Assembly (NCBI RefSeq): GCF_913063105.1
Contig: NZ_CAJXYQ010000006.1
Coordinates: forward strand, 186,001 to 250,000
Direction of reading: 5' to 3'
Origin: an uncultured Draconibacterium sp.
GTDB taxonomy: Bacteria > Bacteroidota > Bacteroidia > Bacteroidales > Prolixibacteraceae
Length of the DNA stretch: 64,000 nt
Shown: positions 1 to 64,000 of the stretch, piece after piece
Numbering within the stretch: position 1 is the first letter of the stretch
Layout: every line of letters begins with the position of its first letter
Notes under the pieces: model-generated
Told to the model about the DNA's origin: nothing
Database searches by the model: none
What the model saw: only the letters and a program-made list of their open reading frames with translations
Position numbers and translations under genes: made by a program

Positions 1-2213
<2,213 letters not shown>

Positions 2214-2338
2214 AAAAAGTACTATAGTTGTCGGCAACAACTGAGCATGCCTTTAAACAAAGCGGGAAAGAGTATTATTTTCCGGATTGTACAAAAAAGA
2301 CAAGGGGAAATGGAAGGAATAACTACAAGCTGGTTAAA

Positions 2339-2767
2339 TCAGTTCTCCGGTGGTTCAATAATTTTTGGAGGATTAAGCCTGCTCCTTTTTTCAATAGTTA
2401 ACAAGCCATACGAAGCCCGAAGTCCATAAATAGCCTGCACCTTTAGGCCGGTTTCAAATTTATAATAGCCAATAGTTGCGACAGCTATGGCTTTTAACTG
2501 TTCTTCAGTTGCAGGAGTGTTGTCAACCAGAGCAACGGGAAGTATAAGATGTGTACCCGAAAGCCCTTCAGAAACATGGTACAAATAGCTTAAATTCAGA
2601 GCTAAATCAAAAGCCGTTTCCACCTTTCGAATCTGATAATCAACGAGTGCTATTTTAGTTGTTTTAACAGGTAAGGAAAAATCGCGGATAACACGTGCTT
2701 GTTCTTGTGCCACCGCTTTAATTGATAAAAAGCAACACAGTAAAATCAACAGTTTTTTTTGCATCAT
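2339..2767 (-). CDS. Small exported protein of unknown function
   Basis: 142 residues. The N-terminus is a clear Sec signal peptide (MMQKKLLILLCCFLSIKAVAQ) with a likely cut after AVA-Q near residue 20. The mature part is about 120 residues with alternating hydrophobic and polar stretches and no recognised motif; the tail is basic and proline-containing (RLNPPKIIEPPEN). It probably acts in the periplasm or on the cell surface. It lies between katG and the GH43 gene with large gaps on both sides, so context says little. The signal peptide makes me accept it as a real gene. No function is proposed. Confidence 0.6.
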   Translation of the reverse strand: MMQKKLLILLCCFLSIKAVAQEQARVIRDFSLPVKTTKIALVDYQIRKVETAFDLALNLSYLYHVSEGLSGTHLILPVALVDNTPATEEQLKAIAVATIGYYKFETGLKVQAIYGLRASYGLLTIEKRSRLNPPKIIEPPEN

Positions 2768-3258
2768 TTTATATTTAGTGTCAGTTTATGTGTGGTACTG
2801 CAAAATAAAACTATAAAAAAAACAGACTCGCTCAACCATGTGGCTTCCCGGTTAATAAACAGATAGAGAAAAAGGTTGCTTATGCAACCTTTTCTAGTTT
2901 GAGTAAATTGTTTATGTAAGGAAAAACGGACAATCTGCTTGTTTTTGCACCACACCTTAGAAAACTTATTGTGCGACAACCTTTTAAAACTCCGGCAGAC
3001 CAACAACATTAATAAGGGTAATTATTATTCAGATACAAGTTATGGAAATAGAAAACAATTAAAAAGAGACTAAATAGTATTTAATTAAAATTTAACAATT
3101 TTAATCTTTCCACTGCTATTTCAATGAAACGTATATAAGCCACTGGGGTTAACTAAAGGCAAAAACAAATAGAAAGCAAATAATAGCAGCCTTTACTAAA
3201 ACCAGCCCATCGGTAAAGGAAAAACCTTTGCTTTGTTTATTTTTACGATAAAAAACAT
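2768..3258. other. 491-bp intergenic region
   Basis: This separates a minus-strand exported protein from a plus-strand GH43 lipoprotein. Apart from the stem-loop at 2870-2893 it is AT-rich and holds no convincing reading frame, tRNA or exact TAnnTTTG promoter. The segment just before 3259 has TATTTTTA, one mismatch from the -7 element. Confidence 0.5.
2870..2893. terminator. Perfect 10-bp stem-loop with T-tracts on both sides
   Basis: AAAAGGTTGC (2870-2879), loop TTAT, GCAACCTTTT (2884-2893). The stem is perfect and works as an intrinsic terminator in either direction. It is not at the end of any recognised gene: it lies about 100 bp upstream of the minus-strand exported protein, and the next plus-strand gene starts at 3259. 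Confidence 0.6.
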
Positions 3259-4197
3259 ATGAAACAGTTATTTTACTTTATCCTATTGCTCATACTTGCC
3301 ACCGGCTGCCAACCCAAAGAAAATAGTACGAAAGTATATCTGTTTTCGTATTTTAAAGATAACGGACAAGACGGGCTACACCTGGCCTACAGTTACGATG
3401 GCTACCGCTTTGTTGCACTAAACAACGATTCGTCAATTCTGACCCCCCAGGTAGCCGATGATCGTTTAATGCGCGATCCTTGCATAATTAAAGGCCCTGA
3501 CAATAAATTTCATATGGTTTGGACGGTTAGTTGGAATGACCGGGGAATTGGATATGCCTGGTCCGAAGATTTGATTCACTGGTCTGATCAAAAATTTATT
3601 CCCGTAATGCAGCATGAGCCTACGGCACGCAACTGCTGGGCTCCGGAACTATTTTATGATGAAGTAGAGCAACAATATATGATTTACTGGGCCACAACTA
3701 TTCCCAATCGTTTTAAGTCTGGCGAAACACAGGGCGACAGCAATTATAATCACCGGATGTATTTTACCACCACAAAAGACTTTACCGATTTTAGTCCAAC
3801 TCAACTTTTATACAACGAAGATTTTAATGTAATTGATGCGGTGATAAAAAAGATTAATAACGAATACCTAATGTTTTTAAAAGATGAAACCCGTAATCCG
3901 GCAAGAAAGCACATACGTATCGCAAAAAGTACTTCGTTATATGGTGGGTATAAACTTGCTTCGCCACCAATTTCTCCGGACTGGGTTGAAGGGCCAACCG
4001 TAACAAAAGTAAATAATTGGTGGGTTGTTTATTACGATGAATATACGCGCCACCATATGGGAGCTATTCGATCGGCCGATTTAATTAATTGGGAGACAAT
4101 AAACGACAGCATTAGTTTTCCTGAAGGAACCCGGCATGGAACAATATTCAAAGCAGAGGAGCGCACACTGAACGATTTAATCGAAGCATTTGATTAA
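3259..4197 (+). CDS. Glycoside hydrolase family 43-type lipoprotein
   Basis: Predicted surface or periplasmic glycosidase (beta-xylosidase, arabinosidase or galactanase type). It has 312 residues with a lipoprotein signal ending LATGC, lipid Cys 17. The rest fits one five-bladed propeller. The three acidic residues expected of GH43 can be placed: base D73 in MRDPCI, pKa modulator D193 in NVIDAV, and acid E244 in WVEGPTV. The segment HEPTARNCWAPELFYDE is typical of the family. It is not part of a visible polysaccharide-utilisation locus: there is no SusC/SusD nearby, and the next gene is convergent. The family is confident; the substrate is not known. Confidence 0.85.
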   Translation: MKQLFYFILLLILATGCQPKENSTKVYLFSYFKDNGQDGLHLAYSYDGYRFVALNNDSSILTPQVADDRLMRDPCIIKGPDNKFHMVWTVSWNDRGIGYAWSEDLIHWSDQKFIPVMQHEPTARNCWAPELFYDEVEQQYMIYWATTIPNRFKSGETQGDSNYNHRMYFTTTKDFTDFSPTQLLYNEDFNVIDAVIKKINNEYLMFLKDETRNPARKHIRIAKSTSLYGGYKLASPPISPDWVEGPTVTKVNNWWVVYYDEYTRHHMGAIRSADLINWETINDSISFPEGTRHGTIFKAEERTLNDLIEAFD

Positions 4198-4268
4198 AAG
4201 AACAGCATCTACGCTCGAGCTTAGAGCGAGCCCTAAAATCACCAAAAATTAACTATTGAAATTTACTT

Positions 4269-5636
4269 TTAGTCCAGAAATTTACTGTAAGTGATTCGCA
4301 TTTCCACACCATCATTTTTTGCACTTTTCATCACTACCCTGTTGGCAATATCAACACGGCGTCCGGTGGTTAGGAAAAAGCCCTGATTACCTACAAAATC
4401 GTCATCTTCCGGGTCGGTTACATCAATTATACGTTGTACGTGCTGCGTAATATTAAAGCTGTAGGAATAATCGCTGGTATCAAGATATCCGCCATAAAAA
4501 ACAGGATTAAAGAAGTAATCTATCGGGCGGTACTCTTCTTCGTCTGGTGCCACAAAAGTAAACATCAATTGCGATGGTGGCGGATAATTGTGAATATCGC
4601 TTTTAACGGTATCAACATGAAATACTATTTCAGCTTTATTGATTCCCATATTTGTAGAGTCTTTCCAGTTTTCAAGTCCCGATATGGTTATTCTTGATTT
4701 TAAGCCACCCGTTGGCTGCACATAAACCACATCGTCTTCCACATCTTCCTGGTCCAGATGATCAAAAAATGGTGTGCCCGTATAATCGTGTTCTATTCCA
4801 CTAATACGTGCACTGTAATCGGTAATTAAAAAAGCTCGCGAGAGGGTATCGGGCGATTCACCTTCTTCCAAATCCATGTTTTCATCGTTGTTGTAATACA
4901 CCAGCAAAGCCGACCCCTGAAAAGTACTGGTTGCCATCGTATGCAAAGTTATTAATGCCCCTTTACCGCTTACATCTTCGCTCTCAATAAAAAGTCCTTT
5001 AAAATATTGCAAAAATACATCGTTATTAATTAAATCAAGCGAATCGGCATAAACCAGCTTTTCTCCAAGCGAATTATCGAGTGGAATGGTTAGCATTTGG
5101 AAATTGGTATCCTGAGTGGCAGAATCGAGTTCAACTTTTGGTGTAAAATCAAACTCTGCCAAGGGCACATCTGAAGCCATTGATTTTAAATCAATATCCT
5201 GCGTATATTCCGCATCCGGATCGAGATACGTTTCCAGTTCATAAACCTTAATATGCTGCTGGGTTAATGTATCTCCATATACATTTCGATAAAAAATATA
5301 TAATCGTACCGAATCAACTACCGGATTAGTACCAAAATCAGGGTAAGAAGTTAAACGAAACTGAGCGGCATAATCAACGGTCGTTTTCCCAAAAACGGGA
5401 TCGTTAAATGTTCCCAGCAAGTTGTAATCCGATTTGTTTGAAACAATACCATTCTCGGTAAAGGTAAATGACGAGATTTTATCGGAAACCGAAATGTTCC
5501 GGACATTAATTAGATCTTCTTTGGGCAAAATACCCAAACCTAAATCGTTTTCGTCGCTGTTGCAGGCTACCAAAGCACTAACAAGAATTAATAAACCACT
5601 AAAGGCTTTTAATAATTGCGTTCTACTATATTTCAT
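4269..5636 (-). CDS. DUF4270 family lipoprotein
   Basis: 455 residues with a lipobox SALVAC (Cys 25) followed by NSDENDLGLGILP, characteristic of the DUF4270 family found throughout Bacteroidota. The mature protein is rich in beta strand and acidic residues, with segments such as DSVRLYIFYRN. No catalytic motif is seen. It is probably exported to the outer membrane. It lies downstream of the glycogen-synthase-like gene on the same strand, 203 bp away, an arrangement seen in related genomes, so the two may be co-expressed. The function of the family is not established. Confidence 0.88.
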   Translation of the reverse strand: MKYSRTQLLKAFSGLLILVSALVACNSDENDLGLGILPKEDLINVRNISVSDKISSFTFTENGIVSNKSDYNLLGTFNDPVFGKTTVDYAAQFRLTSYPDFGTNPVVDSVRLYIFYRNVYGDTLTQQHIKVYELETYLDPDAEYTQDIDLKSMASDVPLAEFDFTPKVELDSATQDTNFQMLTIPLDNSLGEKLVYADSLDLINNDVFLQYFKGLFIESEDVSGKGALITLHTMATSTFQGSALLVYYNNDENMDLEEGESPDTLSRAFLITDYSARISGIEHDYTGTPFFDHLDQEDVEDDVVYVQPTGGLKSRITISGLENWKDSTNMGINKAEIVFHVDTVKSDIHNYPPPSQLMFTFVAPDEEEYRPIDYFFNPVFYGGYLDTSDYSYSFNITQHVQRIIDVTDPEDDDFVGNQGFFLTTGRRVDIANRVVMKSAKNDGVEMRITYSKFLD

Positions 5637-5839
5637 GTTAACTTTTCCAATTTAATAAAAGGAAGCTTCACACACTGTAGCCAATGCAGTTTCGCAAACT
5701 AAAACAGTTATGGTTGCTTCGTCAATTTTCTGAATTCTGAAAAACTTCACAAACATAGAAAATTACGGCGTAAGCTTTTCTGAAATTCCGGCAAAATTGA
5801 ACTTTTTAAATATAATTTTGATTCTTTAACACCGTAATC

Positions 5840-6640
5840 TTACACTTTATCGTAAAACTCGTTGTATGCGTCAATGTATGTTTCTTTTGGCTGATAATCA
5901 AGAAACAGCTTACCGTTCTCCTGGATGTAGTTTTTTACATCGGGATTAATGTTTTCCGATCCCTGAATAACCGCATCAGAATAACCGATGGCCATCTTGC
6001 TAACGTTTGCAAATGTAGGATCTTCAATACCTTTTACATCATCGGCAGTAATGCCTTCGAGTAGTAATTTTTCGTTAAACTTACTATCCAGGGTCTTTTT
6101 AAAATCGTCGTTATAAACCGAATACACCAACTTCGAATTCTGGAATAACGGATCGTTATAATAATACTTTTTAATGTAAAGTGGCACCAACGAGGTAAGC
6201 CATCCGTGACAGTGAATAATATCCGGTGCCCAACGCAACTTAATTACGGTTTCGAGAACACCACGCGCAAAAAACACCGCACGTTCATCATTATCCTCAA
6301 ACTCGTTTCCATCGGCATCGTGCAATACCGCTTTTCGCTGAAAATAATCTTCGTTGTCAATAAAATACACCTGCATACGTGCAGCTTGTATCGATGCAAC
6401 TTTTATGATAAGCGGATGGTCGGTATCGTTAATCACAAGGTTCATACCCGATAAACGGATCACCTCGTGCAACTGATTTCTTCGCTCGTTAACACAGCCA
6501 TAGCGTGGCATAAATGTTCTTATCTCTCTCCCCTTTTCCTGCACGCCCTGTGGCAGGTAACGTGCAATTTCCGACATCTCGCTTTCAGGCAGGTAAGGAG
6601 TAATTTCTTGTGAAATATAAAGGATTCTTTTCTTTTCCAT
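5840..6640 (-). CDS. Glycogen/starch synthase N-terminal-domain protein (short, degenerate)
   Basis: 266 residues from ATG 6640 (MEKKRILYISQEITPYLPE). An upstream in-frame start at 6733 would add a hydrophobic tail that crosses the promoter, so I reject it. The protein matches only the N-terminal Rossmann half of GT5 glycogen synthases (IIHCHGWLTSLVPLYIKKYY is typical); the family's usual length is about 480. The N-terminal KxGGL ADP-glucose motif is missing: at that place the sequence reads PESEMSEIARYLPQG. The C-terminal GT-B half is absent. Short versions of this kind beside panC recur in Bacteroidota, so this is probably a conserved non-canonical protein and not a fresh truncation. Glycogen synthesis should not be assumed. 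Confidence 0.8.
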   Translation of the reverse strand: MEKKRILYISQEITPYLPESEMSEIARYLPQGVQEKGREIRTFMPRYGCVNERRNQLHEVIRLSGMNLVINDTDHPLIIKVASIQAARMQVYFIDNEDYFQRKAVLHDADGNEFEDNDERAVFFARGVLETVIKLRWAPDIIHCHGWLTSLVPLYIKKYYYNDPLFQNSKLVYSVYNDDFKKTLDSKFNEKLLLEGITADDVKGIEDPTFANVSKMAIGYSDAVIQGSENINPDVKNYIQENGKLFLDYQPKETYIDAYNEFYDKV

Positions 6641-6670
6641 GAACCAATAAGTGCAGTTAAAAACAGGGTG

Positions 6671-6700
6671 CAAAAGTAATAAAAATAAACGAATTGTCAA
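6671..6700 (-). promoter_or_regulatory. Promoter for the glycogen-synthase-like gene
   Basis: On the minus strand TTG (6700-6698), a 19-bp spacer, then TACTTTTG (6678-6671) match the Bacteroidota -33/-7 consensus exactly, with the ATG at 6640 about 31 nt downstream of the -7 box. Confidence 0.75.
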
Positions 6701-6737
6701 GTTAAGTTGGTTAGCTTCAGCCAGTATCATCACTTTT

Positions 6738-6771
6738 TTTGATGTTTTAACAATTAAAATTACTTACTTTG
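6738..6771 (+). promoter_or_regulatory. Promoter for panC-panD
   Basis: TTTG (6738-6741), a 22-bp spacer, then TTACTTTG (6764-6771), one mismatch from TAnnTTTG, followed by GCAGCC as at metG. The panC ATG is 20 nt further on. With the divergent promoter at 6671-6700 it forms a back-to-back pair about 40 bp apart. Confidence 0.6.
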
Positions 6772-6790
6772 CAGCCGCAAAAATTCAGGG

Positions 6791-7627
6791 ATGAAACTGC
6801 TTACTACAGTAAACGACTTACAATTTGAGATACAACAACTTGGAGCTGAAAGCCAGGTTGGTTTTGTACCTACCATGGGGGCACTCCATGCGGGGCATAT
6901 TTCGCTGGTTAAACAGGCGGTAAAAGAAAATCGTATTGTAGTGGTAAGTATTTTTGTAAACCCCACCCAGTTTAACGATGCGAAAGACCTTGAACGTTAC
7001 CCACGTACGCTCGAAAACGATATGCACCTGCTGGAACCAACAGGTTGTGCCATTGTGTTTGCTCCTAATGCCAAAGAAGTTTACCCCGAACCGGATAAAC
7101 GTAAATTTAACTTTGGAAAATTGGAAGAGGTGATGGAAGGCAAACATCGCCCGGGGCACTTTAATGGTGTGGCCCAGGTGGTTAGCCGTCTTTTCGACAT
7201 GGTAAAACCTGCAAAAGCCTACTTCGGATTAAAGGATTTTCAGCAACTGGCCATTGTTAAAAATATGGTAAAACAACTGCAACTTCCGGTGGAAATTGTA
7301 CCTTGCGCCATTATTCGCGAAAAAAGTGGTTTGGCCATGAGCTCGCGAAATGAATTATTGACAGAAGAACAGCGGAAAAATGCAGCCGTAATTTCAGAGA
7401 CTTTATTTAAAGCCAAAGAACTTAAAGCGCAAAATTCCGTACAAGAAATCGTGGATTGGGTGACAGAAACGATAAACAAGAACCCCTTCCTTGATGTTGA
7501 ATATTTTGAGATTGTTGACGACGAACAGCTGCAACCGGTGAAGAACTGGGAGAAAGATTCGACAAAAGTTGGATGTGTTGCAGTTTTTTGCGGCGAAATC
7601 CGACTAATTGACAATATAGTTTTTTAA
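6791..7627 (+). CDS. panC: Pantothenate synthetase
   Basis: Condenses pantoate and beta-alanine with ATP to give pantothenate, in the cytoplasm, as part of CoA synthesis. 278 residues, full length. The nucleotidyltransferase signature [10 protein letters not shown] spans residues 27-36; NPTQF, LKDFQQ and AMSSRNELL follow in the right order. The C-terminal segment ends [11 protein letters not shown]. panD follows after 19 bp and should be co-transcribed. A copy of the last 43 codons of this gene recurs at 10548-10676. Confidence 0.97.
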
Positions 7628-7646
7628 GACCGAAATAAGCATAGTT

Positions 7647-7997
7647 ATGCAAATTGAAGTTTGTAAATCGAAAATACACAAGGTTACCGTTACCGAGGCA
7701 AACCTGCAATATGTGGGAAGTATCACCATCGACGAGGATTTGATGGATGCGGCAAACCTTATTGAGAACGAAAAAGTTCAGGTTGTTAATATTAACAACG
7801 GAGAGCGCCTGGAGACGTATGTAATTAGGGGCGAACGCGGAACGGGAACAATCTGTTTGAACGGACCGGCTGCACGTAAAGTTGCTGTTGGCGACGTGGT
7901 AATTATCATTTCGTATGCATTGATGGATTTTGAAGAGGCTAAAACTTTTAAGCCCAGTCTTATTTTCCCCGATATTGAAACAAACAGTATTGTTTAA
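7647..7997 (+). CDS. panD: Aspartate 1-decarboxylase (copy 1)
   Basis: Pyruvoyl enzyme that makes beta-alanine from aspartate for the PanC reaction. 116 residues, as usual. The self-cleavage pair G24-S25 (QYVGSITID) is intact, as are K9, R54, Y58 and the [15 protein letters not shown] stretch. It lies 19 bp after panC and is followed by an intrinsic terminator. A second copy lies at 10696-11046: 109 of 116 residues are identical. This copy keeps the conserved Gly at position 65 and is the canonical one. Confidence 0.97.
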
Positions 7998-8025
7998 ACT
8001 GATAAATGTTTTTTAAAAAGATAAT

Positions 8026-8058
8026 ACCTCGTGGCTGAAAAACCACGAGGTGTTTTAT
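8026..8058. terminator. Terminator after panD copy 1
   Basis: ACCTCGTGG (8026-8034), 8-nt loop, CCACGAGGT (8043-8051), then TGTTTTATTT. It also lies just past the end of the minus-strand GH3 gene and may serve both. Its 5' arm recurs in the terminator of panD copy 2. Confidence 0.85.
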
Positions 8059-8068
8059 TTATAGCCGC

Positions 8069-10408
8069 TTAATTAACTGCTATTTTTGTCTGCAAACGAA
8101 TATCGTCAGATGAAGCGCCAATCATTAGTTGAAAACTACCTGGTTCAAGAACACGGTCCAGCTCTTTATTTACAATTGATAAATCATCAGGTGTTAGTGT
8201 AAACCGGATTGTAGTTTCTTCCTGTTTTTTCAAATAAAACCGTTTAAAATGTTTTAACTGTTTCAGGGGTTGCACCATCGAAGCAAATTCGTCTCTGATA
8301 TACAATTGTACTACTTCTTCACCATCGTAATTTCCGGTGTTTTTTACTACAAACGCAATCTCAAACTCATTGTTAGCCTGTTTTTTTACTTGTAAGTTTT
8401 GATATGCGAAAGTTGTAAAACTAAGTCCGTAGCCAAAAGTGTAAAGTGGTGTTGCGGCAATCTCAACATAAGCGTGTGCATTCGGATTTTTTTTGTTGTA
8501 GTATACAGGAACCTGCCCAACGTTTCGGGGAACAGAAATCGGCAACCGTCCTGCCGGATTATAATCTCCAAATAAAATATCTGCTATCGCATTTCCCCCT
8601 TCTTGCCCCGGGTACCAGGCGTTTAATAATGCATCTGCATTTTGTGCAGCCCAATTCATGTTAAGTGGTCGGCCTTCAATATAAACAACAATTAATGGTT
8701 TGCCGGTTGCTTTTATTGCTTTTAACAAATTCATTTGGAAACCAAGTAATTCAAGAGTTGCCCGGTCAAAACCTTCACCACATTCCATGTCGCTTATTGT
8801 GTTGGAAGAGGCAATTGCTGCTCCGGTATTCTGATAACTGGTTTTAAAGTCGCGGGCACTCGATCCACCTACAGCAACAAGCACTGCATCTGCACTTTGG
8901 GCCGCTTCAACGGCTTCCGAAATATTTTGCCGGCTGGTATCTCTAATGGAACAGCCTTTAACGTAACTTACATTCTCCTTCCCAATTTTTGAAATAACAC
9001 CCTCTAAAATGGTAATTACATTACTGTCTTCCTGAGGTGCAGTATAGTCGCCAAGCATATTGTAGCGGTTGTGTGCATTGGGGCCAATAACAGCAATTTT
9101 GCCTATCGTTTTCTTTAACGGAAGAGTGTTGTTGTCATTTTTCAGCAGTACAACCGATTGTTGTGCAGCCTTTCGTGCAACAGCTATATTAGCTTGTGTT
9201 CGTACATTCAGTTTTGCTTTTTCAGCATCGACATATGGATTTTCAAACAGCCCCATTTCAAACTTTAAACGAAGTACCCGGTATGCAGCTGAATCAATCA
9301 GTTCTTCTTTAATTCGTGAGTCTTTAACAGCCTCAATAAGTTTTATGTAGGCGTCACCACCCAAATCAACATCAACACCTGCAGTTAGAGCTTGAATGGC
9401 CGCATCCTGAATAGTTGGAGCGACAAAATGACTGCCATGAATTCCTTCAATACTGTATAGATCGGATACTGCAAATCCTGAAAAATGCCAATCTTTTTGT
9501 AAAATGTCGCGATACAAATAAGAATTTGCTGTACATGGAATACCATCAATCGAATTATACGAGGTCATTACCGACAAAGCACCCGCTTCAATTGCAGCTT
9601 TAAAAGGAGGCAGAAAACTCTGATGTATCTCGTGAATTCCTACCGACGAAGCATTTCCATTTTGACCGCTAATGGGAACTCCATAGGCAATAAAATGTTT
9701 TAATGTTGAAATGGTACTGCTTTCATTTGAGAGGTCTCCTGCACCTTCGCCTTTAACAATCGCAGCTCCAAGTTTTGCTGCTAATACCGGGTCTTCTCCG
9801 TATGTTTCTTCAACTCTCGACCAACGTGCATCGCGTGCCAAATCAAGTACGGGACCGTAGGCAATGTGTGCTCCCTGTAAGCGAATTTCACTGGCCATTA
9901 CTGCTCCAACTTCGGTTAAAAGTTCTTCCGACCAGCTTGATGCCAATCCTATACCGGTAGGAAAAACAGTTGTTCCAATTGCCATGTGTCCATGTGGACT
10001 TTCTTCAGCCAAAAAAAGTGGAATCCCCAAACGGGTGTTTTCTAAAATATACTGCTGAAAGGCATTTCCCGCTTTTGCAGCCAACTCCGGATTTAAACCG
10101 TTCTCCAGTGTTTTCTGTGTCCACGGATCAGCGCGGTAAGCCGCCCAAAGCATGCCGATGTGTTGCTCTTTTAAAATCGTTTTAAATTTCTCAGAACAAC
10201 TAACATCATCGCCGTTTCGTTCGTACATTTCCCAACCAAGGGAACAGAGCAATTGGCCTACTTTTTCTTCCAGTGTCATCCGTGAAAGCAAATCCTGAGT
10301 CCGTTCATCGGCACTTAGAGTGGAATTTTTATAGGGTTGAGCCTGAGCAGTTGAAGCCAAAGTAAGTAGAATAAAAAGTATAAAGTATAATGTATGACAT
10401 TTTTTCAT
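8069..10408 (-). CDS. Glycoside hydrolase family 3 beta-glucosidase, exported
   Basis: Hydrolyses terminal beta-linked glucose or xylose from oligosaccharides, probably in the periplasm. 779 residues with a signal peptide cut near STAQAQ (residue 24). The order is GH3 N-terminal barrel (about 40-370), C-terminal domain (about 420-640) and fibronectin III-like domain (about 680-770). The nucleophile is D316 in GFAVSDLYSIEG. The KHFIAYG stretch and the AEESPHGH stretch are typical. It resembles BglX in layout. It has no partner genes and sits, on the opposite strand, between the two panD copies; its position is discussed in the findings. The family is certain, the specificity inferred. Confidence 0.93.
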   Translation of the reverse strand: MKKCHTLYFILFILLTLASTAQAQPYKNSTLSADERTQDLLSRMTLEEKVGQLLCSLGWEMYERNGDDVSCSEKFKTILKEQHIGMLWAAYRADPWTQKTLENGLNPELAAKAGNAFQQYILENTRLGIPLFLAEESPHGHMAIGTTVFPTGIGLASSWSEELLTEVGAVMASEIRLQGAHIAYGPVLDLARDARWSRVEETYGEDPVLAAKLGAAIVKGEGAGDLSNESSTISTLKHFIAYGVPISGQNGNASSVGIHEIHQSFLPPFKAAIEAGALSVMTSYNSIDGIPCTANSYLYRDILQKDWHFSGFAVSDLYSIEGIHGSHFVAPTIQDAAIQALTAGVDVDLGGDAYIKLIEAVKDSRIKEELIDSAAYRVLRLKFEMGLFENPYVDAEKAKLNVRTQANIAVARKAAQQSVVLLKNDNNTLPLKKTIGKIAVIGPNAHNRYNMLGDYTAPQEDSNVITILEGVISKIGKENVSYVKGCSIRDTSRQNISEAVEAAQSADAVLVAVGGSSARDFKTSYQNTGAAIASSNTISDMECGEGFDRATLELLGFQMNLLKAIKATGKPLIVVYIEGRPLNMNWAAQNADALLNAWYPGQEGGNAIADILFGDYNPAGRLPISVPRNVGQVPVYYNKKNPNAHAYVEIAATPLYTFGYGLSFTTFAYQNLQVKKQANNEFEIAFVVKNTGNYDGEEVVQLYIRDEFASMVQPLKQLKHFKRFYLKKQEETTIRFTLTPDDLSIVNKELDRVLEPGSFQLMIGASSDDIRLQTKIAVN

Positions 10409-10547
10409 AAAACCTGAATTTTATAATTTTCGTTAAAGATGGGAAGATATTCTTAAATAATTTAAAAAGTGGTTTTGTTTGTAGTAATTCTACATGTTTT
10501 GTTAAAACACCAAATTTAATTTTGAGCACCTATGAGTAAAAAGTCTA

Positions 10548-10676
10548 AAATATTTTGAGCCTGTTGACGACGAACAGCTGCAACCGGTGAAAAACTGGGA
10601 CGAAAAATCGACAAAAGTTGGGTGTGTTGCTGCTTTTTGCGGAAAGATCAGGTTAATTGACAATATAGTTTTTTAA
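10548..10676 (+). pseudogene. Relic of the panC 3' end
   Basis: 43 codons reading [18 protein letters not shown]... to IRLIDNIVF and a stop match the C-terminus of the complete panC (7499-7627) with only a few substitutions. Homology stops abruptly at the 5' end and there is no start codon or N-terminal domain. The 19 bp between its stop and the second panD are identical to those at copy 1. Confidence 0.9.
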
Positions 10677-10695
10677 GACCGAAATAAGCATAGTT

Positions 10696-11046
10696 ATGCA
10701 AATTGAAGTATGTAAATCGAAAATACACAAGGATACCGTTACTGAAGCAAACCTGCAATATGTTGGAAGTATCACCATCGACGAGGATTTGATGGATGTG
10801 GCAAACCTTATTGAGAACGAAAAAGTACAGGTTGTTAATATTAACAACGGAGAGCGTTTAGAGACTTATGTTATCAGAGGCGAGCGCGAATCGGGTACCA
10901 TTTGTTTGAATGGTTCGGCTGCACGTAAAGTGGCTGTTGGCGATGTGGTAATTATCATTTCGTACGCCTTAATGGATTTCGAGGAAGCCAAAACATTTAA
11001 GCCAAGTTTGATCTTCCCCGATATTGAAACCAATACTGTAGTATAA
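10696..11046 (+). CDS. panD: Aspartate 1-decarboxylase (copy 2)
   Basis: Second panD, 116 residues, 109 identical to copy 1. The cleavage site G24-S25, K9, R54 and Y58 are kept. The changes are V13D, A35V, G65E, T66S, P74S, S114T and I115V; G65 lies in the normally conserved ERG(S/T)G loop, so activity may be altered. In codons 1-53 only 7 codons differ from copy 1, but in codons 54-116 about 33 do, nearly all silently. It is preceded by a panC relic and not by a complete panC, so its promoter is unclear. The intact frame and the synonymous bias indicate that it has been under selection. Confidence 0.93.
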
Positions 11047-11067
11047 AATACGTTACATATAAATATG

Positions 11068-11099
11068 AACCTCGTGGTTTTTACTGCGAGGTTTTTTTA
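11068..11099 (+). terminator. Terminator after panD copy 2
   Basis: AACCTCG (11068-11074) and CGAGGTT (11087-11093) followed by TTTTTT. The 5' arm with its flank (ACCTCGTGG) is shared with the copy 1 terminator, so the duplicated block includes it. Confidence 0.85.
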
Positions 11100-11142
11100 T
11101 TTGGTGGTATCTCTGTCAATAAATGAGCCTATTATATAAAAC

Positions 11143-11841
11143 CTATCTATTCTTTCCTAATGGAACACCCAGACGAATACCGAGTTGCAAAAACTCCGTA
11201 CTACCCGAATAATCCTCAAAAACTCCGGTTTCAGCGATGGGCAAATCATTTAAACTTCTTCCTAAATCAACCTTCTCCCACCCTACGTAAAACGACACGG
11301 AAAGGTCTTCGGCAATAACTTTAAACCCTAGATGAAAGCCCGGATACCAATTAAAAGATGACTTTGAGCTTCCAAGGTAATTTTCTTCCTCGGTCTCTTC
11401 GTTTCCAAAAGTGGCGTTACTTTTTGAGCTTTCAAATCCCAGATTCACGTCGGCAAAAAAGTAAATAATATCAGATAATTCCTGGTAAAACCGCGGACAC
11501 AGGCTAAGTGTATAATAACTGGCTTCGGTAAACAGTATATAATCATCGCCATAAGGAACGATTTCACCACCAATGGGCTTTTCTTTTTCATGAGAATTCA
11601 TACCCACTTGTCCCTTCAACTCCAATGCAAACTTTCTCGACACGAAATATTCATATCCCGCCCCGAAGTAAAATCCAAAATCATCATTATCCAATACAAA
11701 TGCATTCGTACCTAAATCAAAATTTATATTGGTCGGGAATTTTTCGTCTTGCGCATTACATTTTTTGCTTACTAAGCATAGACTACAAAGGGAACCCAGG
11801 AATAAAATTATGCCAATGTGTTTCACGAATAGTTTTAACAT
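11143..11841 (-). CDS. Outer-membrane beta-barrel protein (porin-like), unknown role
   Basis: 232 residues with a signal peptide (cut near KCNAQ, residue 31). The mature part has the alternating pattern of a small 8-stranded barrel: FGFYFGAGYEYFVSRKFALELKGQVG, then paired strands, ending in LQLGIRLGVPLG. No enzyme motif is seen. This is the OmpA/OprF-like beta-barrel type widespread in Bacteroidota. It is isolated between panD copy 2 (convergent) and the heptose adenylyltransferase (divergent). Confidence 0.75.
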   Translation of the reverse strand: MLKLFVKHIGIILFLGSLCSLCLVSKKCNAQDEKFPTNINFDLGTNAFVLDNDDFGFYFGAGYEYFVSRKFALELKGQVGMNSHEKEKPIGGEIVPYGDDYILFTEASYYTLSLCPRFYQELSDIIYFFADVNLGFESSKSNATFGNEETEEENYLGSSKSSFNWYPGFHLGFKVIAEDLSVSFYVGWEKVDLGRSLNDLPIAETGVFEDYSGSTEFLQLGIRLGVPLGKNR

Positions 11842-12047
11842 TTCTGATAAAGTTTAATTTTTACTGCTCGGGGTAAAGCTTTCTATTAAAAAAATGCGTG
11901 AAGCAGTCGAAAGGGGTTACCCGAATAAGGTCCGCAAATTAAAAAAATTATCCCCCTTTAAAGAATTTGAACATAAAATAATATAAGACAAGCTGGTCTT
12001 TAAGTCAAGGTTTTATCTCAATTAAAATATTAAAAGGAATTAATCAC

Positions 12048-12055
12048 TATTTTTG
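12048..12055 (+). promoter_or_regulatory. Candidate -7 element
   Basis: TATTTTTG is an exact TAnnTTTG match. It ends 6 nt before ATG 12062, so transcripts would have almost no leader unless ATG 12071 is used. No clear -33 box is seen. Confidence 0.4.
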
Positions 12056-12061
12056 ACAGAT

Positions 12062-12550
12062 ATGAATCTAATGTCTAAATCAAAAATATTTCGTGATTTT
12101 GAATCGTTTTATCCCCTGCTATCCATTTGGAAAGGAAGCAACAATACCATCGTTTTTACCAACGGATGTTTCGATCTTATTCATAACGGGCACGTTGATT
12201 CGCTGCATAAATCGGCAGCATTTGGCACCAAATTGATTGTTGGATTAAACTCCGATGTTTCGGTAAAACTATTAAAAGGCGATAAGCGCCCCATTTTAAA
12301 CGAACAGGCACGCGCCGAAGTGTTGGCTGCCTTTGAATGTGTTGATGCGGTAATTCTTTTTGATGAAGAAACGCCGGCCGAGATTATTGCAAAAATTATC
12401 CCCGATGTTTTGGTAAAAGGCGCGCAATACGAAATTCATGAAATTGCAGGCCACGATACCGTACTGAACAACGGAGGAAAGGTGGAAATACTGGAATTGA
12501 TAGAAGGAATTTCAACCAGCGAAATAATAGACAGAATTAAAAACCTTTGA
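12062..12550 (+). CDS. rfaE2: D-glycero-beta-D-manno-heptose 1-phosphate adenylyltransferase
   Basis: Transfers AMP to heptose 1-phosphate to give ADP-heptose for LPS core synthesis; it corresponds to the C-terminal half of HldE. 162 residues from ATG 12062. ATG 12071 is an alternative and a TTG further upstream is unlikely. The nucleotidyltransferase motif is TNGCFDLIHNGH (HNGH at 41-44) and the C-terminal ISTSEIIDRI is typical of this family. The kinase half (RfaE1) is not in the window. radA follows after a 67-bp gap that contains a repeat-like element. Confidence 0.92.
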   Translation: MNLMSKSKIFRDFESFYPLLSIWKGSNNTIVFTNGCFDLIHNGHVDSLHKSAAFGTKLIVGLNSDVSVKLLKGDKRPILNEQARAEVLAAFECVDAVILFDEETPAEIIAKIIPDVLVKGAQYEIHEIAGHDTVLNNGGKVEILELIEGISTSEIIDRIKNL

Positions 12551-12594
12551 GAAACTTTGCGAAACCTTAGTGTTCTTTGTGGTTAACTCTTTTC
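12549..12594 (+). repeat. Member of a dispersed intergenic repeat family
   Basis: The stretch between rfaE2 and radA (AACTTTGCGAAACC... TTCTTTGTGGTTAA) resembles the element at 58514-58566, sharing the ACTTAG-GT-TTTG-GGTTAA framework. It is a partial copy without a good hairpin. Confidence 0.5.
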
Positions 12595-12617
12595 TTACAA
12601 ACAAAGTAGTTTACAAA

Positions 12618-13976
12618 ATGGCAAAAACAAAAACCATATACACCTGTCAGAATTGCGGCGCACAATCGCCAAAATGGTTAGGGAAATGCTCTACCTGCAA
12701 CGAGTGGAACACCTACGTTGAGGAGATTGTAGAAAAGAAACAATCTACCGGTAAACTTTCGGTGCAGATTTCAGGAAACCAACCCATCACACTCGAGAAT
12801 ATTGAAATGGCCCGGACCGAACGCATTTCGGTCGGTATTGAAGAATTTAACCGTGTTTTGGGAGGCGGAATCGTTCCCGGCTCGCTGATACTTTTAGGTG
12901 GCGATCCCGGAATTGGAAAATCAACGCTGGCGCTGCAGCTGGCACTGGGGTTAAACGGTAAAAAAATATTATACATCTCAGGCGAGGAGAGCCTGCAACA
13001 AATAAAATTGCGCGCCGAACGTTTGAGCAACTCCCAAAGCAACTGCCTGTTTTTAAGCGAAACTTCGCTGGAACATATTATCGCACAAAGCGAGCAGGCA
13101 AAACCGGAGTTGCTGATTATCGACTCCATTCAAACCATTTCAACCGAACTGATTGAGTCGTCGCCCGGCTCGGTTGGGCAGGTTCGCGAGTGTACTTCGG
13201 CAATTCTAAAGTTTGCCAAAAAAAATCATGTTGCCGTGGTGCTGATTGGGCACATTACCAAGGAAGGTAGTCTTGCCGGACCAAAAGTGCTGGAACACAT
13301 GGTCGACACGGTTTTGCAGTTTGAAGGCGATACCAATTATATGTACCGCATTTTGCGCTCGAACAAAAACCGCTTTGGCTCCACCAACGAACTCGGCATT
13401 TTTGAAATGCGCAGCGACGGGTTGCGCGAAATCACCAATCCTTCAGAGCAATTAATTTCAAAAGTAAGCGACGATGTTAGCGGAACAGCCATTGCAGCAA
13501 CCGTTGAAGGTGTGCGCCCTTTCCTGATCGAAATTCAGGCACTGGTAAGTTCGGCGGCTTACGGCACGCCACAGCGCTCATCAACCGGTTTTGATTTACG
13601 ACGCCTGAACATGTTGTTGGCAGTTCTGGAGAAACGGGCAGGTTTTAAACTCATTGCCAAAGACGTGTTCCTAAATATTGCCGGCGGGCTAAAAATTAAC
13701 GATCCTGCTACCGATCTGGCAGTAATTTGTTCCATTCTTTCGTCGAATATCGACATTGCCATTAACCACAAAATATGTTTTGCCGGTGAGGTTGGATTAA
13801 CCGGAGAAATTCGTGCCGTAAGCCGCATAGAGCAGCGCATTGCCGAAGCCGCAAAACTGGGTTTTACGCGTATTTATGTACCATCGCTCAACAAAGGTTT
13901 CGATGCATCTAAGTTTAAAATCGACATTGTAAAGGTTAGCCGGGTAGAAGAAGTATTCAAAACGATTTTTGCGTAA
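12618..13976 (+). CDS. radA: DNA repair protein RadA
   Basis: RecA-like ATPase that helps branch migration in recombinational repair. 452 residues from ATG 12618 (MAKTKTIYTC); an upstream in-frame ATG at 12570 falls in the repeat-like spacer and is not used. The N-terminal zinc finger has C10, C13, C24 and C27. Walker A is GGDPGIGKST (94-103). The RadA-specific motif KNRFGSTNE is present and the C-terminal Lon-protease-like domain is complete. It is cytoplasmic and probably reads through from rfaE2. Confidence 0.97.
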   Translation: MAKTKTIYTCQNCGAQSPKWLGKCSTCNEWNTYVEEIVEKKQSTGKLSVQISGNQPITLENIEMARTERISVGIEEFNRVLGGGIVPGSLILLGGDPGIGKSTLALQLALGLNGKKILYISGEESLQQIKLRAERLSNSQSNCLFLSETSLEHIIAQSEQAKPELLIIDSIQTISTELIESSPGSVGQVRECTSAILKFAKKNHVAVVLIGHITKEGSLAGPKVLEHMVDTVLQFEGDTNYMYRILRSNKNRFGSTNELGIFEMRSDGLREITNPSEQLISKVSDDVSGTAIAATVEGVRPFLIEIQALVSSAAYGTPQRSSTGFDLRRLNMLLAVLEKRAGFKLIAKDVFLNIAGGLKINDPATDLAVICSILSSNIDIAINHKICFAGEVGLTGEIRAVSRIEQRIAEAAKLGFTRIYVPSLNKGFDASKFKIDIVKVSRVEEVFKTIFA

Positions 13977-13981
13977 AATAA

Positions 13982-14064
13982 TTTCTCGCAGATTACGCAG
14001 ATGAACGCAGAAAAACTGAACACAAGCTTATAAAATCAGCGTTATTTGCGAAATCAGCGAGAAA
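13982..14064. repeat. Long imperfect intergenic stem-loop (REP-like)
   Basis: The outer arms TTTCTCGC (13982-13989) and GCGAGAAA (14057-14064) pair perfectly. The inner arms GATTACGCAGATGAACGC and GCGTTATTTGCGAAATC pair with a few mismatches. The wording CGCAGATTACGCAGATGAACGCAG is of a kind I recognise as a widespread intergenic repeat in Bacteroidota and other phyla. It lies between radA and the DUF4296 gene. Confidence 0.7.
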
Positions 14065-14150
14065 CATTCGGTAAAACAGTAGAAATAAGCTTTTTTAACG
14101 ACCATTTTTTTGAAAAACGATTTAACTATTTATAATTTGGCAGCCACAAA

Positions 14151-14537
14151 ATGAAAAAGGCTTTTCTCATATTATTCGCACTGGTTTTCGCATTTATTGC
14201 TTGCGAAGAAGAAGTAATAACCAAACCCGAACACCTGCTAAAAGAAAAAAGGATGATTGAAATGCTGGTGGATGTTCATCTGGCAGAAGCTACCTACACC
14301 CAGTTCAGGTACGATTCCATCATGCTCAATAACAGCTCCGAAAATTTCTACTATTCGGTACTCGATAAACATGCCGTGACCGATTCTGTTTTCGAACAAT
14401 CGCTGGTTTATTACGCCAGTAAACCAAAAGACTTTGAAAAAATGTACCGCAAGGTAATGAGTCGTTTAAGCGAGATTGAACAAGAACGATCGGGACGTAA
14501 AGAGGAGCTTCTGAAATTTGAAGAAGAAAAACAATAA
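14151..14537 (+). CDS. DUF4296 family lipoprotein
   Basis: 128 residues; the lipoprotein signal ends AFIAC (Cys 18). The family signature MIEMLVDVHLAEATYTQ is clear, and a charged helical tail (EIEQERSGRKEELLKFEEEKQ) ends the protein. DUF4296 proteins are small Bacteroidota lipoproteins of unknown role. The amidohydrolase gene starts 8 bp after the stop, so the two are co-transcribed. Confidence 0.88.
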   Translation: MKKAFLILFALVFAFIACEEEVITKPEHLLKEKRMIEMLVDVHLAEATYTQFRYDSIMLNNSSENFYYSVLDKHAVTDSVFEQSLVYYASKPKDFEKMYRKVMSRLSEIEQERSGRKEELLKFEEEKQ

Positions 14538-14545
14538 GCAACAAG

Positions 14546-15736
14546 GTGAGGAAAATCGCCGCTACATACGTCTTCCCCGGAAATGGCTCTATAATAAAAA
14601 ACGGAATTTTAGTTTGCAACGATAAAGGAAAAATTCTCGAAATCCTGGATCGGGGCGCCAACTTTAAAGAAGAAGCCGGTGTTGAATTTTATAGTGGCAT
14701 TTTAGTACCCGGTTTTGTAAACACACATTGCCATTTAGAGCTATCGCACCTGCAAAACAAAGTCCCCGAGAAAGCAGGGATAGGCAATTTTTTACAGCAG
14801 ATTCATTCTTTGCGCAAGACTGAGAGCAGCTCGGAAAAGGTAATGCAGGTAAGCGATCGGAAAATGTGGGCTGCAGGCATTGCCGCAGTTGGCGATATAT
14901 CAAATACAGATGCTTCGTTACCAATAAAAGCAAAAAGCAAAATTTACTACCATACTTTTATTGAAGTTTTTGGGTTTCACCCAACAAGAGCCGAGCGCGC
15001 CTTTTTAGAAGCCCAAGAAATTCTATCGAAATTTGAGAAATCCCGACTTTCTGCATCCATCGTTCCGCATTCAGGCTATTCCGTTTCGCCCGAGCTTTTT
15101 AAAAAAGTACAGCAGCATACATTTGAAAAAGAAAGCCTGTTCTGCATCCATAACCAGGAAAGCAAGGCCGAATCAGCGTTTTTTTTATCGGGTACGGGAG
15201 CAATCGCCAAACATTTTAGCGACAATTTAAATCTTGAAACCAATCATTGGCAGCCTACAGGAAAATCTTCTTTACAATCAATATTACAATTTATTCCGAA
15301 AAACAATCAGCTGCTGTTGGTACACAATACACATACTACCAAAGAAGATATTGAAGCAATAAAACAGTACCGAAAACTGGCCGACACCTATTTTGTTCTA
15401 TGTCCAAATTCCAATCTGTTTATCGAGAATAAAATCCCGAACCTTCAGCTTTTTCGCGAAGAAAAACTGAATATCTGTTTGGGAACCGACAGCCTTGCTT
15501 CCAACTCCCAGCTTTCCATATTGCAGGAAATTCAAGTTCTTCAGCAAAATTTTCCTGAGATTGAACTGGATGAACTGATTACATGGTCGTGCCTGAATGG
15601 TGCCCGGGCACTTCAAATTGAAAATGCCTTTGGCTCTTTTGACAAAGGAAAAACCCCCGGTGTAAACCTGATAACAGGAATCGATTTCAGGACCATGAAA
15701 CTAAGACCCAACGCAAAAGTTAAACGTTTGCTGTAG
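14546..15736 (+). CDS. Amidohydrolase (SsnA/chlorohydrolase-like, COG0402 type)
   Basis: Metal-dependent hydrolase, probably a deaminase of a purine-like or related heterocycle. 396 residues starting at GTG 14546; no good ATG lies nearby. The metal site is built from NTHCHLE, IVPHSGYSVSP, LLLVHNTHT and LGTDSLASN, in the usual order for this family. The N- and C-terminal beta-sandwich segments (PGNGSIIKNGILVCNDKG... and PGVNLITGID) are present. A role as aminodeoxyfutalosine deaminase in menaquinone synthesis is possible, but no other futalosine-pathway gene is here. The family is certain, the substrate is not. Confidence 0.85.
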   Translation: MRKIAATYVFPGNGSIIKNGILVCNDKGKILEILDRGANFKEEAGVEFYSGILVPGFVNTHCHLELSHLQNKVPEKAGIGNFLQQIHSLRKTESSSEKVMQVSDRKMWAAGIAAVGDISNTDASLPIKAKSKIYYHTFIEVFGFHPTRAERAFLEAQEILSKFEKSRLSASIVPHSGYSVSPELFKKVQQHTFEKESLFCIHNQESKAESAFFLSGTGAIAKHFSDNLNLETNHWQPTGKSSLQSILQFIPKNNQLLLVHNTHTTKEDIEAIKQYRKLADTYFVLCPNSNLFIENKIPNLQLFREEKLNICLGTDSLASNSQLSILQEIQVLQQNFPEIELDELITWSCLNGARALQIENAFGSFDKGKTPGVNLITGIDFRTMKLRPNAKVKRLL

Positions 15737-15762
15737 CTGAAAATACCTCTTAAAATTTTACC

Positions 15763-15770
15763 TATTTTTG
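15763..15770 (+). promoter_or_regulatory. -7 promoter element upstream of dusB
   Basis: TATTTTTG followed by CAGC, an exact TAnnTTTG match ending 17 nt before ATG 15788. No convincing -33 box is seen. Confidence 0.5.
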
Positions 15771-15787
15771 CAGCAATTCTGCAGATA

Positions 15788-16801
15788 ATGATAAAAATTG
15801 GCAAAATAGAACTGGAAGGCACTCCGCTGTTTTTGGCACCGATGGAAGACGTTACCTATAAATCGTTTAGGCTGATGTGCAAAAAATTTGGTGCCGATGT
15901 AATGTATACCGAATTTGTTTCGTCGGAGGCACTGGTGCGTAATATTGATAAAACAAAACAAAAAATGCACCTCTATGATTTTGATCGTCCGGTTGCGATT
16001 CAGATTTATGGCCACAATATCGATTCGATGGTAAGGGCAGCGCAAGTGGCTGAAGAGTTTGAGCCCGATTTTATCGATATTAATTATGGGTGCCCAATGA
16101 AAAAGATAGTTCGGCATGGCGCTGGCTCGGCCATGTTAAAGGATTTGCCCAAAATGCAACAAATGACTGCAGAAATTGTAAAGGCGGTAAAAACTCCCGT
16201 TACCGCCAAAACACGTCTGGGCTGGTCGGCCGGCAATACCCCAATTGTTGAAGTAGCCGAGCGCTTGCAGGATGCCGGGGTTCAGGCACTAGCCGTACAT
16301 GGCCGAACACGCGAGCAATTGTATACCGGCGAAGCTGACTGGACACTGATTGGTGAGGTAAAAAACAATCCCCGAATACAGATTCCGATTATCGGGAATG
16401 GTGATATCAACAGCGGTAAAAAGGCGAAACAACTGCTCAACCAAACCGGCGTTGACGCCCTGATGATTGGCCGTGGAGCCATAGGTCGCCCCTGGCTGTT
16501 CCGCGAGGTAAAACACTACCTGCAAACAGGGGAAGAATTGCCACAACCTACGGTTAACGAAGTAGTTGAAATTTTAAAAGAACAACTGCGCTTAAATCTG
16601 GAATGGCGCAACGAGCGATCGGGGATTTTAATGATGCGCCGGCATTTTGCAAAATACTTCCCGGGATTACCAAATTTCAGGGAGCTGAAAGTGAAGCTTT
16701 TGCGTGCCGAAACCAATGAAGAGATACACCATACTCTGGAAAAAATTACTGAAGAATACGGAAATTATTCCCTTGATTTTTCAAATGCCAGCTTAAAATA
16801 A
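15788..16801 (+). CDS. dusB: tRNA-dihydrouridine synthase DusB
   Basis: FMN enzyme that reduces uridines in the tRNA D-loop. 337 residues. LAPMEDVTYKSFR opens the TIM barrel; the catalytic Cys is C102 in INYGCPMKKIVRHGAGSAML. AKTRLGW, HGRTREQLYTGEADW, GNGDI and IGRGAIGRPW follow in family order. It is cytoplasmic. It lies 51 bp after the amidohydrolase with its own candidate promoter, and the YkvA-like gene follows after 8 bp. Confidence 0.96.
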   Translation: MIKIGKIELEGTPLFLAPMEDVTYKSFRLMCKKFGADVMYTEFVSSEALVRNIDKTKQKMHLYDFDRPVAIQIYGHNIDSMVRAAQVAEEFEPDFIDINYGCPMKKIVRHGAGSAMLKDLPKMQQMTAEIVKAVKTPVTAKTRLGWSAGNTPIVEVAERLQDAGVQALAVHGRTREQLYTGEADWTLIGEVKNNPRIQIPIIGNGDINSGKKAKQLLNQTGVDALMIGRGAIGRPWLFREVKHYLQTGEELPQPTVNEVVEILKEQLRLNLEWRNERSGILMMRRHFAKYFPGLPNFRELKVKLLRAETNEEIHHTLEKITEEYGNYSLDFSNASLK

Positions 16802-16809
16802 GCAATACC

Positions 16810-17190
16810 ATGGACAAAAAATATTCACAGCACTTTTCAGAAAAATCGCTTTGGGATAAATTGAAGCAATTTGGTAAAACAGCAGGTGCAAAGGTGGTTT
16901 ATGCCGTATTGCTGTTGCTTTATACTTTCCAGGATAAAGGAGTAAGCACCAAAACCAAACTAAGCATTGCGGCAGCATTGGGTTATTTTATTTTGCCAAC
17001 CGATGCAATTATAGACCTGACACCTATAATTGGCTACAGCGATGATTTGGGCGTATTATTGTTCACGCTGTCGGCTGTGGCTACCAGTATTACCCCTGAA
17101 ATTAAGGCGAAAGCCCGTAAAAAAGCACACGAATGGTTTGGCGCAATTGACCCCCAGGAACTCAACGATATTGATAATCAGACATTTTAA
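16810..17190 (+). CDS. YkvA/DUF1232 family small membrane protein
   Basis: 126 residues. The DUF1232 core (KLSIAAALGYFILPTDAIIDLTPIIGYSDDLGVL, about residues 50-84) contains the conserved LPxDxIPD-like motif in the form LPTDAIIDLTP. Two hydrophobic segments (about 32-47 and 54-66) suggest membrane association. The tail is basic (KAKARKKAHEWFG). The function of the family is not established. It is close behind dusB and probably co-transcribed. Confidence 0.85.
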   Translation: MDKKYSQHFSEKSLWDKLKQFGKTAGAKVVYAVLLLLYTFQDKGVSTKTKLSIAAALGYFILPTDAIIDLTPIIGYSDDLGVLLFTLSAVATSITPEIKAKARKKAHEWFGAIDPQELNDIDNQTF

Positions 17191-17491
17191 GACTTTTTTA
17201 CAAGCAAGTTAACAGAGGTTAAACAATTGCTTTTCTGAAAGTTGTGGCACAGCTTTTGCACACATCCAAATAGTTACATACGTTGTAATGAACATATTAT
17301 AGATTGAATAGATTGGATGATTAGAAGAAGGTTTCGACCTTAAACATGGTTTTTGTTTTTTGTTTTTTGAGAAGGTAGTCTTTACCTTCGAATTGTTAGC
17401 TAGACTGGTCCCGCCTATGCGGGACCTTTTCCCGTTATAAAAGGATGGTTCGGATTTTTTCAATACTTTTGCGATTCATTATTTTCATGCT
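17191..17491. other. 301-bp intergenic region with one hairpin
   Basis: It holds the hairpin at 17407-17426 and no reading frame that I believe. A candidate on the minus strand (17209-17463) has no supporting features. Confidence 0.5.
17407..17430 (+). terminator. GC-rich hairpin followed by TTTT
   Basis: GGTCCCGC (17407-17414), loop CTAT, GCGGGACC (17419-17426), then TTTT. It may terminate the dusB/YkvA transcript 217 nt downstream of its last gene. The core CCCGCCTATGCGGG resembles palindromes at 31417-31432 and 52994-53009. Confidence 0.6.
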
Positions 17492-18238
17492 ATGCTCGAA
17501 CTCGATTTTACCTTTCTGCAATGGATTTTGTTGGCTTGCTGCGGCATGCTTGTTGGCATGTCAAAAGTTGGTGTACCCGGCGTATCGATGCTGGTGGTGC
17601 CAACACTTGCTTTAATTTTTGGCGGCAAAGCCTCAACTGGCGTTTTGCTCCCGATGTTAATGATGGCCGATATTTTTGGCGTGGGCTATTACCACCGACA
17701 TGCCGAATGGCGTTACCTGTGGAAACTATTACCCTGGGCATTTATAGGAATTGCCATTGCACTTTGGGTAGGCGAAGTAGTAAACGACATCTGGTTTAAA
17801 AATATTATAGCCATTTTGGTATTTCTGTGCATTGGTCTTATGCTGTGGCGCGACCGCAAAAAAGGACAAAACCTATTTCCTGATACCTGGTGGTTTGCCG
17901 CCTCAATGGGTATTTTGGGCGGTTTTGCAACAATGATTGGAAATGTGGCAGGACCGATTTTCGCCATTTACCTGCTAGCCATGCATTTGCCCAAAAACAG
18001 CTTTATTGGTACGGGAGCCTGGTTTTTCCTTATCCTTAATTTCTCGAAATTCCCCTTACATATTTTTGTTTGGAAAACCATTAACTGGAGCTCGCTATCG
18101 CTCAATCTTATGCTTTTGCCTGCCATAGCAATTGGAGCTTTCTTAGGTATAAAACTGGTTCAGAAAATTTCTGATAAACTCTACCGGGCAGCTGTAATTA
18201 TTGTTACTGCTTTATCGGCTTTTTTACTTTTAATATAA
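17492..18238 (+). CDS. Sulfite exporter TauE/SafE family permease
   Basis: Inner-membrane transporter of the TauE/SafE (DUF81) family, which includes exporters of sulfite, sulfoacetate and related anions. 248 residues with about eight hydrophobic segments. The N-terminal half carries the family motif GMSKVGVPGVSMLVVPTLA, and the second half repeats the fold starting near SMGILGGFATMIGNVAGP. The methyltransferase gene overlaps the stop by one base (TAATG), so the two are translationally coupled. The substrate is unknown. Confidence 0.9.
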   Translation: MLELDFTFLQWILLACCGMLVGMSKVGVPGVSMLVVPTLALIFGGKASTGVLLPMLMMADIFGVGYYHRHAEWRYLWKLLPWAFIGIAIALWVGEVVNDIWFKNIIAILVFLCIGLMLWRDRKKGQNLFPDTWWFAASMGILGGFATMIGNVAGPIFAIYLLAMHLPKNSFIGTGAWFFLILNFSKFPLHIFVWKTINWSSLSLNLMLLPAIAIGAFLGIKLVQKISDKLYRAAVIIVTALSAFLLLI

Positions 18239-18945
18239 TGGAACAACTGCAACACTTTTTTACCAACAAGCCTGTTAGAACTCTTCTTGATATTGGCACA
18301 GGAACCGGCAATTTTATCGCGGTATTAAAAAAAGTTTTTGATAAGCATGTGCAAATTCTTGGTGTCGATCCGGATGAAGCCTCGCTTGAAGAAGCAGCTA
18401 AAATATACCCCGAAGCAACTTTTAAATCCATGACAGGAGAGAAACTTGATTTTGCCGATTCAACTTTTGATGTTGCCAGTATTTCAATGGCTTTGCACCA
18501 CCTGCCCAACATTCAGCTAACCTTAAAAGAAATGCAACGGGTAGTAAAACCCCACGGATGGATTATCGTTAATGAGTTGTTTAGCGATAATTTAAACGCC
18601 GCTCAGGAGGTTCATAAAAAAATGCACCATTTCCGGAGTTCCATCGACCGAATGAATGGCGTATGCCACAACGAAACTTTTACCCGAAAAGAAATTATGG
18701 AGCAAATAGAAGCATCGGGGCTTACTATTTCTATTGCTTTCGACCATGACATAGAATTGAAGTCTCCCTCGCCGGCAGAAATTTCAACACGTATGCAAAA
18801 GTTAACAGAAATGCTGGAGCAAAGTAGTAGCCACCCCGACTATGAGAAAATGAAAATCCAACTCCCTGAGATTGAATTGAGCCTAAAGAAGCACGGGTTT
18901 CAAATGGCTACGCGAGTAGTAGTGGTTTCGCAAGTAAATAAGTAA
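18238..18945 (+). CDS. Class I SAM-dependent methyltransferase
   Basis: 235 residues. Motif I is LLDIGTGTGNFIAVL (about 17-31), followed by the acidic residue at the end of strand 2 (GVDPDEASLEEAAK), then DSTFDVASISMALHHLPN (motif of strand 4) and VKPHGWIIVNELF. This is the UbiE/small-molecule methyltransferase type, cytoplasmic. Its start overlaps the TauE/SafE stop. The substrate cannot be inferred; a link to sulfur chemistry through the neighbour is only a guess. Confidence 0.85.
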   Translation: MEQLQHFFTNKPVRTLLDIGTGTGNFIAVLKKVFDKHVQILGVDPDEASLEEAAKIYPEATFKSMTGEKLDFADSTFDVASISMALHHLPNIQLTLKEMQRVVKPHGWIIVNELFSDNLNAAQEVHKKMHHFRSSIDRMNGVCHNETFTRKEIMEQIEASGLTISIAFDHDIELKSPSPAEISTRMQKLTEMLEQSSSHPDYEKMKIQLPEIELSLKKHGFQMATRVVVVSQVNK

Positions 18946-18995
18946 TATCCGTTTTTCTTGTGAGAAGTGGTTTAGGACTTATCGCCTAAAAATTA

Positions 18996-20285
18996 TTAGA
19001 GCCGGTTATTTACAATGTTGTTATAAATCGATCCGAACTGAACACGCACACCAAAATTAGCTCCAATTTCAAATGTTGATGGCAGCTGTACCTTATTTAA
19101 AAGGACATCCTCAAGCGATATGTCGCCTTTTGGCAGGTAAATCTGGTCGTGAACATTCTCTATCCGAAATCCCATCCGAACCGAAAGTCCACGCATTATC
19201 CGCACCGATAAATCGGTATCGAAGGTAATTCGGTTTTTACTCCAGTCGTGCAGGTAATTTGTTGCATTTAAACCGGCCTGAACTTCGCCCCATGTTTGTA
19301 CAATTTGCAAATCAAGACGTAGTGCCTGTTCCCACAATCCTTCCCGGATTTTGTCGTAAATAGTTTCTTCGTAATACTTTTTCCACTCGGGGCCAATGTA
19401 ATAAGCAATGGTAAATACTTTTCGGTCTGAAACATCCCAGGGAAAAATATTGTATTCAATGGCTGGTTTTAAAGATATTGAATACACTGTATTTCGGTAA
19501 TTACTGTTATAAAAACTTCCGAAAGCTCCTGTTGACCATCGTGAAGAAAGGCTTTTTACCACACTCGAAGAAGCATAGGTAGACGTATTATCAGAACGAT
19601 ATTCTTCGCCATCGTTAGTGTATTTTTGAGTACGTACCGAACGCCGGGCATTATTACGAATCCGAAGTTCTTCGGTAACTTTGTCGGCACGTGCATTAAA
19701 CGAGTAATTATATACCTTTTTGCTTTCTTCCAGGTTTACACTTCCATTTACATCGCCTCTGAAAGTCCAACTGTTCCAGGGGTCTTCAATCTCGGCCTGA
19801 GACACATTCTGGGCCTCGCCACGGTAGCGAAGCACCAACAGATCAGAAGCTTTTGTTTGATTTACAAAAGGCATTAATCCTAACGAAAGGGCATCTTTTA
19901 TTTTCCTTCGCTGTTCTTCAAAAGTGTCGCTTGATAAGGTAGTACAGGTAATGGTGAAATCGCTGAAATTTTCGAAACTAAGGTTGTTATACATAAGCGA
20001 ATAAACCATACCCCCTGATCCACTCACGCGGTTACTTATAATTATATGCACATCAGCCACTGCCGGGTCGTTAACAAAATCGGCAAAACGCATGTTACGC
20101 CGCATGTAATCCATATCGAGTCTTACCCCTTCAATATATACCTTAATTTTTGCATCGCGTTTATTATACGATAACGTTCCCCGACCTTTTACCCGCATAT
20201 CATTTTCTGGATTATCAAACGCCAATATATTCCCACAGGCCAGGATAACAAGTAATACAAAAACAGTTAGAAAGCGTAATATCAT
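18996..20285 (-). CDS. Exported protein of unknown function, probable C-terminal beta-barrel
   Basis: 429 residues with a signal peptide (cut near NILAFD, residue 23). The N-terminal part (about 35-150) contains DAKIKVYIEGVRLDMDYMRRNMRFADFVNDPAVADVHIIIS, a periplasmic-looking alpha/beta domain. From about 175 on, alternating strands (SWTFRGDVNGSVN, YNYSFNARADKV, WSTGAFGSFYNS, YYIGPEWKKYYEE, and others) suggest an outer-membrane barrel. The last strand is EIGANFGVRVQFGSIYNN. I recognise no named family with confidence. It stands alone; a purine-rich AGGAGGAATTACC motif just before its ATG is an unusually good ribosome binding site for this genome. Confidence 0.75.
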   Translation of the reverse strand: MILRFLTVFVLLVILACGNILAFDNPENDMRVKGRGTLSYNKRDAKIKVYIEGVRLDMDYMRRNMRFADFVNDPAVADVHIIISNRVSGSGGMVYSLMYNNLSFENFSDFTITCTTLSSDTFEEQRRKIKDALSLGLMPFVNQTKASDLLVLRYRGEAQNVSQAEIEDPWNSWTFRGDVNGSVNLEESKKVYNYSFNARADKVTEELRIRNNARRSVRTQKYTNDGEEYRSDNTSTYASSSVVKSLSSRWSTGAFGSFYNSNYRNTVYSISLKPAIEYNIFPWDVSDRKVFTIAYYIGPEWKKYYEETIYDKIREGLWEQALRLDLQIVQTWGEVQAGLNATNYLHDWSKNRITFDTDLSVRIMRGLSVRMGFRIENVHDQIYLPKGDISLEDVLLNKVQLPSTFEIGANFGVRVQFGSIYNNIVNNRL

Positions 20286-20438
20286 GGTAATTCCTCCTTA
20301 TCAGGTTTACAGTTGGTTGGTATTAAATAATGCTGTAAAAACTTGCTAAAGATAAAGTTTCAATACTAATTAATAAAACTTATTTCCCCATTTTCTGATT
20401 TTCATTTACTTTGTTAAAGTTTTAAACAAGAACGAACT

Positions 20439-20870
20439 ATGGCACGACGGGAAAAAAAATCCCGAAGCAAGGGATCAGCGGGGAATAACAGAAAAACAGG
20501 CGAAGATTTTCTGCACCAGAACAAGCAAAAAAAGGAGGTGCATGAAACAGATAGTGGCTTGCAGTATTTGGTTGTTGATGAGCAAACAGGCACCAAACCT
20601 GCTATTTACGATACCGTAAAAATACACCAACGCGCCCTGTTACTAGATGGGAAAATACTGGAAGATACCTACCGCCAAAACCAACCCGACGAAGTTAAAA
20701 TTGAGGAACTAATAGAAGGACTTCAAGAGGGCTTGCCCATGATGAGTGTAGGCAGCCGTTATAAATTTTGGGTGCCGGCTGATCTGGCCTGGGGCCGAAA
20801 AGGAACAGGTAATAAAATCCCCCCTAATGCAGTATTATGTTTTGACATTCGTTTGGTGCAAATCTGCTAG
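20439..20870 (+). CDS. FKBP-type peptidyl-prolyl cis-trans isomerase
   Basis: 143 residues. The N-terminal 40 are strongly basic and polar (MARREKKSRSKGSAGNNRKTG) with no signal peptide. The FKBP domain follows (about 40-142): SGLQYLVVDEQTG, DTVKIHQRALLLDGKILEDTY, EGLQEGLPMMSVGSRYKFWVPADLAWG and IPPNAVLCFDIRLVQI match the Mip/FkpA-like pattern. It is predicted cytoplasmic, unlike most FkpA proteins, which are exported; the basic tail might bind nucleic acid or the ribosome (inference). It is a single gene facing ppiD, another isomerase, across a terminator. Confidence 0.9.
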   Translation: MARREKKSRSKGSAGNNRKTGEDFLHQNKQKKEVHETDSGLQYLVVDEQTGTKPAIYDTVKIHQRALLLDGKILEDTYRQNQPDEVKIEELIEGLQEGLPMMSVGSRYKFWVPADLAWGRKGTGNKIPPNAVLCFDIRLVQIC

Positions 20871-20892
20871 TGTAAGCAAAATATTAGGCCAC

Positions 20893-20919
20893 AAAAAAGC
20901 CGCTCCTTTTGAAGCGGCT
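20893..20919 (-). terminator. Terminator of the nadB-ppiD operon
   Basis: Read on the minus strand, AGCGGC, an 8-nt loop, GCCGCT and six T residues (20918 down to 20893). It lies 27 nt past the ppiD stop. Confidence 0.85.
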
Positions 20920-20945
20920 CCTCATATCTTGTTGTCAGAATTCTA

Positions 20946-23069
20946 CTAATAGAATTTTGCTCTGTTATCTTCAATTTCAACCGCATTACGGTGTGCATTA
21001 AACACCTGCGACGAAACGCGGTAGGCATTGGTTTGTGCTAAACGCATCTTTTCAGTAGCTACATCACCACCAATTCCTTCGTTTACTGAAGTAACCATTA
21101 CCACATAAACACCATTGTTTCCGGCTATTGGTTCCGACACTTTATCAACGTCAAGCGTTGTAACTGTTCCAACAACTGCTGGCTCCAGCCCAATTCCAGG
21201 AACTGAGAATGAGTTAAAGTTTACATTGCTTGCGCTTTGCACTTCCACTTCCAGCGAAGTTGCAGCAGCGGCTAAATCGGTACTACCGCTTAATGCTGCT
21301 TTTGCTTTTTCAACAAGTAATGCTGCTTTTTTCTCTTTTGTTACGGCCAACTCTACACGCGATTTTACAGCTTCAAAGCTAGCTACACCTTCATCGGTAG
21401 CGCTGGTTAGTACAGCAATTACAAAGTTGTCGCCCAGTTCAAAAATCTGCGATTCCTGGTTATTCAGCAAAATATCGTTCACGTTTGCTTCATAGGCTGC
21501 TCTAATCAATTGTCGTGGATTTTCCAGGCCAATAATTGTGCGGTCGTTTTCGCCTACATTTGCTACACGCTTTGTAAGACCTTGTTCATTGGCAGCAGTA
21601 TTAAACTCTTCGTAGCTTGTATTTTCGCCGGCAAACTGGCTGGCTTGTGCGTAAACATCCTGGTACGTTTTTGTACTTGGCACCACATTACGGGTAAGGT
21701 AAGCCACTTGCACCTGGCGGGTAAGCTTTCCGCGTTTTGTTGTTTGTACCAGGTGAATTCCGAATTGTGTAGCAACGATTGTTACACTGTCGGTAGTATT
21801 ATTGAAAGCTGCATTTTCAAAAGGTTTTACCATTTGGCCACGCTGGAACCATCCAAGGTCGCCACCATTAATAGCCGATCCCTGATCTGTTGAGTTTTCG
21901 CGCGCTAAAGCTGCAAAGTCAGCACCACTTTCAATAGCAGTTTTTAAGCTATCGGCCAATTGCTGAGCAGCAAGCAACTCTGCCTGTGTACTAACCTGCA
22001 ATAAAATATGACGTGCTTCAACCGAGTCGGGCATCATTTCCGATTTGTACAACTTGGCCAAAGAAAATGCTTCACCATCTTTGTACGGGCCATAAACGGC
22101 ACCAACTTCAGCTCCCTCATCAAAAACCCAGGCGCCAATTGCTTCCGGCAGGTCGTCTTTTTTGTCCCACGCATCGTTAAAGTCGATGTCGGAGTTTGAA
22201 TTTACAAACTGAATGGTATTTTCTGTTGCTTCCAGTTCAGCTTTAATATCTGAAATCCATTCCTCAGCATCGGCAAAGTCTTTTTCTGATGGCTCAACCG
22301 GGAAAGCAATATACTCGATACGTCGGCTCTTTTCCGATTTATAATCGTCTTGGTGCGCGTTGTAATAAGCTCTTAAATCCTTATCTGTCAGTGTAATTTC
22401 TTCATCGGTTACTGTACTGTGCGGTAAAGCAATGTAATCGAAATTTACCGATTTGCTTCCGGCGTTAGCACTGGTTTCTGCCTGCTCGCCAGTTACATAC
22501 ATTCCTTTAGCAACCATGTTTGAATATTTACTCTGGGTACGCTCTTCAACAATCTGTTGTTCAAGATTTAACCAGTATGCACGCTGCTCAGGAGCTACTC
22601 CCGTTTCCAGGTTTTTCAGGAAACGAACAACTGCCGAACGATCGAACTGACCGGTTTCAGGGTTGCTGAATATTTGACGCACAATTTGGTGAGGATTCGA
22701 TCCCTGAAGCATATCGAACAACTCGTCAGAACTAACGGCAATTCCAAGATCCTCATAGGCTTCGCCCATAACAATGCTTGAAATTTTTCTTTGCCAGGCC
22801 TGTTCGCGAACCTGAGCCCATGTGTTGTCGTCTAACTGCGACTGCCCATAGTTTTGTTTGAATATCTCTCCTAACTCTTCTACTTCTTGCTGAAATTCAG
22901 GATACTGAATAGATTCACCATCAATTACTCCAATCTCTAAGCGGTTTCTTTGAAACATCGACGAACCTCCTTGTAACAAATCGCCAAGGATAAACGCGGC
23001 CAATGAAACACCGATTACAATTGCTACCAGTAATCCTGCTTTCGTTCTAATTTTTTGTAACGTTGCCAT
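20946..23069 (-). CDS. ppiD: Membrane-anchored parvulin-type peptidyl-prolyl isomerase, PpiD-like
   Basis: Folding factor for exported proteins, held in the inner membrane by one N-terminal helix (about 11-31, AGLLVAIVIGVSLAAFILGDLL). 707 residues. A SurA-N-like helical domain follows (about 45-200), then the parvulin domain (about 345-440, EARHILLQVST... GGDLGWFQRGQMVKPFENAAF... GIHLVQTTKRG), then a second, poorly conserved isomerase-like region. It is the last gene of the minus-strand operon that starts at nadB, so it is probably made together with the LptC and CBS-domain proteins. The family is certain. Confidence 0.93.
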   Translation of the reverse strand: MATLQKIRTKAGLLVAIVIGVSLAAFILGDLLQGGSSMFQRNRLEIGVIDGESIQYPEFQQEVEELGEIFKQNYGQSQLDDNTWAQVREQAWQRKISSIVMGEAYEDLGIAVSSDELFDMLQGSNPHQIVRQIFSNPETGQFDRSAVVRFLKNLETGVAPEQRAYWLNLEQQIVEERTQSKYSNMVAKGMYVTGEQAETSANAGSKSVNFDYIALPHSTVTDEEITLTDKDLRAYYNAHQDDYKSEKSRRIEYIAFPVEPSEKDFADAEEWISDIKAELEATENTIQFVNSNSDIDFNDAWDKKDDLPEAIGAWVFDEGAEVGAVYGPYKDGEAFSLAKLYKSEMMPDSVEARHILLQVSTQAELLAAQQLADSLKTAIESGADFAALARENSTDQGSAINGGDLGWFQRGQMVKPFENAAFNNTTDSVTIVATQFGIHLVQTTKRGKLTRQVQVAYLTRNVVPSTKTYQDVYAQASQFAGENTSYEEFNTAANEQGLTKRVANVGENDRTIIGLENPRQLIRAAYEANVNDILLNNQESQIFELGDNFVIAVLTSATDEGVASFEAVKSRVELAVTKEKKAALLVEKAKAALSGSTDLAAAATSLEVEVQSASNVNFNSFSVPGIGLEPAVVGTVTTLDVDKVSEPIAGNNGVYVVMVTSVNEGIGGDVATEKMRLAQTNAYRVSSQVFNAHRNAVEIEDNRAKFY

Positions 23070-23232
23070 TGATTTACAGTTATTTTTTGTCTAAAATCGT
23101 TTGAATTTTTCGAGGTACGAAGATAACAATTTTAACTGTTTTACCTCGATTATTATTTTTTTTTTACAGGACACAGCTATAGCATTGGAATCAACTCATT
23201 TCCTGCGCATTACAAATAAGCACCTTGTGGTT

Positions 23233-24498
23233 TTAATCCTCAAGAAGCTTGAGTTTTACCAATTCGATTTTTGTGCTGGTGGCTTTTAAGATTTTAAACT
23301 GGAAATTTTCGATTTTAATCACCGTATTTATTTTGGGAATACTTTCGTAGTGATATAGAATATAACCGGCCAGTGTTTCGAATTCTTCATTTTCGGGCAG
23401 TTCCAGAAAATATTTTTCATTGAGAATATCAATTTCAGCCCGTGCCGAAAATATAAACTCGCGGTCGTTTAGTTGTTTTTCAACAATATCGCGCGTATCG
23501 TGTTCGTCCTCAATTTCTCCAAAAATCTCTTCCAGAATATCTTCGCTGGTTACCATTCCTGAGGTGCCTCCAAATTCATCTACCACAATGGCAATACTTC
23601 TATGTTCCTGAATAAAAGTGCTGAGTAGTTTGTTGGCCGGCATTGTTTCCGGTACAATGAGTACACTTTTTATAAAAGGATCAATGGTTTGCGGGTTTTT
23701 AAACATCATTGAAGAATGTACATACCCGATAATATTGTCAATACTTTCGTTGTAGATTAGAATTCTTGAATAACCGGTATCAACAAACTTTTGCTTTAAA
23801 TCATTTATGGTTGCATCAATTGCCAACGTTTCAATTTCGGTGCGCGGTATCATAATTTCGCGAAGTTTTACCTTTGAAAAGTCAAGTGCATTTTTAAACA
23901 GTTTAATTTCGGTTTCAACAAACTCCTTTTTTTCGGTACTGGGCCTGTCGCTTTCATTTATAAACTCATCTAGATCAATTCGTCGGAATACTTTATTTTC
24001 GTCTTCGTTGGTGAATTTGGTACTAAATAGGTTTTTTAGCATAAAATTGGTTACACTCATTGAAAAACGTGTAACCGGATAGAAGATAACGTAGAAGAAA
24101 GCCAAAGGCATAGCAAAAATATTGAGTAAGGTATTCGGGAAAATACGGAACAATGTTTTTGGCAAAAACTCAGCAAACAGTAAAATTATAAACGTTGAAA
24201 TTATTGTTTGCATCAGAAGAACTAAGGACTCGGACTGTATTGTTTTTTGAAGAACAGGCTCGAGTAAAGTGGCAAAGGCAATACCATAAACCACCAGTGC
24301 AATATTGTTACCCACCAGCATAGTGGCGATGTATTGTCCTCCGTTATTGGTAAGAAACTTAAGTAATTTAGAACTAAAGGGATCGGATTGTTTATCGAGT
24401 TCAAGTCGTAATTTATTTGCTGACACAAAAGCGATTTCCATGCCTGAAAAAAAGGCCGATAGAATAATCGTTAGCAAAATCAGCAAAAGTGGACTCAT
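23233..24498 (-). CDS. CNNM/HlyC-CorC family membrane protein with CBS domains (GldE-like)
   Basis: 421 residues. The DUF21/CNNM transmembrane domain is at about 1-190 with four hydrophobic segments (FFSGMEIAFVSANKLRLEL near the start is diagnostic). A CBS pair follows (about 205-335, IMIPRTEIETLAID... GGTSGMVTSEDILEEIFGEIEDEHD), and the CorC_HlyC domain (about 345-421) ends the protein. Family members move or regulate Mg2+ and Co2+; the Bacteroidota branch includes the gliding-associated protein GldE. It starts 6 bp after lptC ends, inside the same operon. Gliding motility cannot be concluded from this gene alone. Confidence 0.88.
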   Translation of the reverse strand: MSPLLLILLTIILSAFFSGMEIAFVSANKLRLELDKQSDPFSSKLLKFLTNNGGQYIATMLVGNNIALVVYGIAFATLLEPVLQKTIQSESLVLLMQTIISTFIILLFAEFLPKTLFRIFPNTLLNIFAMPLAFFYVIFYPVTRFSMSVTNFMLKNLFSTKFTNEDENKVFRRIDLDEFINESDRPSTEKKEFVETEIKLFKNALDFSKVKLREIMIPRTEIETLAIDATINDLKQKFVDTGYSRILIYNESIDNIIGYVHSSMMFKNPQTIDPFIKSVLIVPETMPANKLLSTFIQEHRSIAIVVDEFGGTSGMVTSEDILEEIFGEIEDEHDTRDIVEKQLNDREFIFSARAEIDILNEKYFLELPENEEFETLAGYILYHYESIPKINTVIKIENFQFKILKATSTKIELVKLKLLED

Positions 24499-24504
24499 TT
24501 TTTT

Positions 24505-25194
24505 CTATTTAAATTTTAAGGGTTCCCGGGGCGGTTGTTCCGTTTTTATTGAATCAACAGGAACTGGCTCTTGTCGTTTGTTTTCCGCTTGTGGTACCGA
24601 TTGGTTATCAACTGCTACATAAAGAACACCTTTCGGATCTTTTATTTTCCAGTTAAGCATATTTTGGTCTGATGTTAATCCTGTTCCGGTAATAATTTTA
24701 TCGGCACTCACAATCTGCACGTACTCTTCCGTGTAAATTTTCTCGTTTTTTTCCTCCCAAATCAGGTGTTCTGTTTTTAACGAGTCGCCTTTTTCGTTGG
24801 TTACAATTACATTGTTTTTAGCTTCCCAACGCTCTTCCTTAATAAACTCCTTTGCATAATCGGCTTTAATGCTGGAGATTACATTTTTTTCTTCGTCGTA
24901 CTTTATAAGTAAAAGGCCTTCGGGGAATTCGTGATAGGTTTTTCCTTCGTTTTCGAAACGTAGTAATTTTTTGGCCTGTAATAAAAACCGAACGGTACCC
25001 GAGTCGGTTGATAAAGTTTCGAAATTGGTTGCCTCTAGTACCGGCAATTCTTCCGGCGAGCTAAAGGCTTTTATCTTTTCTATGTCGTTTTTCTTACAGG
25101 CAAAGAAAAGTATTGCAGTTCCCATGGTGAGAACTGCAATACGAAATATTCTTATAAGTTGCACTATTTTAGAAGCGAACCTTCGTGTTTTCAT
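24505..25194 (-). CDS. lptC: LPS export periplasmic protein LptC, lipoprotein form
   Basis: Bridges the inner-membrane LPS transporter to LptA. 229 residues; a hydrophobic stretch ends LFFAC with lipid Cys 33, so it is anchored by lipid and not by a helix, as usual in Bacteroidota. The beta-jellyroll body contains NFETLSTDSGTVRFLLQAKKLLRFE, AKNNVIVTNEKGDSLKTEHLIW and YVQIVSADKIITGTGL, typical of LptC/OstA-like strands. The tail is proline-rich. The first 26 nt overlap the end of the TPR gene upstream, indicating coupled translation. Confidence 0.92.
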   Translation of the reverse strand: MKTRRFASKIVQLIRIFRIAVLTMGTAILFFACKKNDIEKIKAFSSPEELPVLEATNFETLSTDSGTVRFLLQAKKLLRFENEGKTYHEFPEGLLLIKYDEEKNVISSIKADYAKEFIKEERWEAKNNVIVTNEKGDSLKTEHLIWEEKNEKIYTEEYVQIVSADKIITGTGLTSDQNMLNWKIKDPKGVLYVAVDNQSVPQAENKRQEPVPVDSIKTEQPPREPLKFK

Positions 25195-26812
25195 TTATCC
25201 ATCCTCCCACATGATAAGTGGTGCCTTCCTGCAGGCCTTCCATGAATGCTTCCTCCTTATTGGGGAAATATTTTTTGTACTTGGCCAAATTCGATGATGC
25301 GTCAATTGCACAATCTTCACCTCGGCGTGCTTTCGCAAAATAATCGCAGGCTAACCAGAATACAGCTGATTTTTCCAGATCGGTTCCCTCAAATTTTTGT
25401 GATGCTGCTACGTAAATATTTGCCATTAACATATTGGCTTCACAAAAGTCAGGATTTAACTGAAGAGCTCTACGGGCATCGTTACGTGCACCTACCAGGT
25501 TGCCCATTTTTGCATAACGCAACAAACCGCGTTCGTAATGGTAATTGGCTAACAATTCATCGTCAGTTTCCTGGTCAATAGCCATTTGGTAGTATTCTCT
25601 TGCCTTATCAACATCGTCTTTTTTCAGGAAACGACGAGCCATGTTAAAGGCCGCTTCAGCCGAAGGATCTAATTGATATAAACGTTCGGTAGCTGTTCCA
25701 AACAGTTCTGTTTCGGTACAATTTGCTCTTCCTAAACGACGTAACATAGATTTAATGAAATCAACATCGTCGCCTTTTTCTTCAAATTGTGGAGAGAATA
25801 TGTTCACAAGAGCTTCGCAGTCGGCAGCACCCGATTTTCCAAAAATATTTTCAATATACGGAAGTACTGTCTCTTGTGTTTGTTTTACTTTTTCTTCGTC
25901 TTCGTTGGCAGCAACGATAGCGTTGGCTATTTCATTACATTTTTCGTAATTTGTTACTACTTGTTCTTTTGGCAGTTCACCTAATTTAAACAAGGCAACA
26001 GTTGTTTGCATTAACAAAATCAGCACAGGTGGTTCTGTTTTATCACCCTGTATGGCAACCGATTCTGATAACCATTCGTAACCCGATTTGTGAATTGCTT
26101 TCAGATCGTCACCTTCTGGAGACTGATCTCTATCCGGGCTAAGTTTGTATTTTAACCACGATGTTCCTTTACGGCCAAGAACGTATCCACGATCGCCAAA
26201 ATACTTAATACGTTTATCATACAATTTCATGTATTTGTCAATGTTCTTATCGCGATCAGCATCATTTGTTGCCTTTTCAATATAATTTTCGTAGATTTTC
26301 CCACCGTGAATATAAAGGTTTGGAGTAGACTTTGGATACTGATTATAAAGCTTTTCCCAGTGAGGAATTGCTGATTTGTAGTCTTTTTGCTTATAAAATT
26401 CAGTGTACAACGAAAGTTCGTTTAAGAAAGTTTTGTCCTGTGCTTTCATCAACTCTTCCAACGTACCAAGGTTTACATCACCACTTTCTTCTTCTTCACC
26501 ATCACCTGATGGAATACTTCCTCTGAAGGCAAAATCGAAAATGTCTCCGGTTTTTCCTTCAATCTCCAGTTTTTTTGATTCATCAATAAAAGTAAACCTG
26601 ATGTATTTTGTTTTTGCATCAGCTTCCACTTCATATTTACCATCAAAACTTGTCATCATTTCACCCCCTTTGTGGGCTTCAACAGTAATTCCGGCTGCCG
26701 GCTCGCCGTCCATATAAACAGTTCCTTTAATTACCCTTTGCCCCTGAACAGCTGTAACACCGACAATTACAACCGCAGCAAGAAAAAGAGATATGCGTAA
26801 AATAGCTTTCAT
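25169..26812 (-). CDS. Exported TPR-repeat protein
   Basis: 547 residues with a signal peptide (cut near AVQGQ, residue 24). A short carboxypeptidase-regulatory-like beta domain is at about 26-95 (RVIKGTVYMDGEPAAGITVEAHKGG... SFDGKYEVEAD). The rest is helical and TPR-like, with clear repeats around FLNELSLYTEFYKQKDYKSAIPHWEKLYNQYP and AAFNMARRFLKKDDVDKAREYYQMAID and LNPDFCEANMLMANIYVAAS. It is a periplasmic scaffold or assembly factor by type. It sits between an outer-membrane protein gene and lptC in a conserved Bacteroidota gene order, so a role in envelope assembly is likely, though unproven. Confidence 0.85.
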   Translation of the reverse strand: MKAILRISLFLAAVVIVGVTAVQGQRVIKGTVYMDGEPAAGITVEAHKGGEMMTSFDGKYEVEADAKTKYIRFTFIDESKKLEIEGKTGDIFDFAFRGSIPSGDGEEEESGDVNLGTLEELMKAQDKTFLNELSLYTEFYKQKDYKSAIPHWEKLYNQYPKSTPNLYIHGGKIYENYIEKATNDADRDKNIDKYMKLYDKRIKYFGDRGYVLGRKGTSWLKYKLSPDRDQSPEGDDLKAIHKSGYEWLSESVAIQGDKTEPPVLILLMQTTVALFKLGELPKEQVVTNYEKCNEIANAIVAANEDEEKVKQTQETVLPYIENIFGKSGAADCEALVNIFSPQFEEKGDDVDFIKSMLRRLGRANCTETELFGTATERLYQLDPSAEAAFNMARRFLKKDDVDKAREYYQMAIDQETDDELLANYHYERGLLRYAKMGNLVGARNDARRALQLNPDFCEANMLMANIYVAASQKFEGTDLEKSAVFWLACDYFAKARRGEDCAIDASSNLAKYKKYFPNKEEAFMEGLQEGTTYHVGGWINENTKVRF

Positions 26813-26845
26813 AATGAGTTTTATTTGTTTTTTCTTTTTTGATTT

Positions 26846-28126
26846 TTAATCAATCTTTCGTTGCATAAACCACAAATCGTGTAAACTTACGCTTAAGTTT
26901 ACTTTTGCATATTTTTCAAGTACCAGATTATACTCTTTGGTTCCTCTTTGTCCAAACTCTGCACTTAAGTTTAGTGTAGAATTAGAACGATACATTGGTA
27001 TTCCAACTCCAAAACTTATGCCAAAGTCGTTAATATGTTGTCCGGCAAAGGTATGGTAAGTTTGTTCGTACTTAAAACCGGCTCTGTATGCCACTCGGTT
27101 TACAAAACTTCTTATGGAAAACTTGTCCGGAATCCATTCAGCTCCAATCGCAAATTTATTTAAATCTGTTAAAAATTTGCTTTTACTCCCCAAAAACCGG
27201 GCATCAGACCATCCTTCGTGGTAATAATCTATATTAATTTCGTAAACATTCTCTTTGGCAAAAGAAACTCCGCCTCCCAGGGTTAAAGGAAACACCAACT
27301 CTCCTTTTTCTTCTTCGCGATAAAGTAGAGTGTCCTGATCAAGCGCCCCTCCGTACGAAAGGTTTTTTTGAATAATATCCGACACAAAATCAGTGTAGCC
27401 CGGCGAGTTTGCAAATACAACACCTAATGTTAAACTTTTATCATTTTTCATGGGCAGAGTTGCCTGCATCCCTAAATCCAGTCCAAAATCTCGAATACGA
27501 AGTGTTGAATAACGTTGAACATTGTAAAAACTCGGATCGGCAAAAACAATTTCGGTGTTACGGTTTAGCTGCCCAAACCGGTAATTCAGATTAGCACCAA
27601 CTGATATGTTTTTAACTGGTTCGATGGCCAGCCCCCATTTAGCGTTAGAAATTGTTCCGGCGCCATAGTAGGTGGTGTAAACATTCCCAACATGCTCCAT
27701 ATCCGTAATCGACTCCACAAAATAACCCACATCAGAAAATGGCGTTAAGCTTAAACTGGTGGCCATCCAATCGGTAATGCGAAAACTCAGCGCGAAATAC
27801 TTGAAATTAACATCATTAGCATTCATGCTGTTGGTTTCGGTTTTATAATTCGAGAATTTACCTTCGAGGCCAAACTCGAATATAAAGTTAAGCGAATCGA
27901 GCGCTGTATAACTTGCCGGGTTTGCCGGATTAATCTGAAGATTATATCTGCTTCCCAGCGTGGCTCCTCCCATTGCTGTTGACCGCCCAAAAGAATAAGG
28001 TTGCAAATCGCCAATGCCGTAACGCGAATATGGCGAAGTGGTGCTATTATTAAATTGTGCAAATAATACAGCCGGGATAAATAATAACCCGGCAATCAAA
28101 AAACTTACTCTACTTACTCTCCCCAT
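26846..28126 (-). CDS. Outer-membrane beta-barrel protein, FadL/OmpP1-like
   Basis: 426 residues; signal peptide cut near VLFAQF (residue 24). The mature start STTSPYSRYGIGDLQPYSFGRSTAMGGATLG and INPANPASYTALDSLNF is characteristic of a Bacteroidota barrel family related to long-chain fatty-acid transporters. The remaining sequence is alternating strands with aromatic girdles, ending FGQRGTKEYNLVLEKYAKVNLSVSLHDLWFMQRKID. Its first 17 nt overlap coaX. Substrate unknown. The position next to coaX is conserved in relatives as far as I recall. Confidence 0.85.
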   Translation of the reverse strand: MGRVSRVSFLIAGLLFIPAVLFAQFNNSTTSPYSRYGIGDLQPYSFGRSTAMGGATLGSRYNLQINPANPASYTALDSLNFIFEFGLEGKFSNYKTETNSMNANDVNFKYFALSFRITDWMATSLSLTPFSDVGYFVESITDMEHVGNVYTTYYGAGTISNAKWGLAIEPVKNISVGANLNYRFGQLNRNTEIVFADPSFYNVQRYSTLRIRDFGLDLGMQATLPMKNDKSLTLGVVFANSPGYTDFVSDIIQKNLSYGGALDQDTLLYREEEKGELVFPLTLGGGVSFAKENVYEINIDYYHEGWSDARFLGSKSKFLTDLNKFAIGAEWIPDKFSIRSFVNRVAYRAGFKYEQTYHTFAGQHINDFGISFGVGIPMYRSNSTLNLSAEFGQRGTKEYNLVLEKYAKVNLSVSLHDLWFMQRKID

Positions 28127-28844
28127 TATGTTGTAAAATGCGGTTTAAACCTATGCTGGTTAAATTAAAGTGTACAAAGAAAGAATTTTTTAATTTGTTA
28201 TCAAAAAATTCAGCATCGCCCCCGGTTATAATAACTTCTAAATTATTATAAAATTCCTTAAATGAGGCAATTGTACTGTCTACCTCAAATACCAATCCTT
28301 TTTGTACACCAGCCCTTATTGCCTGCTCGGTTGTTTTACCATATAAACTGTAGCAATCTCCTTTTTCTACCTTCGGGAGTTTTCCCGTAAAATGATTTAA
28401 TGCGTTGAAACGCATTTCCAAGCCGGGCGAGATATTTCCTCCCAGGTATTTTCCTTCTGCTGTTAATATATCATAAGTAATAGCAGTGCCAGCATCAATC
28501 ACCAAAACATTTTTATTCGGATATAAATGAAAGGCTCCCACAATTGCTGCAATGCGGTCTTTCCCTAACGTTTCCTTTGATTCGTAACAGTTTTCAACAG
28601 GCAATGGCGTGCTTGCATTTAGTTCGATAAACGTTTGAAACTTCTGCAATAAAGCATTTTTTAGTTCAACCGAATAATCTTTAACTGCCGAAAGAATAAC
28701 ACCATCCAGTTCCTTGTATTCTTGCTTTAACCATTGAATCGACGAAGGTAAAAACGCATCAACAAAAACTGTTTTCAGCACCTCGTCATGGGTACACACC
28801 GAATATTTGGTGCGGGTATTGCCTATATCTATAACCAGGTTCAT
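28110..28844 (-). CDS. coaX: Type III pantothenate kinase
   Basis: Phosphorylates pantothenate, the first step from vitamin B5 to CoA, in the cytoplasm. 244 residues. The phosphate loop is DIGNTRTKYSV (6-16); GKDRIAAIVGAFHLYP and VIDAGTAITYDIL... GGNISPGLEMR give the dimer-interface active site of the ASKHA fold, including the catalytic Asp of DAGTA. It complements the panC/panD genes at 6.8 kb. Its ATG overlaps the nadC stop by one base, and it runs into the outer-membrane protein gene by 17 nt. Confidence 0.96.
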   Translation of the reverse strand: MNLVIDIGNTRTKYSVCTHDEVLKTVFVDAFLPSSIQWLKQEYKELDGVILSAVKDYSVELKNALLQKFQTFIELNASTPLPVENCYESKETLGKDRIAAIVGAFHLYPNKNVLVIDAGTAITYDILTAEGKYLGGNISPGLEMRFNALNHFTGKLPKVEKGDCYSLYGKTTEQAIRAGVQKGLVFEVDSTIASFKEFYNNLEVIITGGDAEFFDNKLKNSFFVHFNLTSIGLNRILQHNGESK

Positions 28845-29689
28845 TAGTCGATAATGCGCTGACTGATATCTAATGCTTTTACCGAGTGGGTTAATGCACC
28901 TATTGAAATATAATCGACGCCGGTATGTGCTACCTTGCGAATACGTTTGATGGTCATATTTCCGGAGGCCTCTATTTTAGCCCGACGATCGATAATCTCT
29001 ACACACTTTTTCATCATCGATGAACGCATATTATCAAGCATAATAATATCAACATCGGCTTCCAGTGCTTCTTTCACCTGTTCAATGGTAGTGGTTTCCA
29101 CCTCAATTTTAATGCTTTTTGGTATTTTTTTACGAATGGCTTCAACGGCTTTTGTAATGCTTCCGGCAACCTGTATGTGGTTGTCTTTAATCATAACCAT
29201 ATCGTACAAACCAAAACGATGGTTTGAAGCTCCCCCCATTCGCACCGCATATTTATCGAGGTAACGGTAGCCAGGTAATGTTTTGCGGGTATCCAAAATC
29301 TCCACCTTGGTTCCCTCAATTTCTTTCATGCATAAATTTGCGTAGCTGGCAATTCCCGACAGGCGTTGCAAAAAGTTAAGAGCCTTTCGTTCGCCGGTTA
29401 ACAAGGCACGATAATTCCCTTTAAATTCGGCAATTATATCGCCCGGAACCACATGGCTTCCATCAGGTAAAAGCACATTCCATTCCAGGTTTGGGTCAAA
29501 CTTTTTGAATACCATTTCGGCAACAGGTAAACCTGCAACTACGCCTTCTTCTTTTGCTACAAAATGTGCTGTTTTCCGATCATTGCTATCAATAAGATTA
29601 TTTGTAGTAATATCTCCGTCACCGATGTCTTCTGCATAGGCCAGGTCAAATAAAACCTCTGCCGATTTCAATACTTTCTCATCCATCAT
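28844..29689 (-). CDS. nadC: Nicotinate-nucleotide pyrophosphorylase (carboxylating)
   Basis: Makes nicotinate mononucleotide from quinolinate and PRPP in de novo NAD synthesis. 281 residues. EDIGDGDITTN opens the N-terminal domain; ALNFLQRLSGIAS, TRKTLPGYRYLDKYAVRMGG (with the substrate-binding Arg and Lys), HRFGLYDMVMIKDNH and the barrel-end ISIGALTHS complete the signature. It is 4 bp downstream of nadB and overlaps coaX by one base. nadA, the partner of nadB, is not in the window. Confidence 0.97.
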   Translation of the reverse strand: MMDEKVLKSAEVLFDLAYAEDIGDGDITTNNLIDSNDRKTAHFVAKEEGVVAGLPVAEMVFKKFDPNLEWNVLLPDGSHVVPGDIIAEFKGNYRALLTGERKALNFLQRLSGIASYANLCMKEIEGTKVEILDTRKTLPGYRYLDKYAVRMGGASNHRFGLYDMVMIKDNHIQVAGSITKAVEAIRKKIPKSIKIEVETTTIEQVKEALEADVDIIMLDNMRSSMMKKCVEIIDRRAKIEASGNMTIKRIRKVAHTGVDYISIGALTHSVKALDISQRIID

Positions 29690-29693
29690 CGCT

Positions 29694-31265
29694 TTACTTT
29701 CTTATGGGTTCAAACTCAATGTTTTTGTTCTTTTGTTGAATTATATGTGTTTTAAAATCAGGACTTTCTTTCTGAAAATCTTCGCGAATATGTCCTCCGC
29801 GGCTCTCTTCGCGAACCAGGGCTGCTTGTGCAATTAGTTTGCAAATAAGTGCGGTGTTTCTGATTTTTATTAAATTGTATTCGTTAAGGTCTTCGTCAAA
29901 GTCTTCAACAATTGCGGAGAAACGATTTAGTGCATTTTCAAGATCTTTTCTGTTTCTTACAATTCCCAGGTTTTTCGACATAAGTTCTGCCAGCTCATTC
30001 TGGTACTGAAGAAAAAGTTGCTCGTTGGGTTGGTCGAGCACTATTGGTGCTGGATCAACAAAATCATAATCGTGCATTTGCAACTGAGCTGCCTTTACAC
30101 TGGCACGTTTCCCGAACACCAAACATTCTAATAACGAATTACTTGCTAAACGGTTGGCTCCCATCACCCCTGTTGATGCCACCTCGCCGCAAACAAACAA
30201 GCCTGAGATATTGGTTTCGGCGTCTAAATTGGTCCGCACACCTCCAACCATATAATGTGCGGCCGGAGAAATGGGCAATCGATCCTCAGTAAGATCGTAC
30301 CCAAACTCGCGCAAATGTTTGTCAATATTCTTAAACCGGTTTCTGATTTTCGCTTTATCCAGGTGCTTTAACGAGAGGAAAATATGCTTTTCGCCTGATT
30401 TTTGAATTTGCCTGAAAATGCTGTAAGCTACAACATCGCGTGGCGCCAGCTCTGCCAGCGGATGTATGTCTTTCATAAAGCGTTCGCCTTTATGGTTTAA
30501 CAACCAGGCTCCCTCGCCTCGTACGGCTTCACTAATCAGGTACGCTTCTTTTCCGGGAATGTACAATGCCGATGGATGAAACTGTATAAATTCGAGATCA
30601 GCCAGACGCGCACCTGCCTCGTAAGCCAATGCTATACCATCGCCGGTGGCAGTATGCGGATTAGTTGATCGGGCAAAAAGCCGCGATAATCCGCCTGTAG
30701 CCAGGATAACAGCTTTTGTTCTAAAAATTACATTCTTGTTGGTTTTAAAATCATACGCCTGAACCCCAACAATACGGTTATTTTGCTGTAATAATTTAAC
30801 CGCTGCAACAAATTCAAAAGCCTCAACATTCTTTTTTTGCCTGATTAGCTGCAACTTAAAACAGGTAAGTTCCTTTCCGGTTGCATCGCCGCCTGCATGA
30901 AGAATACGGCGTTTTGTGTGACCTCCTTCAAGCCCGAGAACAAAATTACCGTTTTCCTTATCAAACTGCATTCCCAGGTCTATCAACTCGCGTACCCGTT
31001 CGCGTCCTTCTCGAACTAATACGTCAACAGCATCGGTATCGCAAATCCCCCTTCCGGTAACCAGTGTATCATGAGCATGTTGTTCCGGCGAGTCATCTGC
31101 GGCAATGGCAGCAGCAATGCCTCCCTGGGCATAATAGGAGTTACTGACATCAAGTTGCGACTTGGTAACTATCGCCACGCGTCCGAAGTTTGAAGAGTGG
31201 TAGGCTGCCGACAACCCGGCTAAGCCACTCCCTATTACAACCGTATCAAATTCAAGTATTTGCAT
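29694..31265 (-). CDS. nadB: L-aspartate oxidase
   Basis: Oxidises aspartate to iminoaspartate for quinolinate synthesis. 523 residues. The FAD dinucleotide motif is VVIGSGLAGLSAA (GxGxxG at 12-17). SYYAQGGIAAA, HAGGDATGKELT, ATGGLSRLFARSTNP, EFIQFHPSAL and the C-terminal ESRGGHIREDFQ are all family signatures. It is the first gene of an eight-gene minus-strand operon and has its own candidate promoter at 31297-31304. Quinolinate synthase (nadA) must lie elsewhere. Confidence 0.97.
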   Translation of the reverse strand: MQILEFDTVVIGSGLAGLSAAYHSSNFGRVAIVTKSQLDVSNSYYAQGGIAAAIAADDSPEQHAHDTLVTGRGICDTDAVDVLVREGRERVRELIDLGMQFDKENGNFVLGLEGGHTKRRILHAGGDATGKELTCFKLQLIRQKKNVEAFEFVAAVKLLQQNNRIVGVQAYDFKTNKNVIFRTKAVILATGGLSRLFARSTNPHTATGDGIALAYEAGARLADLEFIQFHPSALYIPGKEAYLISEAVRGEGAWLLNHKGERFMKDIHPLAELAPRDVVAYSIFRQIQKSGEKHIFLSLKHLDKAKIRNRFKNIDKHLREFGYDLTEDRLPISPAAHYMVGGVRTNLDAETNISGLFVCGEVASTGVMGANRLASNSLLECLVFGKRASVKAAQLQMHDYDFVDPAPIVLDQPNEQLFLQYQNELAELMSKNLGIVRNRKDLENALNRFSAIVEDFDEDLNEYNLIKIRNTALICKLIAQAALVREESRGGHIREDFQKESPDFKTHIIQQKNKNIEFEPIRK

Positions 31266-31709
31266 TTATTTTTTATGCTTCCCGCAAACGAGCCTGCAAA
31301 GTTAGCATTTCTTTTAAGCAAAAACCTAAATTTTATCAATTAGCTTCCATATAAATTCAAGCACATTTAAATAATAAGATACCCTCGTTCCCTGGTTCCT
31401 GTTTTCGTTTGTCAAGCCCGTGCTATCGCGGGTTTATAACGAGATTTACCGTAAAATTTATTTTTGTCAGACTTGTAATAAAACGCAAAATCGACAACAA
31501 ATAGTAAAAAATTGCCACCACAATTAAACTTTGTATATTCGAAACTGTCTGTGATAATATTATTCGTACAACAACACCTTAAACAATAATAAACAGAAGC
31601 ATTGTGTTGTTTTTACAGAATAATACGAATTGCACAAAAATTTTAATGAAATTTGCACACCTGAATCAACCTATACCGATTAAAATAAAATCAAAATAAA
31701 ATTATAGCC
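31266..31709. other. 444-bp divergent intergenic region
   Basis: It separates nadB from the efflux operon. It contains the nadB -7 box, an imperfect palindrome CCCGTGCTATCGCGGG (31417-31432) and an exact TATTTTTG at 31459-31466 on the plus strand, which could start an efflux-operon transcript with a leader of more than 200 nt. No reading frame or RNA gene is evident. Confidence 0.45.
31297..31304 (-). promoter_or_regulatory. -7 promoter element of the nadB operon
   Basis: On the minus strand TAACTTTG followed by CAGG is an exact TAnnTTTG match, 31 nt before the nadB ATG. The same TTTGCAGg/c context occurs at metG, panC and dusB. Confidence 0.6.
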
Positions 31710-32888
31710 ATGAGTTGGAGAAAAATTACATTTATTGTTGTTGCCTTAATAGTTCTTTTAGGAGGTTCAGCAGCTCTATCAAAACTTTTTGTTTCAATGA
31801 AACCGGAGCAAGCCAAAAGGCCCGATGTTGAAATGAAACGATCAGTTAAAGTAGAAACTGTAAACTACGCTGAAATAACTTCGCCATTATCGCTCCCGGG
31901 AGGAAGAGCCGTTTCAGGTAGCGAAGTTTTGCTGGTTTCCGAAGCATCAGGGAAAATTGAACCGGGCGCAGTAGTGCTCAGAAAAGGAACTTCGTTTAAA
32001 AAAGGCCAGTTACTTGCCCAAATTTATAAGGATGAAGTTGAGCTGGCACTTAAAGCCCGTAAAGCACAGTTTTTAACAACAATGACATCTTTATTACCCG
32101 ATATGAAAATCGATTTCCCGGATCAGTTAAATACTTACGAAACATTTTTTAGGGCCATTGACCTGGACCAGAACCTTCCGGAAATGCCGGTTATTCAAGA
32201 TGAGAAACTAAAAGTATTTTTAGCAAGCCGGGGAGTTCTTACCGAATATTATGGCATTAAACAAGATGAAAAAAGATTAAAACGCCATACCCTTTACGCT
32301 CCTTTCGATGGAACTTTTATACAGGTAAATTACGAAACCGGTTCGTATGTAAATACCGGAGGGCAAATTGCACGAATGATTCGCACGGATAATGTGGAAA
32401 TTGAAGTTCCGGTGCCTAATGTAGACAGCGAATGGATAAAAATTGGAGATAAAGTTTTTATTCATTCCAATCAGAGCAATACTGAGTTAATAGGAAAGGT
32501 AGTGCGAAAATCAGACTTTATTGAAGCCGAAACGCAATCGCGAAGTATTTTTGTAAAGGTTGGCCAGGCCGATTCGGATCGGGTTCTACCGGGGCAACTT
32601 TATGCAGTAACTTTTCCGGGTCAAAAAATACCGGATGCCATGGAGATTCCGCGCGGAGCGGTTTTTAACTCAAACACCGTTTACATTGTAGTTAATGGCG
32701 AGTTAAAAAAACGTGAAATAAATGTGATTAAGCGCAACGAAACAACTCTTGTTTTTAATGGGTTGCCTGTAGGTGCCAAAGTTGTTGCCGAACCACTTAT
32801 TAACGTAAAAGAGAATACTCCTGTTAATATTTTAGGCGAGGAAGAAAACAATGGTCAAAAACCACGTAAACAGGCAAGCGCCAAATAG
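31710..32888 (+). CDS. RND efflux periplasmic adaptor subunit
   Basis: Membrane-fusion protein linking the RND pump to the outer-membrane channel. 392 residues with one N-terminal membrane segment (about 7-25). Two halves of the lipoyl-like domain are visible (VSEASGKIEPGAVVLRKGTSFKKGQLLAQI and LYAPFDGTFIQVNYETGSYVNTGGQIARMI) separated by a short helical hairpin. The beta-barrel and membrane-proximal domains follow (about 225-375). The tail is lysine-rich. It is first in a three-gene operon, with the permease 17 bp downstream. Confidence 0.93.
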   Translation: MSWRKITFIVVALIVLLGGSAALSKLFVSMKPEQAKRPDVEMKRSVKVETVNYAEITSPLSLPGGRAVSGSEVLLVSEASGKIEPGAVVLRKGTSFKKGQLLAQIYKDEVELALKARKAQFLTTMTSLLPDMKIDFPDQLNTYETFFRAIDLDQNLPEMPVIQDEKLKVFLASRGVLTEYYGIKQDEKRLKRHTLYAPFDGTFIQVNYETGSYVNTGGQIARMIRTDNVEIEVPVPNVDSEWIKIGDKVFIHSNQSNTELIGKVVRKSDFIEAETQSRSIFVKVGQADSDRVLPGQLYAVTFPGQKIPDAMEIPRGAVFNSNTVYIVVNGELKKREINVIKRNETTLVFNGLPVGAKVVAEPLINVKENTPVNILGEEENNGQKPRKQASAK

Positions 32889-32905
32889 TTAAAGGAGACA
32901 AATCC

Positions 32906-35900
32906 ATGAAGAAGATTGTTGAACTTTTTGTAAAATATCCATTTTACGCCAACCTCATCTTACTCTTCCTTATTGTTGTTGGAAGTTTAAGTTTTTTGTC
33001 GATGAAGAAATCTTTCTTCCCCGAGCGCGAGTCGCACATTATTACGGTGCGCGTTGCCTACCCGGGTGCATCGCCGGTTGAGATGGAAGAAGGCGTAACC
33101 TCAAGAATTGAAGAAGCAGTAAGAGCTATTCCGGGCATCTACGAAATTAATTCTGTTTCATCAGAAAACAGTTCGAGCGTACGTATTGAAATAGAGCCCG
33201 GCTATGATATCGACGAAGCCCTGATTGAAGTAAAAAATGCCGTTGATGGAATCTCGGCTTTTCCAACAGCTGCTGAGCGCCCCATTGTTGCAAAAACACG
33301 AACAACCACACCTGCGGCCCGTTTGCTGGTTACCGGCGAGGTTGATTTGCTTACACTAAAAAGTTATGCCCAACAGGTTGAAGAAGATTTTCTGGCTTCA
33401 GGAATAATGAGCCAGGTAAGCGTTTCAGGATTTCCCAGCCTTGAAATATCGGTTGAAGCAGAAGAAGAAGATCTGCTGCGTTACGGACTAACCTTTAACG
33501 ATTTGCAAAATGCAATTAGCAATAACAACCGCGATGTTTCTGGCGGCCAAATTCGATCGAAAAAAGAGGAGCTTTTAATTCGCTTGCGTTCGCGTAGTGC
33601 CGACCCAAATAAAATCGGGAACATTATTCTGCGTGCCAACCCCGATGGCAGTGTTTTACGCATTAACGATATTGCCAATGTAAAAATGAAATTCTCCGAT
33701 GTACCCAATAAGGCGATGGAGAAAGGCAATCCCCTCATTCGTGTTACGGTAATGAAACTGATAACCGAAGACCTTGATGACATTGACAAGTATGTTCGCG
33801 ACTATGTAAAGAAATTTAATGCCGATACGCATGGTGTAAAGTTAATTCTTTCACGCTCGTACCTCGATTTACTAAAATCGCGACTCGACCTTTTGTACTC
33901 TAATGGAGGCATGGGGCTTATTCTGGTCGTTCTTATACTGGGCATCATGTTGAGCACGCGCCTCTCGTTATGGGTTGCCTGGGGTATTCCGGCGTCGTTC
34001 CTCGGAATGTTTATTATTGCCAATATAATGGGAATTACCATAAACATGATGTCGCTTTTCGGGATGATACTGGTGATTGGTATTCTGGTTGACGATGGCA
34101 TCGTTATCGGCGAGAATATTTTTCAACATTTCGAGCGGGGGAAAAGTCCTATGCGGGCAGCTGTTGATGGAACCGTTGAAGTAATACCGGCAGTAACCTC
34201 TTCGGTACTTACTACTGTTGCTGCTTTTTCGCCCCTGATTTTTATTACCGGCCGAATGGAAATGATGTTTGAAATGGCCGTAATTGTAATTGCCAGTTTG
34301 CTCATTTCATTGGTAGAAGCCTTTTTGGTGCTTCCGGCCCACCTGGGTAACGAAAAAGTACTAAACAGAAAAACACTGCACCGCAAAGCAAAAGGATTGC
34401 GCAAATACACCGAACGCTTTTTTACCTGGCTGCGCGACTATGCATACGACCGGGTAATTAAACTCGTACTTGAATGGCGGTATATCGTTCTGGGAATTCC
34501 GGTAGCGATGATTATAATTACATTGGGTTTAATTGGCGGAAACCTTATAAAAACAACATTCTTTCCACGAATGGAGTTCGATTCTTTTAACATCAACATT
34601 GCTTTTACTCCCGGATCGGGAGAAGGTCAGACCTTAGACTACCTTGAACGTTTCGACAGCATTGTTTGGGTGGTAAACGAAGAGTTGATGAAGGATTACA
34701 ATGACTCCTTACCCATTATCGAAAACAGCATCGTAAACCTGGGTTCGGCTTTCGACCGCGAAGAAAGTGGTGCACACTGCGGTTATGTTGATGTATCGCC
34801 ACGAAATTCGGAGGAAACGGGTATCAGCTCGTTTGAAATTATAAATCGCCTGCGCAAAAAAATAGGAAATGTATCTGAAGCGGAGAAATTTACCATTGGT
34901 GCCCGTAGCCGTTTTGGCGATCCCATTTCTATTGGTCTAATGTCGCGAAATACCGACGAACTCGAGGGTGCACGCGATTTTTTGATGGGTAGGTTAATGG
35001 AATACCCACAGCTTAAAGATGTGGTAAACACCAACGCCCTTGGGAAACAGGAAATTTTGCTTGAGTTAAAACCCAAAGCCTTTATGCTGGGACTTAACGA
35101 AACCTTTATTGCCAACCAGGTGCGCCAGGCATTTTATGGCGGACAGGCTCAACGACTGCAAGTTGGCCGCGACGAACTGCGTATTTGGGTACGATACCCT
35201 GCTGAAGGACGCGAACGCATCGGGCAGCTCGAAAAAATGAAGGTAAAAACAAGTCAAGGCGAATACCCTTTGATGGAGCTGGTTGACTACACCATGAAAC
35301 GTGGTCCGGTAAATATTAACCGTTTTAACGGAAAACGCGAAATACGGGTAAATGCCGATATGGTAGACCCCGATGGCTCGGTTACCGACGCTTTAAACCA
35401 GGTAAAAGCAGAGGTAATACCCGAGCTTGAGTTGCTCTATCCTGGAATATCAGTGATTTTTCAGGGGCAGCAGCGCGAAAGCCAGCGGAATATGGGCGAC
35501 TTAATGTTTTTGTTTCCGATGGCGTTCCTCGCCATTATATTTATTTTAATGATAAACTTTAAATCCTTTGAACAGCCGATAATCATTATCATCATGATTC
35601 CAATTTCTATTCTTGGAGCTGTATGGGGGCATGGGGTACACGGCAAACCCTTGTCCATTCTCAGCTTGTGGGGAATAGTTGCACTCACCGGGGTTATTGT
35701 TAACGATGCTGTGGTTTTTCTGGCCAAGTACAATTTACTTGTTGAAGAAGGGAAAAAAGTAAAAGACGCCATTATTGAAGCTGGAAAATCAAGGCTTCGC
35801 CCAATTATTCTGACCACATTAACCACTGCCTTTGGTCTTTACCCACTTATTTTAGAAACTAGCTTCCAGGCTCAGTTTCTAATTCCAATGGCCATTTCGC

Positions 35901-36106
35901 TGGTATACGGTGTTGCTTTCGGAACCATGTTTATTCTGTTGTTTTTCCCTGCCCTTATTCTGGTACTAAACGATATCAGAAAATTTGTGCGCGAACAATG
36001 GACCGCTAAAAAACTGGAACGCGAACAGGTTGAAATTGCCTGGCTGAATGCTCAACGAAAGATCGACAATACTATTTATCATGAAGAAGATGAGGAAAAA
36101 GAATAA
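32906..36106 (+). CDS. RND efflux permease (AcrB/HAE1-like)
   Basis: Proton-driven inner-membrane pump, 1066 residues, about twelve helices with two large periplasmic loops. The first helix is near 13-33; SFFPERESHIITVRVAYPGASPVEMEEGV is the usual start of the porter domain. The proton-relay Asp pair is in GILVDDGIVIGENIF (helix 4). Helix 10 reads VALTGVIVNDAVVFLAKYN. The long loop SGVQ-type residues are replaced by a divergent sequence, so the exported compound cannot be guessed. It ends 1 bp before the tolC-like ATG. No regulator is adjacent. Confidence 0.95.
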   Translation: MKKIVELFVKYPFYANLILLFLIVVGSLSFLSMKKSFFPERESHIITVRVAYPGASPVEMEEGVTSRIEEAVRAIPGIYEINSVSSENSSSVRIEIEPGYDIDEALIEVKNAVDGISAFPTAAERPIVAKTRTTTPAARLLVTGEVDLLTLKSYAQQVEEDFLASGIMSQVSVSGFPSLEISVEAEEEDLLRYGLTFNDLQNAISNNNRDVSGGQIRSKKEELLIRLRSRSADPNKIGNIILRANPDGSVLRINDIANVKMKFSDVPNKAMEKGNPLIRVTVMKLITEDLDDIDKYVRDYVKKFNADTHGVKLILSRSYLDLLKSRLDLLYSNGGMGLILVVLILGIMLSTRLSLWVAWGIPASFLGMFIIANIMGITINMMSLFGMILVIGILVDDGIVIGENIFQHFERGKSPMRAAVDGTVEVIPAVTSSVLTTVAAFSPLIFITGRMEMMFEMAVIVIASLLISLVEAFLVLPAHLGNEKVLNRKTLHRKAKGLRKYTERFFTWLRDYAYDRVIKLVLEWRYIVLGIPVAMIIITLGLIGGNLIKTTFFPRMEFDSFNINIAFTPGSGEGQTLDYLERFDSIVWVVNEELMKDYNDSLPIIENSIVNLGSAFDREESGAHCGYVDVSPRNSEETGISSFEIINRLRKKIGNVSEAEKFTIGARSRFGDPISIGLMSRNTDELEGARDFLMGRLMEYPQLKDVVNTNALGKQEILLELKPKAFMLGLNETFIANQVRQAFYGGQAQRLQVGRDELRIWVRYPAEGRERIGQLEKMKVKTSQGEYPLMELVDYTMKRGPVNINRFNGKREIRVNADMVDPDGSVTDALNQVKAEVIPELELLYPGISVIFQGQQRESQRNMGDLMFLFPMAFLAIIFILMINFKSFEQPIIIIIMIPISILGAVWGHGVHGKPLSILSLWGIVALTGVIVNDAVVFLAKYNLLVEEGKKVKDAIIEAGKSRLRPIILTTLTTAFGLYPLILETSFQAQFLIPMAISLVYGVAFGTMFILLFFPALILVLNDIRKFVREQWTAKKLEREQVEIAWLNAQRKIDNTIYHEEDEEKE

Positions 36107-36107
36107 A

Positions 36108-37397
36108 ATGAAAACGATAAAAATATTAGTACTGTTAATGGTTGTAAGCGTGGTTGCACAAGCCCAGCAGTCGCTTACTTTAACCGATGCCATTGCAAAA
36201 GCATTGGAAAACAATTACAACATTATAATTGCCCGCGAAAACCAAAAAATTGCAGAGATACAAAACAACTGGGGCACTGCCGGACGCTACCCCTACATTA
36301 ATCTCTCGCTGGGCGACAACAACTCGTACCGCGCCGTTGATGGCGACAACACCACAACAATAAGCTTAACGGGCGGGGCTTCAGTAAGCTGGACTATTTT
36401 TGATGGTTTTTCGGTAAGCATTAGCAAAGCACGACTTGAAGAACTCGAAAACCTGACAAAAAATAATACTGCCGTTATGGTTGAAAGCACTATTCAGTCA
36501 ATTATTCTGGCCTATTACGATGTATTGCTACAAAAAGAAAAACTGGCAACCTACAATGAAGTAATGCAGTTATCAGAAGATCGTTTTGAGCGCACAGAAC
36601 AGCAGAAAGAATACGGAGCAGCCGTAACTTACGATGTTTTGCAGGCCCAAAATGCATACCTCGCCGACAGGGCAAATTACCTGCTACAAGAAGTATCCTA
36701 CAAAAACTCGAAACGCAACCTGGCATACCTAATGGCTGAGAAAGAGGCGACTGACTATGATTACACGGATAACTTTGAGGCGGTTACCGAGGATTATTCC
36801 ATTGCCGACCTAAGGGCCCAAATGATGGAAAACAACAAGAGTTTGCAAAGCCAGTATATTAACCAACGACTGCTCGACAACGCCATTGCGTCTGCAAAAA
36901 GTGCCTTTTCGCCCAGCCTCGATTTTATTGGAGGTGTAACCGGAACACGAGCGGGTAGTAAATACGGCGATGTGGACATGGACTGGGCAAACTCGGCTAA
37001 CTTTTATGGAAATTTTACGCTAAGCTGGAATTTGTTTAGTGGAGGAAATCGTAAAAGAGCCTTGCAAATTGCCGAGATTGATAGCGATATCGCCATGGTT
37101 GAATTAAACGAAATGCAACACGACCTGGATAACAGCCTTGCCAATCTTTTTGAGTTTTACCAGGTTCGAAAAGAATTGCTTATTGTTGCCGACGAAAACC
37201 TTGAAGCAGCAAAACTTAACCTTCAGATTTCGAGAGATAAATTTGAGGCCGGAGCAATTAATTCATTCAATTATCGCGATGTACAGGAGATTTACCTTCA
37301 GGCCGCACAGGGCAGGCTCGAAGCCATTTACAATTTTATTAACGCCCAAACATCCCTGCTTCGTTTGGCCGGTGTAATTGTACAGCAATACGATTAA
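36108..37397 (+). CDS. TolC-family outer-membrane efflux protein
   Basis: Outer-membrane channel for the pump. 429 residues from ATG 36108; the upstream in-frame ATG at 36048 lies inside the permease and would ruin the signal peptide (MKTIKILVLLMVVSVVAQAQ). Two repeats of the TolC fold are visible: LTLTDAIAKALENNYNIIIARENQKIAEIQ ... and SIADLRAQMMENNKSLQSQYINQRLLDNAIASAKSAFSPSL. The second ends with FNYRDVQEIYLQAAQGRLEAIYNFINAQTSLLRLAG. Residues PSLDFIG and SWNLFSGG are typical of the family. It completes the efflux operon. Confidence 0.94.
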   Translation: MKTIKILVLLMVVSVVAQAQQSLTLTDAIAKALENNYNIIIARENQKIAEIQNNWGTAGRYPYINLSLGDNNSYRAVDGDNTTTISLTGGASVSWTIFDGFSVSISKARLEELENLTKNNTAVMVESTIQSIILAYYDVLLQKEKLATYNEVMQLSEDRFERTEQQKEYGAAVTYDVLQAQNAYLADRANYLLQEVSYKNSKRNLAYLMAEKEATDYDYTDNFEAVTEDYSIADLRAQMMENNKSLQSQYINQRLLDNAIASAKSAFSPSLDFIGGVTGTRAGSKYGDVDMDWANSANFYGNFTLSWNLFSGGNRKRALQIAEIDSDIAMVELNEMQHDLDNSLANLFEFYQVRKELLIVADENLEAAKLNLQISRDKFEAGAINSFNYRDVQEIYLQAAQGRLEAIYNFINAQTSLLRLAGVIVQQYD

Positions 37398-37508
37398 AAA
37401 TTTGCCACACGGCAACTAAAACTGCGCATAACCGGTAACGAGTTCTTAAAAACGTTTCGCCTATGTGCAGTTTTATTTTTACACATTTTTTAGTGCCTGA
37501 TGTAGGAA

Positions 37509-38516
37509 TTACATCGCCAGAATTTTGTTCCATATTGTTTTATCCACTGGTATTCCCCAATTCAGGTTTTCCTGCCTGACTTTTACTACACGCTCGCCAG
37601 GATATTTTACCGGACTGTCAGGATGAATGAGTTGGGTACTTTTAAAATCATCGATAATTGCCGTTATGCTGTTTTCAATGGAGGGATAATTCGATAACTT
37701 TTTTAAATCAATGGTTATAAAAACCTGCGACACTCCGTACTCGGCCTCTTGCCGGCTTAACTGGTGGCTTGAAAGCCCCGCAGAAAGAATTGTTGCCAGA
37801 ATATCGAGCAAAAGCGATAAGCCTGCGCCTTTCCAATAGCCAATAGGCACCCCGCGCATGGTTTCCAGAATTTCCTGTGGGTTTTTTGTCAGTTGGTCTT
37901 CACGGTTAAACCCGCCCTCAAAAGGCAACTGTTCTCCTTTAATTTTTGTCGCTTCAATTTTGCCATACGAAAACTGAGTCATGGCAAAGTCCAAAACAAT
38001 GGCCTCGTTTTTCCAGGGTACTCCAATTACCAGCGGATTGTTGCCTAACTTGCTTTGTTTGGCTCCCCACGCTGGCATATTTTGTTCGGTATTGGTCCAT
38101 CCAATAAAAACGTAGCCCTGTTTTGCGGCTTGCCAGGCATAACTGCCACCCCGCATCCAATGATTGGTATTGCCTAAAGCCACGCAGCCCAAACCATTGT
38201 TGTGTGCAATTTCCATGGCCCTGTTTGAGCAAAAACTTGCATTTAGCATTCCCGGGCCTAAATTTCCGGTCCATTGTTCAATAGCGCCGGCGCTGTGTAT
38301 TTTTTCGGGTACGGCATCGGGTTTTACAAATCCTTTTAAAGTATATTCTACAAAACGTGGAAAACGATACACTCCGTGCGAATAAATCCCCTCTAAACTG
38401 TTGTATGCAAAAACCTTTGCACATTGCCTTGCTTTTTCGGTTGAAAACCCATGCTTTTGTAATACTTGCTGAAAAACGGTTTTCATTGTTTCATAGGGTA
38501 CCCGAAATTCTTTCAT
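37509..38516 (-). CDS. dlgD: 3-dehydro-L-gulonate 2-dehydrogenase-like (Ldh family)
   Basis: NAD(P)H-dependent enzyme of the malate/L-lactate/ureidoglycolate dehydrogenase family. It closely follows the E. coli YiaK pattern, including YSHGVYRFPRF, GAIEQWTGNLGPG, GNTNHWMRGGSYAWQAA and MGYWKG-type PIGYWKGAGLSLLLDILAT. 335 residues from ATG 38516; the longer frame starting at 38672 overlaps MazG. The expected role is interconversion of 3-dehydro-L-gulonate and 2,3-diketo-L-gulonate in sugar-acid breakdown. No other ascorbate or gulonate gene is nearby, so the pathway is uncertain. It begins 1 bp after the MazG-like gene. Confidence 0.85.
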   Translation of the reverse strand: MKEFRVPYETMKTVFQQVLQKHGFSTEKARQCAKVFAYNSLEGIYSHGVYRFPRFVEYTLKGFVKPDAVPEKIHSAGAIEQWTGNLGPGMLNASFCSNRAMEIAHNNGLGCVALGNTNHWMRGGSYAWQAAKQGYVFIGWTNTEQNMPAWGAKQSKLGNNPLVIGVPWKNEAIVLDFAMTQFSYGKIEATKIKGEQLPFEGGFNREDQLTKNPQEILETMRGVPIGYWKGAGLSLLLDILATILSAGLSSHQLSRQEAEYGVSQVFITIDLKKLSNYPSIENSITAIIDDFKSTQLIHPDSPVKYPGERVVKVRQENLNWGIPVDKTIWNKILAM

Positions 38517-38517
38517 A

Positions 38518-38841
38518 TTAAATACTTTTCCAGCTTCGTTTTTTGTTTTTCTCTTCTTTTTCCCGAAAAGCGGCTTCCAAATCAATACCTTTTCTATTGG
38601 CAATAGCGCAGAGGTAAATAAAAATATCGGCAAGCTCATCGCCAACCTCCGTAAATGCCGAATTGGTGTCAATCAGCAAGCCCTCAGTTTTGCGAATAGC
38701 CTTAAACAATTCGCCCACTTCTTCGCCAAGCAATAAACATTTATCAATGGTTGTTTGCGATAAAAAACCACGTTCTTGTTCCAACTCGGCAACATATTCC
38801 TGAAAATCACTCAGGCTTGGTTTTCGATGGAGTTCCGGCAT
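38518..38841 (-). CDS. MazG-like nucleotide pyrophosphohydrolase
   Basis: 107 residues. The metal-binding helices read LGEEVGELFKAI and EVGDELADIFIYLCAIANRKGI, the EExxE and ExxD pattern of the MazG/RS21-C6 all-alpha fold. Such enzymes hydrolyse non-canonical or methylated nucleoside triphosphates, so a house-cleaning role is likely. It sits between the SDR gene (4 bp away) and dlgD (1 bp away) in one transcription unit. Confidence 0.9.
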   Translation of the reverse strand: MPELHRKPSLSDFQEYVAELEQERGFLSQTTIDKCLLLGEEVGELFKAIRKTEGLLIDTNSAFTEVGDELADIFIYLCAIANRKGIDLEAAFREKEEKNKKRSWKSI

Positions 38842-38845
38842 TTGT

Positions 38846-39559
38846 TTAGCTTATCCCAAAGGGTGTTTCAATAACTACTTCTTTTACACAAGCACCAGGC
38901 GAAAGACTCATCAGCCATTGCAAGGTTTTAAATAAATCTTCGGGCTGAATCATTTCATCAGCCTTATGCGGGGTTCCTGCCAGACAGGCCATTTGCGTGT
39001 TAACCCACCCGGGACATAAAGCAGTTACCCGAATGCCGAGCGGATTTAATTCGCGGTACAACGATTCGTTTAGCCCAACCATTGCAAATTTTGATGCGCT
39101 GTAGGCACCACTACCAGCAAAACCTATTTTGCCGGCCCTGGAAGCTACATTAAAAATATAACCGCTCCCCTGCACTTTCATTACCGGCACCACTTGTTTT
39201 AAAAGCTGGTATTGGGCAGTAAGATTGGTTTCCAACATCTTACTGAACTCATCCTCCTTTGCATCCGTGGTGCCGCTGTAATACACACCGGCATTATTAA
39301 CCAGTACATCAATACTCTCGCAGTCGTTTACAAGTTGTGCTATGGCTTTTTTTAATGCATCGGTATTGGTAATATCCACCTGGATGATTTGAGAATCAAT
39401 CCACGAATCTTCTTTAATTTGCAAGGCAACCGCTTCCAGGTCGTCTCGGTTTCTGCCCACTAAAACCGTATTGTATTTTAGTTGGGCCAATCCAATAGCA
39501 ATGGCTTTTCCAATGCCTTTCCCGGCCCCTGTTATTATGGCGGTTTTATTCTTTGTCAT
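38846..39559 (-). CDS. Short-chain dehydrogenase/reductase (SDR)
   Basis: 237 residues from ATG 39559 (MTKNKTAIITGAG); the longer frame from 39607 adds a hydrophobic, unlikely extension. The cofactor motif is TGAGKGIGKAIA (TGxxxGIG), NNAG is present (VLVNNAGVYYSG), and the catalytic Ser-Tyr-Lys are in VASRAGK... YSASKFA. CPGWVNTQM follows. This is the classical SDR / 3-oxoacyl-ACP reductase type, cytoplasmic; the substrate is unknown. It is the first gene of an SDR-MazG-dlgD unit. Confidence 0.9.
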   Translation of the reverse strand: MTKNKTAIITGAGKGIGKAIAIGLAQLKYNTVLVGRNRDDLEAVALQIKEDSWIDSQIIQVDITNTDALKKAIAQLVNDCESIDVLVNNAGVYYSGTTDAKEDEFSKMLETNLTAQYQLLKQVVPVMKVQGSGYIFNVASRAGKIGFAGSGAYSASKFAMVGLNESLYRELNPLGIRVTALCPGWVNTQMACLAGTPHKADEMIQPEDLFKTLQWLMSLSPGACVKEVVIETPFGIS

Positions 39560-39655
39560 ATTTTTGGTTTTGGGAACTAAAGATAAGAAGAGGAACGCAT
39601 CAAGCACAGACTTTTGCTTTTTTTTTTGAGGAAAGCCCGGGGAACGGAACCTAAG

Positions 39656-40351
39656 TTAGTTCGTTTTTTCTTCTAAAAGAAAGCCGCTCCCATGAATATT
39701 TTTTATTTCTATAGCCGGATCGTCTTTTAAATATTTCCGCAATTTGGTAATAAATACATCCATACTGCGGGCGGTAAAATAACCATCGTCGCCCCAAATT
39801 TTTCGAAGCGCTGTATCGCGCGGGAGCAATTCGTTTTTATGCTGACAGAGCAAATGCAACAAGTCGGCTTCTTTTGGCGATAATTTTTGTTTTTGCTGGT
39901 TCCGGGTAATGCTTCGCAGCTTATAATTAAACTGATAGCTACCAATAATAAAAAGGGTCTCAGCATTGGCAGGCTTTACCGATTGACGTTTTATAATGGC
40001 CTGAATCTTACACAATAAAACTTCGGTATCAAAAGGTTTGGTAATGTAATCGTCGGCACCCACATTGTAGCCTTTCAGAATATCTTCTTTTAATGCTTTG
40101 GCGGTTAGAAAAACAATTGGAATATCCTGGTTTAGCTGCCTTATATGGCGGCCAATGGTAAAACCATCCACGTTGGGCAGCATTACATCGAGAATACAAA
40201 TCTGAAACACACCGGATTTGAATCTTTCAAACGCAAATTTTCCATCGTCAACCCATGACACTTCAAAATCATTTAACTCGAGATATGATTTTAAAACTGC
40301 CCCAAAACTCAGGTCATCTTCTACCAAAAAAATATGTTGTTTTTCACTCAT
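39656..40351 (-). CDS. rprY: OmpR-family response regulator (RprY-like)
   Basis: 231 residues from ATG 40351 (MSEKQHIFLVEDD); ATG 40372 upstream is possible. The receiver domain has the acidic pair in VEDD, phosphoacceptor D55 (ICILDVMLPN), T in FLTAKA and K in YITKPF. The C-terminal winged helix (about 135-228) ends AVRSMDVFITKLRKYLKDDP-like (here ARSMDVFITKLRKYLKDD). It follows the histidine kinase gene by 45-66 bp. The four TTAAC boxes upstream of the kinase are a plausible operator. The name is by resemblance to the Bacteroides RprXY pair. Confidence 0.88.
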   Translation of the reverse strand: MSEKQHIFLVEDDLSFGAVLKSYLELNDFEVSWVDDGKFAFERFKSGVFQICILDVMLPNVDGFTIGRHIRQLNQDIPIVFLTAKALKEDILKGYNVGADDYITKPFDTEVLLCKIQAIIKRQSVKPANAETLFIIGSYQFNYKLRSITRNQQKQKLSPKEADLLHLLCQHKNELLPRDTALRKIWGDDGYFTARSMDVFITKLRKYLKDDPAIEIKNIHGSGFLLEEKTN

Positions 40352-40416
40352 CCTATTTGTTTCTTTTTCCAATAACGGAAAACAGAATAAAACACGTCAG
40401 CCATTCACCCCATTTG

Positions 40417-42159
40417 CTAAGCTCTTACAAAAGGTAAAAATACATCAAATTTACTTCCTTTGTTGAGTTCGCTGCTCACAGTAATTGTGCCCCTGTTGGC
40501 TTCAAGCACGGCTTTTACATAGCTCAAACCTAAACCAAATCCTTTTACATTATGAATGTTTCCGCTGGTTTGACGGTAAAAGCGCTCAAATATTTTTGAC
40601 TGAACGGCTTTGCTCATTCCTATTCCCTTATCCTCCACCGAAATAACTATACCTTGCTGGTTATTTTTTGTAGTCACTTTTATTTCCGGCTTCCCTGCCG
40701 AATATTTTATTGCATTATCAATCAGGTTATAAATAACGTTTGTGCAATGCATTCTATCGGTACTGATTGTTGAGTTTAAAGCTGCAAAATCAGTAGTTAT
40801 GGTACCGCCCCGCTTTTCAACCTGCAGCACAATTCCCTGCATGGCATCGCCAATAAGTTCGTGCACATCAATGGTTTCCCAGTTAAATTCAAAATCTTTC
40901 CGATCAAGCCGGGCAATGGTAAGTATATCTTCAACCTGTCGGTTCATGCGGGTGTTTTCTTTTTTTATCATTCCCGCAAAATATTGAATACGCTCGGGGT
41001 TGCTTACTACTTTGCTGTTGGTAATTGAATCGGCAGCCACCGAGATGGTTGCTATTGGTGTTTTAAACTCGTGGGTCATGTTATTTATAAAGTCCGATTT
41101 CATTTCAGAAATTTTCTTTTGCCGCAGAATGTAAAAAATACTTAGAGCAAAAGTTACCAGAATAAACACCGAAAAGAAGAATGATGCCACAAGCAACCAG
41201 TTTAGCGAACGGTAAATAAAAGTATCGCGCTCCGGGAAAAAAACCAACAGCTGAATATTTTTCTGAAATATGTCGTTGGGGTAAAGATTTGTTTTAAAAG
41301 CTGCTGTTGCAAACTGTGCCGTATCGCTTACCAATTGCGGGAAACTAATGGAATCGCCACGTTGAATCCCGTACTCGAAATCGAGCGGAATACTGTTTTG
41401 ATCCAATTCTTTTTTTAGCACTTCATATATCAGTTCTTCATCCAGCATTCGTACATCCCAGGTTGCTACCTCGGTAACCACTTTGTTGGCCATACGTTTT
41501 AAACTGCTTGCCTTTAGTTTAACCCGCTCTGATAAATCGGGGCCAAGAACCTGAAAAGTATCGAGGTTTGTTAATAAAGAATCAATTTTAACTGTGCTTA
41601 TGGTATATAACGAATCGGCATCGGTAATAAACGTATCTCTTTTCACCCAAACAACACCTCCGTTTCCTTCTCCGGTAATAATTACATGGTTTTCGCCTTT
41701 TGTTGAGGTACTCATGTTGTAGCTAAAAGTCTGTACACTTTTTCGTTCTACATCGCTATCAATGCGTATTTCCAATCGGGAATCTGCATTATCGGGAGCA
41801 TATTCGCGAATTACTTTTACCGGCCGTTTTTCCAGTTCTGCTCTCTTTTTAAAAACGCGCACGGGTCTGGGTTCAACATGCCACTGCATTAAAGAATCGC
41901 TTTCAAACTCAAACTCGTGCCCAAATTCATGAATCCATTCAGCAGAGTCGCCGGCAAAAACCATTTCGTTTACTACACCAAGGTTATGTAAATCCTCGAG
42001 ACGGTTAACCGTTTGTTGTAAAGCCTGGTTTACGCCCCGCTCAAACATTTCGTTTTTTACCTTAATGGCATTATTCATCCAAACCAGCTGAACAGCAATA
42101 ATTCCCAAAATGGAAATCCCCATTAAAATGATTAATCCGGTAAAACGTTTTTTGTTCAT
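40417..42159 (-). CDS. rprX: Sensor histidine kinase (RprX-like)
   Basis: 580 residues. One helix near 9-29, a large periplasmic sensor region (about 30-310) of unknown fold, a second helix near 320-345, then HisKA with the phospho-His in NNMTHEFKTPIATIS (around residue 364). The ATPase domain has the N box NLIDNAIKYS, G1 DKGIGMS and G2 GFGLGLSYV. The sensor region contains acidic and Asp-rich stretches such as DSDVERKSVQTFSY. It is divergent from the acidic exported protein at 42337 across 177 bp and is expected to control it (inference). Confidence 0.9.
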   Translation of the reverse strand: MNKKRFTGLIILMGISILGIIAVQLVWMNNAIKVKNEMFERGVNQALQQTVNRLEDLHNLGVVNEMVFAGDSAEWIHEFGHEFEFESDSLMQWHVEPRPVRVFKKRAELEKRPVKVIREYAPDNADSRLEIRIDSDVERKSVQTFSYNMSTSTKGENHVIITGEGNGGVVWVKRDTFITDADSLYTISTVKIDSLLTNLDTFQVLGPDLSERVKLKASSLKRMANKVVTEVATWDVRMLDEELIYEVLKKELDQNSIPLDFEYGIQRGDSISFPQLVSDTAQFATAAFKTNLYPNDIFQKNIQLLVFFPERDTFIYRSLNWLLVASFFFSVFILVTFALSIFYILRQKKISEMKSDFINNMTHEFKTPIATISVAADSITNSKVVSNPERIQYFAGMIKKENTRMNRQVEDILTIARLDRKDFEFNWETIDVHELIGDAMQGIVLQVEKRGGTITTDFAALNSTISTDRMHCTNVIYNLIDNAIKYSAGKPEIKVTTKNNQQGIVISVEDKGIGMSKAVQSKIFERFYRQTSGNIHNVKGFGLGLSYVKAVLEANRGTITVSSELNKGSKFDVFLPFVRA

Positions 42160-42198
42160 AGCTCAAATATAGGCAAATAGAACAGCCATTTCCCGACT

Positions 42199-42235
42199 TT
42201 AACTTTTCCTTAACAGATTTTAACCGGTCTTTAAC
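42199..42235. promoter_or_regulatory. Four phased TTAAC boxes, predicted response-regulator operator
   Basis: TTAAC starts at 42199, 42210, 42220 and 42231, spaced 11, 10 and 11 bp, that is about one helical turn; TTGAC at 42243 may be a degenerate fifth. Direct repeats with this spacing are the typical binding pattern of OmpR/PhoB-family regulators. The array lies between the divergent kinase and acidic-protein genes. Confidence 0.6.
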
Positions 42236-42258
42236 GGACTGATTGACAAGCTTGAAAC

Positions 42259-42266
42259 TATATTTG
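42259..42266 (+). promoter_or_regulatory. -7 promoter element for the acidic exported protein
   Basis: TATATTTG, an exact TAnnTTTG match, 70 nt before ATG 42337. No -33 TTG is correctly spaced; the TTAAC boxes occupy that place, consistent with an activated promoter. Confidence 0.6.
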
Positions 42267-42336
42267 TTCTCAGAAAAACAAATACATAATGATTTCAGAA
42301 AATCGAACAAAAACAAATTCATTAAAAACAAGAAAT

Positions 42337-43251
42337 ATGAAAAGCTTTTTATCTCTTACAGGAATTATTACCCTTGCACTTGTGTTCACCTCTGCCATTT
42401 CAATCAACGAAGTTCCGCAAGATCCGCCCACCTCGAAAAAAGGGGAGAAACACATTAAAATGGTGAAAATTGATGACAAAGGAAAAAAAATGGAGATTGA
42501 CACAGTTATTGAAGCCAACCAGGTTTTTGTTTGGAATGGCGACACGCTGGCAAACGATAAAGCATTGAAATGGATATCGGAAGAAGATTTTGACTTTGAC
42601 ATGGATTTTGACTTTGACATGGAAACCGACGAAAACGGAAATGTTTTTATTCTGAAAGGGAAAGGCGATAACAAACCTATGATTTACGAGTTTAAAACCA
42701 AAGACGGCGATTCTTTAAAGCACATCAGGATGAAAGTAATTACGGACGAAATTTCTTCTGACATGTTGAAATGGCACGAAAATGCAGGAAACAATATGTT
42801 TTTTGCCAAACCCGACAAAGCACCAAAAGTTATTCGTATTGAAAAACAAAAAAGCGGCAATATAATTGACCTGAGCGACCCGGGTATTATTTCGTACGAA
42901 AAGAAGGACCTGAAAGACGGAAAAGAAAAAATCGTTATCGTGCGTAAAAAACCATCGAAAGAAGAGCTTGAAGTTCGCGAAGAGATTATTATGCACGGAA
43001 ACCATGCCGCACCAATGATTTTTCATGAAGGAGAAGGGAACAAAACCAAAAAAATAAAAGTAATTGCCGACGATGATGGCCGCGTTGAAATTATTGAAAA
43101 TGGCAAAACCTGGACGGTTGAAGAAGGAGCTGAAGACACGCAGGTGATTGAAAAAGACGGCAAAAAAATAATTATTAAAAAACGCAAGGAAGGCGGCGAA
43201 ATGAAAGTTGATGTGGAGGTAGAAGAAACCATTGAAGAAAAACAAGAATAA
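42337..43251 (+). CDS. Acidic/charged exported protein of unknown function
   Basis: 304 residues from ATG 42337 (MKSFLSLTG); the upstream ATG at 42289 would bury the signal peptide. The signal peptide is cut near TSAISINE (about 20). The mature protein is almost entirely charged beta-like repeats: KHIKMVKIDDKGKKMEID, KKIKVIADDDGRVEII, KKIIIKKRKEGGEMKVDVEVEE. At 42586-42621 an exact 18-bp tandem repeat encodes DFDFDM twice, giving an Asp/Phe block followed by ETDENGN that might bind Ca2+ (inference). It has no enzyme motif. It is divergent from the RprXY-like two-component system and is followed by a terminator. Confidence 0.8.
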   Translation: MKSFLSLTGIITLALVFTSAISINEVPQDPPTSKKGEKHIKMVKIDDKGKKMEIDTVIEANQVFVWNGDTLANDKALKWISEEDFDFDMDFDFDMETDENGNVFILKGKGDNKPMIYEFKTKDGDSLKHIRMKVITDEISSDMLKWHENAGNNMFFAKPDKAPKVIRIEKQKSGNIIDLSDPGIISYEKKDLKDGKEKIVIVRKKPSKEELEVREEIIMHGNHAAPMIFHEGEGNKTKKIKVIADDDGRVEIIENGKTWTVEEGAEDTQVIEKDGKKIIIKKRKEGGEMKVDVEVEETIEEKQE

Positions 43252-43273
43252 CTAACCAATGTTCAGTTTTAGC

Positions 43274-43310
43274 AAAGCCGGAAGTTTACAATAGCTACCG
43301 GCTTTTTTAT
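43274..43310 (+). terminator. Terminator after the acidic protein
   Basis: AAAGCCGG (43274-43281) pairs with CCGGCTTT (43298-43305), followed by TTTT. Confidence 0.85.
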
Positions 43311-43445
43311 GCAACGGATAGTAAGTTCAACTTGAATTTTGGCGTGTTTTTCCTTAACTTGCAGAATACAACAACATATGAACTAAGCAGTTGCCATAAG
43401 GCAACATTTACAAATCTTTGTATTCTATCAAAAAACCAAATTGCC

Positions 43446-45638
43446 ATGCTACAAGCCAAAACTCTATCATCGCTTGTTTTAATTTCCATAATATTTCTGA
43501 TTTTACCTCAGGCAAATGCCCAAAATTCCCTTGCCGGGTATCAGCTTCCTGAACTTTTTGTAGCCAACAGCAATGCCGAAATTAAGGGTAATTTTCATGA
43601 TGAAAAGGAAGATATTTCCATTTTTTTTGAAAAAGACGAACTGCCATATCCGGCAGAAATACTTACAAAAACCGACTCTACATTAACCATAAAAACACCA
43701 GAAAGACAAGGCATTTACCACTTATTTATTGATGCCGTTTCTGCCAATACTTTTATTGAAGAAACCGTTAGGGTTGTAGAAATGGAGCTATCGATAGGTA
43801 AAACCAATATGAGACGAGGCCAAAAAACACAACTCAACATTCGTTTAAACGGATTGGAAAACTACACCAGGCCAATTGCCATTGAGGTTAAAAACCTAAG
43901 TCCATCCACCATAAAACTTCCGGCTGGCACTTCTGAAACTGTAGTAATTTACAACGAAGAAGGGGCAAATACGGTTGACAAACAACTGGAAATTACGGCC
44001 ATTAAACGCGGAGATTTTGACATTGAAGTTAACCTGAATCCGGATGAGAGACTGGTTTATTACGACCCGGAACAACTAAAAAAAGAAATGGATAAAGCCA
44101 TTGAAGACTCTTCGTTTTACCAGGTACTTCCACCTGCTGATACCCTGGCTTTTATAAAAGACTTTTTTAAAGATAACTACTCGTGGCATCCTGAACCAAA
44201 CATTCCATACGACCATGAAAAGATGATGAAAGAACTGGCCAAACTTATTCAAGACGCATCAGATGAAACCAACAAAAATGGCTTAGGGTACATACTAGAC
44301 TTGCTAAAACAGTTTCTTAAATACCACCCTATTGATACTCTAAAAACATCTCAGAACGGTGAAGAATCAGGTGGTCCAACTACTACCTCGGGAAAACCAC
44401 GCTACCCAACCGACGATGGTGGGAAAAAGGACTCAAGTGTGTGCACTTGTGGCATAAGCGGGGCCATTTACCACGCCTTACCCAACAAATGCTACACCTT
44501 AACCAGTATCCTCGAAAAAGATGAAGTGATCAGAAAATTCAGAGATGGAGGAATTCAGATTCCCCAAAAAGGCAGCGATGGTTTTAGGGGAGAAAACTTG
44601 TCTATTATTCCCGGCACAGCCTACTCTGCCAGTTACGGCGACATTGTTGGCGGCTATGCAAATGGTATTGCAAATATGTGGGGAAAAGAAGTGGAAGACT
44701 ACAAAGCCCACAGCATGAATTTTGAAACCGACTACATTGCCACCAAAGCAAAAGCGAAAGGCAATCATTATATCGAAATAAAACCGGCTGCAAACGAATG
44801 GTCGTATGTAGTTGGCGTTGCCTCAGTAAGTACTGCAACAAATGCCAAGGCTATAGATCCGGTTGAGTTTGAACGAAAACTTATGAAAGAATTCGGACGC
44901 GGAAAACGAACAGCCGAACTTGGCTTTACAATTTTCAGTATTGCTACAGCCGGTACATCTGCCAAATTAATCGACGACATCTGTCAGTTGTTAATTTATA
45001 CAGGAATGGATCTTTCGGGCGGTACAGCCCGAATGGAACGCAGAGTAACCACCGATGCCAATTTGTATGCATCGGCTGAAAGTAAGTACCTGGTAACAGT
45101 AAACGAAAATACCCAACCAATTAAAAAACGAAGCTGGGTGCGCCGGGTAGCAAAAATAAATCGTCACTTAAAAATAAAAGAATTGCTTGAATTAAAACCT
45201 ACCGAAATTGAAACCAAAGGAACCTATCTAAAAGAAGCCAAAGAAAAAAAAGCATCGGTTACAGTTTCTGCCACGCACCCAACAAAAGTAACGGCAACCA
45301 TTGATGCCACTGCATTTTTAAAATGCAAAGCCAAAGGAAATGGCGTAGCCGAAAGCAGTGTAGAGTCGAAAACAGCAACCTGTATTGTTGGATTTTGTGT
45401 TAGCCAGGATGGCGGAATGAAATATAAACTTTTGCAAGACTCGGGCCTCTTTATGGTGGGCGATAAAGCAAAAGAAATTGCCAAAACTGAAACGGATAAA
45501 TTTGAAAAAGCAATTGATGACTATTTTAAAGATCTTTCTACTCAACTTCAGGGCTCATCATTTTCAGAAATTAAAAAACATATAAAAGCCAATGTTGAGG
45601 ACGACTTGAAATCAATAACAAATAAATGGGTGAATTAA
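43446..45638 (+). CDS. Large exported protein of unknown function
   Basis: 730 residues from ATG 43446 (MLQAKTLSSLVLISII); the longer frame from 43332 is rejected because the signal peptide (cut after QANAQ, about 22) would be internal. About 25-105 looks like a TIG/Ig-type strand module (GNFHDEKEDISIFFEKDELPYP). About 110-205 is a second beta module (KTNMRRGQKTQLNIRLNGLENY, then LSPSTIKLPAGTSETVVI), a pattern I associate with Bacteroidota secreted proteins. The middle is helical. A Cys cluster follows (SVCTCGISG... NKCYT), then a helical and Lys-rich C-terminal half. No enzyme motif, no sorting-domain motif and no similarity I can name. It may be transcribed separately from the acidic protein. 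Confidence 0.75.
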   Translation: MLQAKTLSSLVLISIIFLILPQANAQNSLAGYQLPELFVANSNAEIKGNFHDEKEDISIFFEKDELPYPAEILTKTDSTLTIKTPERQGIYHLFIDAVSANTFIEETVRVVEMELSIGKTNMRRGQKTQLNIRLNGLENYTRPIAIEVKNLSPSTIKLPAGTSETVVIYNEEGANTVDKQLEITAIKRGDFDIEVNLNPDERLVYYDPEQLKKEMDKAIEDSSFYQVLPPADTLAFIKDFFKDNYSWHPEPNIPYDHEKMMKELAKLIQDASDETNKNGLGYILDLLKQFLKYHPIDTLKTSQNGEESGGPTTTSGKPRYPTDDGGKKDSSVCTCGISGAIYHALPNKCYTLTSILEKDEVIRKFRDGGIQIPQKGSDGFRGENLSIIPGTAYSASYGDIVGGYANGIANMWGKEVEDYKAHSMNFETDYIATKAKAKGNHYIEIKPAANEWSYVVGVASVSTATNAKAIDPVEFERKLMKEFGRGKRTAELGFTIFSIATAGTSAKLIDDICQLLIYTGMDLSGGTARMERRVTTDANLYASAESKYLVTVNENTQPIKKRSWVRRVAKINRHLKIKELLELKPTEIETKGTYLKEAKEKKASVTVSATHPTKVTATIDATAFLKCKAKGNGVAESSVESKTATCIVGFCVSQDGGMKYKLLQDSGLFMVGDKAKEIAKTETDKFEKAIDDYFKDLSTQLQGSSFSEIKKHIKANVEDDLKSITNKWVN

Positions 45639-45640
45639 TA

Positions 45641-45847
45641 TCACACAATCCGGATTGTTTCGCCCATAATTTCCAGCACATCGCCCTTAACCAGTTTCGC
45701 TCTTTTCCTGAACTCGGGTTCGCCATTGCGTATTACCTCGCCATCTTCAACAATAATTTTTGCATGGCCTCCGGTTTGAGCAATTCGCAGGAGTTTTAAC
45801 AATTTTACCAATTCAATAAAGTCGGTACTCAGCTGAAATTCGCGCAT
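45641..45847 (-). CDS. S4-domain RNA-binding protein (YaaA/YbcJ-like)
   Basis: 68 residues covering one S4 fold: FIELVKLLKLLRIAQTGGHAKIIVEDGEVIRNGE... RKRAKLVKGDVLEI. The expected role is RNA or ribosome binding, cytoplasmic. Its ATG overlaps the C1 peptidase stop by one base. It ends 2 bp from the convergent end of the 730-residue protein. Confidence 0.88.
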   Translation of the reverse strand: MREFQLSTDFIELVKLLKLLRIAQTGGHAKIIVEDGEVIRNGEPEFRKRAKLVKGDVLEIMGETIRIV

Positions 45848-46926
45848 TACAATTTTAGTTTTGATTTTATTTTTTTCGGAATCGCATCTTTGTGTACCAT
45901 AATGCCAATGGTTTTCAGGCGCACGTAGTCTTCGGTCATGTGCAAATAGCCTCCATATTCGTTGCTATCGGCTCCCCACGAGTTTTTTGTATAAAAACAG
46001 TTTGTCCCGTCAGCATCTTTCGAAAGGCCTACCAGGTGCATCAAATGGTCGTCAGTAGTTGTTCTGTTGTAAAAGCCTTGCTGACGCTTTTCCTGGTCAA
46101 CTTTCCCCTGCAACTTTTCAGGCACATCGGCCTTTCCGTTTTTGTGTACAAATGTTTTTTCGCTGGTATCACCATCCCAGGCTATCGAAAAGCCATTGTT
46201 TAAAGCAAAAAACATCACGTCCATTAAATCGTTTAGCGGAAGATTATAATAAGAAGCGTGTGCCCAGTTGTCGGGGACTTCCAGCACGCAGGCGGCATAA
46301 AACGGATGGTGGCTAAACGAGGTTAGCTCCACATAATCATCGGGGTTTATTCCCAGCTTATCGCGCAGTTTTTGTGGATCTACTTTCCCATATTCCGTAT
46401 CCATTTTTTCGGGCAGTTTTCCGAGCTCTTTTTTCAACACCGACTTGTAACCTTTTACATCCGAAACATCGGCTTTTCCTTTCTTTTTCTTGTTCATCGC
46501 ATCGGCCTCGCTGCGTATGCCTTTTACCAAAGCCGAGTGGTTGTATTTGCCTTCGGTTAATACTCCCGGATAGGCATCGTAAAGCATTACACCCTGGTCG
46601 GCAACTACTTTTAGCACATCGTGCGACAAACTGCCTTCTCCAAAATTATTTTTCCCATGGTAAAGCAAATACTGGAAAGCCTTGTTCTGGTAGTTGTAAT
46701 ACACAAAAAACATTTCAGAGAGGTTGGTTTCGGGCTTCCCCATTCGCATAATTTCCGACTCCAGAAAACTGGTGGTTGCAAAACTCCAGCAGGTACCTGT
46801 TCGTCCCTGGCTGATAACCGGAGTATGCTTTACTTCCTTTTCAATGGTAAACGTCTCCTTCTCCCCCTCGGCAAAGCCCACTGAAACTATCATCAGCAAT
46901 GCCGCAAATAAACCCACAATCTTCAT
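45847..46926 (-). CDS. C1-family cysteine peptidase, exported (aminopeptidase C-like)
   Basis: Papain-type peptidase of the bleomycin hydrolase branch. 359 residues; signal peptide cut near VGFAEG (residue 19-20). The active site is Q40 and C46 (ISQGRTGTCWSFA), H297 (LMHLVG) and N315 (TKNSWG). It is shorter than cytoplasmic bleomycin hydrolases (about 450) and, unlike them, exported. It lies 4 bp after the MmcQ/YjbR gene and overlaps the S4 gene. A role in periplasmic peptide breakdown is likely. Confidence 0.92.
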   Translation of the reverse strand: MKIVGLFAALLMIVSVGFAEGEKETFTIEKEVKHTPVISQGRTGTCWSFATTSFLESEIMRMGKPETNLSEMFFVYYNYQNKAFQYLLYHGKNNFGEGSLSHDVLKVVADQGVMLYDAYPGVLTEGKYNHSALVKGIRSEADAMNKKKKGKADVSDVKGYKSVLKKELGKLPEKMDTEYGKVDPQKLRDKLGINPDDYVELTSFSHHPFYAACVLEVPDNWAHASYYNLPLNDLMDVMFFALNNGFSIAWDGDTSEKTFVHKNGKADVPEKLQGKVDQEKRQQGFYNRTTTDDHLMHLVGLSKDADGTNCFYTKNSWGADSNEYGGYLHMTEDYVRLKTIGIMVHKDAIPKKIKSKLKL

Positions 46927-46930
46927 GCTT

Positions 46931-47281
46931 TTATAAATTTTTTAATTCTTCTTTTAATTTCTTTGTCAGGCTGGCAACAATCAAGTCGTATGAATCGTCA
47001 ATCATTTCGGCCAATAATTTCGAAGGTACACTGCCATCCAGTTCAATGGTATTCCAGTGCTGTTTATTTAAGTGGTAGCCTCCGTAAATAGCCGGGTAAT
47101 GCGCCCTTAGTTCGATGTTTTTATCCGGGTCGTTTTTTAAACTCACCCGCATATCATCGAGTCCCAGCAGGCAAAACATCTTATTCATTACCTTAAAAAC
47201 CAGTGTTGTTTCATCAAACGGAAAACTCTCAGTTACTCCTTTTTTCTGCAAACAATATTCTCTTATTTCTTCAATATTCAT
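46931..47281 (-). CDS. MmcQ/YjbR family protein
   Basis: 116 residues from ATG 47281 (MNIEEIREYC). A TTG codon upstream belongs to the ribosome binding site GGGAGGT and is not the start. Family motifs: CLQKKGVTESFPFDETTLVFKV, KMFCLLGL, NLK-type DPDKNIELRAHYPAIYGGYHLNKQHWNTIELDG. YjbR-like proteins have a double-wing fold related to some DNA-binding proteins; cellular role uncertain. It is followed within 4 bp by the C1 peptidase gene. Confidence 0.9.
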   Translation of the reverse strand: MNIEEIREYCLQKKGVTESFPFDETTLVFKVMNKMFCLLGLDDMRVSLKNDPDKNIELRAHYPAIYGGYHLNKQHWNTIELDGSVPSKLLAEMIDDSYDLIVASLTKKLKEELKNL

Positions 47282-47464
47282 ACCTCCCAATTTGGAAAGC
47301 CTAAAAATAGAAGAAACAGACTGAAATAAAAATGATGTAGTGTTTTAATATTGAAAAAGAACGCCAACACCAACTCTCAGGATCCCCCCTTAAATACTCC
47401 GCACAAAGGGAGATGCAGCTATCACTTGCTATGATTTTGGAACGAATAAAAGTTACTTTTCTTT

Positions 47465-47827
47465 TTAAATAGTGGGGTAAAATGCATCTTTAAAATGTTC
47501 GAGCTCGTGGCCTTGCTGAAAAAAGATGACGGTAATTACATCAAAGCGCGTATCTAATTCACTGTTGTGTTCAACAATGTAAGCATCGGCGGCTTCAACT
47601 ATGCGCTTTATTTTGGTATTGGTAACCGCTTCCGACGGGTGTTCGTAACGTAATCCTGAGCGGGCTTTTACTTCAACAATCACCAGCTCTTCGCCATCCT
47701 GGGCAACAATATCAAGCTCTAAATGGCCATAATACCAATTGGTAGCTTTTATTTGGTAGCCCTGGTTACGAAGGTAATCCTGTGCCAGTCCCTCTGCTAT
47801 TTCGCCCAATTCGCGTGTTGATACCAT
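47465..47827 (-). CDS. YraN/UPF0102 family protein (endonuclease-like fold)
   Basis: 120 residues. GEIAEGLAQDYLRNQGYQI, then NWYYGHLELDIVAQDGEELVIVEVKAR give the E-D-ExK restriction-endonuclease-like core. The C-terminal part (RYEHPSEAVTNTKIKRIVEAADAYI) is typical for the family. It is probably cytoplasmic, related to Holliday-junction resolvases, function unproven. It is 175 bp downstream of the LD-carboxypeptidase. Confidence 0.92.
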   Translation of the reverse strand: MVSTRELGEIAEGLAQDYLRNQGYQIKATNWYYGHLELDIVAQDGEELVIVEVKARSGLRYEHPSEAVTNTKIKRIVEAADAYIVEHNSELDTRFDVITVIFFQQGHELEHFKDAFYPTI

Positions 47828-48002
47828 GTTTGTTCAGCGTTTATTAAGGAAAAGTTTAAACAAGGTAAAAGTAAAAAGTGGAAAGGCAAAGTTTGTACTT
47901 TATAATTTCCGGTAAAGTCTTGAAGACCGAAGCAATTTTACAATTTATCCGTTTAAACATCCATTCTCAGCTCACCAATGCAGCCCTCAAGCTATCTTTA
48001 AT

Positions 48003-48908
48003 TTACACCAACCTCAGTTTTGCTCCGCTTTCAGCAGCTTCCAGTTCCCATTCGCAACCAAAGGCCAGCGCCAGATTTTTTTTATCATGTCCCCCCGGAA
48101 ATCCGTAACAAACCGGATAATCCTTATCTTTTACGGCTTCGTTTATTATTTCGTGAACCGTTTGTCCGAAAGGCGATTCATTGTCTTTCATATCGGTAAA
48201 ATCGCCCAATACCAACCCAGACAGATTTTCCAGTTTCCCACTTAATTTAAGCTGATGCACCATACGGTCAGTATGGTACAAAAACTCATCAATATCTTCG
48301 AGAAAAAGTATTTTGCCATCGGTATCGATGTCGTATTTTGTGCCTTGCAAGCTGGTGATTATTGATAAATTACCGCCAACGAGCGGTGCTTTAGCGCGTC
48401 CGGTTTTATTAAAATTACTACCCTCGAGTTGGTACTCAATTCCTTCACTTCTAATCAATTTCATCATCGAAATAAGGCTATCGCCGGGTTCGTTGTCTTT
48501 GGTGAAAAAATAGCGGGGCATTACTCCATGCAGGGTTGGCACACCCAGGTTGTTTAAACATGCATGTAAAATGGTAATATCGCTAAATCCCACCAGCCAT
48601 TTGGGTTTTGCCACAAATTGGGTAAAATCAATCCGGTTTATGATACGAACTGTTCCGTAACCTCCTCGCGAGCAAATAATAGCTGCGCAATGCGGGTCGT
48701 CGAGGGCCTCCTGCACATCGTGTAAACGTTGCTCATCGGTGCCTGCAAACTGGTAATGTTGCGCAAAAACATTTTTACCCAGCTTTACCACATATCCCTG
48801 TTCCTGCAACCACTTTGCCGCCGGTAAAACATGTTCTTCTTTAATTTTTCCGGCCGGGGAAACAATGCGAATGGTTGCGCCGGCGTGCAATGGTAAAGGT
48901 GTTATCAT
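48003..48908 (-). CDS. ldcA: LD-carboxypeptidase (muramoyltetrapeptide carboxypeptidase, S66)
   Basis: Removes the terminal D-alanine from peptidoglycan tetrapeptides during wall recycling. 301 residues, no signal peptide, cytoplasmic. The nucleophile Ser is in WLVGFSDITILHA, the Glu in LFLEDIDEFLYHTDRM and the His in GFPGGHDKKNLALAFG; SRGGYGTVRIINRI is also typical. It starts 10 bp after the esterase-like gene, in a HAD-esterase-ldcA unit. Confidence 0.94.
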   Translation of the reverse strand: MITPLPLHAGATIRIVSPAGKIKEEHVLPAAKWLQEQGYVVKLGKNVFAQHYQFAGTDEQRLHDVQEALDDPHCAAIICSRGGYGTVRIINRIDFTQFVAKPKWLVGFSDITILHACLNNLGVPTLHGVMPRYFFTKDNEPGDSLISMMKLIRSEGIEYQLEGSNFNKTGRAKAPLVGGNLSIITSLQGTKYDIDTDGKILFLEDIDEFLYHTDRMVHQLKLSGKLENLSGLVLGDFTDMKDNESPFGQTVHEIINEAVKDKDYPVCYGFPGGHDKKNLALAFGCEWELEAAESGAKLRLV

Positions 48909-48918
48909 GGCAATTCTT

Positions 48919-50130
48919 TTAGTCTAAAGTTAGTTCAATTTCAGCAGAAAAATACTGATTCAGGTCGTTGCGTTCATTCAACGTTTTCCAAACAGTAGAA
49001 ACCGATCTTTTTACTTTTCCGTTAAAAACAACTTCACCCTTATATTCAACTGTAATTTTTTTATCGAGGTCCAGCATCAAATCGTTTAAACGAACAACGA
49101 CATGGTTAACCAATTCCGCTTGTTCAATACGTATTGTTTGTCCGTTAATTACCGCCACAAGCTCGGCATCTTTTACTGCCTCATTTGCAGGCACTGCCAA
49201 CCAGTAAAAACGATGGTGTGTTACGCCACTTTGTTTCCACACTACTTTTTGGGGATAGGCCTTTCGGCTAAACTGACCCATCCAATTAAATGCAGCGGTA
49301 TCTTTTCGCTCCATCCAATGCCCCATTCCTTCATAAACATCTACTTTATGCACATAGCCTTCCGGGTCATTTTTTTGCAATTCATCTAATTTTTCGCCCC
49401 ATTCGGCAGCAATCGTATTTCGATTATAAGCACTGTCCTCAGCACCCATCTGAATGGCAAAAGGCAGGTTTCTTAATCCAAGTGGCGATGCGTCATTTGG
49501 GTGTCCGGCCATCATTGCAGCACCAGCCAGCCAATCGGCCATTCGTGGTGCCAGCTGATAGGTTCCGTCTCCGCCGGCTGAGTACCCGGTAAGATATACC
49601 CGGTTGGTATTTATATTTTCATAGGCATTGGCCAACTGAATAAAACGCTCAAAAAATAAATCGATATGCTCCTGATGCCAGAGGTTCCAGGTGTTAGTTG
49701 GAGCTCGTGGTGCCATATAAATTCCCTCGGCTGGCTCGTACAGTTTTTTCTGATTCGCCCACTGCTGGTCGTTAAGTGCTGGCGGAGCATTACCACCTCC
49801 GTGCATCGAAATATAAAGGCTCCAACCTTGGGGCGGTTTTTTACCAAATTTTTTATATTTAAACTGAAGCTGATAATCGTCTAAAACCAACGTTTCGGTT
49901 TCCCATTCTGCTCTGTACTTTTCTTTTAATTCATTACTGAGGTATGCACTAATAAGTTGAGCCGCCAGTTCACTCTCCCCTACCGATATGGCCTCATGTA
50001 GTCCGGTAATATTTTCAGGGTTTTCTGTTAAGAATATTCTTAACGACTGAATTTGTTCTGAATCTTCAGGCGATTTACTATTACAACCTAAGAAGGCAAT
50101 TACAACCGCCAATAAAAAAAAAGCTTTCAT
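48919..50130 (-). CDS. Alpha/beta-hydrolase-fold lipoprotein (esterase-like)
   Basis: 403 residues from ATG 50130 (MKAFFLLAVV). Lipoprotein signal with Cys 16 (FLGCNSK). The oxyanion region is MHGGGN (109-114) and the nucleophile is S184 in GYSAGGDGT; a later His lies in GMGHWMERK. The N-terminal 75 residues form a small helical module, and after the hydrolase core a beta-rich tail (about 320-400) follows. It resembles polyhydroxybutyrate-depolymerase/feruloyl-esterase-like enzymes; the substrate is unknown. It lies 36 bp after the HAD gene. Confidence 0.85.
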   Translation of the reverse strand: MKAFFLLAVVIAFLGCNSKSPEDSEQIQSLRIFLTENPENITGLHEAISVGESELAAQLISAYLSNELKEKYRAEWETETLVLDDYQLQFKYKKFGKKPPQGWSLYISMHGGGNAPPALNDQQWANQKKLYEPAEGIYMAPRAPTNTWNLWHQEHIDLFFERFIQLANAYENINTNRVYLTGYSAGGDGTYQLAPRMADWLAGAAMMAGHPNDASPLGLRNLPFAIQMGAEDSAYNRNTIAAEWGEKLDELQKNDPEGYVHKVDVYEGMGHWMERKDTAAFNWMGQFSRKAYPQKVVWKQSGVTHHRFYWLAVPANEAVKDAELVAVINGQTIRIEQAELVNHVVVRLNDLMLDLDKKITVEYKGEVVFNGKVKRSVSTVWKTLNERNDLNQYFSAEIELTLD

Positions 50131-50166
50131 TGATTTTCTTTTTACTATCATTTTTGAATAATTGAG

Positions 50167-50820
50167 TTATGCCGTTAAAATCTCGTAAAGTTCATCCACA
50201 TCTTCGGCAAAATAATCAGGATTGGCAGCTCGCAGCTCCTCCTCATTTCCGAAACCATAACCAACAGCAAGTGTTGAAATGGCGTTTTTTCTACCGCCGT
50301 CAATATCATAAACAGTATCGCCAACCATTATTATTTCTTTTGATGGTACCAACTGTTGCATCGAAAGCACTTCCTCGATTATTACATCTTTTGATGCCTT
50401 TTTAGCATGGTAATCGGCACCTTTTAGCTGAATAATGTAGCGGTCCATTTCAAAATGCCGGATAATTTTATTGGCAAATTTTTCGAGCTTGGCCGTTGCC
50501 ACATACATCTTTTTACCTTGTGCATCCAGCTCGGCCAGCAATTCCATAATTCCATCATACGGATCGTTCTGGTGCCAACCATTTTCTCCGTAAAACTCCC
50601 TAAAATATTCAACTGCCAGTTTGGTATCGCGCTCGCTTAGCCCAAAATGTGTTTGAAAACCCCATTGCAGCGGAGGGCCAATAAATCGTTCAAGAATATT
50701 TTCATCGTAACCATCAACATGCATTTGCTGCAAAGCATATTTTAACGAGTTTTTTATACCCTGAGTGTTATCGGTAAGTGTACCGTCGAGATCAAAAATT
50801 ATGTGTGAAAAGATTCCCAT
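50167..50820 (-). CDS. HAD-family phosphatase (phosphoglycolate phosphatase-like)
   Basis: 217 residues. Motif I is FDLDGTLTD (9-17) with the nucleophile Asp, motif II is in YVATAKL, motif III is the Lys of KKASKD, and motif IV is IMVGDTVYDIDGG. The helical cap between I and II (about 20-85) is of the Gph/PGMB type. Cytoplasmic. It may remove phosphoglycolate or other phosphorylated metabolites. First gene of the HAD-esterase-ldcA unit. Confidence 0.9.
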   Translation of the reverse strand: MGIFSHIIFDLDGTLTDNTQGIKNSLKYALQQMHVDGYDENILERFIGPPLQWGFQTHFGLSERDTKLAVEYFREFYGENGWHQNDPYDGIMELLAELDAQGKKMYVATAKLEKFANKIIRHFEMDRYIIQLKGADYHAKKASKDVIIEEVLSMQQLVPSKEIIMVGDTVYDIDGGRKNAISTLAVGYGFGNEEELRAANPDYFAEDVDELYEILTA

Positions 50821-50874
50821 TTATTTAAAATTTATGCGAAGGTAATAGTTTTAAAATTGCTCCCTTAATTTTGT

Positions 50875-50882
50875 TATCTTTG
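50875..50882 (+). promoter_or_regulatory. -7 promoter element of metG
   Basis: TATCTTTG followed by CAGCCC, exact TAnnTTTG, 30 nt before ATG 50913. A -33 box is not clear (TTG at 50857 is only 15 bp away). Confidence 0.65.
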
Positions 50883-50912
50883 CAGCCCTAAAAATCATTT
50901 GAAATTAGAACA

Positions 50913-52946
50913 ATGAGTAAGTTCAAACGTACGCTGATAACAACAGCACTACCTTATGCCAACGGCCCAATTCATATTGGCCACCTTGCCGGAGTTTATG
51001 TTCCTGCTGATATTTATGCGCGTTACCTTCGCCTGAAAAAGGAGGATGTAATAATGATTGGCGGATCTGATGAACACGGCGTGCCTATTACTTTAAAAGC
51101 CAAAAACGAAGGAATTACACCGCAGGATGTGGTTGATAAATTTCATGGAATAATTAAAGATTCGTTTGAAAAATTTGGCATTTCGTTTGACGTTTACTCA
51201 CGCACCAGTGCACCTGTTCATCACGAAACAGCTTCGGAATTTTTTAAGAAACTTTACGACGAAGGAAAATTCGTTGAAAAAACCTCAGAACAGTATTACG
51301 ACGAGGCTAATAACCAATTTCTTGCCGACCGCTACATTATAGGTACCTGCCCAAAATGCAGTTTCGAAAAAGCTTATGGCGACCAATGCGAAAGCTGTGG
51401 AACGTCGTTAAGCCCAACCGAATTAATTAATCCAACTTCAACCATTAGCGGAAACCAGCCGGTTTTGAAAGAAACCACGCACTGGTACCTGCCACTCGAC
51501 CAATACGAACCCTGGTTAAAAGAATGGATTCTGGAAGGTCACAAAGAATGGAAGACCAATGTTTACGGGCAGTGTAAATCGTGGATTGACAGTGGTTTGA
51601 TGCCTCGTGCCGTTACCCGCGACCTCGACTGGGGTGTACCCGTTCCGGTTGAAGGAGTTGAAGGTAAAGTGCTTTACGTTTGGTTCGATGCGCCCATCGG
51701 TTACATTTCGGCAACAAAAGAACTAACCGAAGACTGGGAAACCTATTGGAAAGATCCGGAAACCCGCATGCTGCATTTCATAGGGAAAGACAATATTGTT
51801 TTCCACTGTATTATTTTCCCGAGCATGTTGAAAGCTGAAGGAACATTCAACTTGCCGGAGAACGTACCGGCAAACGAGTTTTTGAACCTTGAAAATGATA
51901 AAATTTCAACCTCAAGAAACTGGGCCGTTTGGCTGCACGAGTACCTGGAAGAATTCCCGGGGAAAGAGGATGTACTAAAATATGTTTTAACTGCCAATGC
52001 GCCGGAAACAAAAGACAACGATTTTACCTGGAAAGATTTTCAGAACCGCAACAACAATGAATTGGTAGCTGTTCTCGGAAACTTTGTAAACCGGGCCCTG
52101 GTGCTTACGCAAAAATATTACAACGGAATTGTACCGGAGCGCGGTGAGTTAAGCGACTACGACAAAGAAGCCCTGGCAGAAATTGCAAATATTAAAGGCG
52201 AGGTTGAAAAAAGTATCGACAGTTTCCGTATTCGCGAATCGTTGAAAAATGCCATGGATTTGGCCCGTTTGGGGAACAAATATTTAGCCGATCAAGAGCC
52301 ATGGAAAGTGGTTAAAGCCGATGCCAAACGTGTTGAAACCATCATGAATATCTGCTTGCAAATTACCGCCAATCTTACTATTTGCCTTGAGCCCTTCCTA
52401 CCATTTAGCATGGAAAAACTACGCGGTTTTCTGAACCTTGAAAAAATGGATTGGGAAAAACTGGGAGATACCGAATTGTTGCCAAGTGGCCACCAAGTAA
52501 ACAAGCCGGAGTTGCTTTTCGAAAAAATTGAAGACAAAGTAATTGAAGCACAGCTGCAAAAACTGGCCGACACCAAAAAAGCCAACGAAATGGCTGAAGC
52601 AACAGCAGCACCTGCAAAAGAAAATATCGAGTTCGACGACTTTGTAAAAATGGACGTTCGGGCCGGTACAGTTATCGAATGCGAAAAAGTGGCCAAAACC
52701 AAAAAGCTGCTGAAATTAAGAATTGACACGGGAATTGACCAACGCACTGTTGTTTCGGGCATTGCCGAATATTATAAGCCGGAAGATTTGATCGGGAAAC
52801 AGGTTTCTATTTTAGTAAACCTGGCACCAAAAAAGTTGCGCGGAATAGAATCGCAGGGAATGATACTATGTGCTGAAAATGCTGATGGAACATTGTCGAT
52901 CGTTTCGCCGGATAAGGCTGTTAAAAACGGATCAGAAATACGATAA
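50913..52946 (+). CDS. metG: Methionyl-tRNA synthetase
   Basis: Charges tRNA-Met. 677 residues. The HIGH motif is at 21-24 ([12 protein letters not shown]), the zinc-binding knuckle is in [20 protein letters not shown] and the KMSKS equivalent is KISTS at 330-334. The C-terminal tRNA-binding OB domain (about 570-677, [29 protein letters not shown]) is fused, as in the long bacterial form. Single-gene unit with its own promoter and terminators. Confidence 0.98.
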
Positions 52947-52954
52947 AAGATAAT

Positions 52955-52982
52955 AAGTGCCAACATAGCGTTGGCGCTTTTC
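52955..52982 (+). terminator. First terminator-like hairpin after metG
   Basis: AAGTGCCAAC (52955-52964), loop ATAGC, GTTGGCGCTT (52970-52979), then TTT. Ten pairs with one G-T. Confidence 0.75.
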
Positions 52983-53032
52983 CGTAAGGTTTCTTGCCGC
53001 ACAGGCGGGTAGAAAACTTACTCAACATATAT

Positions 53033-53065
53033 AACCGCTTTTGTACGCAAGGGCGGTTTTTTTTT
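53033..53065 (+). terminator. Second terminator after metG
   Basis: AACCGC (53033-53038) and GCGGTT (53053-53058) followed by a T-tract of nine. An imperfect hairpin (TTCTTGCCGC/GCGGGTAGAA, 52991-53014) lies between the two. Confidence 0.8.
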
Positions 53066-53084
53066 ATAAACCGTAGCTTACTAA

Positions 53085-53585
53085 TCAAACAATCACAAAA
53101 AACAACACTGCTAAAAGCAAGAGAATAAAAAGAATAAATTGGTTGCGAACAAACAAACCAAGTAGAATAAGAATTTCCACCTCCTCGTTTATGGGGGTCG
53201 CCAGCTCAATTGTTCCTTTGTCTTTTGAAACAAACTCGTGCGAATTAAAAGTGACAATTTCAGCCCCATTATATTTCCAGCTCCACCTCGACTGCCAAAA
53301 ATTTTTCACCTCCAGCTCGAAACGTTTTCCGTTTATCACCACATCGCTGCGCGGATTAAAAACATTAACCATTACCGTAGCCAGAAGAGCCATGCTATTG
53401 CCGTCAAAAATTTCAAGCTTCGATAAGAAAAACTCGCGGTTAAGGGTAAAATACCTGCCATTTATTATGGCCTGTGCTTTTGAGCTAAGCATATTCTCCC
53501 AATCGATTTTTCCAATCTGCTCGTCACCCTGCATGATTTCAAGCTTCGACCCAAATATTTGCTTACTCCACTTTAGCTTCTCCAT
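53085..53585 (-). CDS. Small protein with C-terminal membrane anchor, unknown function
   Basis: 166 residues. Repeated beta-like stretches (KLEIMQGDEQIGKIDWENMLSSKAQAIINGRYFTL, then a second, KLEIFDGNSMALLATVMVNVFNPRSDVVINGKRFEL) suggest a barrel made of two similar halves, reminiscent of tubby/LURP-one folds, but I am not sure of that. The C-terminus is a hydrophobic tail (about 142-166, IILLGLFVRNQFILFILLLLAVLFFVIV-like) that would anchor it in the membrane. It stands alone. Confidence 0.7.
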   Translation of the reverse strand: MEKLKWSKQIFGSKLEIMQGDEQIGKIDWENMLSSKAQAIINGRYFTLNREFFLSKLEIFDGNSMALLATVMVNVFNPRSDVVINGKRFELEVKNFWQSRWSWKYNGAEIVTFNSHEFVSKDKGTIELATPINEEVEILILLGLFVRNQFILFILLLLAVLFFVIV

Positions 53586-53686
53586 ATAGAATAACTTCTT
53601 TTTTTGAAAAATGCAATTTATGAAAATTAAGAGGAAAAATTCCAGGAAAAAAACAGCTTCATTCTAATTTTAGATTCTTTAACGTA

Positions 53687-53718
53687 AAAAAACCGACTCC
53701 ATCAGAAGTCGGTTTTTT
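53687..53718. terminator. Bidirectional terminator
   Basis: AAAAAACCGACT (53687-53698), 8-nt loop, AGTCGGTTTTTT (53707-53718). It sits between the end of the single-domain fasciclin gene (minus) and the 53085-53585 gene and terminates the former. Confidence 0.9.
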
Positions 53719-53761
53719 ATTATGGTCAATCATTTAATATGCCATGGCGTTTTGGCAAATC

Positions 53762-54286
53762 TTAGTTGCAACCACCTGATTTCCCGGCAGGAACCAAGAC
53801 TTTATCTATAACGTGAATCACTCCGTTTTTACCGGCAATATCGGCTGCTACAACTTTACTGTCGTTTATTTTTACCCCTTCGTTCAGGTCTACCTTAATT
53901 TTTTTTCCGTTTAAGGTTTCAACCGATGTGTTTGATAAATCGCTCGACATTACTTTGCCTGAAACTACATGGTAAGTAAGAATAGGTGTTAACTGCTCTG
54001 CTGTTAAATCACTCACTCCGTTTACTCCAAGCTCTTTAAACAACGAGCTAAAAGCATCGTTTGTTGGTGCAAATACGGTAAAAGGACCATCGGCACTTAA
54101 AGCTCCGGCCAAATCGGCTTTGGTTACTGCTTCAACCAGGATTGAAAAATCAGGGTTTGAAACAGCTATTTCTACTACGGTTGACGACGAAGTATCGCCA
54201 CTCTTTTTAGCTTCTGAGTTGAATGCGAAGCCAACGGTTAGCACTGCTACCAATACAATCGAGAAAAATTGTTTTACTGTTTTCAT
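53762..54286 (-). CDS. Exported single fasciclin-domain protein
   Basis: 174 residues; signal peptide cut near FAFNSEA (residue 25). One FAS1 domain (about 40-170) with TVFAPTNDAFSSLF, LTYHVVSGKVMSSDL, INDSKVVAADIAGKNGVIHVIDKVLVP. It ends GKSGGCN, so a C-terminal Cys is present. FAS1 domains act in adhesion and in binding surface ligands. It lies 88 bp downstream of the four-domain protein on the same strand and may be co-transcribed with it. Confidence 0.94.
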   Translation of the reverse strand: MKTVKQFFSIVLVAVLTVGFAFNSEAKKSGDTSSSTVVEIAVSNPDFSILVEAVTKADLAGALSADGPFTVFAPTNDAFSSLFKELGVNGVSDLTAEQLTPILTYHVVSGKVMSSDLSNTSVETLNGKKIKVDLNEGVKINDSKVVAADIAGKNGVIHVIDKVLVPAGKSGGCN

Positions 54287-54374
54287 TTTCTTTTTATTAA
54301 AGGTTTACAATTTATTTGTTTGTTGGGGTCAGGATGCTGCTTTAAGCAACCACCCCGACCACATTATTCTATTT

Positions 54375-56165
54375 TTATTCCGGAATTAATACTTTGTCGA
54401 TTACATGTACTACGCCGTTTGCAGCCTGAATATCGGCAGCTATTACATTGCTGTCGTTAATTTTTACACCTGAACTCAGGTCAATCGAAATGCTTTTTTC
54501 GGCATTTAGTGTACCTACAGTTCCGGCACTTAGGTCGGTCGACAATACATTACCTTGTACCACATGATAAGTAAGAATTGGTGTTAATTGCTCTGCGGTA
54601 AGGTCTTCAATTTCCGAAATTTCGAGTGCAGCAAACAAGTCAGCAAACGCATCGTTGGTTGGTGCGAACACCGTAAATGGTCCTGCTCCGCTTAAGGCAT
54701 CTACCAAACCTGCTTTAACAACTGCGCTAACCAGTGTAGTAAAGTTATCGTTGTCAATAGCAATGTTAACTACTGATGGTGGCAGGATTACTTTGTCCAC
54801 CACGTGGATTACTCCATTGTCGGCCGCAATATCGGGCGCTGTAACCATGGTGTTTTTGTTAATATAAACCCCGTTATCAACCGTAATGTACATTGACACA
54901 TTGTTACCACTAAAGGTGGAAAGAGTAGGGAAATAACCCGATGAAAGATCAGTTGACATTGCTTTGCTTCCTATAACATGGTAGAGCAGAATATCGGTTA
55001 AGGTTTCAACCGGTATATCGTCTAATGAACTGGCTCCTAAATCTGAAAGAAGCGCCGCAAAAGCATCGTTGGTTGGTGCAAATACTGTAAGTTCTGCCTC
55101 ATCATCCGCTACAGCTCCTACCAGGTCAGCTTTCATCAGCGCCTCAACCAGAATTGAAAACTCCGAATTGGCCACAGCAATATCGGCTATGGTATTCGAT
55201 TTTTGCATTTCAGGAACCAACACGGCATCAATAACATGTACAACACCGTTCGTCCCCTGTATATCTGTTGCAATTACTTTTATGGTTCCATTCAGCATTA
55301 CCTCATTGTCAATGGAAACATTAAATTTTTGTCCCGACACAGCTTCTACTTCACCAGCCGAAAGTTCGGTTGACAATACATTGTCGCCAACAACATGGTA
55401 AGTTAAAATTGATGCAAGATCTTCATTTCCTACTTCATCAAGACTTGTTATTTGAAGTGCGGCAAACAACGCAGCAAATGCATCGTTGGTTGGTGCGAAT
55501 ACGGTAAATGGCCCTTCACTACTTAAGGTCTCAACCAGGTCGGCCTTCACTACAGCACTCACAAGCGATGAAAAATCATCGGAATATGTGGCGATATCTA
55601 CAACCGAAGGTGGAAGTAAAACTTTATCAATAATATGAATAACTCCATTTGAAGCCATTACATCGGCAGTGGTAACATTGGCATTATTAATCATTACACC
55701 ATTGTCAACTTTCACAAGTAACGAAAGCGCCGTATTATCAGGCGAACCGGTGTTTAAAGTTGGCACTGCTCCCGATTCAAGGTTATTGGAATAGGCCAAA
55801 TCGCCAACAACATGGTAAGTTAAAACGGATGCAAGTGTTGCAGCATCCAAATCATCCAGACTACTTGCGCCCAAGTCGGTTAATAAAGCGGCAAATGCAG
55901 CATCGGTTGGTGCAAATACGGTAATGTTTTGCTCGGTGCTTAAAAAGTCTGCCAAACCTGCTTTTTGGGCAGCCTGCAGTAACACATTAAACGAACCGGC
56001 TTCAGCCGCTACGTCAACAATCGATTTTTCCATAGGTTGTTCGGGCATTGGCTCATCGTCATCGTCGTTGCACGAGCTTAATGTAAAAAGCCCAACAGTT
56101 AACAACAATACAGTTGTCAGATTAAATACTGATTTCATTTTTTCAAAGATGTTTTTCGTTTTCAT
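54375..56165 (-). CDS. Lipoprotein with four fasciclin (FAS1) domains
   Basis: 596 residues. Lipoprotein signal ending LSSC followed by NDDDDEPMPEQP, a charged linker. Four FAS1 domains start their conserved TVFAPT(N/D) motif at residues 82, 221, 360 and 498, so the repeat period is about 139 residues; domain 2 and 4 are closest to each other by eye (GPFTVFAPTNDAFA... LTYHVV). Likely displayed on the cell surface for adhesion or biofilm formation (inference). ATG 56165 is taken as start; ATG 56138 is an alternative. It shares upstream sequence with the 61182-61772 gene. Confidence 0.94.
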   Translation of the reverse strand: MKTKNIFEKMKSVFNLTTVLLLTVGLFTLSSCNDDDDEPMPEQPMEKSIVDVAAEAGSFNVLLQAAQKAGLADFLSTEQNITVFAPTDAAFAALLTDLGASSLDDLDAATLASVLTYHVVGDLAYSNNLESGAVPTLNTGSPDNTALSLLVKVDNGVMINNANVTTADVMASNGVIHIIDKVLLPPSVVDIATYSDDFSSLVSAVVKADLVETLSSEGPFTVFAPTNDAFAALFAALQITSLDEVGNEDLASILTYHVVGDNVLSTELSAGEVEAVSGQKFNVSIDNEVMLNGTIKVIATDIQGTNGVVHVIDAVLVPEMQKSNTIADIAVANSEFSILVEALMKADLVGAVADDEAELTVFAPTNDAFAALLSDLGASSLDDIPVETLTDILLYHVIGSKAMSTDLSSGYFPTLSTFSGNNVSMYITVDNGVYINKNTMVTAPDIAADNGVIHVVDKVILPPSVVNIAIDNDNFTTLVSAVVKAGLVDALSGAGPFTVFAPTNDAFADLFAALEISEIEDLTAEQLTPILTYHVVQGNVLSTDLSAGTVGTLNAEKSISIDLSSGVKINDSNVIAADIQAANGVVHVIDKVLIPE

Positions 56166-56649
56166 GATTCTGATTTTAAGTGATTACAATTTTTTCTGTT
56201 TTCGTTTTCTGAAATTGTTTTCTTGTTTTCGTTTTGTTTAACGATTACTGATACAATCTTAAACATTTTTTGTTTATTTTTTTGTGTTTTTTATTAAACA
56301 ACGAAACCACTTATTGCTCTTTCACCCCTTTATTATTAGGGTTTTTTATTGTTTTGTTAATTTTTGTTAATTTATCGAGAGCCATATAAATATTAATACC
56401 TATTAAGAATAAATAGCGAATCACTCAAGCTGAATTTACTCGCATGATTTGGGCAATTTTTATATTCATCCAGTTAGTATTTAATACAGCCTTTTAATTG
56501 AATTGCCATTTAAGTTTTACCACAACCTTAATTCAAACCCCTGATTAATATGATTTTTGTTAACATTCATCAAAAAGCATTGCGATATTGAGGTTCAAAT
56601 GGTTAAAAGCTCTAATTTTGCCGTTCGATTTTCAAAAACTACTAATAGT
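56166..56649. other. 484-bp divergent intergenic region with shared elements
   Basis: Very AT-rich. It contains the inverted repeat AAACA-TTTTT-TGTTT (56261-56275), the phased direct repeat TGTTAATTTTTGTTAATTT (56356-56374), the sequence TAATACCTATT (56394-56404) and a single TGTTAAC at 56568. All but the last recur upstream of 61772. The mutA promoter is at the right end. No reading frame is seen. Confidence 0.5.
56588..56620 (+). promoter_or_regulatory. Promoter of mutA-mutB
   Basis: TTG (56588-56590), 22-bp spacer, TAATTTTG (56613-56620), an exact TAnnTTTG match, about 29 nt before ATG 56650. Confidence 0.7.
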
Positions 56650-58512
56650 ATGTCAGATAAAGAGCAAAAACTGTTCACCGATTTTGCACCCATCACCACA
56701 GAGGAGTGGGAAGCAAAAATTAATGCCGACTTAAAAGGCAAAGACTACGAACGTGCATTGGTTTGGAAAACTTACGAAGGATTCAATGTGCGTCCGTATT
56801 ACCGTCAGGAAAACCTTGCAGGAAAAGACTACCTGGAGAGTTTACCGGGAGAATTTCCGTATGTGCGGGGAAACAATAAAACCAACAACGATTGGTTCAT
56901 TCGTCAAAACATTTTTGTTACCGATTTTGAAGAAGCAAACAAAAAAGCGCTGGAAGTGCTTGGAAAAGGCATTACCTCGCTTGGATTCCTTTTCAGCGAT
57001 TGTGGTTCGGTTACCAAAGAAAGCCTGGGAGTGTTGCTAAAAGACATTTGTCTGGAAGCAGCCGAAGTAAACCTGGTTTGTTCTTGCGATAATAACAATT
57101 GTGCTGAAACTTTTGCAGCTTATGTGGCAGAAGGAAAATGGGATAACGATAATGTGATTGCTTCGGCATCGCTCGACCCAATCGGAACTTTTGTTTTAAA
57201 AGGAAAACTGGAAGAAGATGCAGTAAAAAAACTTGTTCCGTCTGTTGAGGCTGCAAAAGCTGTTAAAAATTTCCGCGTAATTGGCGTTCACGGAAAATTC
57301 TTCGCAAACAGCGGGTCATCAATCGCTCAGGAGTTGGCGTTTTCACTGGCTCAAGGGGCTGAGTACTTAACACAATTAACCGAAGCCGGTGTTAGTGTTG
57401 ACGATGCAGCCAAAGCAATTAAATTCAACATGGGTATCAGCAACAACTATTTTATGGAAATAGCCAAGTTGCGTGCCGGCCGACTTTTATGGTCGAAAAT
57501 TGTTGAAGCTTACGGACCGGAATGCAAATGTTCGGCAAAAATGATCGTTCACAGCGAAACCAACCGTTTTAACAAAACCGTTTACGATCCGTATGTAAAC
57601 ATGTTGCGTACTCAAACCGAAGCAATGTCGGCCACCTTAGGTGGCGCACACTCGGTTACCGTACTTCCTTTTAACGCTATTTACGAAGAAACTACTCCGT
57701 TCTCGGAGCGTATCGCACGTAACCAGCAGATCCTGTTAAAAGAAGAATCGCACTTTGATAAGATTGCCGATCCTTCAGCAGGTTCGTACTACATTGAAAC
57801 ACTTACTGAATCCTTGGCCGATCAGGCATGGGAGCTTTTCCTTGCTGTTCAGGACTTGGGTGGTTTTATTGCTGCTTTTAAAGAAGGATTTATTCAGGCT
57901 GAGGTTAAAGCAATGGCTGCTGACCGTGATAAAAAAATCGCTCAGCGTCGTGAAAACCTGTTAGGAACTAACCAGTTCCCTAATTTCACTGAAGAGATGA
58001 AAGCTGATTTCGATGGATCGTTGTTTGAGGCTGTTGACTTAACTGCAGAAGGAGCTGAAGTGGAAACACTAAAACCTTACCGCGGTGCTCAACCATTTGA
58101 AACATTGCGCTACACTACAGATATGTACGCGCGCGAAAACAAACGCCCATTGGCATTTATGCTTACCATGGGTAATCTAGCTTTCCGCAAAGCACGTGCA
58201 CAATTCAGCTGTAATTTCTTTGCAGTTGCCGGTTTCGACGTACAAGACAATAACGGATTTACAACAGTTGAAGAAGGTGTTGCCGCAGCAAAAGCAGCAG
58301 GCGCCGACATTGTTGTAGTTTGTAGTTCGGATGATGAGTATGCTGAGATTGTTCCTGCAGTAGCTGAGCAATTGGGTGAAGAAATTCTGGTTGTTGCCGG
58401 AGCTCCTGCTTGTGCAGACGAGTTGAAAGCAAAAGGTATCACCAATTTCATTCATGTTAAAAGCAATATACTTGAAGAGTTAAAAGCATATCAATCAAAA
58501 TTGGGAATTTAA
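56650..58512 (+). CDS. mutA: Methylmalonyl-CoA mutase small subunit
   Basis: Non-catalytic partner of the B12-dependent mutase that interconverts succinyl-CoA and methylmalonyl-CoA in propionate metabolism. 620 residues from ATG 56650 (MSDKEQKLFTDF); the longer frame from 56557 begins upstream of the promoter. The barrel half carries SIAQELAFSLAQGAEYL and SATLGGAHSVTVLPFNAIYE. The C-terminal B12-like domain lacks the DxHxxG cobalamin-ligand motif, as expected for this subunit. mutB follows after 68 bp. Confidence 0.96.
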   Translation: MSDKEQKLFTDFAPITTEEWEAKINADLKGKDYERALVWKTYEGFNVRPYYRQENLAGKDYLESLPGEFPYVRGNNKTNNDWFIRQNIFVTDFEEANKKALEVLGKGITSLGFLFSDCGSVTKESLGVLLKDICLEAAEVNLVCSCDNNNCAETFAAYVAEGKWDNDNVIASASLDPIGTFVLKGKLEEDAVKKLVPSVEAAKAVKNFRVIGVHGKFFANSGSSIAQELAFSLAQGAEYLTQLTEAGVSVDDAAKAIKFNMGISNNYFMEIAKLRAGRLLWSKIVEAYGPECKCSAKMIVHSETNRFNKTVYDPYVNMLRTQTEAMSATLGGAHSVTVLPFNAIYEETTPFSERIARNQQILLKEESHFDKIADPSAGSYYIETLTESLADQAWELFLAVQDLGGFIAAFKEGFIQAEVKAMAADRDKKIAQRRENLLGTNQFPNFTEEMKADFDGSLFEAVDLTAEGAEVETLKPYRGAQPFETLRYTTDMYARENKRPLAFMLTMGNLAFRKARAQFSCNFFAVAGFDVQDNNGFTTVEEGVAAAKAAGADIVVVCSSDDEYAEIVPAVAEQLGEEILVVAGAPACADELKAKGITNFIHVKSNILEELKAYQSKLGI

Positions 58513-58513
58513 A

Positions 58514-58566
58514 CACAAAGTCACGAAGACTCAAAGAAAACTTAGCGTCTTTGCGCCTTTGCGGTT
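58514..58566 (+). repeat. Imperfect stem-loop repeat between mutA and mutB
   Basis: CAAAGTCACGAAGAC pairs imperfectly with GTCTTTGCGCCTTTG downstream (58516-58564). The text ACACAAAGTCACGAAGAC... TTAGCGTCTTTGCGCC is of the same repeat family as the elements at 12549-12594 and, more loosely, 13982-14064. It lies in the middle of the mut operon, just before the mutB start. Confidence 0.65.
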
Positions 58567-58580
58567 AAAACAAAAAAATT

Positions 58581-60737
58581 ATGAAACCGAATTTTAAAGA
58601 TATAAACATAAAAGCAGCTACCGAGCAGGCGAAAGCATCTGACTGGGCTGCAAAAAATAACATCAAAAAAGACTGGTTAACACCGGAGCAGATTCCTGTA
58701 AAACCGGTTTACACCAAAGAAGACCTTGAAGGAATGGAGCACCTGAACTATGCAGCAGGTTTGGCACCTTACCTTCGCGGACCATACTCGGCAATGTACG
58801 CTATGCGTCCATGGACCATCCGTCAGTACGCTGGGTTCTCTACAGCCGAAGAATCAAACGCCTTCTACCGTCGTAACCTTGCGGCAGGTCAGAAAGGTTT
58901 GTCTGTGGCATTCGACCTTGCTACACACCGCGGATACGACTCTGATCACGAACGGGTGATTGGTGACGTTGGTAAAGCTGGTGTGGCAATCGACTCAATC
59001 CTGGATATGAAAATCCTTTTCGATCAGATTCCTTTGGATAAAATGTCGGTATCGATGACCATGAACGGCGCTGTTCTTCCTGTATTGGCATTTTACATTG
59101 TTACAGGTTTGGAACAAGGCGCTACTTTAGATCAACTTTCAGGAACAATTCAGAACGATATTCTGAAAGAATTTATGGTGCGTAACACTTACATTTACCC
59201 ACCTGAGTTCTCGATGAAGATTATTGCCGACATTTTTGAGTACACTTCTCAAAACATGCCGAAATTCAACTCCATCTCAATTTCGGGTTACCACATGCAG
59301 GAAGCAGGTGCAACTGCCGACATTGAAATGGCTTACACCCTTGCCGACGGTTTGGATTACTTACGCACAGGTGTAAAAGCCGGTTTGGATATCGATGCTT
59401 TTGCTCCACGTTTGTCGTTCTTTTGGGCAATTGGCATGAACCACTTTATGGAGATTGCAAAAATGCGTGCTGCTCGTATGATTTGGGCAAAACTGGTTAA
59501 ACAATTTAACCCGAAAAACCCAAAATCAATGGCATTGCGTACACACTCGCAAACTTCGGGTTGGTCGTTAACCGAGCAGGATCCATTCAACAACGTTGGT
59601 CGTACTGCAATTGAGGCAATGGCTTCAACATTGGGCGGAACTCAAAGTTTGCACACCAACGCACTTGACGAAGCGATTGCATTACCAACCGACTTCTCTG
59701 CACGTATTGCGCGTAACACGCAGTTGTACATCCAGCAGGAAACTGAAATTTGTCGTTCTGCCGATCCATGGGCAGGTTCGTACTATGTGGAAGCATTAAC
59801 ACACGAACTGGCACAAAAAGCATGGGCGCTTATCGAAGAGGTTGAAAAACTGGGCGGTATGGCCAAAGCCATTGAAACCGGCGTACCAAAAATGCGTATC
59901 GAAGAAGCTGCAGCACGTGCACAGGGACGTATCGACGGTGGGTCACAAACAATTGTAGGTATCAACAAATACCGTTTAGAAAAAGAAGATCCGATCGACA
60001 TTCTGGATATCGACAACACTGCAGTTCGAAAATCGCAAATCGAAAGATTGGAAAAACTGCGTGCCGAGCGTAACGAAGAAGATGTACAGAAAGCATTGGC
60101 AGCAATTACAAAAGCTGCCGAAACTGGCAAAGGTAACTTGTTGGCCTTGTCGGTTGAAGCCGCTAAAAAACGTGCTTCGTTAGGTGAAATTTCAGATGCT
60201 TGCGAAAAAATTGCAGGACGTTATAAAGCAGTAATCAGAACTATTGAAGGCGTGTATAAAGCAGAAGCTCAAGACAAGTCTGAATTCCAGGAAGCTCAGG
60301 CTTTAGCGAAAAAATTCGCTGAAATGGAAGGTCGTCAGCCACGTATTATGATTGCCAAAATGGGTCAGGACGGACACGACCGTGGTGCAAAAGTTGTTGC
60401 AACAGGATATGCCGACCTTGGTTTCGACGTGGACATGGGGCCATTGTTCCAGACTCCGGAAGAAAGTGCTAAACAAGCCGTTGAAAACGACGTGCATGTG
60501 GTAGGTGTTTCATCATTGGCTGCAGGTCACAAAACACTGGTTCCTGCTATTATTGAAGAATTGAAAAATCTGGGTCGCGATGATATTATGGTTATCTGTG
60601 GTGGTGTAATCCCAGCACAAGATTACCAATACCTGTATGATGCAGGTGCAGTTGCCATTTTTGGTCCTGGTACCAGTGTTGCAGCTGCAGGTAAAAAAAT
60701 TCTTGAGGTTTTGATTGAAGCTTATAAGGAAGATTAA
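58581..60737 (+). CDS. mutB: Methylmalonyl-CoA mutase large (catalytic) subunit
   Basis: 718 residues. The substrate barrel contains [18 protein letters not shown] and [17 protein letters not shown] near the N-terminus, and the catalytic His and Tyr regions are typical ([26 protein letters not shown]). The C-terminal B12 domain has the ligand His in [11 protein letters not shown] (DxHxxG) and [13 protein letters not shown]. It is the partner of mutA. Epimerase and the MeaB chaperone are not in the window. Confidence 0.98.
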
Positions 60738-60788
60738 TCAAGGCAAAAGGGTAAAGTTAAAAGTCAAAAAATTGACGAATAGATAAAG

Positions 60789-60817
60789 AGCCGGTTTCAC
60801 GATAAGCCGGTTTTTAT
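60789..60817 (+). terminator. Terminator of mutA-mutB
   Basis: AGCCGGTTT (60789-60797) pairs with AAGCCGGTT (60804-60812) with two G-T pairs, followed by TTT. Confidence 0.75.
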
Positions 60818-61119
60818 TTGTCCAAAGAATGTCAGGTCAGGTCTCGTGGTTTCCAAATCGGAATTCGTCAGACTCAATAAGATCTTAATGCCGGTTTTGA
60901 AAATAACTGGTTTTTAATTTAGCTTATTAATTTCTGAATTGGTATTTATAGTATTATCCTGCCTTCAATTACTTATAGCTTTTCATGTCATATTTTGTTG
61001 TTAAAATCAAATCTTAGAAATTTTAATTATTTAATATTTTCCAGGTTGCAATTTACCAAGCATTGAATATTTAGTATTTCTAACAATGGAGACTGCATGG
61101 AAATGCAGAAAAAAATAAC

Positions 61120-61160
61120 TGTAATAAAAAAGTGCGATTCAAAAAGAAACGCACTTTTAA
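61120..61160 (-). terminator. Terminator of the 61182-61772 gene
   Basis: AAAAGTGCG (61128-61136) pairs with CGCACTTTT (61150-61158); on the minus strand the T-tract from AAAAAA follows. Confidence 0.8.
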
Positions 61161-61181
61161 CCATTATCTTAAACTTTACAT

Positions 61182-61772
61182 TCATTGAATTACAAAGTTG
61201 TGTGAAAATACATCCTCTTCATTGGTAATAACTACTTCATAATTCCCTTTCTTCAAATCTTTTAGATCTACTGCTTTGTTAATAGTAAAACTGTTGCCAA
61301 GTTTTGATTCCGTCAATAGTTTTGAATCTTCATAAACATACAATGTTACGTTTTCTTTCTGAAAATTAAGAAACGAGAATTTTAACATGTCATTTTCCTG
61401 AACAAAATACGGGTCAACCGATTTTCTAACATCAACTACTTCTACTTTTCCATCAACAATTTCCAATTCCTTTACTACTTTTTCATCATCGATTTTAACT
61501 GAATAAAAATACAATCCATCCTCCAATTCTGAAAAATTGTAACGTTTTTTAAACTCATTTACAGGGACTGTAGTTTCTAATGAGTAAAGCTCATCACCAT
61601 ACGCGTTTTTAACATCAATCTCAACCAAACTCATGTCGGCGTTTGAGATTTCCATCACTGCATAATCCACATCATTTTCTAATAAATTAACTTTTAAGTT
61701 CCCTGATGCTAAAGCGACATTCGCTAACATCACCAATACTAATAATACTGCAAAATTTTTCATTGTTTTCAT
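61182..61772 (-). CDS. Exported beta-rich protein of unknown function
   Basis: 196 residues; signal peptide cut near NVALASG (about 22). The body is beta-sandwich-like and acidic: VNLLENDVDYAVMEISNADMSLVEIDVKNAYGDELYSLETTVPV, then a second stretch SFLNFQKENVTLYVYEDSKLL and DLKKGNYEVVITNEEDVFSHNFVI with a similar plan. This is reminiscent of small Bacteroidota exported proteins (DUF3244-like), but the family is not certain. The gene stands alone and shares its upstream region with the fasciclin lipoprotein gene. Confidence 0.75.
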   Translation of the reverse strand: MKTMKNFAVLLVLVMLANVALASGNLKVNLLENDVDYAVMEISNADMSLVEIDVKNAYGDELYSLETTVPVNEFKKRYNFSELEDGLYFYSVKIDDEKVVKELEIVDGKVEVVDVRKSVDPYFVQENDMLKFSFLNFQKENVTLYVYEDSKLLTESKLGNSFTINKAVDLKDLKKGNYEVVITNEEDVFSHNFVIQ

Positions 61773-62131
61773 TGTTTTTAATTTTAGACGTTTACCATAT
61801 ATAAACCTTAAAAAACATTTTTGTTTACTTTTTCATTTATTTAAATAAACATTTAAACTACAAATTCATATAATACCTATAAATAAGCACCTTTTAGAAT
61901 ATGTTAATTTATGTTAATCTTTGCGATTTGCGATTTTGGGAACATGATTTTACAAAAACTTAAGTTTAATAGTTCACAAAAAACATGCTGGCGGGTTTAC
62001 TCAACCAACAAATTCATCTAAAAAATTATTAACGAAAAGGGTTGCTGCCTTCAAATGATAGAGGAACGGATTTAAAGAGAAAAAATTGATTGTAGCCTTG
62101 TTATGAAAGAATACAGAATTTAAACCACTAC
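61773..62131. other. 359-bp intergenic region
   Basis: It holds the elements just described and otherwise no recognisable gene or RNA. It lies between the exported beta-rich protein and the downstream end of the peroxiredoxin gene, both minus strand. Confidence 0.5.
61813..61920 (-). promoter_or_regulatory. Upstream elements shared with the fasciclin gene
   Basis: Inverted repeat AAACA-TTTT-TGTTT (61813-61826), TAATACCTATAA (61871-61882) and the phased direct repeat TGTTAATTTATGTTAATCT (61902-61920). Equivalents occur upstream of 56165. Confidence 0.45.
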
Positions 62132-62680
62132 CTACAGGTTTTTAAGAACTTCCAGAACATCTCTGGTTTTTGCTCTTCCACCATGTTTTGTGCTAATTTT
62201 TGAATATTTAATAATTCCATTATTATCGATGACAAAAGTAGATGGATACGAAATTTCTTTTGGAGCATCCCAGCGTAAACCATATTTGTTAATCATCGAA
62301 TAATCAGGATCTGTGGTAAAATGAAAATTTTCAGGAAAATCAAAATCAGTAGTGAATTCATCGGCATGTTCATCCAGGTTATTTGCTTTTCCGGGGTATA
62401 CCATCAATACTGTTGCTCCTGCTTCCGAGAATCCTTCAGCTTCAGCAAGTAAACTACCCACCTGTCGGGAGCAAATAGGACACTGATACTCAGGGAAACC
62501 TCTTAAAACAACAAGTACCACCAGATTATCTTCATATAAGTTACTCAACTGTACTTCTCTTCCTTCCATTGTTTTTAAACTAAAATCAATGGCTTCATTT
62601 CCAACAGCGAGATGTTCAAAATTCTGTGCCTGCGCTATTCCAAAAATCAAAACCAAAAGAACTACAACAAAACCCTTCAT
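62132..62680 (-). CDS. Exported peroxiredoxin (AhpC/TSA family)
   Basis: 182 residues; signal peptide cut near GIAQAQ (about 18). The thioredoxin-fold core has VGNEAIDFSLKTMEGREVQLSNL, then a redox motif Cys-Pro-Ile-Cys in EYQCPICSRQVGSLLAEAE, and YPSTFVIDNNGIIKYSKI. It is probably a periplasmic peroxidase that depends on a thioredoxin-like partner not seen here. The gene stands alone. Related to bacterioferritin-comigratory-type peroxiredoxins. Confidence 0.85.
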   Translation of the reverse strand: MKGFVVVLLVLIFGIAQAQNFEHLAVGNEAIDFSLKTMEGREVQLSNLYEDNLVVLVVLRGFPEYQCPICSRQVGSLLAEAEGFSEAGATVLMVYPGKANNLDEHADEFTTDFDFPENFHFTTDPDYSMINKYGLRWDAPKEISYPSTFVIDNNGIIKYSKISTKHGGRAKTRDVLEVLKNL

Positions 62681-62892
62681 GATCTATCCTATTTTTATTG
62701 CTTATATAACAGGTAGTTTCTGCAAAAGTTTTTAAGTCCGCATTTTTTCATAAATTTGATAATAACATTAGCTGGTACCAATAAAACAAAAGTGAATTTT
62801 TCAAATCACATTAGTAGTTTTTTGCAACACGGAATACCCGGACTTTTATTCGGACATTACCAATTTCCATTTAAATTTTAAAATTTCAAAAT

Positions 62893-64000
62893 ATGAAAGA
62901 TTATAATCTGGCAGAACTATACACCAATTCCTTTCAAAAAAACTGGAATAATCTCGCGTTTTCCGATTACGAGGGAAAAGATTTTAAATACTCAGAAATT
63001 GCAGAAATTATAAAATCGCTCCATTTGTTTTATCAACTTATTGGCATTCAAAAGGGGGATAAAATTGCCGTAGTAGGCAGAAATTCAGCACATTGGGGGG
63101 CAACTTTTTTATCGGCAATTTCCGCCGGATTAGTTGTTGTTCCTGTACTCCCCGATTTTAATGAAAGTGATACGAATCATATTATCAATCACTCTGAATC
63201 GAAAATTGTTATCGGTGCCGAGTCGCTTTTGGAAAAAGTTGATCTGGAGAAATCTGCTAATCTTCAGGCAATTTTGGTTTTAGAAAACTTTTCTCTTCAT
63301 CAGGCAAAAGATGAGAATATTCAATACAAACTAAACGATGCTTTCAATTATTACAAAGAAAACAAACTTGAGCCGCAAGGATTTGTTTTTGAAAAGTGGC
63401 AGGAGGATGAAATGTGTATAATTTCGTACACCTCGGGCACATCGGGTTTTACAAAGGGAGTGATGATTCCGGAAAGAAGTCTGGTTTCCAATATTATTTA
63501 TGCGCAAGAACACATTCCTGTTAAAAGAGGCGATAAAATAGTATCTTTTTTACCCATGGCCCATGTTTATGGTTTATTGTTTGAGTTTTTGTTTCCTGCA
63601 AGTATCGGATGCCATATTACTTTTTTAAGCAAAATCCCTACTCCTGCAATAATCACGAAAGTATTTGGAATGGTTAAACCTCGTCTGATTTTATCTGTTC
63701 CGTTGGTGATCGAAAAAATTTATAAAAAACGATTGCTTCCAACATTACAAAAACCCGTCATTAAGTTTTTACTGGCCATCCCCGGTATATCAAATATTCT
63801 ACTCAATAAAATTAAAACCAAACTTGAAGAAACATTTGGAGGAAATTTCCTGGAAATTGTTATCGGTGGAGCACCGTTAAGTGCTGATGTTGAAAAATTC
63901 TTTAAACGAATTAATTTCCGTTTTACCATCGGATATGGAATGACTGAATGCGGGCCACTTATAAGTTACGATGGCTGGAAAACTTCAATGTCTTCCTCTG
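62893..64000 (+). CDS. AMP-binding acyl-CoA synthetase (partial, 3' end outside window)
   Basis: Activates a fatty or carboxylic acid to acyl-AMP and then acyl-CoA. ATG 62893 (MKDYNLAELYTNSF) starts a frame open to the window end, about 369 residues. Motif A3 is ISYTSGTSGFTKGVM with the P-loop beginning at Y179. FLPMAHVYGLLFEF and GGAPLSADVEKFF... IGYGMTECGP (A5) are typical of long-chain acyl-CoA synthetases. The C-terminal A7-A10 motifs are beyond the edge. Unlike most of the minus-strand region around it, it is on the plus strand, divergent from the peroxiredoxin. It is cytoplasmic. Confidence 0.93.
   Translation, partial: MKDYNLAELYTNSFQKNWNNLAFSDYEGKDFKYSEIAEIIKSLHLFYQLIGIQKGDKIAVVGRNSAHWGATFLSAISAGLVVVPVLPDFNESDTNHIINHSESKIVIGAESLLEKVDLEKSANLQAILVLENFSLHQAKDENIQYKLNDAFNYYKENKLEPQGFVFEKWQEDEMCIISYTSGTSGFTKGVMIPERSLVSNIIYAQEHIPVKRGDKIVSFLPMAHVYGLLFEFLFPASIGCHITFLSKIPTPAIITKVFGMVKPRLILSVPLVIEKIYKKRLLPTLQKPVIKFLLAIPGISNILLNKIKTKLEETFGGNFLEIVIGGAPLSADVEKFFKRINFRFTIGYGMTECGPLISYDGWKTSMSSS

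What the first reader, a model, noticed from the sequence alone, without database searches (positions are those of the whole stretch)
7499..11099. Mosaic duplication of the panC 3' end and panD
The block 7499-8058 (panC tail, panD, terminator) recurs at 10548-11099. The 19 bp between the panC stop and panD are identical and codons 1-53 of panD differ in 7 codons only, but codons 54-116 differ in about 33, nearly all at silent positions. A plain old duplication would give even divergence. The pattern suggests recombination or gene conversion between a local copy and a copy from a relative, with a boundary near codon 53.
Basis: seen in the sequence. Interest (0 to 1): 0.7.

Follow-up and report, generated by a model that had tools for sequence, protein, structure and literature searches.

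The report
Interspecies recombination scar duplicating panD
A vitamin-pathway gene (panD) appears twice because DNA from related species, carrying a sugar-degrading enzyme gene, was stitched in beside it with one matched and one mismatched joint; the case is clear, but the kind of event is already known.

Summary
The repeat is real: 7500-7997 (panC tail, 19-nt spacer, panD) recurs at 10549-11046; the terminators after the copies are not duplicates. The codon counts, 7 of 53 and 33 of 63, are exact, but the inference fails: 42 of 55 panD ortholog pairs in the nearest clade (N, 11 genomes) are uneven in the same direction, so codon 53 marks no boundary. Recombination is supported by other evidence: in copy 1, not copy 2, at about codon 90 (codons 88-96, LLR 29.5). 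From there to about 10548 the DNA (panD 3' end, GH3 gene, spacer, first 8 codons of a second rfaE) resembles a more distant congener, G008, with gene order panD-GH3-rfaE. GH3 is 13.2% from G008, against 23.3% for G008-G006. At 10549-10555 this segment meets a truncated panC tail over about 6-9 bp of microhomology. A same-species genome shares the arrangement. This fits homology-facilitated illegitimate recombination plus later exchange around copy 2. Order of events, true donor and uptake route stay open. Copy 2 looks relaxed: 5 of 7 private changes nonsynonymous against 5 of 37 in N.

The parts
6791..7627 (+). panC, pantoate--beta-alanine ligase, intact
   Evidence: TIGR00018 313.7 bits, PF02569. 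nt 1-300 well outside clade N, nt 301-708 close to it
7647..7997 (+). panD copy 1: chimera, 5' part near clade N, 3' part G008-type from about codon 90
   Evidence: TIGR00223 163.9 bits; changepoint nt 269, interval 261-287
7908..7934 (+). interval of the left switch, inferred homologous joint
   Evidence: changepoint likelihood, LLR 29.5; site list
8026..8051 (+). terminator-like hairpin of copy 1; stem as in G008, loop reversed
   Evidence: sequence; plus/minus match 33 of 36 to G008
8069..10408 (-). GH3 glycoside hydrolase gene carried by the foreign-type segment
   Evidence: PF00933, PF01915, PF14310; best NCBIfam match BglX, 559 bits, below its cut-off of 666; 91% aa to G008, where it also sits just after panD
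10409..10531 (+). spacer of G008 type upstream of the second rfaE start
   Evidence: blastn to G008 up to window 10518; after that about 32 nt fewer than G008, judged by eye
10532..10558 (+). second rfaE start, 8 codons, ended by a TGA formed at the joint
   Evidence: compared by eye with rfaE starts of 17 relatives
10549..10555 (.). illegitimate joint: AATATTT shared by rfaE starts and panC codons 237-239
   Evidence: sequences of both copies and relatives
10549..10676 (+). truncated panC tail relic
10696..11046 (+). panD copy 2, full length, no switch; mostly N-type with some copy-1 alleles; excess of private nonsynonymous changes
   Evidence: TIGR00223 158.7 bits
11068..11098 (+). terminator-like hairpin of copy 2
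   Evidence: sequence; similar hairpins beside panD, seen in reverse complement, in 5 N loci printed (L003, L010-L013)
11143..11841 (-). beta-barrel-like outer-membrane protein gene that lies next to panD in 6 of 19 relatives
   Evidence: PF13505 25.4 bits, below its cut-off of 28.7
12053..12550 (+). intact rfaE (heptose 1-phosphate adenylyltransferase), nested in clade N
   Evidence: TIGR02199 182.9 bits, cut-off 181.5; tree

Best explanation
The doublet is a recombination joint between DNA of at least two congeneric lineages, not a plain old duplication. A segment of G008 type (panD from about codon 90, its terminator, GH3, the spacer and the first 8 codons of rfaE) is joined on its left to panD of the other type within aligned panD sequence (homologous recombination, inferred), and on its right to panC codons 237-239 at about 6-9 bp of microhomology (illegitimate recombination, inferred from the joint). 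Because the right joint lies further upstream in gene order than the left one, the panC tail and the 5' part of panD occur twice and a whole second panD stands downstream. This is the kind of scar expected of homology-facilitated illegitimate recombination (HFIR). Further exchange with clade N affected pieces of copy 2, the OMP gene and rfaE, differently in the two strains seen. Copy 1, although chimeric, is probably the working panD behind panC; copy 2 is probably redundant and drifting (inference). Which side was the incomer is not settled: either the G008-type segment came last (order A, which needs a joint to a sister chromosome), or the GH3 segment was there first and a clade-N fragment (panC tail-panD-OMP-rfaE) came in beside it (order B, the more usual HFIR geometry). 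The uptake route is unknown. The confidence covers both orders.
For: G008 and G006 have panD-GH3-rfaE and no OMP match between; none of the 11 clade-N stretches has a GH3 match between panD and rfaE (more distant GH3 relatives, 65-68%, lie elsewhere in at least 5 of these genomes). GH3: window-G008 13.2% against G008-G006 23.3%, whereas in 6 of the 7 other genes with both values (u4269, glgA, panC, radA, nx, dus) window-G008 exceeds G008-G006. GH3 and spacer align with G008 at 87% over 2,453 positions. panD copy 1 switches to G008 type at nt 269, LLR 29.5; copy 2 of both strains does not. At the right joint a G008-like rfaE start runs into panC at AATATTT. G061 shares both joints. glgA, amd and dus trees put this species as sister of clade N (N at support 88, 99, 91), the rfaE tree puts the two strains inside N at different places. 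Differences between the strains rise to 5-15% per 300 nt at 10500-11400, 12000-12900 and 13800-14100.
Against: The G008-type stretch of panD is only about 80 nt; its 93-nt tree puts copy 1 outside N plus both copies 2 (support 91) but its node near G008 has support 0. The changepoint model uses ad hoc pseudocounts and was not tested by shuffling. The true donor was not found; G008 is 13% away in GH3. rfaE is the one gene of 7 that goes against the distance pattern (21.0 against 24.7). In the tree of panC tail plus panD nt 1-240 copy 1 itself falls inside N (with G034, support 74), and radA puts the species inside N at support 10, so 'own type' and N type are not cleanly apart here. At 12 sites where copy 1 differs from all 10 N genomes compared, window copy 2 has 9 N and 3 copy-1 alleles, G061 copy 2 has 8 and 4: copy-to-copy conversion may also have happened. 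A microhomology of this length in AT-rich DNA is weak evidence by itself.
Confidence: 0.78

Rival explanations
1. Order B, a version of the best explanation rather than a contradiction of it: the species first received GH3 by ordinary two-sided homologous replacement between panD and rfaE; then a clade-N fragment (panC tail-panD-OMP-rfaE) came in, crossing over homologously in rfaE/radA on the right and joining illegitimately to rfaE codon 8 on the left. The figure is its share of the whole; order A has about the same.
For: Usual HFIR geometry, no sister chromosome needed; explains at one stroke why rfaE and the 3' part of panD copy 2 are N-type.
Against: Both strains' copy 2 carry copy-1 alleles at -134 and +155 from the panD start, and one or the other at -52, 68 and 77, which then need later conversion from copy 1; the two strains' rfaE genes have different nearest N relatives, so more than one N import is needed anyway.
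Confidence: 0.4
2. One reading: local duplication, then gene conversion or recombination of one half of panD with a boundary at codon 53.
For: Uneven divergence between the copies, Fisher p 1.1e-5; some exchange between copies is possible.
Against: 42 of 55 N ortholog pairs are uneven in the same direction; best switch at codon 90 in copy 1, score at codon 53 -0.7; does not explain GH3 and the rfaE start.
Confidence: 0.05
3. A circular donor molecule (panC tail-panD-GH3-rfaE start, closed by microhomology) integrated by a single crossover in panD.
For: Partial duplications ascribed to single crossover of shortened circles were seen in E. coli conjugation (PMC3240628, passages).
Against: Predicts a G008-type panC tail in front of copy 2; it is of copy-1/N type in both strains.
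Confidence: 0.07
4. Assembly or binning artefact.
For: The genome is a 41-contig assembly, 91% complete.
Against: Same arrangement in G061, 5 contigs, 99% complete, with its own copy-2 alleles.
Confidence: 0.01

Closest known systems
Homology-facilitated illegitimate recombination (HFIR), as defined in PMC3240628 (passages)
   Same: One joint in homologous DNA, the other in non-homologous DNA; brings in a new gene beside a core gene.
   Different: HFIR as described there couples insertion with deletion; here a partial duplication results, unless order B holds. Mechanism inferred from the scar only.
T6SS effector-immunity module displacement in Vibrio cholerae (PMC5361080, passages)
   Same: New module anchored by a conserved upstream stretch, old gene shifted downstream and kept; HFIR proposed there too.
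   Different: Here the anchor is a housekeeping gene and the cargo a GH3 gene; the downstream copy is redundant, no immunity role.
Transformation-made merodiploids in Streptococcus pneumoniae (PMC3784515, passages)
   Same: Duplication through interchromatid joining of an incoming fragment; one small (3.3 kb) duplication without flanking repeats is also reported.
   Different: The validated model needs a repeat and gives about 100-900 kb; here about 0.4 kb (panC tail to the panD switch) and a microhomology.

Membership tests
HFIR product | one joint inside homologous DNA | tested here: met
   switch inside panD at codons 88-96
HFIR product | other joint between non-homologous sequences | tested here: met
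   rfaE start to panC codons 237-239, about 6-9 shared bp
HFIR product | insertion coupled with loss of recipient DNA | tested here: inconclusive
   order A gives duplication without loss; order B would have replaced the rest of the first rfaE
HFIR product | arises from linear incoming DNA anchored by homologous recombination | not testable with these tools
   needs experiment
panD (aspartate 1-decarboxylase), both copies | family model above curated cut-off | tested here: met
   TIGR00223 163.9 and 158.7 bits, cut-off 106
panD, both copies | Gly24-Ser25 self-processing site (recalled) | tested here: met
   VGS at residues 23-25 in both translations
panD, both copies | decarboxylase activity | not testable with these tools
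   copy 2 has V13D, A35V, G65E, P74S against N
Mobile element with its own recombinase | integrase or transposase gene in or beside the inserted segment | tested here: not met
   8 translated genes between 5.8 and 14.0 kb were given to Pfam, none hit an integrase or transposase family; other ORFs and shorter ones were not scanned

The most novel reading that the evidence does not exclude
The panD-rfaE gap is a trading slot of this genus: genes (OMP, GH3, others) come and go there by exchange anchored in the two flanking core genes, and the panD doublet is a frozen intermediate of such a swap, one in which the new gene and the old neighbour are both still present.
Probability: 0.35. Interest if true: 0.45.

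Novelty: new member of a known kind. Interest (0 to 1): 0.33.

Why it matters
It is a clear natural example, with genomes of both gene orders at hand, of a core gene serving as the landing strip for a carbohydrate-enzyme gene. It also carries a caution: uneven silent divergence between two paralogs is no evidence of a recombination boundary unless ortholog pairs serve as control.

Tried and rejected
Codon-53 boundary: rejected by the ortholog control. Circular single crossover: disfavoured by the type of the copy-2 panC tail. Assembly artefact: opposed by G061. Mobile element: no integrase or transposase among the 8 genes scanned. A Bacteroidetes-type promoter (motif recalled) for copy 2: no match in the region; 3 matches in the whole window against 5.2 expected, so nothing learnt. 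dprA and the ComEC competence domain are present in the 4 genomes asked but also in 10 of 14 control genomes each, so they do not show competence; a search on competence in Bacteroidetes (listing only) was not used. A literature search for panD/panC duplication with gene conversion showed nothing relevant in the 15 listed of 123; one for microhomology/tandem duplication with horizontal transfer gave 5 papers, none of this case by title; the HFIR search listed 25 of 49.

Dropped or partial rows: the 12 of 31 loci lying on the minus strand were compared without reverse-complementing; their difference counts are meaningless and were not used (only their printed flanks were looked at, as reverse complement); the comparison was redone with oriented sequences. 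Relatives used for distances and trees: 20 of the 33 other genus members with a panD match, fetched, plus G061; 13 were not fetched. G004 (no panC on the contig) is missing from panC counts, G025 (panC cut) from the panC and panD counts. Clade N was defined by me from the distances and trees. In the N total two of the five nonsynonymous changes lie in one codon of G029. Of the 80 named loci only the record titles and contig lengths were used.

Full report
What is there. In the 5.8-14 kb part of the window lie a starch-synthase-like gene (here glgA, -), panC (+), panD copy 1 (+), a GH3 glycoside hydrolase (-), a panC tail relic and panD copy 2 (+), a beta-barrel-like OMP gene (-), rfaE (+) and radA (+) (glgA and radA are my labels). 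u4269, nx, amd and dus below are my working names for the ORFs at 4269-5636, 14151-14537, 14546-15736 and 15788-16801; no call named them. The repeat 7500-7997 / 10549-11046 has a spacing of 3,049 nt.

Among the 11 genomes of the nearest clade (N: G002, G004, G005, G007, G009, G012, G013, G024, G029, G030, G034), 42 of 55 panD pairs have significantly more codon differences in 54-116 than in 1-53, and 13 of 55 have a ratio of at least 33/7. So the step at codon 53 is ordinary for this gene in this clade and cannot show a boundary. Nor is the identical 19-nt spacer telling: 9 of the 10 N genomes shown have the same one. Against N, copy 1 differs on average in 8.8, 14.2 and 18.1 codons in segments 1-53, 54-85 and 86-116, copy 2 in 9.8, 11.1 and 5.9; N-N means are 5.4, 11.6 and 7.6. 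Only the last segment of copy 1 stands out strongly, and there copy 1 is nearer to G008 (11 codons) than to N (18.1).

Where the switch is. A simple changepoint likelihood (N allele frequencies against G008/G006 alleles, ad hoc pseudocounts, no shuffles) puts the switch in copy 1 at nt 269, codon 90, interval codons 88-96, LLR 29.5; copy 2 of either strain shows none. The 93-nt tree of codons 86-116 has N plus both copies 2 together at support 91 and copy 1 outside, near G008 and G006, but the node near G008 has support 0.

What lies behind the switch. G008 and G006, more distant members of the genus, have panD-GH3-rfaE. Of the 20 relatives fetched, 19 have rfaE downstream of panD on the stretch: 6 with the OMP gene between, 2 with GH3, 8 with at most about 150 nt, 3 with something else. 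Of 37 genomes of the genus, only the window's, G061, G008 (87%) and G006 (77%) match the stretch over more than 2,200 nt at 77% or more; G012 has a 68% match of that length at another place, and G004, G007, G013 and G034 have matches of 65-66% over about 1,840 nt. GH3 is 13.2% from G008 while G008 and G006 differ by 23.3%; in 6 of 7 other genes with both values the window is farther from G008 than G006 is, rfaE being the exception. So GH3 most likely came from the G008 lineage, though from no genome held here.

The right joint. Upstream of 10549 the sequence is a G008-like spacer and an rfaE start (ATG at 10532); downstream it is panC from codon 237/238. Both sides share AATATTT (6-9 bp depending on which relative stands for the donor). 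The joint makes a TGA after 8 codons, so no fusion protein.

A second strain. G061, same species, 5 contigs, has the same arrangement and both joints. From 200 to 10500 the strains differ at 0.2-1.4% in most 500-nt bins, with two higher ones (13 and 20 differences at 1000-1500 and 2000-2500), but by 5-15% per 300 nt at 10500-11400, 12000-12900 and 13800-14100; 16800-17100 has 14 of 300. In the rfaE tree they fall at different places inside N (with G034, support 83; with G005, support 81), although glgA, amd and dus show the species as sister of N. radA puts it inside N at support 10 only, and the tree of panC tail plus panD nt 1-240 puts copy 1 inside N with G034 at 74 and both copies 2 together at 89. 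Copy 2, OMP and rfaE have thus probably been hit repeatedly by N-type exchange, and the 5' part of copy 1 is itself close to N.

Order of events. At 12 sites of the duplicated part where copy 1 differs from all 10 N genomes compared, window copy 2 has 9 N and 3 copy-1 alleles, G061 copy 2 has 8 and 4. This fits a duplicate of the resident gene overwritten by N pieces (order A) or an N fragment partly converted by copy 1 (order B). I cannot separate them; order B has the more usual HFIR geometry, order A explains the copy-1 allele at 10562 close to the joint. The core of the explanation, one homologous and one microhomology joint around a G008-type segment, is common to both.

Which copy works. 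Copy 2 has 5 nonsynonymous of 7 private changes (both strains together, G65E shared and counted once) against 5 of 37 over the 11 N genomes, Fisher p 0.004. G65E in both strains suggests that their copies 2 share descent. Copy 1 is 97-99% identical in protein to its best relatives. Copy 1 is probably the working gene; this is inference.

Known or new. HFIR and HFIR-like displacement are described (PMC3240628, PMC5361080, PMC3784515; passages seen; the first HFIR papers were seen only in reference lists). I found no report of a panD case in the listings. It is a new instance of a known kind.

Noticed in passing
6791-7090: panC nt 1-300 differ from clade N by about 24% (N-N about 10%), then the difference drops sharply to about the N level at 7091: another likely recombination edge inside panC.
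   Followed up: partly
8026-8051; L115: The terminator hairpin after panD copy 1 has the same stem as in G008 but the loop is reversed (CTGAAAAA against TTTTTCAG), as if the hairpin had flipped.
   Followed up: no
L142:11702-13768: G061 has two further ORFs (181 and 495 aa) between OMP and rfaE where the window strain has only 287 unaligned nt; the panD-rfaE gap varies within the species.
   Followed up: no
13800-14100: A short block with 42 of 300 positions different between the two strains of the species, at the radA 3' end, with near-identical DNA on both sides.
   Followed up: no
L142, -49 to +49 around panD starts: G061's two copies are identical over about 100 nt around the panC stop and panD start; the window's copies have 6 differences there; 7 of 10 N genomes share the last 37 nt before panD exactly. 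Reason unknown.
   Followed up: no
G010:C33: This genus member's contig has the same length (176,860) as a named record, Maribellus maritimus 5E3, so the window is probably from that genus or its GTDB neighbour in Prolixibacteraceae (inference).
   Followed up: no
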